In this document: in pieces, positions 1 to 41,717 of the stretch
Layout: each line of letters starts with the position of its first letter
How positions within the stretch are numbered: the stretch's first letter is position 1
Virus record (IMG/VR): IMGVR_UViG_3300028608_000035
Span: 1 to 41,717 of that record
Strand: one strand, 5' to 3'
Length of the DNA stretch: 41,717 bases
DNA from: a virus
The notes under the pieces: generated by a model
Database searches by the model: none
Told to the model about the DNA's origin: nothing
The model's input: the letters and a program-made list of their open reading frames with translations, nothing else
Position numbers and translations under genes: made by a program

Positions 1-1397
1 GTCAAGTCACCATCGACAAATTCCGGCGAGCTTCGATTGACGGGCTCGGGTGCAGCGGCGCCGCAGTGCGGGCAACTGTCGTAGATGCGTTCGTATTTCT
101 TGTGGCACGAGCCGCAAATGCGCGTCGGGATACCGTCGTCACTCACACGCGCAGCACGCTTGTTGCGACGGTCAAGCGTCCAATCGGTGAAGCCTTCCGG
201 CAACCCCTTGTACTTGACACCGCCAACGTTGAACTCTCGATACACGTTGCCAACGTGGTCAATCAGGATGCCGAACGGCTTTGGTGACTCGGCAATGTAT
301 TGCAAGCGCTGTTCGACCGTGAAGGTATCCCACGCGGCCATGAGCACTGGCGAGATAAACAGTCGAAGCATCCGGCCGATCTGTTGCGCAAACAGGCTGA
401 AGGAAGCCGTAGGACGGGCCATAATGACCACTTCAACGGCCGGCACGTCTACACCCTCGCCGAACAGGTCAACGTTCACCAGCACGCGCAGGTTGCGGGC
501 CTTGAATTCCTTCATGGCCGTACGCCTGTCATGGTCGAGCGTATCGCTATGCACGAACGCTGCGGGCACGCCCTCTGCGTTGAATGCTGCGGTGATTTGC
601 TCCGCGTGCTCTTTGTCTACGGCGAACACGATGGCCGCCTTGCCATCAGCAATGTTGCGGTAGTTACGCACTACGTCGCCAATGATCTTGCGCGAGCCCT
701 TCACGGCCGCCGCGACCTCCGCTTGGTTGAATTCACCGTTCGCACCAATATGCACGTCGGACAAGTTCAAGTCTTCAGCGGTCGGCGTGTACACGTCGTA
801 CCGGGTAAGGTAGCCGTCGCGAATCAATTCCCATTGCTGCGGACCAACTACCATCGCATCGGCAATGCCGTCATGATGCGAGCCAAGACCTTTCCCGTCA
901 GCCCTGCAAGGTGTGGCTGTCATCAGCAACACACGGGTGCGCTCGGGGTACAGACCAGCGCATTTGCCCCACTTGTTCTCCATCAGCGTGTGATGGCCTT
1001 CGTCTTGAAACAGGTAGTCGGTGTCGGGCGCGTGAGGGTCGCCGCGTCGCAAGATCGTATCCACGCTGGCGACATTCCAGGTCGCGCGCGGGTCGTAAAA
1101 ATTGGTCTTCAATTCGTCCATGTGATTTTCCACGATGGCCTTAATTGTTGACTTGGCAGCAGTGATGTTGTGTCGGATGCCTTCGCGTGCCAGGGCCTGC
1201 GATATTTGTCCAACCAGTTCGCTACGGTGCGCTTCGATCACACCCCGGCGTGCGGGTAGCTCGCGCACCATGTCTGCCATAGTGACGGTTTTACCGCCGC
1301 CCGTCGCCATGACACCGACGACGCACCGCGCGCCCTCGCGCCACGCTTGGTAAATGCCCTGCTTGAAAACCTGTTGATTGTGTCGAAGACGGCTCAT
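1..1397 (-). CDS. SF2 (DEAD/DEAH-like) DNA helicase, N-terminal part; gene runs off the window edge
   Basis: This is a superfamily 2 helicase of the ResIII/SSL2 type, probably unwinding DNA during phage replication or recombination. From the ATG at 1397 the frame stays open to base 1 (465 codons). Visible motifs are a Walker A variant MATGGGKT (residues 30-37), motif II DEGHH (132-136), motif III TATP (160-163) and, near the end of the second RecA domain, motif VI QQIGRMLR. A C-terminal zinc ribbon with two pairs of cysteines (CGSC and CPHC) follows. The start overlaps the stop of the upstream 84-aa gene as ATGA, so the two are translationally coupled. The same frame continues without a stop into 41717-41309 if the ends are joined, giving a 601-aa protein. 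The several plus-strand open frames here are shadows. Confidence 0.9.
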   Translation of the reverse strand, partial: MSRLRHNQQVFKQGIYQAWREGARCVVGVMATGGGKTVTMADMVRELPARRGVIEAHRSELVGQISQALAREGIRHNITAAKSTIKAIVENHMDELKTNFYDPRATWNVASVDTILRRGDPHAPDTDYLFQDEGHHTLMENKWGKCAGLYPERTRVLLMTATPCRADGKGLGSHHDGIADAMVVGPQQWELIRDGYLTRYDVYTPTAEDLNLSDVHIGANGEFNQAEVAAAVKGSRKIIGDVVRNYRNIADGKAAIVFAVDKEHAEQITAAFNAEGVPAAFVHSDTLDHDRRTAMKEFKARNLRVLVNVDLFGEGVDVPAVEVVIMARPTASFSLFAQQIGRMLRLFISPVLMAAWDTFTVEQRLQYIAESPKPFGILIDHVGNVYREFNVGGVKYKGLPEGFTDWTLDRRNKRAARVSDDGIPTRICGSCHKKYERIYDSCPHCGAAAPEPVNRSSPEFVDGDL

Positions 1398-1648
1398 GCT
1401 GGCGCACGCTCCCCGACAGCCTCTAGCACTTTTATTTTTGTTGACGATTTGCCGTCCATGCTCCAGCGAAACAAAACCGTCTCTTGCATGCCGTCAAGGC
1501 CGTTTCGTTTCACGGGCCTTCCAGTGAGACACAAAACATGACCGTTAATCGTTCTAACCACGACGGAAACGCGGCAAGGCGGCGCGGGTAACTTCGCAGC
1601 TTCCAACAACATAGCGCGAAGTTCTGGAGTGTATCGGTAGGCAGACAT
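1394..1648 (-). CDS. Hypothetical protein, 84 aa, first gene of the leftward helicase operon
   Basis: A short basic protein starting MSAYRYTPEL at the ATG at 1648. A longer frame from a TTG at 1717 exists, but it would translate through the divergent promoter. The C-terminal half has alternating hydrophobic residues (RVSVVVRTINGHVLCLTG) that look like a small beta-sheet fold. I do not recognise a family. It overlaps the helicase start by ATGA and lies directly behind the promoter at 1683-1711, so it is probably co-expressed with the helicase and may assist it. No good Shine-Dalgarno is visible; the leader is A/T-rich. Confidence 0.65.
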   Translation of the reverse strand: MSAYRYTPELRAMLLEAAKLPAPPCRVSVVVRTINGHVLCLTGRPVKRNGLDGMQETVLFRWSMDGKSSTKIKVLEAVGERAPA

Positions 1649-1667
1649 AAATAATTTTTTAAGGGGG

Positions 1668-1695
1668 TTGCGCAGAACATTAATTATGCTACAGT
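1668..1695 (+). promoter_or_regulatory. Rightward promoter for the replication operon, member of a repeated promoter family
   Basis: TTGCGC (1668-1673) and TACAGT (1690-1695) are separated by 16 bp. The spacer contains AACATTAAT, the 9-mer found in three minus-strand promoters at 31333-31360, 32400-32428 and 35527-35556. The first gene downstream starts at 1743 with a GGAG Shine-Dalgarno. Confidence 0.5.
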
Positions 1696-1711
1696 CACCC
1701 CGTGGCGACAA
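1683..1711 (-). promoter_or_regulatory. Leftward sigma70-like promoter for the helicase operon
   Basis: On the minus strand TTGTCG (1711-1706) and CATAAT (1688-1683) are separated by exactly 17 bp, 35 bp upstream of the start of the 84-aa gene. It overlaps the rightward promoter 1668-1695, so the two could compete. Confidence 0.5.
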
Positions 1712-1742
1712 GTCCACTCATCAACCAACGGAGTTACCAACC

Positions 1743-2387
1743 ATGGAAATTGCTTTCAAGTTCAACAGCGGCGAGACGCCCCAACAAATCGTCGCAGCTA
1801 TCACCGGCTTCTTTGGCGTCGTCAACCAGGGCTCGCATGTCGCACCGGTCGTCAGCCCCGGCACCCCCACGCTCCCGACGACGCCTCCCGCTCAGGAAGA
1901 AGAGCCCGGCGTTGCCGCCAACCCTTCCACCATCGACGCCACCGGCATCCCCTACGATGCGCGCATTCACAGCGACCCGCCGCAGATGACGACCAAAAAC
2001 ATTTGGCGCAAGAAGCGCGGTGTTGCAGATACGCTCGTTGCCAGCGTGACCGCAGAACTAAAGGCAAAGGTCGGCAGTGTCGCACAACCGCCCGCACCCG
2101 CTGCGCCTCCCGCTCTCGCGCCTGTCATGCCCCCGGCGTCCGCTCCGCTCGCACCGCCCCCGCTCGCGCAAGATGACTACACCAAGTTCGTTACGTTCCT
2201 GTCGTCGCACATGGCGCCGACCGGCCGTCTCACGCCCGAGTACGTCAACAACTACCTTGCGCAGTGCGGCTACAAAGACGCGCAGGGCAACGGCTCGTTG
2301 CAGGTCGCACAGACCGCGCCGCCCGAGCACATCAAGCAGTTGGCAACCGCGTTCGCCCAGGCGCTCGGCGTCGCGTCGCCCGTCTAA
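1743..2387 (+). CDS. Unknown protein, 214 aa, Pro/Ala-rich linker, first gene of replication operon
   Basis: The start is the ATG at 1743 behind ACGGAG; upstream in-frame starts would lie in the promoter. The N-terminus (MEIAFKFNSGETPQQIVAAI) looks like a short folded segment. It is followed by a long Pro/Ala/Thr-rich stretch, a short basic segment around KNIWRKKRGVADTL, a second Pro/Ala-rich linker and a predicted helical C-terminal domain (YTKFVTFLSSHM to the end). I do not recognise a family. Its place immediately upstream of the DUF2800 nuclease and the SSB-like protein suggests a role in DNA replication or recombination, for example as an adaptor. The gap to the next gene is 3 nt. Confidence 0.75.
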   Translation: MEIAFKFNSGETPQQIVAAITGFFGVVNQGSHVAPVVSPGTPTLPTTPPAQEEEPGVAANPSTIDATGIPYDARIHSDPPQMTTKNIWRKKRGVADTLVASVTAELKAKVGSVAQPPAPAAPPALAPVMPPASAPLAPPPLAQDDYTKFVTFLSSHMAPTGRLTPEYVNNYLAQCGYKDAQGNGSLQVAQTAPPEHIKQLATAFAQALGVASPV

Positions 2388-2390
2388 GCC

Positions 2391-3515
2391 ATGCGTATTT
2401 ACAAGCTGCGCCCTAGCGCTGCGTCAACATGGATTCGTTGCCATGGGCAACCGCGCATGCTCGAAGGCATCCCGGTTGAACAGGACGACGAAGACGTAGA
2501 AGTACGCGAAGAAGGCACGGCTTGTCATTGGGCCGCACATCAACTTGCGCTTGGTCACAGTGTGCCGCTCGATACTATCGCGCCGAACGGTGTTCCGATT
2601 GACGAAGATATGTTGAACGCGGCGCGCACGTGGATCGATGAGACGCGCTCTTGGGGCCAGGACGTGAACCCGGCGTACGAACAGCCGTTGCATTGCGCAT
2701 GGATTCACGATGAGTGCGGCGGCGTGACTGACGGTTGCGGGTACTCGCCTTCGAAGCGGACGCTGTACATCGGCGACCTGAAGTACGGTTTTCGCTTTGT
2801 TGACGTTCAAGAAAACTGGCAATTGATCTGCTATTTTGCCGGCGCGCTCGCGCACTACGGGCTGAACGACCTCGATACATGGGTCGAATTTGTCATCGTG
2901 CAACCGCGCAGCTACCACCGGGACGGTCCCATACGTCGATGGCGGGTGCATGCGTCGGAGCTTCGCGGGCAGATCAATCAGTTGCGCGGTGCGGCGGACG
3001 CAGCGCTAGGCGTGGCCGTGTCGCCTGTGATGCTGACTGTAAACAAGGGTTGCGGTCGGTGCGCTGCGCGGTTCCGTTGCACCGCTGCACAAGACGCGGC
3101 GCTAGACGGCGTTGACAGTGCGTTTGAAGCCACACCCCATGATCTGCCGTTTGCCGCTGCGGAAGATGAATTGCGCCGTCTACAATGGGCACGTGATGCA
3201 TTGGAAGCACGCATTACCGGCCTTGAAGGGCAAGTGTCCTACCACATGCGCAAGGGCGCCATCAGCCGCCACTTCGAACTGAAGGCGAAAGCCGGCCGTG
3301 AGATTTGGAAAGAAGGTGAATTTGAACGTGCGCAAAACATGGCGCGTCTCTATGGAGTCGAACTAACGAAACCTCCCCAACCGATCACGCCTACCCAGGC
3401 GAAAACGAAGCTGCCGCCGTTCGTTGTCGAACAGTTCTCGCATCGACCGCACGGCGCATTGAAGCTGGTTCCCTCTGACGCTAGTGTTTGGCGTCGCATT
3501 TTTGGAAAGCATTAA
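2391..3515 (+). CDS. DUF2800 family RecB/Cas4-like nuclease (PD-(D/E)XK), probable Fe-S cluster
   Basis: This 374-aa protein starts RPSAASTWIRCHG, typical of DUF2800 phage proteins related to the RecB/Cas4 nuclease fold. Candidate active-site residues are H46 (in GTACHWAAH), D114, the D129-x-K131 motif in IGDLKYG, and Q144. Four cysteines, C17 near the N-terminus and C221, C224 and C230 near the C-terminus, follow the split pattern seen in the Fe-S clusters of Cas4 and AddB. The likely role is exonucleolytic processing of phage or host DNA during replication or recombination. It is followed after 1 nt by the SSB-like gene. Phages often pair DUF2800, DUF2815 and a DNA polymerase, which is the order here. 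Confidence 0.85.
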   Translation: MRIYKLRPSAASTWIRCHGQPRMLEGIPVEQDDEDVEVREEGTACHWAAHQLALGHSVPLDTIAPNGVPIDEDMLNAARTWIDETRSWGQDVNPAYEQPLHCAWIHDECGGVTDGCGYSPSKRTLYIGDLKYGFRFVDVQENWQLICYFAGALAHYGLNDLDTWVEFVIVQPRSYHRDGPIRRWRVHASELRGQINQLRGAADAALGVAVSPVMLTVNKGCGRCAARFRCTAAQDAALDGVDSAFEATPHDLPFAAAEDELRRLQWARDALEARITGLEGQVSYHMRKGAISRHFELKAKAGREIWKEGEFERAQNMARLYGVELTKPPQPITPTQAKTKLPPFVVEQFSHRPHGALKLVPSDASVWRRIFGKH

Positions 3516-3516
3516 T

Positions 3517-4542
3517 ATGCCATTTGAACTATTTTCCCCTGTCGGTCGCCAAGTGCAAGGTTCCATCCTTGACATTCGCACGACCGACGCAAAGGGCAAT
3601 CCGCTCAAGACCATGGACGGCAAGGACAAACAAACCGTCTTCTTCGCCATGGCGTTCCCCAAGACGCAGGCCGCGTGGTGGTTCGAACCCGATCCGCTTT
3701 GGATGGCGATCTACAACGAAGGTCGCCAGGGTTACCCGATGCATTTCAACCCGGACGGCTCGTGCAAACTGCCGCGCTTTGCGTGGAAGGTCATGGATGG
3801 TGACGGCGTTGATGACGACGGCAAACCCAACAACCAGAAGCCGGGCATGGCCGGCCATTGGATTCTGAAGTTTTCGAGCACGTACCCGCCGAAGGTCATG
3901 CATGGCGGTAGCTACATCACCGATCCGAAGGCTCTCAAAAACGGTTGGTTCTATCGTGTACTTGTCGGTGGTCAAGCAAACATCGGTAGTCCGAAGCCCG
4001 GCGTGTTTCTGAACCCACTCGGCGTGGAGTTGATCGCGATGGGCGAAGAAATCCAAGGTGGTGCAGACATCGCGGGCGCTATCGCTGCGGCAGGGCAAGC
4101 CGTTTTGCCTGCCGGCGCTATTGCTCTTCCGCCCGGCTTTGCCGGCCAGGGAGGCACGGCGCCTAACATGCGGCCGCCCGGTGCTGGCAACATGGCGCCG
4201 CCTCCGATGGGGCAGGCCCCCGGTGGTGCGATGCATCCGCCTCCCGGTATGGGTGCTACACCGTCCGGCATGGCGCCTCCGCCGATGGCTGCGCCCGGTG
4301 GTATGGCACCGCCCCCACTTGCAGGCCCAGGCACAATGGCGCCGCCCGGTGCGTTGCAACCCAACCATGCATTTGTGCAGAACGCCGGTGCTGTGCCTCC
4401 CGCGCTCACGCCTCCGCCCGTCGTGCAACCTACGTACGGCCCCGGTCCGGCAGCACAAGGCTTCATGCCCGATGCGTGGCTTGGGCAAGGTCACACGGTT
4501 GAGACTTTGCTTGCAGGCGGGCAAATTGTTCGCTTGAGCTAA
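3517..4542 (+). CDS. DUF2815-like single-stranded DNA-binding protein with Met/Pro/Gly-rich tail
   Basis: This 341-aa protein starts MPFELFSPVGRQVQGS at the ATG at 3517, with GGAAAG upstream. The N-terminal ~200 residues resemble phage DUF2815 ssDNA-binding proteins (OB fold, in the functional class of T7 gp2.5): the segment RQVQGSILDI, a following TTDAKGNPL and an FAMAFPK strand. The remaining ~130 residues are low complexity, built from irregular repeats such as APPPMG and PPGMGA, rich in Met, Pro, Gly and Ala. This tail is much longer than usual and lacks the acidic tip common in bacterial and T7 SSBs; the protein ends GGQIVRLS. It lies between the nuclease and a terminator. The DNA-binding role is inferred from family and context. 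Confidence 0.8.
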   Translation: MPFELFSPVGRQVQGSILDIRTTDAKGNPLKTMDGKDKQTVFFAMAFPKTQAAWWFEPDPLWMAIYNEGRQGYPMHFNPDGSCKLPRFAWKVMDGDGVDDDGKPNNQKPGMAGHWILKFSSTYPPKVMHGGSYITDPKALKNGWFYRVLVGGQANIGSPKPGVFLNPLGVELIAMGEEIQGGADIAGAIAAAGQAVLPAGAIALPPGFAGQGGTAPNMRPPGAGNMAPPPMGQAPGGAMHPPPGMGATPSGMAPPPMAAPGGMAPPPLAGPGTMAPPGALQPNHAFVQNAGAVPPALTPPPVVQPTYGPGPAAQGFMPDAWLGQGHTVETLLAGGQIVRLS

Positions 4543-4564
4543 GTTCGTTCGGTAACTCCATTCA

Positions 4565-4587
4565 CGCCCCTTCACCGGGGCGTTTTT
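4565..4587 (+). terminator. Rho-independent terminator directly in front of the polymerase start
   Basis: CGCCCC (4565-4570), loop TTCACC, GGGGCG (4577-4582), then five T (4583-4587). The polymerase ATG follows only 4 nt later (4592), so the 3' arm of the hairpin occupies the ribosome-binding position. Confidence 0.8.
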
Positions 4588-4591
4588 GCTT

Positions 4592-6574
4592 ATGAAAACA
4601 ACCCGCCCTTACGCCGAGTGCGACACGGAATGCACAATTAACTATTGGCTCGTGAAGTTCATGCTGCCTGATAACACCATGTGGAGCTTCAGCATTCATG
4701 ACGAAGACCCGACACCGTTAAACATCGCGGCAATCCAATGGTTCATTGAAAACTACACGTTGCTAACGTTTAACGGTGACCATTACGATTTGCCGATGAT
4801 TTCTCTTGCGTTGACTGGCGCCAACAACCGCACGTTGTACGAAGCAAATAACAACATCATTAAGGGCGGTCTGAAGTCGTGGGACTTTTACCGGTCGTAC
4901 GGCATCGAGAAGCCGCGCGGACTGGATCATGTTGACATCATGGAAGTTGCCCCAGGCGTGCGTATCGGTCTGAAGGCGTACATGGGTCGCGCACACGCGC
5001 CAACGATACAAGACCTACCCTTTGTGCCCGGCGTGCGCTTGAACGCCTTGCAACGCGATGAGACGGACCTCTATTGCGGGAACGACCTGTACGGCAATCG
5101 CATCCTGCGTGAGCTTTGCGCCGAACGGCTTGCGCTACGCGAAGAGATTGGCGAAGAGTACGGCATTGACGTTCGCAGCAAGTCGGATGCACAGACAGCG
5201 GAAGCGATCATTAAATCCCAACTTGGGTTTGTACCTGAGAAACGAATGGTCCCGCACGGCTACACGTTCATGTATGAGCCGCCCGAGTACATCCAATTTA
5301 CAACACCGTTACTCCAGGGCGTGTTAGACACGGTGCGTAAGGCGCAGTTCGTTGTCTATGACGTTGACCAACTGCGCGGCGCCGACTCGGCAGAAGAAAT
5401 TGTAGACAACGACGGGAAGAAGATTAAGACCGGCGTGAAGATGCCGCCCGAACTAAAGGCAATGGAAATTGCTATCGGCACAAGTCGTTATCAGTTCGGC
5501 ATTGGCGGTTTGCACAGCAAAGAAGACGGTGTACAACATCACACCGTGCCGGGCGTTTGTACCGTGCGCGAGGATGACGTTAAGAGCTACTACCCGTCGC
5601 TGATTCTATTGCTGCGGATGTTTCCCATGCAGTTGGGACACCGATTCCTTGAGATTTACGAACACGAATATCGGTCACGCCTAGCTGCAAAGGCGGCCGG
5701 CGAGAAGACCAAAGCCGATGGCAAAAAGATTGTGCTTAACGGCACGTTCGGAAAGCTCTTCAGCAAGTACAGCATCATGTTCGCCCCCGAGCTTGGGATA
5801 CGGGTAACGATCACGGGCCAGCTTTGTATTCTCATGCTGATTGAAATGTTGGAGCGCTGCGGTGTGTCGGTCGTGAGTGCCAACACTGACGGTATCGTGA
5901 CTAAGTGCCCCGTTGGCTTTGAATGGCTTAGGGATAGCTGCATTGCTTATTGGGAAAAGCTCACGGGTATGGAAATGGAACACAGCTATATCAAGTCGCT
6001 CTATGCGCAAAGCGTCAACAGCTATGTTGCGTTCGGCCAGGACGGTAAGGTTAAGCGCAAAGGCTTCTTCGCAGAGTCGGGCGTGGTCGTCGGTACGTCA
6101 GGCGCACACCCAGACAAGGACATTTGCGCAGAGGCGTGTATAGAGTACCTTCGCAGCGGCAAGCGACTGGAGGAAACAATTCACGCCTGCCAAGACATCC
6201 GCAAATTCATTTCCATTCGAGCCGTCAAGGGCGGCGGTGTCTACTACCCCAAGAGCTTGGGTCCGCGAGAGAAGGTTGTTGACGAATACGGTGCCGTGTA
6301 CCTCGGCAAAATTGTCCGTTGGTACTATGCGCGCGGCTCAGAAGAGTGCATACATTACATGGAGAAGAAGCCGACGAAGAAGCAACTTGCCGACTACATC
6401 AGCAACGGCACGCCGATACCGGTCATCGAGCGGGGCGCGAAGGTTGCAGGATCGCAAGGCGCTATCCCTTGCATGACGCTACCCGACAAGTTCCCGGATG
6501 ACGTTGACTACGAACATTACTTGCAGGATGCAATTGATATGCTCAAGACGGTTGGTGTGACGTATGAGCGTTGA
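4592..6574 (+). CDS. Family-B-like DNA polymerase with 3'-5' exonuclease, 660 aa
   Basis: This is the phage replicative DNA polymerase. The N-terminal exonuclease carries Exo I D11-T-E13, Exo II N61 to D66 (NGDHYD) and Exo III Y161-x3-D165 (YCGND). The palm carries motif A D329-VKSYYPS, motif B KKIVLNGTFGK (N383) and motif C SANTDGIV, with the catalytic Asp at 433. Motif C has Asn where most family B enzymes have the first Asp of DTDS. Motifs A and B are only about 55 residues apart, so fingers and palm are compact and there is no room for a long TPR2 insertion. The ATG at 4592 is preferred over the TTG at 4586, which lies in the terminator T-run. The stop overlaps the next small ORF. No ordinary Shine-Dalgarno exists; GGGG of the hairpin is the only candidate. 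Confidence 0.92.
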   Translation: MKTTRPYAECDTECTINYWLVKFMLPDNTMWSFSIHDEDPTPLNIAAIQWFIENYTLLTFNGDHYDLPMISLALTGANNRTLYEANNNIIKGGLKSWDFYRSYGIEKPRGLDHVDIMEVAPGVRIGLKAYMGRAHAPTIQDLPFVPGVRLNALQRDETDLYCGNDLYGNRILRELCAERLALREEIGEEYGIDVRSKSDAQTAEAIIKSQLGFVPEKRMVPHGYTFMYEPPEYIQFTTPLLQGVLDTVRKAQFVVYDVDQLRGADSAEEIVDNDGKKIKTGVKMPPELKAMEIAIGTSRYQFGIGGLHSKEDGVQHHTVPGVCTVREDDVKSYYPSLILLLRMFPMQLGHRFLEIYEHEYRSRLAAKAAGEKTKADGKKIVLNGTFGKLFSKYSIMFAPELGIRVTITGQLCILMLIEMLERCGVSVVSANTDGIVTKCPVGFEWLRDSCIAYWEKLTGMEMEHSYIKSLYAQSVNSYVAFGQDGKVKRKGFFAESGVVVGTSGAHPDKDICAEACIEYLRSGKRLEETIHACQDIRKFISIRAVKGGGVYYPKSLGPREKVVDEYGAVYLGKIVRWYYARGSEECIHYMEKKPTKKQLADYISNGTPIPVIERGAKVAGSQGAIPCMTLPDKFPDDVDYEHYLQDAIDMLKTVGVTYER

Positions 6575-6707
6575 CAGCATTCGCAACCACGCGGAGACGG
6601 CATGGCGCACCGGCCAGGAACCTAACGACGCATGCCCGTGGTCGTTCTACACTTGGCAAGGCTTGCATTGGTACGCGTGTTACTGGTGTGCGGGGTTGAC
6701 ATACTAA
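6564..6707 (+). CDS. Small Trp/Cys-rich ORF, 47 aa
   Basis: This short frame starts at an ATG at 6564 inside the end of the polymerase gene and ends at TAA 6705-6707. It reads MSVDSIRNHAETAWRTG and ends HWYACYWCAGLTY. It has five Trp and three Cys, unusual for a chance frame, and the overlap with the polymerase stop resembles the translational coupling used throughout this genome. The TTGACA element for the next gene lies in its last codons. I do not recognise it; function unknown. Confidence 0.5.
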   Translation: MSVDSIRNHAETAWRTGQEPNDACPWSFYTWQGLHWYACYWCAGLTY

Positions 6708-6727
6708 TCTTTAACGCATGCTAAGAT
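6696..6727 (+). promoter_or_regulatory. Promoter in front of the exported moron-like gene
   Basis: A perfect TTGACA lies at 6696-6701. The -10 is ambiguous: TAAGAT (6722-6727) is the best hexamer but sits 20 bp away, and weaker hexamers occur at 15-17 bp. The downstream gene has GAGAAAGG seven bases before its ATG. Confidence 0.45.
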
Positions 6728-6767
6728 GCATAGACTGCAATCCCGCAGCATTGAGAAAGGTTCTGAA

Positions 6768-7088
6768 ATGAAAATTTCCCGCATGTTCGGCGCCCTCGCG
6801 GCGCTCGCGCTTGCATCCTGTATGTTGCCTGCCGCGTTTGCCGAAAGTGCCCCTGTGCCTTCGGTCATCGGCGTGCAGGCCGCAACGGATCATGCGTCGC
6901 TGGCTACCCTGCCGGTCGTCACTGTATCTTCGGGTTCGCTCGAATCGGTGGCTGTCGCAGAACGATTGCGCAGCATGGCCTTGCGTGTCGATTTGAACTA
7001 TGAACAGACCAACCAGACTGTTGCCGGCGATGCCGTGTCAGTCGATTTCGAGGATCGCCGTCGTGCGATCCGAAGTTACCCGGTCTAA
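6768..7088 (+). CDS. Exported protein or lipoprotein, 106 aa (moron-like)
   Basis: The ATG at 6768 follows a strong GAGAAAGG ribosome-binding site. The N-terminus MKISRMFGALAALALASC is a signal peptide. Two processings are possible: signal peptidase II at the lipobox LASC (C18), or signal peptidase I after AFA (about residue 25). The mature part is about 80 residues with no recognised domain; it ends in an acidic/basic segment (VDFEDRRRAIRSY). Its own TTGACA element, its terminator and its position between replication and lysis genes fit a moron, expressed independently of the lytic programme. Superinfection exclusion by a periplasmic protein or lipoprotein is one possible role. That is inference only. 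Confidence 0.75.
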   Translation: MKISRMFGALAALALASCMLPAAFAESAPVPSVIGVQAATDHASLATLPVVTVSSGSLESVAVAERLRSMALRVDLNYEQTNQTVAGDAVSVDFEDRRRAIRSYPV

Positions 7089-7110
7089 GGCCTTACGGTG
7101 CACCAAGCAA

Positions 7111-7132
7111 AACGCCCGGCATGCCGGGCGTT
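7111..7132. terminator. Bidirectional terminator between converging transcription units
   Basis: AACGCCCGGC (7111-7120) and GCCGGGCGTT (7123-7132) form a near-perfect 10-bp palindrome, flanked by A residues on the left and T residues on the right. It separates the rightward operon from the leftward late genes. Confidence 0.85.
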
Positions 7133-7149
7133 TGTACGTGTGGTGAGCG

Positions 7150-7644
7150 TTACTTACTTCGCCGTGCGGCCAGTTCTTGCAAGCCCTCAAGCTGTTTGGT
7201 CATCGTCACTATTGCTTCGCGTAGGGCGTAATAATTTTGTCGAGCATCAGCAGTAAGTTCGGGGGCGGCGCCATCATCCATGCCGGGGGTGCTGGATCGC
7301 GCAGGCACGTTACCGGCGCTGCGGGGACAGCTTGCATTGACGCGCAGGCCGATAGAGCCATTGGCAACACCATCGCGCAGAGTTTGTAGTTCATGTTTGG
7401 CCGTCTCCAGTTGTGCGGTTTTGGCCGCGTCGATGTCATCCCGTGCGCGCTCTTCCGTAGCGTGCCGCTCTTGCTCAACCTCCAGGGCTCTCAGCGTGGC
7501 TTTGTGCGCAGAAGCGACAAGCGTTGCGTGCTCGGCGTTGAGGTTGGCTATCTTGGCGTTCAATCGCCAACCGTTGGCGAACCACCCACCGGCCGCAGCA
7601 ACCGCGACAACGGCAGCAGCTACGTAAACGCGCGGGTCAATCAC
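7150..7644 (-). CDS. Rz: Rz-like inner-membrane spanin (i-spanin), 164 aa
   Basis: This protein fuses the inner and outer membranes at lysis together with Rz1. I choose the GTG at 7644, which overlaps the endolysin stop as GTGA and gives VIDPRVYVAAAVVAVAAAGG, an N-terminal transmembrane anchor. A charged coiled coil follows (KIANLNAEHATL through about residue 90). The C-terminal region has the RVNASCPRS and YYALREAIVTMTKQLEGLQE segments typical of Rz (PF03245). An ATG-like start further upstream would only add residues from inside the endolysin gene. The o-spanin is embedded in another frame. It is the last gene of the leftward transcription unit, ending just before the bidirectional terminator. 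Confidence 0.88.
   Translation of the reverse strand: MIDPRVYVAAAVVAVAAAGGWFANGWRLNAKIANLNAEHATLVASAHKATLRALEVEQERHATEERARDDIDAAKTAQLETAKHELQTLRDGVANGSIGLRVNASCPRSAGNVPARSSTPGMDDGAAPELTADARQNYYALREAIVTMTKQLEGLQELAARRSK
7209..7394 (-). CDS. Rz1: Rz1-like outer-membrane lipoprotein spanin (o-spanin), 61 aa, embedded in Rz
   Basis: The frame starts at ATG 7394 entirely within the Rz gene. It reads MNYKLCAMVLPMALSAC, a lipoprotein signal peptide with lipobox LSAC, followed by a short proline-rich mature part (AAPVTC, PAPPAW, MAPPPN) and ending at 7209. A nested, proline-rich lipoprotein is the classic Rz1 arrangement of lambda. It would be anchored in the outer membrane and contact the Rz C-terminus. 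Confidence 0.82.
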   Translation of the reverse strand: MNYKLCAMVLPMALSACASMQAVPAAPVTCLRDPAPPAWMMAPPPNLLLMLDKIITPYAKQ

Positions 7645-8138
7645 GCCAACCCCAACAGTTCCCGTGCTGCGCGGTGATAACCGGGCCACGTCTCAGGATG
7701 CGGCTTGCCAGGGCGCCACACGCGCATGTACGTATCCCATGCGCTCGCCCAGTCGTTGACATCGGGCAGCGGATATGGATCGGTCCATAGCAGAAGCCGT
7801 GCGAGCGCGCACGCTAGGATGTCGTCATTCTCGATGGCAAGCCAAATGGCATGCGGCTCAGGTTCGACACCATGCGATTCGCACAGCTTCAGCACAAGGG
7901 CTCGAGTTGCCTTGTGGTTCAGCACACCGGTAACCATCCCGCCGCCCTGTTCGCCTTGCCAGAACGACCGCGCAGGCCCCTTTTTGCCGCCACCGATGAC
8001 TTGGTAGCGATAGATGAATTTGGACTCTTGCAGGCCCGTTGTGAGCAACTGGATTGTTGCTTTGTCACCGGTCATCGCAACGGGCAGTTCCGCCATTGCG
8101 GGAATAATGATGTCGTGAAAAACCTTGTCGAGTTCCAT
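7641..8138 (-). CDS. Phage endolysin (lysozyme/transglycosylase-like), 165 aa
   Basis: The ATG at 8138 lies behind GAAGGG; a TTG 15 nt upstream is part of that site and is less likely. The sequence has the pattern GLQES (E38 as candidate catalytic acid), then RYQVIGG, GPARSFWQGEQGGG and VLNHKATRAL. I associate this with small endolysins of Burkholderia- and Pseudomonas-type phages. No signal or SAR segment is visible, so export would depend on a holin. It sits between the holin candidates and the spanins. The enzymatic class is inferred from the motif and gene order. Confidence 0.8.
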   Translation of the reverse strand: MELDKVFHDIIIPAMAELPVAMTGDKATIQLLTTGLQESKFIYRYQVIGGGKKGPARSFWQGEQGGGMVTGVLNHKATRALVLKLCESHGVEPEPHAIWLAIENDDILACALARLLLWTDPYPLPDVNDWASAWDTYMRVWRPGKPHPETWPGYHRAARELLGLA

Positions 8139-8139
8139 G

Positions 8140-8637
8140 CTATTTCCCTTCAAGTGGTGCGGTCACGCTCGGCGGATCAACCGGGACGCCACCGCGAAGT
8201 TTGCGACGCGCAGTGTCAACGAAATCCATTGTAAATTGGTCAGCCGTGCGCATCCATTTGCCGCGTGAAGCACCCACGACAACGATGATGATGATGCGAA
8301 GATCGCCGCCGATTACTGGCAGCTTGAGCCCGAGGGGCGACAAGGCGGCAAAGTAGTTGTAGCCTTGAATGAACCCGTAGGCGACGGCGCCGCCGATGCA
8401 CGCTACGATGATGTCTTTCAGCACTTCGTACCGAATATCGAACAGCGGTCGGTTTTCCGACATCAAGGATATGAGAGTGCGCCCTGCACCGCCGACAAGG
8501 CCCGCAGCGGCGGCCAGGAGCAACGACCAATAATCAAAGTCCTTGAGGTCGGCTCGCAAGCTCGTGGCCGCCCACGTCAGGCCCGTATAGCAAATGAGCC
8601 ATGCTGCCGCAAGAACGTTAATTTGAGACTTTTTCAT
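8140..8637 (-). CDS. Holin-like membrane protein, 165 aa
   Basis: The start is the ATG at 8637 (MKKSQINVLAAAW); the gene overlaps the preceding one by 20 nt. Three to four hydrophobic segments can be seen: about residues 6-23, 35-55, 75-95 and 104-120 (RIIIIVVVGASRG). The C-terminal tail is hydrophilic and ends PSVTAPLEGK. It lies directly upstream of the endolysin with 1 nt between them, so holin is the simplest call. I do not recognise a specific holin family. The neighbouring 173-aa membrane protein could be the partner (antiholin) or the holin itself. Confidence 0.65.
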   Translation of the reverse strand: MKKSQINVLAAAWLICYTGLTWAATSLRADLKDFDYWSLLLAAAAGLVGGAGRTLISLMSENRPLFDIRYEVLKDIIVACIGGAVAYGFIQGYNYFAALSPLGLKLPVIGGDLRIIIIVVVGASRGKWMRTADQFTMDFVDTARRKLRGGVPVDPPSVTAPLEGK

Positions 8638-9139
8638 CGTTGATACGCTCTCGCAGTTGTTGGGAGTTGACAGAGAAACCATAGGTGTACCCAACGGCAA
8701 GGCACGAAAGCATGTTGCCTAAGTAGAGCCAGATAAGGCCCGCAGAGCGTGTAGAGAGAACGTTAACAGCAAGATACAGCCAAAGTACGGCCGCACCCCC
8801 TGCTGCATAGCCGGCCATCTTTCGCGGCAACTTGCAATGCAACAGGTCAGGACGAAACACCAACATGAACAGATGCGGCAATGTCACAAGTGCCGCAATG
8901 ACAAATAGCGCTGCGATTATCCAATTGGGCATGCTCGCAGCGCTTGCCGCTTTCCATATTGCTGATCCTTTGACGGTCCACATATAAACCACCGGCTTAA
9001 TCAGCCACGCGAACAAGAAAAAGCCGGTAATGATGGCCGACAAAATCCGTACCTCCGTGCGGTCTTGATCGCGCGGCAGTGACGGAGCGCGCGTCGCAAG
9101 GCGCTTGACTTGCTCCGGGTTGTAGATTGGATCGGCCAT
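8618..9139 (-). CDS. Membrane protein in lysis cassette, 173 aa (holin/antiholin candidate)
   Basis: Starting at MADPIYNPEQ (ATG 9139), the first 35 residues are hydrophilic. About four transmembrane segments follow (IITGFFLFAWLIKPVVYM, WIIAALFVIAALVTLPHL, AGGAAVLWLYLAVNVL and LIWLYLGNMLSCLAVGY), then a short charged C-terminus. It is located between the tail-fibre chaperone and the holin-like gene. Two adjacent membrane proteins upstream of an endolysin often form a holin/antiholin pair. I cannot tell which is which. Confidence 0.6.
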   Translation of the reverse strand: MADPIYNPEQVKRLATRAPSLPRDQDRTEVRILSAIITGFFLFAWLIKPVVYMWTVKGSAIWKAASAASMPNWIIAALFVIAALVTLPHLFMLVFRPDLLHCKLPRKMAGYAAGGAAVLWLYLAVNVLSTRSAGLIWLYLGNMLSCLAVGYTYGFSVNSQQLRERINDEKVSN

Positions 9140-9150
9140 CGCAACCACTT

Positions 9151-9678
9151 TTAGACCCCGGGCGCGGTGGGCCAAACGATATCGTCGGCTTGCGGGTCTA
9201 CCTTGTAGACAGCCGCGCGATACTTCCGCCATGCGAGCAATTGCGCCTCGTCTTCGGCGTTCGCTTCGCCCAGGTCAACCAAGTCTTGCAGCGGGTTGAT
9301 ATGCGAAGTTGCTTCTGCGAGCCGTCCGGCACGTTCACGCGTGATTTCTTCGACGGTTGGCGCAGCCGGTTCGGGTGCGGGTCCGAACACGCCATTTGCA
9401 TAGCTGTCACCTTGTCGCACGTCTTCGCCGCAAACGTGAATATCTTGCACCATGTCGGCGGGAAAACGATCTTCGATTGGAACCTCTTGTCCGATCGGGA
9501 AATTGTCATGTGCGGCAAGCAACGCATTGTGCAATTCCGTAGCAAGTTCGCCGGCATCCCCCGACAGCGGTTCCGGTGCTGCGGGTCGGTCGCTTTCTTG
9601 ATAAAAGTACGGTTCGATGAGTTCGAACACGATGCCGTCTGCCGACTCAGGACTATTTCGTTTCACATGGGCGTACAT
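9151..9678 (-). CDS. Tail fibre assembly chaperone (Caudo_TAP/Tfa-like), 175 aa
   Basis: The ATG at 9678 lies behind GAAGGAAA. The C-terminal third has the classical signature of tail-fibre assembly proteins: an acidic helix (LGEANAEDEAQLL) followed by AWRKYRAAVYKVD and WPTAPGV. The N-terminal half is variable and acidic, as expected for the part that recognises its own fibre. It lies directly downstream of the tail-fibre gene, the usual order, and would help trimerise or mature that fibre. Confidence 0.85.
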   Translation of the reverse strand: MYAHVKRNSPESADGIVFELIEPYFYQESDRPAAPEPLSGDAGELATELHNALLAAHDNFPIGQEVPIEDRFPADMVQDIHVCGEDVRQGDSYANGVFGPAPEPAAPTVEEITRERAGRLAEATSHINPLQDLVDLGEANAEDEAQLLAWRKYRAAVYKVDPQADDIVWPTAPGV

Positions 9679-9688
9679 AGTATTTCCT

Positions 9689-10978
9689 TCAGGAGTATTG
9701 ATCGATGACCGCGCAGCCTTGAAAGCCGTTGCCACCGCTCGCACCGCCAGCATTGCCGGCAGGAGCGTTACCACCCGAACCACCAGCACCATAAACAAGT
9801 GCTGTCAGGCCCGTAGCGTAATTGGTGACACCGTCTGCCCCACCGCCGAACGTTGAATCGCCACCTTTGCCGCTGATGGGACCAGGGCCATAGAACGCAT
9901 AGAGGCCGGACACGCCCTTGTAATTCAAGTCGCCGCCTGTGCTTCCGCCGCCGTTGCCCGAACCATACGGGAATGACGCTGTGTTTGCTTGCACAGGGCC
10001 GAACGTGCCCCCAGTGCCACCCGCTGCGGAAAAGATTGCACCGCAAGAGGTGGTGCCACCATTAGTTCCGTTCGCTGAATTGACACCGCCAACACCGGCA
10101 GCGCCGATGGTGAACGTCTGACCCAGTATTTGCGCACGCGTAAGTGTCTTTAGCGCTGCACCACCAGCACCGCCACCAGCACCGGACGCACATTGCGACG
10201 CGCCCACGCCTGCTGCTGCACCGCCGCCGCCCGCACCGCCGCCTTGCAATCGCACAACAAACCGGTTTGCAGCGTCAACCAATGTCGGTACGCCGGTTGC
10301 CGTGATAACAAGCGTCCCCAGGTACTGCCCAGGCATGGCCTTGATGTTCGTGCCATCGCCATAAACAAAAAGCGACCCGCTTGCAGGAACGATAACGCCA
10401 GTGCCTGCGGCGGTTTTTACAGTAAGCGAGAAATTGCCGGTGGTGTTGTTGACAATATGCCAGCGTTGCAGACGAGCGGGCAACGTCAATTGCACATTCG
10501 CAGTAAGCACGCCAGTAGCTGTAATGGTAGGTTGCGCAGCTTGCGCCGCCGACGCAACAACCGTCACGTTGGAGAACGCGATAGATGCGTTGGAACCGCC
10601 GACAGCTATCCATTTGGTCACATCGGTAGGAAGTGTATTATTGGCCGCTGCAATAGATTCGTAAATCACTCCGTCGGTATAACGCACTCGCGCGCCAAGC
10701 GGGTAGGCGTAGTTTGCAGCGCCGTTTTGCGCAGGGTCGATCCAATCGGGCACGCCGTTGGTTTGGTACTCTTGCAGCGCCGTGGTGATGTCGTAGTGAA
10801 GCTGATTGTTTTGGTTGCGCTCGATGTCCCGTGCGTTGGGGTCGGTGTAGGGCAACTCATATTGCGGGCCGTAACCTTGCTGCCAACTGACCGCACCGCT
10901 AACCTGCGTTGGGTCGGGAACTGCCGTTTTGTCACCGGCAACTGCGAACGGGTAGCGAAAGAACTTATTAAGGGCCAT
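9689..10978 (-). CDS. Tail fibre / receptor-binding adhesin with glycine-rich tip, 429 aa
   Basis: The start MALNKFFRYPFAVAGDK is at 10978, overlapping the preceding gene by 11 nt. The N-terminal ~100 residues would attach to the baseplate; a central beta-rich domain contains TITATGVLTANVQLTLPAR. The C-terminal ~170 residues consist largely of Gly-rich runs (GGGAGGGGAAAG, GGTGGTFG, GGSTGG) separated by short variable loops. This composition is like the polyglycine-II sandwich of T-even gp38-type adhesins, where the loops bind the receptor. It is the only obvious fibre gene and has its chaperone next door. Confidence 0.82.
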   Translation of the reverse strand: MALNKFFRYPFAVAGDKTAVPDPTQVSGAVSWQQGYGPQYELPYTDPNARDIERNQNNQLHYDITTALQEYQTNGVPDWIDPAQNGAANYAYPLGARVRYTDGVIYESIAAANNTLPTDVTKWIAVGGSNASIAFSNVTVVASAAQAAQPTITATGVLTANVQLTLPARLQRWHIVNNTTGNFSLTVKTAAGTGVIVPASGSLFVYGDGTNIKAMPGQYLGTLVITATGVPTLVDAANRFVVRLQGGGAGGGGAAAGVGASQCASGAGGGAGGAALKTLTRAQILGQTFTIGAAGVGGVNSANGTNGGTTSCGAIFSAAGGTGGTFGPVQANTASFPYGSGNGGGSTGGDLNYKGVSGLYAFYGPGPISGKGGDSTFGGGADGVTNYATGLTALVYGAGGSGGNAPAGNAGGASGGNGFQGCAVIDQYS

Positions 10979-11624
10979 GATGGAAATTCCCGTTGTTGAA
11001 GTTGTTGCGATTTGGACCGAACCCCCACGCAGCACCAGGGTCAACAACTACCGTCCCGCTGCCAACGCCGGCAGGGCGTGGAAGCAAGTCGAAAGCGTTA
11101 AACACTAATTGTAGCTGCGCTGGAATTGCGCTTGAAAACACGTAGCGAATCTTCATTTCCAAGCCGTCAGCCATATAGACGACGCCCGGACCGAAAACGT
11201 AATTAAGGAACGCGTTGACTTCGGGTGCAGCACCGCGCGTGACCAATTGGAAATACCGCAGCTTAAGAACCAAGCGTTTTTCGGCCGTGGTCAGTCCGAA
11301 ACCGCTGGCGCTTGGTGCGAAGTTTCCGCGATTGAATCGGCGTCGTTCGGGGCCGAACCCCCATGCGATTTTTCCGGGTTGCGGATCGGCAGCAACAACG
11401 AGCGGTATGTTTAAAATGATCGCCCATACTGCTAGGCCAAAGTCATTGGCCGTGTTGAGGTCGAAAACATCGACCATCCAATCAGACCAGAACTCAGTGT
11501 GATTGCGGATGTACCATTCCTGCTTTTGCGTAATTAACGATTGGAGCGCAGTCGCTTCGTTGTACTGCCACAATATGTTTTGCAGCAGATCAACGCTAAA
11601 ATCGAATTCTTGAATGTCGCTCAT
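10968..11624 (-). CDS. DUF2612 baseplate-associated protein, 218 aa
   Basis: DUF2612 proteins sit next to the baseplate J-like protein and link baseplate to tail fibres, a role like that of P2 gpI or Mu gp48. Here the start overlaps the stop of the J-like gene as ATGA. The N-terminus (FSVDLLQNILWQY) and the LTTAEKRLVLKLRYFQLVTR segment are typical. A motif AWGFGPxRxxFNxGNF occurs twice, once mid-protein (about residues 87-103) and again near the C-terminus (about 198-214), which looks like an internal duplication. Confidence 0.82.
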   Translation of the reverse strand: MSDIQEFDFSVDLLQNILWQYNEATALQSLITQKQEWYIRNHTEFWSDWMVDVFDLNTANDFGLAVWAIILNIPLVVAADPQPGKIAWGFGPERRRFNRGNFAPSASGFGLTTAEKRLVLKLRYFQLVTRGAAPEVNAFLNYVFGPGVVYMADGLEMKIRYVFSSAIPAQLQLVFNAFDLLPRPAGVGSGTVVVDPGAAWGFGPNRNNFNNGNFHHGP

Positions 11625-12817
11625 ACCGGGATGACCACGATATTATTGATGTTCAAGCGCGGTACTTGATAGAGCGTAATCGGAACCTCATCGGTTGACA
11701 ACGGTCCCGCAACCACGCCGATACGCACCTTGCGTACGAAAATGCCAGGTGCCGCAATGTTGATAGCCCCTGAGAATTCGAATGGCGATACGTTTACCCC
11801 TACGGCAAATCCATCTTCGCCATCAATCTCACCGGCCGTGTATTGCATGATTGCGTTGCGGATTGCCGTTGGCATGTCAACTGTAGAATTTCCGGGCGAC
11901 GCCGTGACTTCCACTTGGATATTTACTTCGTCCGGTCGTTCGAAAGTCACAGGATAAACCTGCCCGCTTGCAGGGTCGGTCACGTCAACAACAACTGACC
12001 CGTTGTAGCCGCAGCCCCCGCTCTTCGCTTCGAGAATCGCAGTCGCAACGTCAATATCCGATCCGCCATCGACGTTGACGAAGATTGAATGGCTAATCAT
12101 ATTCACGCCGTCGATGACTGCCGTTACGTCGGTCGTGTTCTCGCGAAAGGCCAGCGACACAACACCCTCTGTATCGTACAGACGCGAAATAATTGCTTCG
12201 GGCAATGCCACGCCTTGCAAGGCGAGCGTGCGACGACGACGAAGACGGCTTGCAACATCCGATTCCGTGGCGCGCCCAAGAATGCCCGCTGTTGGGTTAT
12301 CTACGGTTTCCCAACCAAGCACTTGATATTGCGGATCGAAAACGAATGAGTGGGCAGGTGCTGCGATAGCGCCGTAATTAACGCTTCTAAAATCTGCGAG
12401 GGCGTTGCCTGTACCATCAAGCGTGACCGAAGAAAGAATCTCAAAGGGCTCGCCGTCTTGCGTCAATACCTGCACGCTTGCAGGGATGATTGTTCCGGGC
12501 ACGCCGCCTAATGCCACGTCCTGCACTACGGTGCGTTCCTGGCCCCTGCGTTGGCCGCCAGTAAGCGCCCAAATAGCGTTTAGAAATGTCCCGCCAGCTA
12601 CGCGAGGATTGATCTGATTTGCAAGGTCTGCGTTATTGCGCAGGAACGTATCGCGCGCCGTTACTTCAACTGCAATAAGCCTACCCTGTGGTGTGGCCGG
12701 ATCGGTATTGAGTTCTTCGCCTAGTGCGGCTCGGTATTCGCCTTCCACCGTCGAAAGCGTATCGGCGGTGTCGGGGATTATTACCCCCGTTTCAGTCAGA
12801 TAGGTGTAATCAGCCAT
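11621..12817 (-). CDS. Baseplate J-like protein, 398 aa
   Basis: This is the baseplate wedge protein of the P2 gpJ / Mu gp47 family (PF04865). Its visible features are the N-terminal helical part (YRAALGEELNTDPATPQGRLIAVEV), GGTFLNAIWALTGG, then a beta-rich region with PASVQVLTQDGEPFE and the RRRRTLALQGVALPEAIISRLYDTEGV segment common to the family. It overlaps its upstream neighbour, the W/gp25-like gene, by 8 nt and the DUF2612 gene by ATGA. Length is usual. Confidence 0.92.
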   Translation of the reverse strand: MADYTYLTETGVIIPDTADTLSTVEGEYRAALGEELNTDPATPQGRLIAVEVTARDTFLRNNADLANQINPRVAGGTFLNAIWALTGGQRRGQERTVVQDVALGGVPGTIIPASVQVLTQDGEPFEILSSVTLDGTGNALADFRSVNYGAIAAPAHSFVFDPQYQVLGWETVDNPTAGILGRATESDVASRLRRRRTLALQGVALPEAIISRLYDTEGVVSLAFRENTTDVTAVIDGVNMISHSIFVNVDGGSDIDVATAILEAKSGGCGYNGSVVVDVTDPASGQVYPVTFERPDEVNIQVEVTASPGNSTVDMPTAIRNAIMQYTAGEIDGEDGFAVGVNVSPFEFSGAINIAAPGIFVRKVRIGVVAGPLSTDEVPITLYQVPRLNINNIVVIPV

Positions 12818-13160
12818 TTGTCAGCACCTGTGTTCCGTAGGGGGTTTGAATCGTTGCAGTATAAACCAGCGCCTCACCGACAAGTTTTGCCGATATTTCC
12901 GACACACCTATAACGTCAGTAACACGCATAAGCTCTCGGCGTAAAGCGGCTTCAAATTGCGCTACGTTCGGTGCGCCGCTCCATACAACCTTGAAATTTG
13001 GTATGCCGCGATCTACGGCGTAAATCATTTCTCCAAGTTGCGATTGCGCCGCCTCTTGTGCAGATTCTTTTACGGCGAGCACGTCTCGCACGAACGCGAT
13101 ATCGCCCTTGTTGTTCAAGAAGATGTCTCGATTCCCGTTCACTGCTATTTGAAGGTTCAT
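12810..13160 (-). CDS. Baseplate wedge protein, gpW/gp25-like, 116 aa
   Basis: The sequence MNLQIAVNGNRDIFLNNKGDIAFVRDVLAVKESAQ and the following GEMIYAVDRGIPNFKVVWSG match the small lysozyme-like wedge proteins of simple contractile baseplates (T4 gp25, P2 gpW and relatives), which bind the sheath. It is located between the spike and the J-like protein, as in Mu- and P2-type baseplates, with ATGA overlap to the spike gene. Confidence 0.82.
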   Translation of the reverse strand: MNLQIAVNGNRDIFLNNKGDIAFVRDVLAVKESAQEAAQSQLGEMIYAVDRGIPNFKVVWSGAPNVAQFEAALRRELMRVTDVIGVSEISAKLVGEALVYTATIQTPYGTQVLTNG

Positions 13161-13918
13161 ACAACGTTTCCAGAATTTCCACCACCAGGAACCACACCCG
13201 AGTGATGATGCCCAAGAAATGAACGACCTTGGATAGTAACGGTTGGTGCATCCAGGGTTATGGAGTTCGACGCAGTAAGCACGATGTCAGGTGTTCCCGG
13301 ACCTCCGCCGGAATTTACGTTACCGTTTAAATTAATGTTTGGCGCTTGCAGCGTCACCATTACCGGAGCCGTTATGGTGACTTGCCCGGTCTTCAACTCC
13401 ACGCTCGTGTCGTCACCCGTGACCTTTACGCGGTCATCCCAAATGGCAATACGATATTTGCCGTCGAGTGTTTGCAACACTACGTTTTCATCGTCTTCGC
13501 CGTTAATTGTGAAGTCACGCATCGCGTCCGGAATAAATAACGAGTCTTCGAACGAGTGAAAGCGAATCGTGTTTGGCGATGCGTTGGTAAATGATTGCAT
13601 GAACAACGATATGTCACGGTCGCTAGCGTGAATCCAACCCAGGTCGCCGGGTTTCAGATTGAAACTAAGCATATGCCCACCACCACCCAACAGGAGCACC
13701 GGCACGCCCTGAATTTGCGCGCGAGGCACGGTAGCCCCCTCCGTGGTCAACATCGCCACCATGGGCTGAACAACGGCACGGTTTGCGTCTCTGTCGTAGC
13801 TGACGATTTTTGCGGGCAATGCGTTATCCACGCCTTGCAGAAATTTTCGCAGTACCGTATTCAACATGCCTAAAAGGCTGTCGTCATCTGCCGGGTCATG
13901 TGAAGGGGAAGCGTTCAT
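13157..13918 (-). CDS. Baseplate central spike protein (gpV/Gp138-like), 253 aa
   Basis: The N-terminal part (ALPAKIVSYDRDANRAVVQPMVAML) is an OB-fold region as in Gp138/gpV spikes. It is followed by a beta-helical repeat region with alternating hydrophobics (VTITAPVMVTLQAPNINLNG and similar). Near the C-terminus FLGHHHSGV supplies closely spaced histidines, resembling the metal-binding HxH apex of membrane-piercing spikes. The trimer would puncture the outer membrane. It overlaps both neighbours by ATGA. Confidence 0.85.
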   Translation of the reverse strand: MNASPSHDPADDDSLLGMLNTVLRKFLQGVDNALPAKIVSYDRDANRAVVQPMVAMLTTEGATVPRAQIQGVPVLLLGGGGHMLSFNLKPGDLGWIHASDRDISLFMQSFTNASPNTIRFHSFEDSLFIPDAMRDFTINGEDDENVVLQTLDGKYRIAIWDDRVKVTGDDTSVELKTGQVTITAPVMVTLQAPNINLNGNVNSGGGPGTPDIVLTASNSITLDAPTVTIQGRSFLGHHHSGVVPGGGNSGNVV

Positions 13919-14796
13919 CTGTTTATCTTTATGGGTTTAACTTTCTTGTTTGTCGGAATTGCCGATACCTTGCCGTCACGACGCATGGCTTCAGCAACCA
14001 AGTAAAACGGTATGTCACGGTTCGTGAGTTCGAAACTCATCTTATAGACAACATAGTCCCCGTTTGCAGCGGGGTTCATGATCGACTTTATTTCCAACCC
14101 GTAACCAAGATCAGTTTGATTGTCGAACAACATCTTTACCTTGATGCCCTGTTCGGTAAATTCAGGAATGCCAATCATGCCTGTATCGATGTTCAACACA
14201 CGTGCGCGATTCTTGAGCGGCACGTGCATATCTTTTACAACAAGCTCACCATTATTAATGTACGCATTAACGAGCCCTGCCGTACCCAACTTGTCTACCT
14301 GCTTGAGCGCTGCGCCGCTGTGGCTGTAGTTTGCAATGCTTTTGTCGGTTGCTTGAAAATTAAGCCGCAAGCCCAGGTCTGCGGCCACACCTGCCGCAAT
14401 GGAGGACAATTTGCTATTAGGGCTTGCATTCTTACCAACGATATTACCCTTTTGAAAATTTCCAGTCTTCGCTTTGATGCTTACGGTAATGTCAGGAGGT
14501 TGCGACCCTACAGCGTTGGTAATGTCACCTTCAAAAACTATTGCTTCCCCGGTGCTCACGCGGCCCGCGTAAACGATGAGCTTCTTCGGAGTGCGGTTCA
14601 AATTGAACGGGCTTGTCTCGCTAAGCAGATAATCATGCGTTGCCTTAGTAATGTTTGTTATCTTGACTTCGCATTCGTTCTGGTTCGGATTGGCGTATTT
14701 CGTCCCTGTGGCCGTAATCTGAAGACCTTCGTATTGCTTGATCTTGCCATCAACTTCGATGCCGATGCGCAAAACGCGAGGGTCAAGCTCTGCCAT
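13915..14796 (-). CDS. Baseplate hub protein (gp27/gp44-like), 293 aa
   Basis: The beginning MAELDPRVLRIGIEVDGKIKQYEGLQITATGTKYANPNQNECEV is characteristic of small hub proteins with the T4 gp27/Mu gp44 fold that cap the tail tube and hold the spike. The C-terminal part (GYGLEIKSIMNPAANGDYVVYKMSFELTNRD) is also typical. Gene order tape measure, Dit-like, plug, hub, spike supports this. Starts with TAATG overlap to the plug gene. Confidence 0.82.
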   Translation of the reverse strand: MAELDPRVLRIGIEVDGKIKQYEGLQITATGTKYANPNQNECEVKITNITKATHDYLLSETSPFNLNRTPKKLIVYAGRVSTGEAIVFEGDITNAVGSQPPDITVSIKAKTGNFQKGNIVGKNASPNSKLSSIAAGVAADLGLRLNFQATDKSIANYSHSGAALKQVDKLGTAGLVNAYINNGELVVKDMHVPLKNRARVLNIDTGMIGIPEFTEQGIKVKMLFDNQTDLGYGLEIKSIMNPAANGDYVVYKMSFELTNRDIPFYLVAEAMRRDGKVSAIPTNKKVKPIKINR

Positions 14797-15104
14797 TACA
14801 ACGCCCCCAATTCATCACTATTGATGTACTGGAGAAACTGGGTAACGCCAAAGCTGTTCCAGTCGGGTAGGCTATCGTCTTGCACGAGCATCATAAAGTT
14901 GCCCGAATCAGGATCAACCAAATTGGAGCGCAAGATAAAGTCGTTTGGAAGAAAGCGCGCGTTCTCAATTAACGTTACGTCATCCTTGATAATAGTGATT
15001 GCCATCATCGTGTTTGTTTCGACCACGCGAATGACGTAGCGCGAGTTCTCCAGGGCTATGGAAAACTCCTGATTCGGCAGTTGCTTAAGACTGATTTCAA
15101 TCAT
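14796..15104 (-). CDS. Small baseplate plug protein (Pam3 gp18-like), 102 aa
   Basis: A beta-rich 102-aa protein: MIEISLKQLPNQEFSIALENSRYVIRVVETNTMMAITI. Proteins with this look and position, between a Dit-like protein and the hub, are the plug of simple myophage baseplates such as cyanophage Pam3 gp18. It overlaps the Dit-like gene by ATGA. Confidence 0.78.
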   Translation of the reverse strand: MIEISLKQLPNQEFSIALENSRYVIRVVETNTMMAITIIKDDVTLIENARFLPNDFILRSNLVDPDSGNFMMLVQDDSLPDWNSFGVTQFLQYINSDELGAL

Positions 15105-15655
15105 TTTTTGGTAACGGCATCAGCCGCTTTCGCAAGTGTAGATTGTCGCCGCGCGGGTGGCGTTTCCGTAGCTTTTTGCTCACCGCGTTTTGTCGTGCCC
15201 GAATTCTTAGACTCCTTTGCCTTTACCGGTTTCACGTCGGTAAATTGCGCTTCAACAAACTTTGCCTCGCGCAGCTTGATAACCATCATTGCGCCGTCTT
15301 GGATATCAGGTGGCTCGTCATGCGGCATCGACAAAATAATCATCGACGGGTAGGACTCAACACGGCTTTGCACCGTGAGCATGTCACCCCGCATGAAGAT
15401 ATCTTTTATCTGTCGATAAACTTGTCGGTACTCATCGCCAACAAGCATGCATGTCAACGTTATTTCAATCGGCTGAATAACGCGATGATCCGTAACTTGC
15501 ACGCCCGTCTCTAAGGGGTGCTCCATTTGCTTAGAGTCTTCGGTGAATGAACCTTTAACCGGTCGCGCATCCCCAAAGACTTGGTTCAAATTCGCATCGA
15601 GCACCGCCACTACGTCAAGCGCGGCGGTGCTGTTCTCTGTGTTGTTGCTTGCCAT
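15101..15655 (-). CDS. Dit-like baseplate/tail-tube initiator protein, 184 aa
   Basis: Central part ESKQMEHPLETGVQVTDHRVIQPIEITLTC-type sequence with HPLETG and DHRV is the signature of the Dit-like N-terminal domain found in simple contractile baseplates. The C-terminal ~40 residues are Lys/Thr/Ala-rich and probably disordered. It would sit between tail tube and hub. It overlaps the tape measure stop (TAATG) and the plug start (ATGA). Confidence 0.8.
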   Translation of the reverse strand: MASNNTENSTAALDVVAVLDANLNQVFGDARPVKGSFTEDSKQMEHPLETGVQVTDHRVIQPIEITLTCMLVGDEYRQVYRQIKDIFMRGDMLTVQSRVESYPSMIILSMPHDEPPDIQDGAMMVIKLREAKFVEAQFTDVKPVKAKESKNSGTTKRGEQKATETPPARRQSTLAKAADAVTKK

Positions 15656-17334
15656 TAGGCTACTACTCCGTCATCGTAGTTGTTGAGCGCTTGACTAACC
15701 TGCGTCTTCATCGAATTGCCGATTTCCTTGCTGATACCCTGCGCATCTGTGGCTTGCGTTTGCACTTCGACCTTATCAACTTGAACCGTAGTGTTGCGCG
15801 TGGTCGAAGTGCTATTGCTGATAGTGTTGGAGTTGTTCGAAGATATCGGCGATTCGCCCACGCGGCCTAGCATTTCCTTGCCGATGCTGATTGCCTCGCC
15901 TACGAAGTCGGTGCTTTGCGCACCTTTGATACCTTCTTTCAGCATCTTTACCGTATCGCCAACTGACGCCTTGATTTGATCCGCGAAGCCTCCAGCACCA
16001 CCCTTGATGCCGAGCAATTCGAACACTTGGTTGATAACGTCAATGATGTCCGTAAAGACTTTTTTAACGTCGGCTCCAATATCCTTGAGGTAATCAGTAA
16101 ATGATTTGAAGTTTGCGAGCCATTGCTCAATTGCCTGTTGGTTCTCCAAGCCCATGAGCGCCAGCATTTTGCGCCATGCCGTTTCGATGCCTTCCGTATC
16201 GCCGATGAGCCCGAACGTGAACGCCTTGAACGTTTCGCCCACGCTGTTAATTTTGCTCTTCAGGTCGTCCCACTTCGGCAGGAACCGCCCAAGCAAGCTA
16301 TCGCCGCCCTCAAGGTAGATTGTCAGGTCTTCATACATCAACGCGAAGGCTGCTACAACGGCCGCCACGGCTGCGCCGACAAGGAGGAAGGGGGCTAGCA
16401 TGGTAGCGAAGGCGATAGCACCTTTAATCGCCGCTGGAATCAAGAAATAGCTAATGGCCGTGCCGATGGCAATCAAAGCACCGCGTACCACGTCACTGTG
16501 CTTGATGATGTATTCGTAGAGTTCGTTCGTGACCTTGGTCACGAATTGCAGTCCTTTAATCAGGACCGGAATAAATGCCGAATACGAAGCGGACTTTAGT
16601 TTTTCAAAGAACGCAAAGAGGCTGTTAACCTCAATCTTCATCGCGTTCGATTGCTTCATGTACGCTTGCGACAACATGCGCACACGTTCGAAGTTGTAGC
16701 CGGCCGCCTTGTCGATGTCTTCCAGGCGCACATTTAATGCGGCAAGATCAGCGTTGAATAGTTTCAGCAACGCCGGGTTAAGACCCAAGCGCTCCATGAT
16801 ACGGACTTGCTTGCCCTTGTCCATATCCTTGAATTTGTCGGCAAGCTCCGTCATCAGGTCGGTGATGGGCTTTACCTTCCCCTGCGTGTCGGTTACGGTC
16901 ACGCCGAGTTCTTCGAATACCTTCTTTGCCCGACCCATGCCAAGCGCGGTATCTTGCGCAGCTTGGTTAAGGGCTTCCAGTCCGCCCTTAGTAACTTCTT
17001 CGCCGAGCCCGAGCAGTTGCCCGGTGTCCATGAATTGGTCTACGGCATCGGCCGTGGTGTTGAGGCGAGCAGCGAGCTTATCAAGCGCCGCCATTGCTTC
17101 GGCGTTTTCCTTGATGTTGTCGTAGAAGAGTTTTAGCGACAGGCTCAGACCAAACAGACTGGCACCACGCAACGCAAGGTCTTTCAACGTGGTATTAAGA
17201 CCTTGCGCGCCCAGGTCGGTTTTCTTGAGCGTATCGAGCAAGCCCTCCGCTTTTTGCTTGCTCTTGTCGATGCCTTGTTCTACCTCCTTCGTATCAGACT
17301 TGAACAGAACATAGAAGGTATCAAGGATCGTCAT
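15655..17334 (-). CDS. Tail tape measure protein, 559 aa
   Basis: The long helical protein begins MTILDTFYVLFKSDTKEVEQG, with long coiled-coil segments (KQKAEGLLDTLKKTDLGAQGL), central hydrophobic segments around AIGTAISYFLIPAAIKG and FATMLAPFLLVGAAVAAVVAAFA, and a Ser/Asn/Thr-rich C-terminal region. It determines tail length and is released during DNA entry, the hydrophobic stretches probably inserting in the host membrane. With about 0.15 nm per residue, a tail tube of around 80 nm would be expected. Preceded by the frameshifted chaperone genes, as usual. Confidence 0.9.
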   Translation of the reverse strand: MTILDTFYVLFKSDTKEVEQGIDKSKQKAEGLLDTLKKTDLGAQGLNTTLKDLALRGASLFGLSLSLKLFYDNIKENAEAMAALDKLAARLNTTADAVDQFMDTGQLLGLGEEVTKGGLEALNQAAQDTALGMGRAKKVFEELGVTVTDTQGKVKPITDLMTELADKFKDMDKGKQVRIMERLGLNPALLKLFNADLAALNVRLEDIDKAAGYNFERVRMLSQAYMKQSNAMKIEVNSLFAFFEKLKSASYSAFIPVLIKGLQFVTKVTNELYEYIIKHSDVVRGALIAIGTAISYFLIPAAIKGAIAFATMLAPFLLVGAAVAAVVAAFALMYEDLTIYLEGGDSLLGRFLPKWDDLKSKINSVGETFKAFTFGLIGDTEGIETAWRKMLALMGLENQQAIEQWLANFKSFTDYLKDIGADVKKVFTDIIDVINQVFELLGIKGGAGGFADQIKASVGDTVKMLKEGIKGAQSTDFVGEAISIGKEMLGRVGESPISSNNSNTISNSTSTTRNTTVQVDKVEVQTQATDAQGISKEIGNSMKTQVSQALNNYDDGVVA

Positions 17335-17343
17335 TTTAATTAC

Positions 17344-17577
17344 TCACTTTTTGTTAGCTTCTTCCATCGCTAACTGTTCGTTCATGCGGTTTACCGCGAT
17401 CACTTCCCAAATGTCTAGCGCTTCTTCTAACGTGTAGTCTTCTCTGAGTTCTTTGAGCGTTGCTTTTCCAGACTCGATAATTGCTCCAAAGAACCCATCA
17501 ACATTTTGGTAACCGACGCGAGCGCCTTTTGGGCGAAACCTTCCAAGAAACGGGAGGCTCGCCCGTCCGCGAAAAAA
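17344..17577 (-). CDS. Tail assembly chaperone C-terminal extension, reached by -1 frameshift
   Basis: This frame has no convincing start of its own. It reads DGFFGAIIESGKATLKELRED followed by YTLEEALDIWEVIAVNRMNE, resembling the C-terminal part (GT) of tail assembly chaperones. It lies in the -1 frame relative to the 155-aa chaperone and overlaps its 3' third. In-frame slippery candidates are TTTTTTC (17577-17571, codons 107-108, the canonical heptamer), CCAAAAG (17532-17526, codons 122-123) and GGAAAAG (17469-17463, codons 143-144). Each gives a 183-aa fusion. The residues encoded just after TTTTTTC look Arg-rich and less natural, so one of the later sites may be the true one. Confidence 0.7.
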   Translation of the reverse strand, partial: FFRGRASLPFLGRFRPKGARVGYQNVDGFFGAIIESGKATLKELREDYTLEEALDIWEVIAVNRMNEQLAMEEANKK

Positions 17578-17894
17578 GAGCAATTGAGCTTGAGCATTTC
17601 AAACTCTACCCGCGCGAGCACTTCCCACGATTCGCAATGGTTGTCGATGAGGTCACGCGTAGACAACCGAATCGGCTCACCATTGGCACCACGAATGGCA
17701 ACGTGGTTCATGAGCTTGAACATAGTTTCTTCATTGACGCTGTAATCGCCGAGCTTTGGCATGCCCGAGAGCGGATACTTGGCGATGATTTCCCGGCCGA
17801 CGATGGCCGGGAACTTCGACAGAATGAAGGTCTTCGACCCGCCGCCAGGAAGCGGGCACTCGAAGTCTTGCGCTTGCAGAAGTTCCCGTGCCAT
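17427..17894 (-). CDS. Tail assembly chaperone (lambda G-like), 155 aa
   Basis: The start is the ATG at 17894, overlapping the tube protein stop as TAATG. The sequence starts MARELLQAQDFECPLPGGGSK and contains GREIIAKYPLSGMPKLGDYSVNEETMFKLMNHV. Its place between the tail tube and the tape measure, together with the overlapping -1 frame, identifies it as the tape-measure chaperone. It would coat the tape measure protein and recruit tube subunits; it is not a virion component. Confidence 0.8.
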   Translation of the reverse strand: MARELLQAQDFECPLPGGGSKTFILSKFPAIVGREIIAKYPLSGMPKLGDYSVNEETMFKLMNHVAIRGANGEPIRLSTRDLIDNHCESWEVLARVEFEMLKLNCSFFADGRASRFLEGFAQKALASVTKMLMGSLEQLSSLEKQRSKNSEKTTR

Positions 17895-18334
17895 TACTGC
17901 GCGTCCTCGAATGCGAACACGTAGCTGTTCGTCTTGATGCGACCGGAAGACGCGACGCTCTTGCCAATGGGGGCATCGGTGATGATGCCGCGCAGCAGCC
18001 GCACCACAGAGCCATCGGGGTAGGTGATGGTCGCTGTGATGATGTCGCGCACCGGACGACGACCACGCACTGCGCGGTTGCTCATCGCGAGCACTTGCAG
18101 GTTGTCGTCGTCTTCGTTGTTCGGCAACACGGCAATCGTGAGCGGGATGGGGTTTGCCTTGCTCCATTTCACAAGGTCGCCATTCACGCCCATTGCCTTG
18201 TCGTTGATCTGCAATTGCGGCATGTCGATGGGGTCGGCGTCGTCTGCGAACCGCGTGAGTTCGATGCCAGCGGGAAACGTCTCGCTGGCTTGCAGGTTGA
18301 TCATTACGCCGAAGCCGGATGCGTCGATAGTCAT
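17894..18334 (-). CDS. Tail tube protein, 146 aa
   Basis: A beta-rich 146-aa protein starting MTIDASGFGVMINLQASETFPAGIELTRFADDADPID. It lies directly downstream of the tail sheath, which is the fixed position of the tube protein in contractile-tailed phages, and upstream of the chaperones. Segments such as SGRIKTNSYVFAFEDA at the C-terminus are consistent with DUF3277-like tube proteins. Confidence 0.83.
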   Translation of the reverse strand: MTIDASGFGVMINLQASETFPAGIELTRFADDADPIDMPQLQINDKAMGVNGDLVKWSKANPIPLTIAVLPNNEDDDNLQVLAMSNRAVRGRRPVRDIITATITYPDGSVVRLLRGIITDAPIGKSVASSGRIKTNSYVFAFEDAQ

Positions 18335-18366
18335 GTTTGTTTACTCCGTTTGTTGATGATTAGCGC

Positions 18367-19890
18367 TTAGATCAGCGTATGCGTACCTTCGACAAGGCGC
18401 ACGGCGTCATCTTTGCTGTAGATCAGCGAATAGACGATCTTGTATTCGGTGCTGCCATCAGTCGTCACGTAGCTTTCGACTTTCGCCGACACCACGTAGC
18501 CGACGTTCTGCACCTTGTACCAAGCGAGAGCATCGCCCGTAATCGACTCAATGAACACCTTCTGCACAGGCGTGAGCGGCTTGCCGACGCTGATAACCCC
18601 GTTGAAGAGCGAATCGTCAATAGGTTGTTGCAGGATGTTCAGCACTGCACCCACGCCGCCGTCGTTGGCTGCAAGGCGAGAAAGCGACAATTGCAGGCTC
18701 ATGATTTGCGCGCCGCAGTAGTCTTTAAACCATGCTTCATTGGCGTACACGTTCATGTCTACCGGCGCCGTTGCAAGGCCCATCAGCTTGCCGCGTTGGT
18801 AGAACGCAATGCGCTGGCCTGCAGTCTGCGTCTCACCGTAGTAGTTGATGCGCGAGGCATCGAGGTTGTTGCTCACCAGCGTGTCAGTGACCAACGCGGT
18901 AACGTTGGAGAACTGCTTGAACATATAGTTCTGTACGCCGTTGCGCTTGGTGTAGTCCGTGGCACCCATGATGGTTGCCGGAATTTGATCCGGGTACTCA
19001 TCGGGGTAATTCACGTCATCCATGAGCGTGAGGCCGATGCCGGCGTAGCTCTTGAGCGCGGCGTACCACGTCGCATAGTCGGCGAACTTCACCGGCACCG
19101 CGTAGATGTACATGACGTTCAACGTCGAGTTGTGCGCCGCCACGCTTTCAACTTCGGCAAGGTCAAGCTCATCGAGGAACAGGAACGAACCAAAGTTGTT
19201 GGTGATGTCGATGGATTTGATAAACGCATCCAGGGGAGTTTGCGGCAACGAGCTTGCAATGCTGATGGCATTGGCCGCAGCGCTCAGGCCGAACTTCACA
19301 CCGATGTCTTGCGCGCCGCTCGTGACGGACACGATATCCATCTTGCCCGTGGCAGCAGGGACGGTCACGGTGAAGCGGCTCGGGCCGTCAGCAGCGTACG
19401 CGACGGTCGCGCCGGCAAGCGCGGCATTGGCAGCACGGATAGCGACTTGCAGAGCAGCAGCAGCAGCGGCCAGCGTGGAAGAAGCCGCGAAGCTCACGCC
19501 TGCGACGTTGTAGCTCACGCCCGCGAGGCGAACCGTAATGCCGCCCGCCGTGATTGCTTGGATGCTGGCAAGACTCTTGGCATCGTTGTTGCCGATAACC
19601 TTGGGGTCGTTGCCGGCTTCGCTCCAACGGCTGAACGACAATTTCTTGGCCGCTGCGATGGATGGCGACACGTACGACGCGTATGCAACGGCGCGCTTGT
19701 ACTCTTCCGACGTTGTGCCGAAGTACGCGCCGACACCCGTTGCAATGTCTCCCGTGAATTCGAGCACCGCATCGGGTGACACCAGCGGGTTTGAGGTAAT
19801 CATGCGCGCGATCAAATCGCGCTGGCGAACTGCGTTGCCGCCGCCGACACCGGAAATGATGTTGACGTATTTTTTAAAGTCAATGGACAT
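18367..19890 (-). CDS. Tail sheath protein (DUF3383-like), 507 aa
   Basis: This is the contractile sheath subunit that defines the myovirus morphotype. It starts MSIDFKKYVNIISGVGGG and includes ARMITSNPLVSPDAVLEFTG, FGTTSEEYKRAVAYASYVSPS, and the C-terminal PVDMNVYANEAWFKDYCGAQIM and LTPVQKVFIESITG segments typical of DUF3383 sheath proteins. The length is usual for the family. An insertion around residues 115-200 is Ala-rich. The long plus-strand frame opposite it is a shadow. Confidence 0.9.
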   Translation of the reverse strand: MSIDFKKYVNIISGVGGGNAVRQRDLIARMITSNPLVSPDAVLEFTGDIATGVGAYFGTTSEEYKRAVAYASYVSPSIAAAKKLSFSRWSEAGNDPKVIGNNDAKSLASIQAITAGGITVRLAGVSYNVAGVSFAASSTLAAAAAALQVAIRAANAALAGATVAYAADGPSRFTVTVPAATGKMDIVSVTSGAQDIGVKFGLSAAANAISIASSLPQTPLDAFIKSIDITNNFGSFLFLDELDLAEVESVAAHNSTLNVMYIYAVPVKFADYATWYAALKSYAGIGLTLMDDVNYPDEYPDQIPATIMGATDYTKRNGVQNYMFKQFSNVTALVTDTLVSNNLDASRINYYGETQTAGQRIAFYQRGKLMGLATAPVDMNVYANEAWFKDYCGAQIMSLQLSLSRLAANDGGVGAVLNILQQPIDDSLFNGVISVGKPLTPVQKVFIESITGDALAWYKVQNVGYVVSAKVESYVTTDGSTEYKIVYSLIYSKDDAVRLVEGTHTLI

Positions 19891-19935
19891 AAGAAAAGCT
19901 CCGGTTTAGTCAGGGGTTGCAGAGTGGGTATTATG

Positions 19936-20475
19936 CTACAGCGCGTAAAGGCGGAATTCGAAGGTCTTCGCTTCTTGTACTCCATCGATCCAGACATCAT
20001 CGTGTTTAAACACCGCGTCGAATGATGGGTTTTCTTCCCATTGCGAGTAATCGTTAATTACCTGTGGCGTGCGCACTTCGGTAATGCGCAGAATAGATGC
20101 GCCGTTTGCGATCAACAGCTTTTGAAAGTCCGGGGATTGCATGACGCTTGCCACGGCATTGAGCCGGTCGCTGTGCGTCAAGTCTCCCATGCCGGTAGCG
20201 ATGGGTTGCACAACTGAGAATTGCAGGGTGGTTTCCATGGCCTGCGTTTCGATCCGCTTCATGCCGGTGGGCGCGTCGATGTCTGGAATTTGCTTCACGC
20301 CCCGGTAACCGTATCGCTTTGCGCCAACCTTGAACGCATAGAGCGTAGGGCCGTCGTTGATACCTTCCTGTGTAGGTTGGTAGCGCTGCGTGTATTCCAT
20401 GCCCACAAGGCCGCGTTTGGGGGCTTCCTGCGCCAGCAAACCGAACACCAGGGAGAATAGTTCCATGTCACGCAT
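19936..20475 (-). CDS. Neck/tail terminator protein, 179 aa
   Basis: The likely start is the ATG at 20475 (MRDMELFSLVFGLL). A TTG 12 nt upstream and an ATG at 20466 are alternatives. The sequence (SVVQPIATGMGDLTHSDRLNAVASVMQS and a C-terminal FEFRLYAL) matches the neck or tail terminator proteins seen between connector genes and the sheath in simple myophages. It probably caps the tail tube and sheath at the neck. Confidence 0.7.
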   Translation of the reverse strand: MRDMELFSLVFGLLAQEAPKRGLVGMEYTQRYQPTQEGINDGPTLYAFKVGAKRYGYRGVKQIPDIDAPTGMKRIETQAMETTLQFSVVQPIATGMGDLTHSDRLNAVASVMQSPDFQKLLIANGASILRITEVRTPQVINDYSQWEENPSFDAVFKHDDVWIDGVQEAKTFEFRLYAL

Positions 20476-20848
20476 TGGCTGCCCCAATCTTCACGCCTAT
20501 GACTTCTAGCCAACCGTCTTGCCCTAGCCAGTCGGTGACGTGCTCAGTCTGGAAGCGTTCGCCTCCGTATTCGAATTGATCGCCGCTCGTGCCGCGTTCC
20601 AGGCCGACGACCGCGACGCTCGGCACGAACCACGTAACGTACTTCTTCGACAGTTCAAGCCCGAGCACTTGATAGCGTGTGCGCGGCACAGCCTGCAAGC
20701 TGCCTTGCGCAACGTCAACACCAGCAGCAAACGCGGGTACGTACAAACCGGCCGCAGTCTTGGTGCGGTTGGTGGCTTTAAAAAACTTCACGGTCTGCGG
20801 GTTAATTAGCCGCAGCGCTTCTGCCAGTACGTTAAGGCCAGGAATCAT
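20468..20848 (-). CDS. Head-tail connector / collar protein, 126 aa
   Basis: A 126-aa protein beginning MIPGLNVLAEALRLINPQTVKFFK. The central part is beta-rich, with RTRYQVLGLELSKKYVTWFV and GGERFQTEHVTDWLGQDGWLEV resembling phage stopper or collar proteins. It lies between the HK97-gp10-like gene and the tail terminator, overlapping both. Assignment rests mainly on position. Confidence 0.65.
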   Translation of the reverse strand: MIPGLNVLAEALRLINPQTVKFFKATNRTKTAAGLYVPAFAAGVDVAQGSLQAVPRTRYQVLGLELSKKYVTWFVPSVAVVGLERGTSGDQFEYGGERFQTEHVTDWLGQDGWLEVIGVKIGAANA

Positions 20849-21321
20849 TATTTAATCTCTGTCTGATGCGTGAGAGTGTTAATCATCACGCGGGTATCAA
20901 CAAGCGGCTTGGTGCTGTTGTTGCCGCGTTTCTTACGTGCTGCAATCGTTGCGGGGCTCAGTGCTGGCGTAGAAATTTGCGAGATAGTCTTGCGCACGTC
21001 GCCGGCTGCTTGCAGACCAATAAGCTCCATTGCTTGGAATGACGTTCGCTTGCCGTTAACCACGCCTCGCGACGCCTGAGCAATTAACGTTCTCCATGCT
21101 GCTTGCTCGCTCGCTATCGTCGGACGGAAAAACGGCCGGGGAGGCAATCCACCGGCCGGATATCCAAACTCTTGGATGGTGGCTACATACGCAACGGGCG
21201 TGCCGTTGGGGTACTTCGCACTTTCGAACCATCCAACCTTAGTTTCTGTGCGTTCCAGTTCGCGCAATGCTTGCCGTATGCGGTCGGAGTCGCCCGGTTT
21301 GCGAACGACTTGGAGCGTCAT
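20848..21321 (-). CDS. HK97 gp10-like tail/neck completion protein, 157 aa
   Basis: The ATG at 21321 overlaps the stop of the connector gene as ATGA. The longer upstream frame is a shadow of that gene. It reads MTLQVVRKPGDSDRIRQALR, then KVGWFESAKYPNGTPVAYVATIQEFGY and LPPRPFFRPTI. The combination of VGWF..., IQEFG and PRPFFRPT is diagnostic of this connector family. The C-terminus is helical and basic. The protein joins the neck during head-tail joining. Confidence 0.82.
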   Translation of the reverse strand: MTLQVVRKPGDSDRIRQALRELERTETKVGWFESAKYPNGTPVAYVATIQEFGYPAGGLPPRPFFRPTIASEQAAWRTLIAQASRGVVNGKRTSFQAMELIGLQAAGDVRKTISQISTPALSPATIAARKKRGNNSTKPLVDTRVMINTLTHQTEIK

Positions 21322-21770
21322 GGCCGGAATGCACCATAGACCTTGCGGAAACCGCGCGACTCGGGGCGACCATTGACGGAGAACCCGCCAGCGCCGGCAA
21401 CCGACAGCATGGCCCACAATTGCAGACCGTATGGCGTGGAAGAAAGCCAGAACTGCCAACCGCTTTTGTAGGGCGGCAGCGTGTACCCCACGGTTACTTT
21501 GTCGATAGTGGCAGAGGTCAGTACACCCGACTTGCCACCAGACGCACCACCGGCCGCAAGCGTGGTCATCAGCGCGCCGATATGCGCCGTCATCAGGTAG
21601 AGCATCATCGAGCCGCACGCGTCATCGGGGCACCCGCAAGGTGGCTCCTGCATCGAGCAATGCGCCATCGCCCACCACGCATCTAGCGTGGCGTCCGGGT
21701 ACAACGCTTCGCTCGCGAACTGTGGGAACAGCGTGCGAAACTTAGCGTAGTCGATTGCGGGGGTTGCCAC
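21318..21770 (-). CDS. DUF4054 head-tail adaptor protein, 150 aa
   Basis: The start MATPAIDYAKFRTLFPQFASEALYPDATLDAWWAMA is the classical beginning of DUF4054 adaptor proteins, which attach below the portal. GKSGVLTSATIDKVTVGYTLPP and YGLQLWAML follow as expected. A short insertion at about residues 38-54 carries four cysteines (CSMQEPPCGCPDDAC), which could be a metal site or disulphide loop and is not a general feature of the family as far as I know. Confidence 0.85.
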   Translation of the reverse strand: MATPAIDYAKFRTLFPQFASEALYPDATLDAWWAMAHCSMQEPPCGCPDDACGSMMLYLMTAHIGALMTTLAAGGASGGKSGVLTSATIDKVTVGYTLPPYKSGWQFWLSSTPYGLQLWAMLSVAGAGGFSVNGRPESRGFRKVYGAFRP

Positions 21771-21772
21771 GA

Positions 21773-22159
21773 TTAGCGCTTGTTGTGCGGCTTGTGGGTC
21801 GGGGCCTTGACGCCTTCAGCTTCGAAGTCGTTAGGCGTTACCGGCACGTCGCCGCTGGCGCGGTTCTGGTCAGCAGCAACCTTTTCAACGTCGATCTTCT
21901 CATCGAGCACCTTGATAAAGCCGCGCTGCGCATGGCGCATGAACACCACGTTCTGCTTGAGGAATTCGAAATCGTCTTCGGTGATTTCCGTCATCACACC
22001 GATAGGCGTTTCAAACCGATGATCGGCCAGGGAGGCACCACCATTGATGATGACGGTACGTTCCGGGATCGAAAGACCTTCGTCGCCGCTCGCCTTGTGC
22101 GACGTGTAGGCTTGTGCGGCGGGAAGGGTCGAGTAAACGAATTTGGCTTTGGTGGACAT
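21773..22159 (-). CDS. Hypothetical head-associated protein, 128 aa
   Basis: The ATG at 22159 follows GGAGATTT (good Shine-Dalgarno). The protein is MSTKAKFVYSTLPAAQAYTSH..., with an acidic central part (EITEDDFEFLKQNVVFMRHAQRGFIKV) and a disordered tail rich in His and Lys. It lies behind the terminator that follows the major capsid gene and before the DUF4054 adaptor. Small proteins in this position often describe an N-terminal-binding capsid or connector accessory. I do not recognise a family. Confidence 0.65.
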   Translation of the reverse strand: MSTKAKFVYSTLPAAQAYTSHKASGDEGLSIPERTVIINGGASLADHRFETPIGVMTEITEDDFEFLKQNVVFMRHAQRGFIKVLDEKIDVEKVAADQNRASGDVPVTPNDFEAEGVKAPTHKPHNKR

Positions 22160-22181
22160 TGGCAAATCTCCTGAAAGTGAA

Positions 22182-22220
22182 TAAGAAAATGGGGCGGCCA
22201 GATTGCGCCGGCCGCCCCAT
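22182..22220 (-). terminator. Rho-independent terminator after the major capsid gene
   Basis: On the minus strand ATGGGGCGGCC (22220-22210) and GGCCGCCCCAT (22199-22189) form an 11-bp stem, followed by TTTTCTT (22188-22182). It lies just downstream of the capsid stop and probably reduces transcription into connector and tail genes. Confidence 0.85.
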
Positions 22221-22245
22221 TGTAGCCAGTAGGCCGAAGGCTCGA

Positions 22246-23376
22246 TTAAACGCCGGTGTAGCGCGCGACCGCGAACGGGCGCTTGAGCAGCACACCTGCC
22301 GTGGCGTTGGCGAAGTCTTCGACGTAGGTCTTCACGCGCTTCTCAACGCCCAGTGCCATGAACTTGGTGGGCACGAGTTGCGCCCACACGTCGCCGCCGT
22401 CGCTCGCACCGTCGCGCAGGTTTTCAGCGTAGATGTACACCACCGACTCACCGCCGTTCGCGCCGTCGAGTTCGGGGGCCGACTCGATACGCACGTTGGG
22501 GTAGGTCTTGGTGAGCCAGTCCTGAACGCTGTTGCCGAAGTCGCTGGTGACGCCCAGGAAGTCAACCGCGCCGGTCGGGAGCGCAATGGTGATGCGGTCC
22601 TTTTGCGGGTTGATGCGACCTTTGGACGATACGCGCAGACCCGACAGCATCAGGCGCAGATCGCCGGTAATTTGCAGGTAGGTCTTGGTGCTCCATTCGG
22701 TGTTGCCGCCCGTACCCGTGGCCGGAAGGCTGATGTACGCCGAGAGGTTGGGTTCGTTCAGGAAACCGTAGGTGCGGTTCGTGCCTGCGTTGTAGCCGAA
22801 GAAGCCGATGCGGTTGCGCAAAATCTCGAGTGCTTCCGCAGCGCTGGTGCGCTTCTCGGCGCTGGTGCTGACGCGGATGCGTGCCGAGCGCATTTCTTCC
22901 AGGCGACCGACTTCAAGACCCGACTCGAAACGCAGCACCGTGCGGCGTTCGTAGTTGACGTTCCACGAGCCGAGCGGCACGTTGCCGTGGTCGGTGTAAG
23001 GAACGGCAGTGCCCAGGCCCTCGATGATGCCTTGCACGATTTCTTCGTCTTCCCACGCGCCCACGGTCTGGATGCCGATCAGGTCATCAATCATGCGCGG
23101 TGCGGTCAGCACGCGAACGAAACCGGGCAACCATGCTTGCAGGAACTGCACAAGGCCGGGAATCGTCGGCACGGTCACACCCGGCAGCGGCACGGGGGCC
23201 ATGTCGGATGCGTCGAAGCCGTGCGCTTCCACCATGTCAAGCAGCGCGTGTTCGCGGAAGCCGATGCCGATGCGTTGCAGCGCTTGGTACTGCGCTACGT
23301 CGCCTGCGGGGAAGTCGAATGCGCCGACATCGCGTGCGCCCTTGCGGCTGTGTACCTTGCTGGTTTTTTGTGCCAT
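22246..23376 (-). CDS. Major capsid protein (DUF2184-like), 376 aa
   Basis: The protein starts MAQKTSKVHSRKGARDVGAFDF and continues with FREHALLDMVEAHGFDASDM, VQFLQAWLPGFVRVLTAPRMIDDLIG and GAWEDEEIVQGIIEGLG. These are conserved segments of the DUF2184 family of HK97-fold major capsid proteins. The C-terminal part WAQLVPTKFMALGVEKRVKTYVEDFANATAG is typical. It lies between the cement-like protein and the adaptor genes, with a strong terminator after it. A very long plus-strand open frame opposite it is a codon-usage shadow. Confidence 0.9.
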   Translation of the reverse strand: MAQKTSKVHSRKGARDVGAFDFPAGDVAQYQALQRIGIGFREHALLDMVEAHGFDASDMAPVPLPGVTVPTIPGLVQFLQAWLPGFVRVLTAPRMIDDLIGIQTVGAWEDEEIVQGIIEGLGTAVPYTDHGNVPLGSWNVNYERRTVLRFESGLEVGRLEEMRSARIRVSTSAEKRTSAAEALEILRNRIGFFGYNAGTNRTYGFLNEPNLSAYISLPATGTGGNTEWSTKTYLQITGDLRLMLSGLRVSSKGRINPQKDRITIALPTGAVDFLGVTSDFGNSVQDWLTKTYPNVRIESAPELDGANGGESVVYIYAENLRDGASDGGDVWAQLVPTKFMALGVEKRVKTYVEDFANATAGVLLKRPFAVARYTGV

Positions 23377-23406
23377 TGCTGTTTCTCCAGTTGTGTTGAT
23401 GGTGGC

Positions 23407-23928
23407 TTACGGGGCGCTGATAGCCACCACGCACAGGCCGGGGACGGTCGGTTGGGGGAACCGCACCACTTGCGCGCCGGGAAGGTCGGCGTACAGCGGG
23501 TCGGCGGCAGTGCCGGGCGGCACGATATGGATTTGGCCGGTCGTGAGCAGGTAGCGCACGATGTCGCCAGGGCGCGCGGCACTGTCGGTGGTGACCCAAA
23601 TGCCGGCATGGCAACTGGTGAACTCGGCAATTTCTTCGTTGCGGAGCACGAGCGTCGGCGCGAGCGTGCCGTTGGCGGCAGTACCCGCGCTAACGTTTTG
23701 CTTCGGCGACGTCATAATCATGGGCCGCACGCCCGTACCGCCCGGGTTGCCCGCGCGCATGACGCCCGGGTCCGTGGCAAGCATCGTGAAGACGCGGCCG
23801 AAAACGTTGTTGGCGGCCGAAGCCGAACGCAGCACGCCGGGTTCTGCGCGCGCGCCGCGATCATCAAGCGCGTACTCGCCGGGGATGCCCGCACCTTGGT
23901 TGAATTGGATTGCAGTTTGGAAGCCCAT
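23407..23928 (-). CDS. Head decoration / cement protein, 173 aa
   Basis: A 173-aa protein, MGFQTAIQFNQGAGIPGEYALDDRGARAEPGVLRSAS, with TNNVFGRVFT-like and SVSAGTAANGTLAPTL segments, all beta/Gly-rich. Proteins starting GxQTAI..NQ.GxPGE and located between scaffold and capsid genes are structural cement proteins (P22 gp24-like/DUF2190-like) that stabilise the shell. Assignment by pattern and position. Confidence 0.78.
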   Translation of the reverse strand: MGFQTAIQFNQGAGIPGEYALDDRGARAEPGVLRSASAANNVFGRVFTMLATDPGVMRAGNPGGTGVRPMIMTSPKQNVSAGTAANGTLAPTLVLRNEEIAEFTSCHAGIWVTTDSAARPGDIVRYLLTTGQIHIVPPGTAADPLYADLPGAQVVRFPQPTVPGLCVVAISAP

Positions 23929-23961
23929 GATTTTGTTCTCCGTAGTGGAATGGGTCAGCGC

Positions 23962-24534
23962 TTACGCGATGTACTTTGCGAGGCTGTCAGGCACCTTGGC
24001 GGTGTCTTCGTCGGCCGCGTCGGTCACGTCAGCGACCTTGCCAACCTTCGCGCGGGCGGTGCTCGGTGCGGGCAGTGCCGACAGGTAGGCGGTCAGGTAA
24101 ACCGACTCGTTGCCGGCCGGAATGGTGTCCTTGATGCCGAGCTTTTCGATGCCGTATGTCGCAACCTGTTCGCGGGTCATGTCCGATGCGTCGAACACGC
24201 CAACGTGGTCGGACAGCTTCTTTGCCAGGGCGTCACGCTCGGCAAGGGCTTTCATGACGGCACCGGGAACACCCTTGATGGCTTCTGCAATCGCAGCGTC
24301 GGTGCGCGCCTTGTCGGCGGCGTCCATGGCGGCAGCGGCTGCGGCAGGGTCGGTCTTGGTGGTGTCTTCCACGGTAGCGGCTGCGGCCGGATTTGCCTTG
24401 AGGGCTTCCATTGCTACCGTCAGTTCGGCAATCTTGGGGGCGATAGTTTTAACCAGCGCCGTGAGTTCGGCAATGGTCATTTCCTTTTCGCCGCCTTCGC
24501 CCTCGCCGGGCTTTTTGGTGTCTTCAGTTGCCAT
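23962..24534 (-). CDS. Possible internally initiated scaffold protein, 190 aa
   Basis: An in-frame ATG at 24534 (residue 314 of the fusion) follows AAAGGA at about 10 nt spacing. The product begins MATEDTKKPGEGEGG and is almost entirely helical, with Ala-rich segments. Nested scaffold genes that share the C-terminus of the protease are known from lambda (C/Nu3). The start site is inferred from the Shine-Dalgarno and from the domain boundary. Confidence 0.5.
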   Translation of the reverse strand: MATEDTKKPGEGEGGEKEMTIAELTALVKTIAPKIAELTVAMEALKANPAAAATVEDTTKTDPAAAAAAMDAADKARTDAAIAEAIKGVPGAVMKALAERDALAKKLSDHVGVFDASDMTREQVATYGIEKLGIKDTIPAGNESVYLTAYLSALPAPSTARAKVGKVADVTDAADEDTAKVPDSLAKYIA

Positions 24535-25473
24535 GATTTGAAAGTCCTTTGCGTCAAACGTGAATGAAAGAGAGTCGAGCACCGCAACTTCTGGCCCCAT
24601 GCGCCCGTCATCAACAGAGGCAATATGATTGCCCCGAATTTGACGTTGCACATACGTGTAGGCCTGACCGTTAAAAACGCCCGGGGCCAATTCGTACCGG
24701 CAGCGGAAGCCCGATGATAACTCCCTTTTACCGGAGTCAATTACCGTGCCATGTTCGCCAGAAAACAATTTCAGGTTTCCATAGAGCGTATCTCCTTCGA
24801 AAACGACATCTTGACCAATGACACCGTGAACACCTTTGCGCTCGGCAGGAACGGTATTAGCGCGCCCATTGCCTAGCATCGTGTGATCGTTGATCCAGGG
24901 CAAGAGCTTGAAAGATTCAATCGTCTCGGGCGACGAAAGCTCTTCTGCCGGCCGATAGACTTGGTACATCTTGCGGGGGTCGGCACCGGGAATATGTTTG
25001 CCCAGGTACGAAAACACGCCGGCTTTGCTGATGGGGTTGCGCTTGATTTCAAACCAACCGTTTGCGTCCAATTGGCGCGCGCTCATGTCGGCGCGATCCA
25101 TCACGGCAGCGGCTTGCGCCATCGCGATCAATTCGGCCGTGCATTCGAATAGCGGTGTGGGCAGCAGTTCGCAAGGGAACCAACCCGACGCCATGTGCTC
25201 TTCGTTAATTACGGGTGTGAAAGGTTCGGCCAATTCCTGATGGTACGCATAGAACGTCACGCCATCGGAGTTATTAACGATTTTGAGTGGGGCGGTAAGT
25301 TCGGCGGTTGTAAATCCGACTTCTTCCGTTGTCTCGCGGACTGCCGCTTGCGCTGGCGTCTCGCCTTCTTCGACCTTGCCGGCCGGAATACCCCACGAAC
25401 CATCGGGACGACAGAGCAACAGCACCTTGCCTTGCGAGCAAAAGACGATACCTGCGCCCGTGACTTGTTCCAT
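23962..25473 (-). CDS. Nudix hydrolase - DUF2213 prohead protease - scaffold fusion, 503 aa
   Basis: Three parts are visible. Residues 1-120 are a Nudix domain with a nearly perfect Nudix box: G32, E38, R46-E47, E50-E51, G53. Residues about 125-310 are a DUF2213 prohead protease (DANGWFEIKRNPISKAGVF; candidate catalytic H197 in NDHT, S253/S254 in ELSSG, H283). Residues 314-503 are a helical, Ala/Thr/Lys-rich scaffold domain ending ADEDTAKVPDSLAKYIA. The protease would cleave the scaffold during capsid maturation. The Nudix domain would hydrolyse nucleoside diphosphate-linked compounds and has no known need in head assembly. It overlaps nothing and lies 3 nt behind the minor head gene, so the start is the ATG at 25473. 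Confidence 0.88.
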   Translation of the reverse strand: MEQVTGAGIVFCSQGKVLLLCRPDGSWGIPAGKVEEGETPAQAAVRETTEEVGFTTAELTAPLKIVNNSDGVTFYAYHQELAEPFTPVINEEHMASGWFPCELLPTPLFECTAELIAMAQAAAVMDRADMSARQLDANGWFEIKRNPISKAGVFSYLGKHIPGADPRKMYQVYRPAEELSSPETIESFKLLPWINDHTMLGNGRANTVPAERKGVHGVIGQDVVFEGDTLYGNLKLFSGEHGTVIDSGKRELSSGFRCRYELAPGVFNGQAYTYVQRQIRGNHIASVDDGRMGPEVAVLDSLSFTFDAKDFQIMATEDTKKPGEGEGGEKEMTIAELTALVKTIAPKIAELTVAMEALKANPAAAATVEDTTKTDPAAAAAAMDAADKARTDAAIAEAIKGVPGAVMKALAERDALAKKLSDHVGVFDASDMTREQVATYGIEKLGIKDTIPAGNESVYLTAYLSALPAPSTARAKVGKVADVTDAADEDTAKVPDSLAKYIA

Positions 25474-25476
25474 TGC

Positions 25477-26355
25477 TTATCCTTCGTCGCTCAAATCGAT
25501 AATAGGGCGCATTGTGCATCCGCAATAGGGCAATTGCCCAGGAATACCACGCTCGCCCGTGTTTTTATCGATTATAGGCGGGTTGTTGAAGTCGAAAATA
25601 CCACCGTTCAGGCCGGCCGGGGCGCGATCCATGTGAAATTGACGGGGTTTATTGCTGCCCCCGCTGTGAATCCACTCGAATTTAGACACGCCAGCGTCTT
25701 GCATTCGAGCCTTATTGATGTTGTTGTAGACCTTGCGCGTCTGGTCTTTGGCTACGTTTGCCGCCCAATTTAGCGTTTTAACGTTTTGCTTCTCCAGTGC
25801 GGGCACCAAATCTTGTAGACCGTTGCCGCTGGTGATAGATCGCATCACGTCGCCCTGCACTTGCGACAGGTACTTGCTAGGTACGCTGCGAATAAGCGCC
25901 GTACTTTCGGCCGCGCCCGCATCGACCATCTGCGCAACACGCGGCGTCATGCGCAACGTGACCGACTGCGATACTTCCTTGAGCGATGCCGATACGGTGC
26001 GGTCGCTCGTTGCTAACGTTTCTTTCACCATCATGTCACTGATAGCCGTTGCTGCATTGTTGAACATCACCGTAAATTTCGACTCGATGCGCTCCAACAG
26101 TTTTTGCGCAAGCTCGGCGAGCGAGGCATCCATGACTTCCGTCACGGGGCCTAGCGCCGGCAACAACCCAAGCTCTTGCGCTTGCCGCGTGTAGATCGTG
26201 TCAGCCTCGTCCAATACAACCGCATCAGGCGAACGATAAAGCGCAAGCAATTCGCGCTTCGTTTCTTTCATCATCGCTTCAATCAGATCGCGCATGCGCT
26301 TTGCGTACAGCACTTGCGTGCGCGCGCTCGGTCGCAGGATCAAACCCTTTTTCAT
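25477..26355 (-). CDS. Minor head protein (Mu gpF / SPP1 gp7-like), 292 aa
   Basis: The C-terminal domain holds the typical head-morphogenesis signature: WAANVAKDQTRKVYNNINKARMQDAGVSKFEWIHSGGSNKPR, then H, D and a late CGCTMRPII, a pattern found in the MuF domain (PF04233). The N-terminal half is helical. It overlaps the portal stop as ATGA and is followed by the protease fusion, the usual order portal, MuF, protease. It is expected to be internal to the prohead and perhaps ejected with DNA. Confidence 0.88.
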   Translation of the reverse strand: MKKGLILRPSARTQVLYAKRMRDLIEAMMKETKRELLALYRSPDAVVLDEADTIYTRQAQELGLLPALGPVTEVMDASLAELAQKLLERIESKFTVMFNNAATAISDMMVKETLATSDRTVSASLKEVSQSVTLRMTPRVAQMVDAGAAESTALIRSVPSKYLSQVQGDVMRSITSGNGLQDLVPALEKQNVKTLNWAANVAKDQTRKVYNNINKARMQDAGVSKFEWIHSGGSNKPRQFHMDRAPAGLNGGIFDFNNPPIIDKNTGERGIPGQLPYCGCTMRPIIDLSDEG

Positions 26356-27914
26356 TTTTGCGCTTCGACGGTAGCGGCACCAAGGGCAGGCGTAGCAGCA
26401 GGCGTGGGTGTTGGCAGCACGACTGGCACAGGGTCTTCAATGACCTTGCCAACCTCTAGCGACGGATATCCGCTGTCTTTATCGTTGGCAAGACGGATAC
26501 GTTCGTCTTCGCCGTCAATGGCGCCCGCTGTGACCAATGCCGCGCCGGTCTGTGCTTTCTTCAGATTGATTTCGGCCCACTCCGCAGCGGTCGGGCTATC
26601 GAGCGGTTCCCAACTTACCGTTGTGTCGATGTTGACGGCGTCGGGAATATCCGATCGGATCATCAATTGGTGGTGACGTTCAACGAATGGCGTGAGTTCG
26701 TGCTCTTGCAATGACTCAAGCATTTCGTGATAGCTCGATTCGTCAAACTCACCCGTTGCGTTGAAGCCCTTCGGCGCCGTGCCAAGCAGCTTGGTTGCAG
26801 GAACCTCGCCGGCCGCAGCGACAAGCTGATACTGCGTCATGATTACGCCGTCCATGTCTGCGAGAGACGTATCTTTTTGCTCGTGCTCTTCGCCGCTGTC
26901 GATGATGCGCACGCCGTTGTTGTTCCAGAAGGTTGCCCAATCGGCCACGCGGCGCAGTCCTGCCTTCAAGTTAGCCATGAATTGTTCCATGTCTACCTTG
27001 TAGATCACGGTACGCTTGGTGAGCGCGAGCAACGGCGCTTCATTGGCCGTACGCTCCGAAGCGTAGACGCGCTCCATGATTAGCTGTGGCACCGGCACAC
27101 CGCCAAACAGATAGGCGGGCTTCAGGATGTCAATCACGCTGCCGTGCCGGTAAATGACAAGGTGCGAGTAGTGGTAGCGACGACCGTTAATGAGCCAGTG
27201 TGTGGGCTCATAGAAATGCATGGTGTCAGGCTGCGCGCTGGCCTTCGCATCAAGCTCGGGCGAGCACCAATAGGGATCAACCTGCACGATGCCTTTGTAG
27301 CTGCCAGGGCGCACGCCGTCGATGTTGAACACACGTTCGTATGCAGCGTCGTCTAGCTCTTTGCTGCCGTAGTCAACTTTGAAGATGGCAATACGGATGC
27401 CGAACACGCGGCCGAAGTTGACAAATTCACGCAGGTTCTTTTTGATCTTGTATTTCTTGTCGCCGCGTTTGATCTTGCTTAGTACCGCAGGCTCAATCGG
27501 TTTGCCGTCGCTTGATACCGTGGTGTAGCCGTGACGGATGGCGTCTCGCCCTGGCATGTCGCAAACCTTCTGGATAAGCCAGTGCTGCGCGATGATGCCG
27601 GCCAACTGATGACCGATAAACGTTTGTGCGTTGTACCAAGAGGCAATGGCGTCGCTAATGTTCGGTTGCCCGTAGTCGTAGGCGTCGAACAGGCTTTCTT
27701 CGCACTCCGCGTCGGCCGCATCCATTGCGACGCCTTCAGCGGCTTCCAATCGCGGCGCAATGGCCTTCAAGCCGGCAATCCGGGCCTTGATGTTCAACGT
27801 GTTGCGCTGGTGCGTGCTGAAGTCGCCGCCCGCAAAGCCCGGCTTGCTCGGCGCTTCTTCCTCGGGTTGCGGCGCGGGCTCGGGTGCGTTCTTACCAAAA
27901 AGCCATTTGAACAT
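26352..27914 (-). CDS. Portal protein (DUF1073-like), 520 aa
   Basis: The ATG at 27914 lies behind AAGGA; upstream in-frame starts overlap TerL. The protein reads MFKWLFGKNAPEPAPQPEEEAP, with WYNAQTFIGHQLAGIIAQHWLIQKVCDMPGRDAIRHG, then FVNFGRVFGIRIAIFKVD, and the core AAAGEVPATKLLGTAPKGFNATGE. All are characteristic of DUF1073 portal proteins. The C-terminus is Pro/Ala-rich. Automated pipelines may label this family with the anti-CBASS name Acb1; I see no basis here for that function. Confidence 0.9.
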   Translation of the reverse strand: MFKWLFGKNAPEPAPQPEEEAPSKPGFAGGDFSTHQRNTLNIKARIAGLKAIAPRLEAAEGVAMDAADAECEESLFDAYDYGQPNISDAIASWYNAQTFIGHQLAGIIAQHWLIQKVCDMPGRDAIRHGYTTVSSDGKPIEPAVLSKIKRGDKKYKIKKNLREFVNFGRVFGIRIAIFKVDYGSKELDDAAYERVFNIDGVRPGSYKGIVQVDPYWCSPELDAKASAQPDTMHFYEPTHWLINGRRYHYSHLVIYRHGSVIDILKPAYLFGGVPVPQLIMERVYASERTANEAPLLALTKRTVIYKVDMEQFMANLKAGLRRVADWATFWNNNGVRIIDSGEEHEQKDTSLADMDGVIMTQYQLVAAAGEVPATKLLGTAPKGFNATGEFDESSYHEMLESLQEHELTPFVERHHQLMIRSDIPDAVNIDTTVSWEPLDSPTAAEWAEINLKKAQTGAALVTAGAIDGEDERIRLANDKDSGYPSLEVGKVIEDPVPVVLPTPTPAATPALGAATVEAQK

Positions 27915-27924
27915 GATTATTCCT

Positions 27925-29529
27925 TTAGAAGCCGAGCGGGCCAATGCGCTTGCGATCTTGTGGGGCACAAACAATCATAAGACTGTCAGCGTGGTTGGGG
28001 GAGCGCATGCCGTCAGGCGCTTTATCAACGACGATTTTACCCACGGTGTCAATTGAGTACGTCGGTTGGCTCAATTCAGACAAGAGTTTTTGTCGTTCGG
28101 GAAGGCTTGACGGAATACTGATGATTAGTGCCGGGTCATAGGGCATGCCCTCAACAACCGCGCGGTACGTGTTCATGAACAGAACCCGTAGATGCCACCA
28201 CGCCTGAGCCTTGCGGTTCTTGAAAAAGTCTTTGTTGGTTCGACCCTTTTTCTTCTCCGTGCTCTTGATAATTTCGTCTTCTGGATTGGTGACCTCGCCC
28301 GAGCCGCGAAACGCATTGACCTTGATTTGATTGCCCACGCGGTTTTCTCGCGCGTTGATTTGCCGAGCGTCGCCGCGCACGCCGGCACCCAAGCCATCGG
28401 CGTCATAGTCGAAGTTGTCTAGCCCAAGCTCATCGCAAAGACCGAAAGCTTTCTCCACGGTCTGGAAGATGTCTGCGCCCTTACCGCTCCAGGCCGACAG
28501 ATGCTCAACCATGAAACCGTACTTTGCGCAGAACGCGTTCAAGTCGATACCTTCGTCGGCCACGTCGAGCGCTCCTTTGCGCGCTCCGCTCGGCAGGATG
28601 TTTAGTTTTACGTGAGCATCGACAGCCGCTTGCGCCCAGGCAGATGGAATAAGAATGCCCTCTTTGGATGCCGCATAGTCAAGGTCGATTTCCTGTGCGA
28701 CGACCAACGGATTAAGGCGCTCTACTTCGCCGTCGTACCAAGCCTGATCCTTGCGCGGATCGTCACGCCATGAGAACGTGAATACGGGAATCTTGCCGCT
28801 GTGGCGCTTCTCGGCAAATGGATTGTCCATGCCGTTGACGGATGACAGATCGATACGGCAACGCGTGGTTTGCGATAGCGATGCTTCGATGCTCATTGGC
28901 GACGTTAGAAACGCGCTCTCATCGACCAAATAGATTGACGCCCGGCCGCCACGGCCAATGTTGTCGCCGGCTTCGCCAATGAGCACGCTGCCGGTGTCAG
29001 GTATTTCGATCTTCATGTGGGCGGACACGAGCTTGTTTCGCTCGCTCCAACCGCCCCGGAATTCAACCGGCAAGTTGCTCAGGAACTGGCGTGCCTTGTA
29101 GAACAGCGTAGACGGGTCGCCAACCTTGTCAACTAGCATTTCCTTGCGCGAGCCCACGCCGCCTACGAACGCATCGTTAAATAGGCTCAGTGTGCACAGC
29201 AGGGCCATTGCGTTGACGCTGCACCCCATGTCCCGTGACTTCTCCGTGAGCCCGCCCCTGCCGGTACGCCAAAGGTCGAGTATCCATTCCATCCATTCAA
29301 CTTGCTTGGGGAAAGGAATTAACGGTATGACTGCCGGCAAACCCCGCTCGATATTGCGGGGGTCGCTGGTCACGCCCCAGTCACGGATAAAGTCGATTGG
29401 ATTTTGCCGATAGTGCTGTTTTAGGACGGGCATCAGAGCGGGGTTTGCACGCAACCGCGCGAGCCGTTCCATGCGCTCTCTAAATATCGGTATGTACTGA
29501 GGGTTTTTGTAATCCATTACCCCCATCAT
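27925..29529 (-). CDS. Terminase large subunit (TerL), 534 aa
   Basis: The ATPase that packages DNA. Features: an atypical Walker A in [10 protein letters not shown], Walker B IYLVDES, and nuclease-domain aspartates in [16 protein letters not shown] and SPNHADSL. The start is either of two adjacent ATG codons (29529, 29526) or the ATG at 29517; none has a normal Shine-Dalgarno, and the first lies directly behind a terminator-like hairpin. The portal starts 10 nt after its stop. The small subunit is not adjacent but about 6.6 kb upstream, separated by the array of small genes. Confidence 0.93.
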
Positions 29530-29530
29530 A

Positions 29531-29566
29531 CAAAACGCCCCGAGTGCTCAAGGCAAACGGGGCGTT
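29531..29566 (-). terminator. Terminator-like hairpin immediately before terL
   Basis: On the minus strand AACGCCCCG (29566-29558), a 15-nt loop, CGGGGCGTT (29542-29534) and TTTTG (29535-29531). The terL ATG follows at 29529. The end of this element, GGGGCGTTTTGT, matches that of the terminator before the polymerase gene (GGGGCGTTTTTGCTT). Confidence 0.7.
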
Positions 29567-29872
29567 AGGGCCGACTAGTGGCGGCGGGTCGTGAGCGATG
29601 TAGACCCGTCAGCATTCGGCAAAACTTTAGAACGGCATGCGGGCGGGCCTGCTACCCACCGTTCCGACTACCCAGGCCACTCCATACGGTTGTTAGATTC
29701 GGAACCGGCCTACTCGCTGCGTCGTGCGGCTGTGGCCTAGTCGGGTGGTTGGTCCGCTCGCATCCGCTTTTGGCCGGTTCCGAATTGTCAGTATAGCCGA
29801 AGGCGAACACGCGTTCGTTGCGTTGGCGCGTCGCCAGGAGGTTGCCGTAACTGGCGTGGCCGGCGCGCATGG
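29567..29872. other. Gene-poor 306-bp stretch with a long inverted repeat: candidate structured RNA
   Basis: No convincing gene lies here. TTCGGAACCGGCC (29698-29710) and GGCCGGTTCCGAA (29772-29784) are a perfect 13-bp inverted repeat around 61 nt. A smaller hairpin, CGGGTC/GACCCG, lies near 29586-29608. Open frames on both strands are short and Arg/Pro-rich. The overall size (87 nt) with a long closing stem is like C4-type phage antisense RNAs (Rfam RF01695), but I could not compare it. It would be transcribed in front of terL in the leftward direction, or independently in the rightward one. Confidence 0.45.
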
Positions 29873-30355
29873 TCAGTACAAACGGTTGCCATCAGCGTCG
29901 TGCTCAGGCATGAGAGGCAACCGTTTTGTTATCGCGCTGTGCACCCGAGCGCGATAGGCAGAGTCGGACTCACCCATACTGCGCGAACATGCAAACCCCG
30001 CACCTATTGCATCGAGTTGCTTGCCGCTTGCATTGGCAACACCTGTAAACGGGTTCGGTGCAGGCACCGCAGCAGGAGTGCCATACGCGGGCAGTTCAAC
30101 CAACAGGCCCACGAGCGCGTCTATCAGCTTGTCAGTGCTTTGTGTGGGCATCAGTCCGACGCGTCCCGCTAAATCGTTCAGGTTGGACGTATCGGCAGCA
30201 AGCTCAATCGCAGCGGCTTTGTTGTCTTCGCCCGCGCGGTCGATTGTCTCGATGTTGCGGCGGATGCGATCCTTGTTGGCATGAACCTTCTGTGTCAGTT
30301 CTTTAATCTTGTGCAGGCGTTCCATGCGCTCGGCTTGTACGACGGGGTCTTTCAT
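29873..30355 (-). CDS. Unknown protein, 160 aa, coiled coil plus short C-terminal motif
   Basis: The first ~45 residues form a basic coiled coil (ERMERLHKIKELTQKVHANKDR). The middle is helical, followed by a Pro-rich linker (YGTPAAVPAPNPF). The C-terminal part has GKQLDAIGAGFACSRSMGESDSAYRARVHSAI, a pattern (LD..G......GESD.AYR.R) that recurs in phage structural and neck proteins. It is the last gene of the 31326-29873 mini-operon, ATGA-coupled to the preceding one. A second inverted repeat (AAACGGTTGCC / GGCAACCGTTT) covers its 3' end at 29880-29926. Confidence 0.7.
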   Translation of the reverse strand: MKDPVVQAERMERLHKIKELTQKVHANKDRIRRNIETIDRAGEDNKAAAIELAADTSNLNDLAGRVGLMPTQSTDKLIDALVGLLVELPAYGTPAAVPAPNPFTGVANASGKQLDAIGAGFACSRSMGESDSAYRARVHSAITKRLPLMPEHDADGNRLY

Positions 30356-30675
30356 TTGCGGCTTTCGTAAATGTGAATAACGGGGTGATAGTGGCGCATG
30401 GCGGGCGGCGTGTCGGATTTGTTCTCGATGGTCACGCGGAAGCCCATCGAGAAAGCGTCGGACAGGAGTTCGGCAACACGAGTCTCAAACACGCAGCGTG
30501 CGTGGTAGCGCTCTTTCGTCTCGCCTTCGCGCATGGCGGCTTGTAACAAGGACACGCCAGGGTTAATAGCATCGAGCATTGTGAAAACGGGCGCAACGAA
30601 GCCACGTCCGATGCCGACTTGCAACCGTTGGTCATCGTCGCGCGGGTCGTCTTCTTCGGGCGGTTGGAAGTTCAT
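30352..30675 (-). CDS. Unknown protein, 107 aa
   Basis: Start ATG at 30675 (MNFQPPEEDDPRDDDQRLQV), overlapping the preceding stop as ATGA. The N-terminus is very acidic; the rest may be a small alpha/beta domain (HARCVFETRVAELLSDAFSMGFRVTIENKSDTP). Not recognised. Coupled to both neighbours. Confidence 0.65.
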   Translation of the reverse strand: MNFQPPEEDDPRDDDQRLQVGIGRGFVAPVFTMLDAINPGVSLLQAAMREGETKERYHARCVFETRVAELLSDAFSMGFRVTIENKSDTPPAMRHYHPVIHIYESRK

Positions 30676-30971
30676 TTCGTCACCGCCAGCGTGATAGCGG
30701 CCATGATGATGCCGCGCATTTCGCCGATGTCCCATTGCAGTCGGTTTACGTCAATGGGTATTTCCTCGCACAGCATTTTCCAAACGGCTTCTTCCGCGCG
30801 GAATTTTTCCTCCGACGCACCAGCTTGTTGCCGGGCGGCGTCGTCCGCGAGTTGGGTCAGTTTTTCTAAGCGACGCTGCGTGTCGTACGCATGTCCAATC
30901 TGTTCGGCCAGTGTTGGGGTGCGCCTAGCTTCGGCAGTTTGCGCCATGTCTTCCGCATCGTGTTTGCTCAT
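30672..30971 (-). CDS. Unknown helical protein, 99 aa
   Basis: A highly charged, helical protein (QRRLEKLTQLADDAARQQAG) with a hydrophobic C-terminus (GIIMAAITLAVTK) that could be a weak membrane anchor or a packing helix. ATGA overlaps on both sides. Not recognised. Confidence 0.62.
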   Translation of the reverse strand: MSKHDAEDMAQTAEARRTPTLAEQIGHAYDTQRRLEKLTQLADDAARQQAGASEEKFRAEEAVWKMLCEEIPIDVNRLQWDIGEMRGIIMAAITLAVTK

Positions 30972-31150
30972 GATTTGGTTTCCTTCAAGTAATTTTTAGG
31001 CAGGCTGCGACGCAACCGCCCGTTTTCCCGTTGCACCTTCAACAGTTCGGACCGCAGGCGCCGCACTTCGTCGGCAAGGATCGACGGCGAGTACCGCACG
31101 TCATGCAACGCCATGTCTATCTGCTCACGTTGTTCTTTGGTTTGGCTCAT
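30968..31150 (-). CDS. Small coiled-coil protein, 60 aa
   Basis: The sequence contains DEVRRLRSELLKVQRENGRL, a heptad-repeat leucine-zipper-like helix, and a basic tail. It overlaps its upstream neighbour's stop (ATGA at 31147-31150). It could be a dimerisation partner or a small regulator; no family recognised. Confidence 0.6.
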   Translation of the reverse strand: MSQTKEQREQIDMALHDVRYSPSILADEVRRLRSELLKVQRENGRLRRSLPKNYLKETKS

Positions 31151-31326
31151 TTCGGATGCCTTGCACAGTAGTCAAAAGCCGACAGACGGGCAGCACGCAG
31201 CGACGACCAGAAAAAATCGTTGTTTACGTGACGCTTGCCGTCAATCCACACTCCTACTCTTTTTGCAGGCCCGATGAGTTCAACGGTATGACCGTTGCGA
31301 CTGAAGGTACGGGGTTGCTTGCTCAT
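31147..31326 (-). CDS. Small basic protein, 59 aa, probably from a leaderless mRNA
   Basis: The frame reads MSKQPRTFSRNGHTVELIGPA and ends FDYCARHPK. The beginning looks like a small beta fold (HTVELIGPAKRVGVWIDGKR). The -10 element TATCAT of the promoter 31333-31360 ends seven bases before the ATG, so transcription should start at or next to the A of the start codon, and there is no ribosome-binding site. It is the first gene of a five-gene mini-operon. Not recognised. Confidence 0.62.
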   Translation of the reverse strand: MSKQPRTFSRNGHTVELIGPAKRVGVWIDGKRHVNNDFFWSSLRAARLSAFDYCARHPK

Positions 31327-31332
31327 GGCGCA

Positions 31333-31360
31333 ATGATAACGTTATTAATGTTTTATGCAA
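31333..31360 (-). promoter_or_regulatory. Leftward promoter, AACATTAAT family (copy 1)
   Basis: TTGCAT (31360-31355), 16 bp, TATCAT (31338-31333) on the minus strand. The spacer contains AACATTAATAACG. Very similar elements occur at 32400-32428 and 35527-35556 and, on the plus strand, at 1668. Confidence 0.75.
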
Positions 31361-31384
31361 GCAATATCCGAGCAACGCGCGTGG

Positions 31385-31657
31385 TTATGGAACAAACCAA
31401 CCGTCCCATGCGGCCAGGAACACCAGTCCGGGCATAGCGTAATAGTCCAACGTGAGCAAACGCGCCTTGTTTGGATGGCCGCCCCAACGAACAGGGCGCA
31501 ACTCGCGCAGCATATGGCCGGTTATGTGCCATGGAAACCATAGCACGAGCAGAAAGCACCGCAGCGGGGCGTACCCTATCCGCGCTATGTGACCAATGAT
31601 GGATTGCCAAACGATTGCCAGGGCGAGCAATGCGGAGCAGACGGCAAGGAGGATCAC
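31385..31657 (-). CDS. Small membrane protein, 90 aa
   Basis: I choose the GTG at 31657, which overlaps the preceding stop as GTGA and lies behind GGGAAGGAA. The product begins VILLAVCSALLALAIVWQSII, a transmembrane segment, and has two more hydrophobic stretches (CFLLVLWFPWHITGHM and MPGLVFLAAWDGW). It follows an exported 103-aa protein. Possible host-envelope modifier; not recognised. Confidence 0.62.
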   Translation of the reverse strand: MILLAVCSALLALAIVWQSIIGHIARIGYAPLRCFLLVLWFPWHITGHMLRELRPVRWGGHPNKARLLTLDYYAMPGLVFLAAWDGWFVP

Positions 31658-31965
31658 AGCATTTCCTTCCCGCAAACACGTGCCGTTACCATCGCATGCA
31701 CGCTCGTGTGGCTGAAGTAGTGCGGCGTGCTGACGTTGCTTGCCGGCGCATAGGGCTCGCGGTCTGGACGCATGACGTATAGCATCGCAGCGGTCTTGCG
31801 GCGGCAGTCGTATTCGTAGAGCGTCACGATCCGGTCAATCTTCAGCAGCACGCGGCGCATGTTGGGCGCGGGCATGGTAAGCGTTGTCGGCGCGTAGCTG
31901 ATGTCCTGCGCTAGCGGTTGCCACGCCAGGGCGGACGCTGCGAGTGTGAGGGCGGCTAGAAGCAT
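31654..31965 (-). CDS. Exported small protein, 103 aa
   Basis: The ATG at 31965 shares TAATG with the upstream stop and is preceded by AAGGTGG inside that gene. The N-terminus MLLAALTLAASALAW is a signal peptide. The mature part has two Cys and basic segments (VLLKIDRIVTLYEYDCRRKTA). Not recognised. Together with the following membrane protein it suggests an envelope-directed function. Confidence 0.62.
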   Translation of the reverse strand: MLLAALTLAASALAWQPLAQDISYAPTTLTMPAPNMRRVLLKIDRIVTLYEYDCRRKTAAMLYVMRPDREPYAPASNVSTPHYFSHTSVHAMVTARVCGKEML

Positions 31966-32105
31966 TACGCCACCTTGTACGCACGAGCGAGTTGCGATGC
32001 GAGTCCGCGCCATGCCTCTTGATCGAACGGCGAGAGGCGACCCCACTTGATGGTTTTCAAGTCGTTCATTTCGCACCACAGTTTGTACAGTTGCTTGCCG
32101 GTCAT
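31965..32105 (-). CDS. Small protein, 46 aa
   Basis: The frame starts at ATG 32105 behind AAAGGA and reads MTGKQLYKLWCEMNDLKTIK, then WGRLSPFDQEAWRGLASQLA. Helical, Trp-rich. Strong ribosome-binding site plus TAATG coupling to the next gene support it as real. Not recognised. Confidence 0.58.
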   Translation of the reverse strand: MTGKQLYKLWCEMNDLKTIKWGRLSPFDQEAWRGLASQLARAYKVA

Positions 32106-32189
32106 GTTGTTCCTTTGTTGAGTGCTACCGTATGGGGTCGTAAGCCGCGCCCCATTTCATCCGCTCCCGGAATCGTCAGCGGTAGAAAA

Positions 32190-32369
32190 TTAGCAGCCTT
32201 TGCCGATGATCTTCGCGGCGTCGTACCGCAACCAGAACACAGCGTCTTCATAGCTGTCTTTGCGGCTCCAATGATGCGGACCTTTGGCATCGTCGTTCTG
32301 TGCGCCCATAGATTCAAGGCGCTTAACGTACTCGTTGCACTCAAGAAGGCGGTTTGCTGCGGCACTCAT
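32190..32369 (-). CDS. Small protein, 59 aa
   Basis: Start ATG at 32369 behind AAGGACC; the longer open frame upstream would translate the promoter and is rejected. The product MSAAANRLLECNEYVKRLES... contains AQNDDAKGPHHWSRKDSYEDAVFWLRYDAAK and ends GKGC. First gene of the mini-operon driven by the promoter at 32400-32428. Not recognised. Confidence 0.6.
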   Translation of the reverse strand: MSAAANRLLECNEYVKRLESMGAQNDDAKGPHHWSRKDSYEDAVFWLRYDAAKIIGKGC

Positions 32370-32399
32370 TTGCGGTCCTTGGTTCGTTGCGATGGCCCA

Positions 32400-32428
32400 A
32401 GTATAAAACGTTATTAATGTTTTAGCAA
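32400..32428 (-). promoter_or_regulatory. Leftward promoter, AACATTAAT family (copy 2)
   Basis: TTGCTA (32428-32423), 17 bp, TATACT (32405-32400). The spacer again contains AACATTAATAACG. The stop codon of the preceding gene (32424-32422) lies inside its -35, showing how tightly packed the region is. The leader to the ATG at 32369 is about 24 nt. Confidence 0.8.
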
Positions 32429-32619
32429 GGCTTATCCGACCAATGTGTAGGGGATTTGCGTTGCGCACGGCGCGAGCACCACGCCTTGTAAGCCTCTTCC
32501 GCTGTGTCGCGGTACACGTAGCATCCGCAACCGACGCAGAGCCATTGCACGCGCGCTCCGTAATAGTCCCAATCGAACGGACGGCGCACGGGCCGCATGC
32601 GTGGCTTGGGGTGGCTCAC
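32422..32619 (-). CDS. Small Cys-containing protein, 65 aa
   Basis: Start GTG at 32619, GTGA overlap with the upstream stop. VSHPKPRMRPVRRPFDWDYY is followed by WLCVGCGCYVYRDTAEEAYKAWC, a CxxCxC group that could be half of a zinc site. Basic N-terminus. Not recognised. Confidence 0.58.
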   Translation of the reverse strand: MSHPKPRMRPVRRPFDWDYYGARVQWLCVGCGCYVYRDTAEEAYKAWCSRRAQRKSPTHWSDKPC

Positions 32620-32882
32620 AGCCTCACCTTGAAATTGCGCTCGCGCACCCAGTAGAACGCGCGGCAGAACCTGTCTGGTTGCATTGATCTGTTCCACTCT
32701 TGCCAATTGACGATTTGCCACATGCCGTTCTCTACGCGTAGGTGTGGCTTTGGTGCTGTAACCGCAGCAAGAACCATGCGTCGAATCTCATCTGGAACGG
32801 GTGTGCTATCGCCAGGACATACCAAGCACCCTTCGCACGGCACGTGGCCGGTGCAATAGATCGAATCTGTACAACGTGTCAT
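32616..32882 (-). CDS. Small Cys-rich protein, 88 aa
   Basis: Begins MTRCTDSIYCTGHVPCEGCLVC: C4, C10, C16, C19 and C22 suggest a zinc-binding or Fe-S N-terminal module. The rest is helical and basic with several Trp (WQIVNWQEWNR, FYWVRERNFKV). ATGA and GTGA overlaps to its neighbours. Not recognised. Confidence 0.6.
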   Translation of the reverse strand: MTRCTDSIYCTGHVPCEGCLVCPGDSTPVPDEIRRMVLAAVTAPKPHLRVENGMWQIVNWQEWNRSMQPDRFCRAFYWVRERNFKVRL

Positions 32883-33169
32883 AGCAGCGCGTCCTTCTCG
32901 GCAGTGTCACCGTGGTCAAAGAAGCGGTTCAAGGTTTGCACTGCACCCATGTGCAGCGCCCAGTCCGCACGCACCGCTTCTTTTCGCAAGCGCAGGTTGT
33001 CGGTGGTCGATTGGTCGTGGCATTCGCGCAGAGCAAATGCAATGCTGTCGTCAACCTTCGACGCTGCGCGCACCTTCCGCCAGTGCCACAGGCGCAGCGC
33101 GCGCAGTTCCGTGAGCACGGCAGGACTTGCCGGCGTCTGATACGAAAGGGTTTGAACGCCGTGCTCCAT
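32879..33169 (-). CDS. Unknown helical protein, 96 aa
   Basis: Start ATG at 33169 (MEHGVQTLSYQTPASPAVLTE), overlapping the exported protein's stop as TAATG. Helical and Arg/Ala-rich, with a His-containing C-terminal part (AVRADWALHMGAVQTLNRFFDHGDTAEKD). The motif at the end looks like the helical tail of small phage proteins of unknown function. Not recognised. Confidence 0.6.
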   Translation of the reverse strand: MEHGVQTLSYQTPASPAVLTELRALRLWHWRKVRAASKVDDSIAFALRECHDQSTTDNLRLRKEAVRADWALHMGAVQTLNRFFDHGDTAEKDALL

Positions 33170-34005
33170 TACCAAACCCTCAAGTAAGCAGCCCAGTCCC
33201 AATTGTCGCCAACAGCGCATGCGTTGATCGCTTGGGCTGCAACGCCTTCACCAGGGGCGATGATCTGCGCATCCATTTCAATTTCGCCGCGCATCTTCCA
33301 ACCGTCGCCGCAATTCTTGTACTTGATGGCGCCGCTTTGAAAGAACGTGTAGATGCAGGCAGAACCGTTCAAAACGTTAGTTGTTGCAGGTGTGCCCGAC
33401 ACATTGAAGATTTGCGCACCGATCAGATGGATATCGCGGCCGGTGTTGTTTACTAGCACGTCCCACGGACTCGATTGGCTCATGCCGTTGCATGCGATGG
33501 GCGTATCCATGCGCGGCTGTCGCCATACGGTCACGCCAGTGACTTGCTTGCGCACCTTGAGCGAGTACGTGTGCGCCACTTCGTTTGGCGGTGTGTGCGA
33601 ACCAATAGCCACGCGCGATCCAGGGGGCACCGACAGCCCCGTGTTCGTTCCCCATCGAATCAACGGGTAGTTCTCGCCACGATTCTTTGTCGTGCAACCC
33701 ATTTCACCCGTGCCCGGTGTCGGTTGGCCCGTCATGAGTACATCTTGGAAGACGCAGAACTCAGACCACCAATTCTGCTCGTATGTGATCGCTTCGACCG
33801 AATCGATTTGCAGATAGTCGGCCGTGTTGTTCTTGAACGAAATGTACTTGCCGGGCGTTAGCTCCTTGCCGATAGGTGTAGCGCTTGCAACAAGCGGGCA
33901 ATCCATTTGGTTGGGGACAGTTGGGCTCCAGTCGCAGCCGGTGTCCAACACGGCGAACGCCGGCAGGCCGAACAAAGCAAGAGCTAGGGCGATGAGAAAT
34001 TTCAT
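33169..34005 (-). CDS. Secreted protein, 278 aa, largest gene of the small-gene array
   Basis: MKFLIALALALFGLPAFA is a clear signal peptide with signal peptidase I cleavage after AFA. The mature domain of ~260 residues is rich in beta-strand pattern and carries about ten cysteines (CDWSPT, CPLVAS, CVFQDV, CTTKN, CNGMS, CIYTF, CGDGW, CAVGD), consistent with disulphides in the periplasm. No enzymatic motif seen. A secreted protein of this size among early-type genes is unusual for a lytic phage; candidates are a superinfection-exclusion or envelope-modifying factor. Inference only. Confidence 0.75.
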   Translation of the reverse strand: MKFLIALALALFGLPAFAVLDTGCDWSPTVPNQMDCPLVASATPIGKELTPGKYISFKNNTADYLQIDSVEAITYEQNWWSEFCVFQDVLMTGQPTPGTGEMGCTTKNRGENYPLIRWGTNTGLSVPPGSRVAIGSHTPPNEVAHTYSLKVRKQVTGVTVWRQPRMDTPIACNGMSQSSPWDVLVNNTGRDIHLIGAQIFNVSGTPATTNVLNGSACIYTFFQSGAIKYKNCGDGWKMRGEIEMDAQIIAPGEGVAAQAINACAVGDNWDWAAYLRVW

Positions 34006-34229
34006 TTGGTTTGAAGGTAAGGATCGATGTTGGAAAACTCCAAGCGCGTAGCAGCGTCGCGCAAGGAGCGGGCGATTCTATAGTCGAGCGCGGAGGCGCG
34101 TTGCCATGCTGCGGCTTGTGCGCTGTGTCCAACGTCGCGCCATTCGCGGGACAACTGCGCTTGCTGTGCAGCTTGCGCTTGCATGGTGATTGCGTTCTCT
34201 CGGCAACGCTGTTGATTGGTGTTAGCCAT
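34002..34229 (-). CDS. Small helical protein, 75 aa
   Basis: Start ATG at 34229 behind AAGGAACC. MANTNQQRCRENAITMQAQAAQ is followed by a Gln/Ala/Arg-rich helix (LSREWRDVGHSAQAAAW). It resembles in composition the 79-aa and 110-aa proteins encoded at 34452-35020, which also have Ala/Arg-rich helices with a similar rhythm. First gene behind the promoter at 34258-34286. Confidence 0.6.
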   Translation of the reverse strand: MANTNQQRCRENAITMQAQAAQQAQLSREWRDVGHSAQAAAWQRASALDYRIARSLRDAATRLEFSNIDPYLQTK

Positions 34230-34257
34230 AGTGGTTCCTTGAGTTGATGAGGCGTAG

Positions 34258-34286
34258 ATATTAACGTTTTGCTGTGGGCGGTGCAA
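34258..34286 (-). promoter_or_regulatory. Leftward promoter, divergent member of the family
   Basis: TTGCAC (34286-34281), 17 bp, TAATAT (34263-34258). The spacer end plus -10 reads AAAACGTTAATATC, close to the AAAACATTAATAAC core of the other promoters but shifted relative to the -35. Confidence 0.55.
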
Positions 34287-34455
34287 CTAGGGTCACTTCG
34301 CGCACGTCTACCATCCGATAGCGCCCGTCCATGCAATGCACTTCGAAGCGTTGCGTAGCAGCATCAAGGTTTCGGATGCGACCTCGCATGTCAATGTGCA
34401 CCTTGTCGATGCACACGTAGAATCGCACAAGGTCGTAGCGCTCGAAGAGCTTCAT
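34261..34455 (-). CDS. Small basic protein, 64 aa
   Basis: MKLFERYDLVRFYVCIDKVH... and VHCMDGRYRMVDVREVTLVAP look like a small beta-barrel. ATGA overlap with the upstream gene. Its stop lies within the next promoter. Not recognised. Confidence 0.6.
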   Translation of the reverse strand: MKLFERYDLVRFYVCIDKVHIDMRGRIRNLDAATQRFEVHCMDGRYRMVDVREVTLVAPPTAKR

Positions 34456-34691
34456 AGGTCACTCCGAACGCTAACAAGTCGATGCACCGGAATGGTAGGC
34501 ATAGGCTCCGCAAGACTCCGCGCACGTTCGCCGTATTTCTTTGCTGTTTCCTGCGCAGCAATGGCACGACCGCGCAACGCCCCGTTGTCTTTGGCGTGAC
34601 CGTTAATAGCGAGGTCTGCAAGCTCGCGTGCATACTGTGCGCGATATAGCGCTTCAACCTGCCATTGGATTGCTTCTTGCGTTCGGTTCAT
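34452..34691 (-). CDS. Small helical protein, 79 aa
   Basis: MNRTQEAIQWQVEALYRAQYARELADLAING is an amphipathic helix, followed by a second (RGRAIAAQETAKKYGERARSL). ATGA-coupled on both sides. Not recognised. Confidence 0.6.
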   Translation of the reverse strand: MNRTQEAIQWQVEALYRAQYARELADLAINGHAKDNGALRGRAIAAQETAKKYGERARSLAEPMPTIPVHRLVSVRSDL

Positions 34692-35020
34692 GACTTACGC
34701 CTAGACCGCAATACTGCGTCGAAAGCTGTTAGAAATTCTTGCGGGTCGAGCATGGCGCGTGGTAGCTCGTCGGCTATCTTGCCAAACTGATGATTGAGCG
34801 GGTAGCGAGCGGCCAGGGCGTCAATCTGTGCCGGCGATATGGTGCGCTCCTTCTCTGCCAACCCCAGGCGAGCCATAGCCTTCAGGTGCGTTTCGTATGC
34901 AGCCCCTTGGAACGAACGGCCAATGTGCCCGCCATAGTGGCGGGACAGATGGTACTCAACGGCAGCTTGCTCCTGTGCCTCGATGGCAAGCGCGCGCCAA
35001 TACTGTTCGTCGTAGTTCAT
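34688..35020 (-). CDS. Unknown helical protein, 110 aa
   Basis: MNYDEQYWRALAIEAQEQAAVEYHLSRHYGGHIGRSFQGAAYETHLKAMARLGLA... is composed of helices; similar in start (MN..., W-A-I/L-E-A-Q) to the 79-aa neighbour, suggesting related proteins. C-terminal part acidic then basic. Not recognised. Confidence 0.62.
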   Translation of the reverse strand: MNYDEQYWRALAIEAQEQAAVEYHLSRHYGGHIGRSFQGAAYETHLKAMARLGLAEKERTISPAQIDALAARYPLNHQFGKIADELPRAMLDPQEFLTAFDAVLRSRRKS

Positions 35021-35023
35021 GAT

Positions 35024-35284
35024 TTACCCCTTGAGCGTTGCAGCGCTGTTGTCGTTGAGGTCGATGATAGTAACGTCCCCCTCGTTCTGCGTGGCAACAA
35101 GCAACTGTGTCGCAAGCTGTCGGGCCTCGCCCACGCTCATGAATATAGTTTGTTTCTCGCCCAACGAATTGAACTGCACGCGCACGCCGCCATTACCAAC
35201 GCCTTCGCGGTTGTACTCCAGGCGCACGGAGTCAATGGGCACGAGCTCGGCATTGCGACGATAGAAACGGGCAGATGCTCTCAT
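35024..35284 (-). CDS. Unknown small protein, 86 aa
   Basis: MRASARFYRRNAELVPIDSVRLEYN and QTIFMSVGEARQLATQLLVATQNEGDVTIIDLND suggest a compact alpha/beta fold. ATGA-coupled to the upstream 71-aa gene. Not recognised. Confidence 0.62.
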   Translation of the reverse strand: MRASARFYRRNAELVPIDSVRLEYNREGVGNGGVRVQFNSLGEKQTIFMSVGEARQLATQLLVATQNEGDVTIIDLNDNSAATLKG

Positions 35285-35496
35285 GACGGCACCACACCAT
35301 AGGCAAGGGCAAAGTCAGCGCGCGTGGCGTACTTCTCACGCTCGCCCGCAGCCGTCTTAACGACAACCGCGCCGCCCGTGTAGAAAACCATGGTGATGCG
35401 ACCGCGCGGCGATGCGCCGAAGTCGATTTGCACGTAGCCGGGGAGTGCGTCGGCGGTTGACAGTCCCGCGCATGCTTCTGATTGGTCGAGTATCAC
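35281..35496 (-). CDS. Unknown small protein, 71 aa, first gene of an array operon
   Basis: Start GTG at 35496 preceded by CGGAGCG; the longer frame upstream (starting within the promoter) is rejected. The product contains ALPGYVQIDFGASPRGRITMVFYTGGAVVVK, a beta-rich fold, and ends ADFALAYGVVPS. It is followed by an ATGA overlap. Not recognised. Confidence 0.6.
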   Translation of the reverse strand: MILDQSEACAGLSTADALPGYVQIDFGASPRGRITMVFYTGGAVVVKTAAGEREKYATRADFALAYGVVPS

Positions 35497-35526
35497 TTGC
35501 TTCGCTCCGTTGGTTGGTGTGAGCGA

Positions 35527-35556
35527 ATGATAAAACGTTATTAATGTTTTATGCAA
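35527..35556 (-). promoter_or_regulatory. Leftward promoter, AACATTAAT family (copy 3)
   Basis: TTGCAT (35556-35551) and TATCAT (35532-35527) with 18 bp, or TTATCA with 17 bp. The spacer contains AAAACATTAATAACG, identical in that part to the copy at 31333-31360. Confidence 0.75.
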
Positions 35557-35576
35557 GTAATAACCCTACAAACGAC

Positions 35577-35632
35577 AAAGCCTGCCGGTGTTCGCTTGCC
35601 CTTGCGGGGTCGCTACGTAGCCGGCAGGCTTT
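35577..35632. terminator. Bidirectional terminator-like hairpin after the zinc-ribbon gene
   Basis: AAAGCCTGCCGG (35577-35588) and CCGGCAGGCTTT (35621-35632), a perfect 12-bp stem around a 32-nt loop, with T residues on the 3' side in either direction. It separates the TerS unit from the small-gene array. Confidence 0.65.
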
Positions 35633-35717
35633 GAAGGGTCGGCGGCAGGTTCCTCTATCCAGCTATGGGACTGCACCCACGGTGCCGGCTGTCGAGCGCT
35701 AACCGATGCGGAGTGTA

Positions 35718-36104
35718 TCACTTCAAACCGCGAGCCTCCAAATCCGTTGGTTCCATGTGGAACTGTCGAACGAACCGACACCCGCAGGACTTGACCGCAC
35801 CCGAGCGAAGACGGTTAGCAGGAACCTCTTTACTTCCCCCGCATTTGCACTGGCACAGGTACGTGCGGCCCAAGCCCTGCACGCTGTCAACCTCGCGCAC
35901 AACCGTCAAATCATGGAACACGTCGCCGCGTCGCAATTCACCTTTTCTACGCGGCTCGTTGTGCAACGCTTCGGCCTGCGACGTTTGCCACGCTGCGGCG
36001 CAAAGCGCCGTTGTGCGATCCGCGTAGACGCGCTGCATTGTCATAGGCTCAGTCTTCTGCCGCATGCTCAATCCTTGCGACCTTGCCCACTCTTCGAACT
36101 GCAT
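35718..36104 (-). CDS. Zinc-ribbon protein (HNH/AP2-endonuclease-associated type), 128 aa
   Basis: Start ATG at 36104 behind GGGAAG. The C-terminal domain has the pattern DVFHDLTVVREV ... TYLCQCKCGGSKEV ... LRSGAVKSCGCRF: C84, C86, C88 and C107, C109. This ribbon is common at the N-terminus of phage HNH/AP2 endonucleases and as a stand-alone DNA-binding protein; here no nuclease domain follows. The N-terminal ~50 residues (MQFEEWARSQGLSMRQ) are helical. Directly behind TerS, 1 nt apart. Confidence 0.72.
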   Translation of the reverse strand: MQFEEWARSQGLSMRQKTEPMTMQRVYADRTTALCAAAWQTSQAEALHNEPRRKGELRRGDVFHDLTVVREVDSVQGLGRTYLCQCKCGGSKEVPANRLRSGAVKSCGCRFVRQFHMEPTDLEARGLK

Positions 36105-36105
36105 G

Positions 36106-36891
36106 CTACTTCCCATCCCCACGCAACCACGCTTGATAGACCCGTGACGCTTCGGACTCATCGTGCGGCAAGGCCGGCACGCCATCGGCAGGCGCACCAG
36201 GGGGCAAGAGCTTTACCGTCTCCGTGAACATGCCGAGCGCCTTCATGATCCGCTCGTGTGCACCGTCTTGGTTGCGCGTCAGTATCTCGATACGCCCATT
36301 CTTGTTGATCTTTGCCCCTGCGTACAGCTTGCGGGCCGCACCCGTCAGCTTGCGCGTGTCGGCTACCTTGATGTCCTCCGTGCCCTCGCCGTCGCACCGT
36401 GGGCAGTCGGGGTGGGGCGCCGCGATGCGTACGAAGCCGTAGCCTCCATCGTCGGTGGGTAGCTGCACGGGCGGTGTCTTCGGACCGCGCCGCTTGTCCT
36501 GTATGCCCTTCAGGTCGATTGCGCGGGCCAGGGCTTCGGCAAACTCTCGGGGGTCGCGCCATTGGTACTCGTGGTTCTTACCGTTGCAATACCGGCAATT
36601 TAACCGGCGAACCTGTACAAGTTCGTTGGCGTCGGCAGTGTGTAAATCAATGGCGTCGCGCATCGCTTCGACCACGCCATAAATTACTTGCTTGGCTGCG
36701 GCGGCTTTAAGTTGCGAGATTCTGGCAGCTACCTTTGGGCTTGCTGCCAATCGTGAGGCGGTACTGTTAACTGTGTCAGGTTTCCAATTCCGGCAATCGT
36801 ATACCTCACGATACGCCTTCGTGTACTCGCCGAGCTTCACAACCGCGTTAGCAAATTGCTCTTGCTTTATGTTTAACGATTCTTTTGTCAT
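36106..36891 (-). CDS. Terminase small subunit (TerS) with zinc knuckles, 261 aa
   Basis: The N-terminal ~65 residues (LNIKQEQFANAVVKLGEYTKAYREVY, then SRLAASPKVAARISQL) are the typical DNA-binding helix-turn-helix of Terminase_2-type small subunits. Two CxxC pairs follow (C99/C102 and C163/C166), likely a zinc module; this is longer than a minimal TerS. A helical C-terminal part follows (ERIMKALGMFTETVKLLPPG). It would recognise the pac site and recruit TerL, which is encoded 6.6 kb away. Confidence 0.85.
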   Translation of the reverse strand: MTKESLNIKQEQFANAVVKLGEYTKAYREVYDCRNWKPDTVNSTASRLAASPKVAARISQLKAAAAKQVIYGVVEAMRDAIDLHTADANELVQVRRLNCRYCNGKNHEYQWRDPREFAEALARAIDLKGIQDKRRGPKTPPVQLPTDDGGYGFVRIAAPHPDCPRCDGEGTEDIKVADTRKLTGAARKLYAGAKINKNGRIEILTRNQDGAHERIMKALGMFTETVKLLPPGAPADGVPALPHDESEASRVYQAWLRGDGK

Positions 36892-37183
36892 CGATCACGC
36901 TCCAGGTAACAAGCAGAGGTTTCAAGCATGGGCACAAGCACAAAACCCGACTGCCACCATAATAAATATATGAATCGAGCCGTCAGCCGGCCTGTTTTCA
37001 TTCTTTCTATTCTCTCTTCTTCTTATCTTATAACCTTGTAACTAGTAACTAAAAAGAAGAAAAAGAGAGAGAAATCAACAACTTAGCGAAGTTACGGGCC
37101 TGGTTACGACATCACCGCCACCCACTCTACAATCTGCCCGTAACCTCACTCCGTTAATTACTATAAATTACTACAATTGCTGG
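36892..37183. other. AT-rich noncoding region between primase and TerS: candidate origin/operator
   Basis: No gene is visible in 292 bp. A pyrimidine tract (37001-37030) faces a purine tract (37051-37074) across about 20 nt and can fold into a long imperfect hairpin. A possible leftward promoter (TTTAGT, 17 bp, TAAGAT) spans about 37025-37055 on the minus strand in front of terS. GTTAC/GTAAC boxes are scattered over the right half. The AT-rich composition contrasts with the GC-rich genes. Confidence 0.6.
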
Positions 37184-37191
37184 TTACGGGC
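37030..37191. repeat. Array of GTTAC boxes (iteron- or operator-like)
   Basis: GTTACGGGC occurs at 37091-37099 and 37183-37191 and inverted (GCCCGTAAC) at 37136-37144. Shorter GTTAC/GTAAC boxes occur near 37039, 37045 and 37104, with a degenerate copy at 37030. The rightmost copy overlaps the stop codon of the primase gene. About seven boxes in 160 bp is far above what I would expect by chance. Confidence 0.6.
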
Positions 37192-39817
37192 TACGGGGTA
37201 CGGTCGTGGCATCCAGTAACCTGCGCAAATTGTCGTTATCTTCGTCAACCCCCGGCTTGATCCACAGCCGATGCGATACGTTCTGCCATTTAACGACACG
37301 CGTAACCTTCATGAAGCCCATGCGATTAAGCAAATGGTGAAGGCTCGTTGTCTTGGGCACTTCCACACCTTCTATAAATGTGCGAGCCTTGAGCGCACTT
37401 GTCAGCATGGAACTACTGAGCACCGTGGCCGATACCCCGAACGCACCTTCTTCAACGATGCTACGCAGGATGCTTTCAACGTCGTCAACGCCGCTTTGAG
37501 CCATGATCTTCTTTTCGTCGGTCATGAGCGCCGCACCGTCGGCGGAGAACCACTCAGGGATCGGCAGCGACATCAGCCACGCGCGCCATTGCCCAGGTTC
37601 GCTGCGCAGGCTGTTGAATATGGCGTCGAAGTAGGCCCGTACCTCGGGTTCGCTCGTTGCTCCTAGCGCTTCGTACAACTGTGCGCGGTTGGCAAACGGA
37701 CTGAAGACAACGAACCAGCGTCTATCCTGCGTCTCATCCAACGGGATACCGTCAGTGTGGTTCGTATAGGCAATCTTGCAGCACGTATTTACTACGTCCT
37801 TTGGCTTCGCGCCCTTCGGATAAATATTGACGTCGTTGTTGGAGATAAACAGCTTAAGGCGGTTGGCGATCATGAATCGCTCACGCCCCGTCATGTACAT
37901 TTCTTCAAGCGCAATGAACGCATAGCCGTGCGCCCAGTCCGTGAAGCCGCCGCTGTTGCAGATAATCTCGGGACCGAAGCTGCTCACGTTGCGCCGCCCC
38001 ATGGCCGCCTTCATGACTTCGGTAATCATGGACTTGCCATCACCCTCAGTGCCTTTGATGATCGGCACCCACCGAATCAGCTTGCCCGGCTTCTGCACGC
38101 AATGCGCCATGAACGCCAGGAGGTTCTGATAGATCATTTCGCGACGGCCGCACAGAAGCCACAAATGGCCCTTGAAGCGCTCAATCGCGGCCACGCCTTG
38201 CTCTGTGTACGGCGTGGCCTGCGGCAAGCTGCTAGCGCTGTACAGGTTGGCCCATCGCCGACCGTCGTAGTCAATCAGCGCCGCAGCGCGTGGGTCGTAC
38301 ATCGTGTCATGCACAAGCGGCACGTTCCATTTGTGCAATGCCCACACGTGCGAGTCTTCGCGCATGACACCGTCGCCTTTAAACGGCATGTCGCGGTCGT
38401 GAGTTGCCTTGAAGCTGGCTACGCTGATGTCATAGCCATTAACGATGTCAAAGTATTTGTCGTTCTGACGAACGTACACGTAATTGTCAATCCATGTCGG
38501 CCGCTCAATGTCGTCACCTTCTGCCGGCTCACCGACAACACGCGGCGATGCCAGGAGCGCCCGCAACTTGGCAACGGGTAGCTTTGCGTCCCACAGGTCA
38601 AGGCGCTTGTTAACGGCAGTCTCCAGGCGCGGCATCAGCGCTGGCGGCACACCGGCTGCGCGGATGGCAGGTATCACGCGATTGTGTACGTCGTCCCAAT
38701 CCGTTGCGCTACTTACCATGCTCAACAAATCGTCAATGAGCTTCTTCACTTCAGGCGACACGACCGGCACCACCACGGGAGCGCCCGGCACACCGGGCAG
38801 CATCGGCAATGGTGGCAGAGGCACAGTACCTTGCATGGCGTACAGTGCAGCCCTTGCCTCTGCCTTGCGGTCCTTGCACACGTCGCCTTGCTGCGCGCAT
38901 GCGTTGGTAATGGTCAACTCGCGCAGATACGTGCGGTGCATGTCCCACTTCGGCCTCGCCATCCGGCTCTTGCGCATAAGGCGCTCGATGCGCGGTGCGT
39001 CGCAGCCTGTCCAAAACGCAAGGTGCTGCGCCAACGCCATGTCGGCTTCGGTCCTGCCTTGGGGGCCGTAGAAGCGCAACAGCGCTGCCTCATCAGCATT
39101 CCACAAGTCGGCAAAGCTCGCCTTGTTGCCCATCTTCGCAGCCACGCTCGGGCTAGCAAGCGCCTTCGCAATCAACTCATCGTCATCAACCGGACCGGAC
39201 CAATCCGCGCGAGGCGTGGCGAACTCGCCGGCTTCAGCCTCGGGGCGTGAGGGAAAATACAGGCTCGCAATTGACGCAATGGCAGTGCTGCCAACATCGG
39301 CGCTACCCCACGCCCTGCCGCTCGTGCCAAACGCAATGCCGCGCTTCTCGGTGTAGAGCTCTGCGCCAATCTCCTTGTTGCGCTTCGCGTGCGCCGGCAC
39401 CGTGCCCTTGCCTATCACGTGGCAACCGTTGCCGCTGCTACTCAGTTCAAAGAAGCAACCGGGCAACTGGCTCAACCACTCCAGCGCCTGCGGTGTGTAC
39501 TGCCCCTGCGCGTCGATGCACTTATCGATATCGAGGAACCAATACCTCACTTCGGCCGTTAGGTAGAAGCCGAGGGTGTACCTTACCCCCTCTTCGTAGT
39601 TCGACGCGTTCCAGGCGTCTACGTTGGTCTGCGCGTACGCCAGGGCCTGCCAGTTGTGCGGCAAGCTCGCGTCCATGGGGAACGGCTCACCCGCTGCGCG
39701 ACACGGGTGCTTCAAAAACTTTCCTTCTTCTGCATCCCACACCATGCGCCACACGAACCATTGTGGAATGTTTGCCAGGGAACCAACCGCCTCAAGTAAT
39801 GTTTTGTCTTGCTGCAT
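37184..39817 (-). CDS. Primase-polymerase / SF3 helicase, 877 aa
   Basis: The N-terminal domain is a Prim-Pol type primase: YWFLDIDKC (about residues 93-101) supplies the metal-binding aspartates and FELSSSGNGCHVIGKG (about 122-137) the conserved S-G-x-G-x-H motif. The C-terminal third is an SF3 helicase: Walker A GTEGDGKS (589-596), Walker B YAFIALEEM, and the sensor/motif C region KIAYTNHTDG with ETQDRRWFVV. It would synthesise primers and unwind the phage origin. Start ATG at 39817 with GAGG upstream. It lies between a terminator and the GTTAC-box region, into which its stop codon extends. Confidence 0.92.
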   Translation of the reverse strand: MQQDKTLLEAVGSLANIPQWFVWRMVWDAEEGKFLKHPCRAAGEPFPMDASLPHNWQALAYAQTNVDAWNASNYEEGVRYTLGFYLTAEVRYWFLDIDKCIDAQGQYTPQALEWLSQLPGCFFELSSSGNGCHVIGKGTVPAHAKRNKEIGAELYTEKRGIAFGTSGRAWGSADVGSTAIASIASLYFPSRPEAEAGEFATPRADWSGPVDDDELIAKALASPSVAAKMGNKASFADLWNADEAALLRFYGPQGRTEADMALAQHLAFWTGCDAPRIERLMRKSRMARPKWDMHRTYLRELTITNACAQQGDVCKDRKAEARAALYAMQGTVPLPPLPMLPGVPGAPVVVPVVSPEVKKLIDDLLSMVSSATDWDDVHNRVIPAIRAAGVPPALMPRLETAVNKRLDLWDAKLPVAKLRALLASPRVVGEPAEGDDIERPTWIDNYVYVRQNDKYFDIVNGYDISVASFKATHDRDMPFKGDGVMREDSHVWALHKWNVPLVHDTMYDPRAAALIDYDGRRWANLYSASSLPQATPYTEQGVAAIERFKGHLWLLCGRREMIYQNLLAFMAHCVQKPGKLIRWVPIIKGTEGDGKSMITEVMKAAMGRRNVSSFGPEIICNSGGFTDWAHGYAFIALEEMYMTGRERFMIANRLKLFISNNDVNIYPKGAKPKDVVNTCCKIAYTNHTDGIPLDETQDRRWFVVFSPFANRAQLYEALGATSEPEVRAYFDAIFNSLRSEPGQWRAWLMSLPIPEWFSADGAALMTDEKKIMAQSGVDDVESILRSIVEEGAFGVSATVLSSSMLTSALKARTFIEGVEVPKTTSLHHLLNRMGFMKVTRVVKWQNVSHRLWIKPGVDEDNDNLRRLLDATTVPRSP

Positions 39818-39828
39818 TCAAGCCTCAA

Positions 39829-39857
39829 AATGAAAAATGGCCGCTCACTCGGCGGCC
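39829..39857 (-). terminator. Terminator between the 125-aa gene and the primase
   Basis: Minus strand: GGCCGC (39857-39852), 7-nt loop, GCGGCC (39844-39839), followed by ATTTTTCAT. Separates the helicase-led unit from the primase gene. Confidence 0.7.
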
Positions 39858-39879
39858 TTCTACTAACACACGTTCCGTA

Positions 39880-40257
39880 TCACTTGCACAGAGACAGCAA
39901 AGCCTCTGCGTGAGCCTGCGCGGCCTCTAGTGTAAGGTGTATCAGACCGCGCTCCAGCAACCGCATGTCTTCGGCGTCGCCGCACCACTCTTCACGGATG
40001 ACCGTGACGCGGCACACAACGTCAACATAGAAGTACGGTTCGTCAGGTGCGAGCGGCTCCCGACACGGTTCCGGCCACGCGCGAGACACGACCGACACCG
40101 GCACAATCTCAACCACTTCGACCGGCTCACGCTTCGTGTTGAACTTCCACACGCGACGGCGCACGTCCTTCTTATTGCGCGCAGCACCGGCCAACAACAG
40201 CACTTCGCCACCGCCAGGAAACCGGACGATGGGTGCGTAGCCTTGAGCGTGGTTCAC
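39880..40257 (-). CDS. Unknown protein, 125 aa
   Basis: MNHAQGYAPIVRFPGGGEVLLLAGAARNKKDVRRR... is a small alpha/beta protein; the middle has beta strands (VEVVEIVPVSVVSRAWPEP, YFYVDVVCRVTVI) and the C-terminus a helix (LTLEAAQAHAEALLSL). ATGA-coupled to the 239-aa gene. Last gene before the terminator. Not recognised. Confidence 0.68.
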   Translation of the reverse strand: MNHAQGYAPIVRFPGGGEVLLLAGAARNKKDVRRRVWKFNTKREPVEVVEIVPVSVVSRAWPEPCREPLAPDEPYFYVDVVCRVTVIREEWCGDAEDMRLLERGLIHLTLEAAQAHAEALLSLCK

Positions 40258-40973
40258 AACAGGCCCGCCCGTGCAAAGGTTCTGCGCAGTTCCGACGCAA
40301 TGGCAAGTGCCTCATGACGGCCGGTAGCTCGCACTTGTTCCTCGTGGCACCCGTTGACAGACACTTTTTCCCATTCCGCAGCACGCGCGTTGAGGATAGC
40401 GAGCACCACGGAGGCAATCGACTTGTTGACGGTCGGCGTCAGGTCAACCGTAATGCGTCGGCCAAGCGGCGGCTTCCATTGCTCACCGCCTTCGTACGTG
40501 TAGCCCAACGCCTCAAGCGTCACCACAGCGGCAAGCCATTTGCGGTATGTGCCGTGACTAAGCGTACGTGCACCATTAATAGGCCACCAACGACGATCAC
40601 CAGCACCGCGCAAAGGGTCTGCATCGCCACTCGTGAAATGCATAACGGCGCCGTTGCCCATTCGCACGCTTGCGCCACTCCGGTCAATGTGTGCCGTGCT
40701 GGCCGTGTCTGGCTTTGGCGCGACTCCGCAATATCTGCACTGTGTTTCCCCGCGTGGCCCACAGTCGCCGAACGAATGGCCCTGCCCGCTTGCTGCGCAC
40801 TCGTCAAAATCTTGCTCTTCTTTGACTTCGCTCGATGAGCAAGACCATGCAGGAAAAAGCCGGCACGCTTTCGCCTGTGCATCCATGACACTGTCCGCTT
40901 GCACGCTCGTTGTGACTGAAGACTCTGCGCCAGGGATGCCGCGCCGCAACGTCACACTATAGGATTTAGACAT
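40254..40973 (-). CDS. Unknown protein, 239 aa
   Basis: N-terminal part MSKSYSVTLRRGIPGAESSVTTSVQA is beta-rich, followed by a segment with several cysteines (CRLFPAWSC, CAASGQGHSFGDC, CRYCG) which may bind metal. A central segment (RRWWPINGARTLSHGTYRKWLAAVVTLEALGYTYEGGEQWKPP) and a C-terminal helical part follow. I do not recognise it. It overlaps its upstream neighbour by 8 nt. Confidence 0.68.
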   Translation of the reverse strand: MSKSYSVTLRRGIPGAESSVTTSVQADSVMDAQAKACRLFPAWSCSSSEVKEEQDFDECAASGQGHSFGDCGPRGETQCRYCGVAPKPDTASTAHIDRSGASVRMGNGAVMHFTSGDADPLRGAGDRRWWPINGARTLSHGTYRKWLAAVVTLEALGYTYEGGEQWKPPLGRRITVDLTPTVNKSIASVVLAILNARAAEWEKVSVNGCHEEQVRATGRHEALAIASELRRTFARAGLL

Positions 40974-41211
40974 TAGTAATTTCTCCTTTGGAATTGATGT
41001 AAGACACGATCACGGCAGGAGCCCAAATGTGCGGGCGTTTCTGCACGTGCGCGTGGTAGCCGGCACGCGTCGGCAATGCAAGCTCGTCGCACGCGTCTTG
41101 CTCTGCGTCGGTCTGCGTGGCAAAGTCGAGGCGGAAGAAAGAGAACTCACCGCGCTCGTTGTAGTAGTGCGTGCTGTACCGCATCACACAGGCACCCGCA
41201 ATGCCACCCAC
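40966..41211 (-). CDS. Unknown small protein, 81 aa
   Basis: The GTG at 41211 lies seven bases behind a strong GGAGG (41223-41219), better than the ATG at 41184, which has no such site. The product contains MRYSTHYYNERGEFSFFRLDF, TQTDAEQDACDELALPTRAGY and a beta-rich C-terminus. Not recognised. Confidence 0.62.
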   Translation of the reverse strand: MGGIAGACVMRYSTHYYNERGEFSFFRLDFATQTDAEQDACDELALPTRAGYHAHVQKRPHIWAPAVIVSYINSKGEITNV

Positions 41212-41309
41212 GCCCAGACCTCCAGGGGCGCGAGCGGTCGTGTGTAGCCGTTGCTAAGAGTGAGCACCCAGCGACGATGCCGCATGCAGATGGTGACGGC
41301 ACAGCGCAT
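41184..41309 (-). CDS. Possible 41-aa ORF downstream of the helicase
   Basis: An ATG overlaps the helicase stop (TGATG at 41311-41307), and the frame ends at TGA 41186-41184. It reads MRCAVTICMRHRRWVLTLSN then GYTRPLAPLEVWAWVALRVPV. The coupling at its start is like other real pairs in this genome, but it overlaps the start region of the 81-aa gene and its composition is Arg/Val/Trp-rich, so it could be chance. Confidence 0.3.
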   Translation of the reverse strand: MRCAVTICMRHRRWVLTLSNGYTRPLAPLEVWAWVALRVPV

Positions 41310-41717
41310 CACGGCGCCCCATCATGGAACCATTCTGCCTGCCATTTAGCACCAGCAGCATAGGGCAGCATTTCGCCGGTCTGCGGGTGTGCGTACATCC
41401 AACGTACGCCGTCCCAATAGCTTGGCGCTTTCTTGTCGGCACGCGGGAAGCGCATCGGATACCAACCCGGCAACGGCGGGTTCTCTTCGCGCACGTTGAC
41501 CCAACGGCTGCGGTCCCAACCGCGCCACAGGCTCACGCCGTCAGGCAGCTTGTCTGCCCATTCGCGACCATCCCACAACCAAAAGTCAGGGGTCACAATG
41601 ACGTGTTCAGCAAGCTCGATGCCAAGCTCATATTTGCCCGCATGGAACGGATACACACTAAGCGGGAACCACTCGGTACGCTTGAGCGGCACAGGTGCGG
41701 GTTCGAACGGCAGGGGC
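41309..41717 (-). CDS. C-terminal part of the SF2 helicase (gene open at the window edge)
   Basis: This frame has no start of its own at the right edge; it continues to 41717 as PLPFEPAPVPLKRTEWF. Joined to base 1 it is in frame with the helicase 1-1397, giving 1806 nt, exactly 602 codons. The Pro-rich stretch would be a linker behind the zinc ribbon. The C-terminal domain is Trp-rich (TPDFWLWDGREWADKL, LPGWYPMRFPRADKKAPSYW) and occurs in other phage proteins of unknown function as far as I recall. If the ends do not join, this is the C-terminus of an unknown protein. Confidence 0.7.
   Translation of the reverse strand, partial: PLPFEPAPVPLKRTEWFPLSVYPFHAGKYELGIELAEHVIVTPDFWLWDGREWADKLPDGVSLWRGWDRSRWVNVREENPPLPGWYPMRFPRADKKAPSYWDGVRWMYAHPQTGEMLPYAAGAKWQAEWFHDGAP

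Follow-up and report, generated by a model that had tools for sequence, protein, structure and literature searches.

The segment between the small terminase gene (TerS) and the primase-helicase gene of this phage is, in all likelihood, a replication origin, and its GTTAC boxes would then be iterons to which the primase-helicase binds through its predicted C-terminal winged helix. The window analysed here is the entire virus record of 41,717 bases, in which a cluster of GGTTAC words around the most A/T-rich stretch very probably marks, to judge from the sequence, the start site of phage DNA copying. The observed basis of this reading is the clustering of the boxes, the conserved position and layout of the array, the covariation of the box word with the C-terminal domain of the primase-helicase and the homology of this protein to NrS-1 polymerase; binding, melting and priming at the segment we infer by analogy with known systems.

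Box array and genomic setting

On the minus strand a reading frame for a helicase, about 600 codons long, runs without interruption across the joined contig ends (41309-41717 plus 1-1397), and the record is therefore probably a complete, circularly permuted genome. Its genes include a tail sheath, and the phage encodes its own DNA polymerase, an exonuclease and a gp2.5-like single-strand binding protein (SSB). As the first-pass annotation had stated, the segment borders the primase-helicase gene, adjoining and slightly overlapping its 3' end, and TerS is encoded next to it on the same strand as the primase; the segment thus lies downstream of the primase gene and upstream of the TerS gene, both on the minus strand. 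An HNH endonuclease-like reading frame (phrog_374; 35718-36197, minus strand) is situated beside terS. The proposed features, with the genes and protein domains that flank them, are as follows.

36106-36891, minus strand: small terminase gene TerS (Pfam PF03592, E 1e-9; phrog_51), a neighbour and not the proposed box reader
36892-37220, no strand: proposed replication origin, iteron array and AT-rich core (from clustering, G+C and relatives)
36906-36910, minus strand: box GTTAC, the outermost one, near the TerS start
37000-37075, no strand: AT-rich pyrimidine/purine tract, 26% G+C, proposed unwinding element, corresponding to the hairpin of the first-pass annotation
37038-37042, minus strand: box GTTAC
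37045-37049, minus strand: box GTTAC
37073-37087, minus strand: spacer GCTAAGTTGTTGATT, 15/15 identical at the same place in Stenotrophomonas phage Silvanus
37091-37099, plus strand: box GTTACGGGC (exact match)
37103-37107, plus strand: box GTTAC in the context CTGGTTACG
37136-37144, minus strand: box GTTACGGGC (exact match)
37183-37191, plus strand: box GTTACGGGC (GGTTACGGGC from 37182; exact match), overlapping the primase stop codon
37216-37220, minus strand: box GGTTAC within the primase 3' end
37184-39817, minus strand: primase-helicase gene, 877 aa, proposed initiator (Pfam and NrS-1 polymerase structure matches)
37211-37519, minus strand: part coding for the predicted winged helix, residues about 767-869, proposed box-reading domain (AF2 model, covariation)
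37718-38056, minus strand: part coding for the DUF5906 helicase core, residues 588-700 (Pfam PF19263, E 1e-12; NrS-1 CTR match 506-704)
38879-39052, minus strand: part coding for the NrS-1-type helix-bundle domain, residues 256-313 (Pfam PF22763, E 6e-19)

About seven GTTAC/GTAAC boxes had been reported for 36892-37191, and exactly seven were counted there, at 36906, 37038, 37045 and 37140 on the minus strand and at 37091, 37103 and 37183 on the plus strand; two further GTTAC, at 37216 and 37302 (both minus), fall inside the primase 3' end. The three extended boxes claimed in both orientations are the exact copies of GTTACGGGC listed above, and these are the only copies in all 41,717 bases. 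In 200 order-2 Markov simulations no 300-bp interval held more than 5 GTTAC and no 150 bp more than one GTTACGGGC, the corresponding maxima of the real genome being 8 and three; none of the simulated genomes (0/200) reached the box cluster. Since the GTTAC count is not enriched genome-wide (47 seen vs 55 expected), only the clustering is special. The AT-richness ascribed to the segment was likewise borne out, as no 100 bp of the genome are lower in G+C than those at 36996 (29%). The array displays the hallmarks of SF3-type iteron origins, namely several copies of a short word (7-9 GTTAC) crowded into a non-coding segment, an AT-rich core between or beside the repeats, and a location directly downstream of the initiator/primase gene, found likewise in relatives, and it is looser than the arrays of those relatives. 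GC skew, which the first-pass annotation had suggested as a check, showed no clean switch at the segment and was uninformative; Rfam and tRNA scans gave no matches.

The protein encoded beside the array comprises an AEP prim-pol part, a helix-bundle domain (HBD), a DUF5906 SF3-type helicase and a C-terminal winged-helix-like domain. Matches to NrS-1 polymerase (7rr4, 6k9a, 6k9e) were obtained with phmmer over the prim-pol, HBD and helicase parts, the SF3-type helicase being recognised through DUF5906 together with the NrS-1 helicase match. With its AEP part, an HBD that scores above the PF22763 cutoff and an SF3-like C-terminal region, the window protein is, by sequence, a relative of the NrS-1 primase-polymerase. 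Because the full-length AF2 model was poor (mean pLDDT 53), only its C-terminal part was used, where pLDDT is mostly 78-87 in the whole model and averages 81 when the domain is modelled alone. The top structural matches of this domain were mostly winged helices, all weak; as Z reached at most 7.3 and Foldseek returned no match at E <= 0.001 (E above 0.05), the last hundred residues of the primase are consistent with a winged helix rather than proven to form one.

The array in relatives, NrS-1 and phage A2

Neither blastn of the segment against phages nor a scan of viral contigs with the window primase alone gave a match, and relatives were therefore found with tblastn and with alignments of two and of six sequences. 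Eighty viral relatives were fetched, and the window and 22 relatives were looked at in detail. Scored against control windows of the same loci, a repeated 5-mer cluster at the primase stop came out above their 99th percentile in 22 of these 23; no such cluster was present in L104, and for Psp6 2 of 54 control windows of its own genome equal the value of its array. Arrays at the primase 3' end were thus found in nearly all 22 relatives. Psp6, Silvanus and metagenomic relatives, whose primases are 34-45% identical to that of the window and whose next genes differ, carry an array after the primase stop. Psp6 and Silvanus, with primases about 38-47% identical in pairwise comparison, have no DNA similarity to the window by blastn, and their GTTAC arrays begin at the primase stop, with inverted groups flanking an AT/pyrimidine-rich spacer; the Psp6 array occupies about 22.99-23.21 kb. 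Many more distant primase relatives (27-30% identity) have no array at the primase end, and no clear array was seen there in MSW-3, SppYZU01, 9NA, CP-T1, Klebsiella JD001-like phages and similar distant relatives.

A reverse scan for a GGTTACNGGTTACNGGTTAC triple returned 73 contigs, including near-duplicates (L036/L088 and L045/L068, while L040 is the contig of L006); the primase profile matched at 11 loci, at 9 of which the triple lies 109-209 bp beyond the primase 3' end. As an origin marker the triple alone was rejected as not diagnostic, because most other matches had no recognisable primase and some were plain tandem repeats (L085).

Several further repeat arrays were observed. Past the primase stop of one contig (L014 and L119) the layout is similar, with GGTTTG/CAAACC boxes rather than GGTTAC, and in the Gram-positive phages B025 of Listeria (L023) and rho14 of Bacillus (L025) arrays of the words GGTGGATAG and GTTACTT follow the primase at the same place. 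Bordetella phage BIP-1 (L103), where the origin put forward in the 2014 pRN1 study is a stem-loop alone (PMC4234260), has 4-5 copies of AACGAGGCAAAC-like repeats downstream of the primase end at record position 27177. In L011, L012 and L013 inverted arrays of GTGGTAAA/TTTACCAC type (GTACC in L012) are placed about 400-710 bases past the primase stop and directly precede a TerS-like gene; the primase of these phages shares only its N-terminal half with that of the window. Psp6 (L002) carries at about 9480-9790, just upstream of terS and apart from its GTTAC array, repeats of GATAGAGATAG type that are a possible packaging or regulatory site.

NrS-1 and Lactobacillus phage A2 offer two independent points of reference. 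Eight of the 12 GGTTAC in the NrS-1 genome are found at 17061-17257, directly past the polymerase stop at 17051, and the single exact TTTGGTTA of the genome, which is the published recognition sequence of the NrS-1 primase (PMC8718748), is one of the array boxes; a 2020 paper counts two copies of the 8-nt recognition sequence in NrS-1, whereas one exact TTTGGTTA was found here. The array is covered by an annotated CDS, NRS1_29 (17055-17456), which may not be a real gene, and it is not mentioned in the NrS-1 polymerase literature searched. NrS-1 resembles the window in its homologous prim-pol/HBD/SF3 protein, in the GGTTAC array directly 3' of the gene and in the TerS gene after the array. It differs in its denser array, and the window phage, unlike NrS-1, has a separate DNA polymerase. 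The exact TTTGGTTA 8-mer does not occur in the window, where TGGTTAC is found at 37101 and 37181.

Lactobacillus phage A2, whose primase is homologous, has an annotated rep_origin (AJ251789, 32208-32717) that starts in the primase 3' end, the same place as the window array, and this lends support to the proposal of an iteron origin for the primase-helicase. As in the window, its boxes, of GGTTACGGGAGG type, occur in both orientations and flank an AT-rich core and a pyrimidine tract, but its primase is only about 26% identical, the box is longer and the host is Gram-positive. The origins of A2 and Streptococcus Sfi21 have reportedly been tested experimentally.

Box words, their reader and alternative roles of the segment

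Among the close relatives the layout is constant and the box word changes as a set, being GTTACA, GTAACA, GTCCCA or GTCACA; in more remote relatives ATTACA, CTGAG, GTGTA and GGAGTA were found. In ten close relatives the C-terminal domains of same-word pairs are 90.8% identical and those of different-word pairs 80.3% (0/5000 permutations, a count over related phages that is not a true probability because the phages are kin). With the same reservation, the word effect was weaker in the adjoining helicase end (48/5000) and absent from the prim-pol (3661/5000), the HBD (3890/5000), the linker and the front half of the helicase; the masked origin backbone correlates with the word too (13/5000), and TerS does not track it (2816/5000; first 70 columns 2245/5000). 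L107 and L122, with GTTACA and GTCCCA boxes respectively, are 80% identical in the C-terminal domain and 94-99% in all other parts, and L115 and L122, which have a common word, are 100% identical in the C-terminal domain and 74% in the prim-pol parts. Among the residues at which the word groups differ are 829 and 838-848 of the window protein, which in the model would form the end of a putative recognition helix and the wing.

These sequence patterns are explained most simply if the boxes are read by the C-terminal winged helix and the two are kept matched by selection. Physical linkage contributes to the covariation, since the C-terminal domain is encoded next to the boxes and the two travel together; the one argument for more than proximity is that TerS, which is equally adjacent, shows no effect. 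Beyond the window, we favour, with some reserve, the view that phages with NrS-1-type and related DUF5906 primases possess a swappable initiator-origin pair, in which the C-terminal winged helix (residues about 829-848) would set a 5-6 base word and the iterons would switch in concert, while the prim-pol, the helicase core and the neighbours stay unchanged. If this is true, TTTGGTTA of NrS-1 would be one iteron of its origin and not an isolated template motif.

The prim-pol half has its own claim to the boxes. NrS-1 polymerase and its N-terminal part (N300) recognise TTTGGTTA in vitro (PMC8718748), and TTTGGTTA sits in the NrS-1 array, so the boxes of the origin could be single-stranded start sites read by the prim-pol/helix-bundle half, the C-terminal domain being uninvolved in the choice. 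We consider this unlikely: the C-terminal domain tracks the word whereas the prim-pol and HBD do not, in L045 and L088 the same DUF5906 half is joined to a DUF3854 N-terminus, and yet both have GGTTAC arrays, and L011-L013 share the prim-pol half with the window but have a different, GTGGTAAA-like word before TerS. A template preference of the prim-pol for GGTTA, as suggested by TTTGGTTA, and binding of the boxes by the winged helix are compatible roles. Still less probable, to the point of being nearly discounted, is that the large pyrimidine/purine hairpin is the key feature, as in the proposed stem-loop origins of pRN1 and BIP-1, and the boxes incidental, even though pRN1 replication requires a stem-loop 3' of the prim-pol/SF3 gene (PMC4234260). 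The hairpin reported at 37001-37074 does exist, with arms at 37011-37029 and 37052-37070 that are 84% complementary, but it is not clearly stronger than the folds of shuffled sequences (14 of 200 fold as well or better), and the part of the origin argument that relied on it found no support. Fold energy is ordinary in the phage relatives other than NrS-1 (z +0.4 to -1.4), the stem was not found to be conserved among relatives whereas the boxes are, and neither the window nor its close relatives have a conserved large stem-loop 3' of the gene as in pRN1.

The first-pass annotation had also offered two roles connected with TerS, which our comparison disfavours because the word follows the C-terminal domain and not TerS. 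The array could be the site (pac) at which the neighbouring TerS initiates packaging, as TerS is the next gene in the window, in NrS-1, in L150 and in all ten close relatives tested (among them L107 and L110-L113); in many relatives, however, the array persists at the primase where the following gene is a lysis, capsid-like or other gene, and pac is therefore a very improbable function. An operator through which a phage repressor or the primase controls terS or late transcription, with no role in replication, would fit an array that precedes terS on the same strand, and initiators often autoregulate. On the other hand, the array is located downstream of the primase and away from the primase promoter, the promoter-like matches are weak and number only 2, with 0.8 expected, the homologous A2 region is annotated as an origin, and the next genes differ between relatives, which makes the operator, too, most doubtful. 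The iteron origin, by contrast, accommodates boxes that stay at the primase 3' end whatever gene follows and whose words track the C-terminal domain of the primase.

In such an iteron origin, the predicted winged helix at the C-terminus of the adjacent primase-helicase would bind the boxes in double-stranded form, and several molecules would assemble on the inverted box groups flanking the AT-rich tract. The SF3-type helicase ring could then open this tract, the fused prim-pol would lay down the first primers within it, and the DNA polymerase, helicase and single-strand binding protein of the phage itself would extend them. Binding, ring formation, opening and priming are proposed by analogy with SaPI Rep, P4 alpha and SCCmec Cch2 (PMC7581432; PMC4234260). 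This assigns a candidate origin of replication to a broad range of phages in which primase-polymerase and helicase are fused, and the template sequence of NrS-1, whose place in replication had been left open, would acquire a physical location. Natural pairs of initiators that are up to 94% identical and have different words suit a direct test of the DNA-recognition code of the family, and such origins could be found by searching the 3' end of the primase gene for a single short word arrayed in inverted orientation.

Comparison with known initiator-origin systems

In SaPI and SCCmec, iterons directly downstream of the gene of the initiator helicase are recognised by its C-terminal domain, and the SCCmec primase prefers to start at the Cch2 site (PMC7581432); in the PICIs of Gram-negative bacteria the ori likewise lies downstream of the primase gene (PMC10111431). 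The SaPI Rep origin, the GN-PICI ori and the SCCmec Cch2 site thus share with the window an origin directly downstream of the initiator/primase gene, but these elements have other initiators and words, their primase is usually a separate protein, and they are satellites or islands and not full phages. P4 alpha is like the window protein in uniting primase, helicase and winged helix (the last predicted in the window protein) in one chain, the P4 winged helix binding origin repeats (PMC4234260), and unlike it in that its primase is of the TOPRIM type, not AEP. ORF904 of pRN1 resembles the window protein, with its predicted winged helix, in joining AEP prim-pol, SF3 and winged-helix parts, and a region immediately 3' of the ORF904 gene is essential; this region is, in contrast, described as a stem-loop without iterons, and its authors found no specific binding (PMC4234260). 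The same 2014 study proposed a stem-loop without iterons for prim-pol phages of this kind (PMC4234260). Iteron origins downstream of an SF3 initiator are already known from SaPI, P4, PICI and SCCmec, whereas the link to the NrS-1 array and the covariation of word and domain appear to be new within the literature searched. Since such iteron origins are known, while the pRN1 study proposed no iterons and the NrS-1 papers searched mention no array, the window element is best placed in a known class of origins with a variant initiator.
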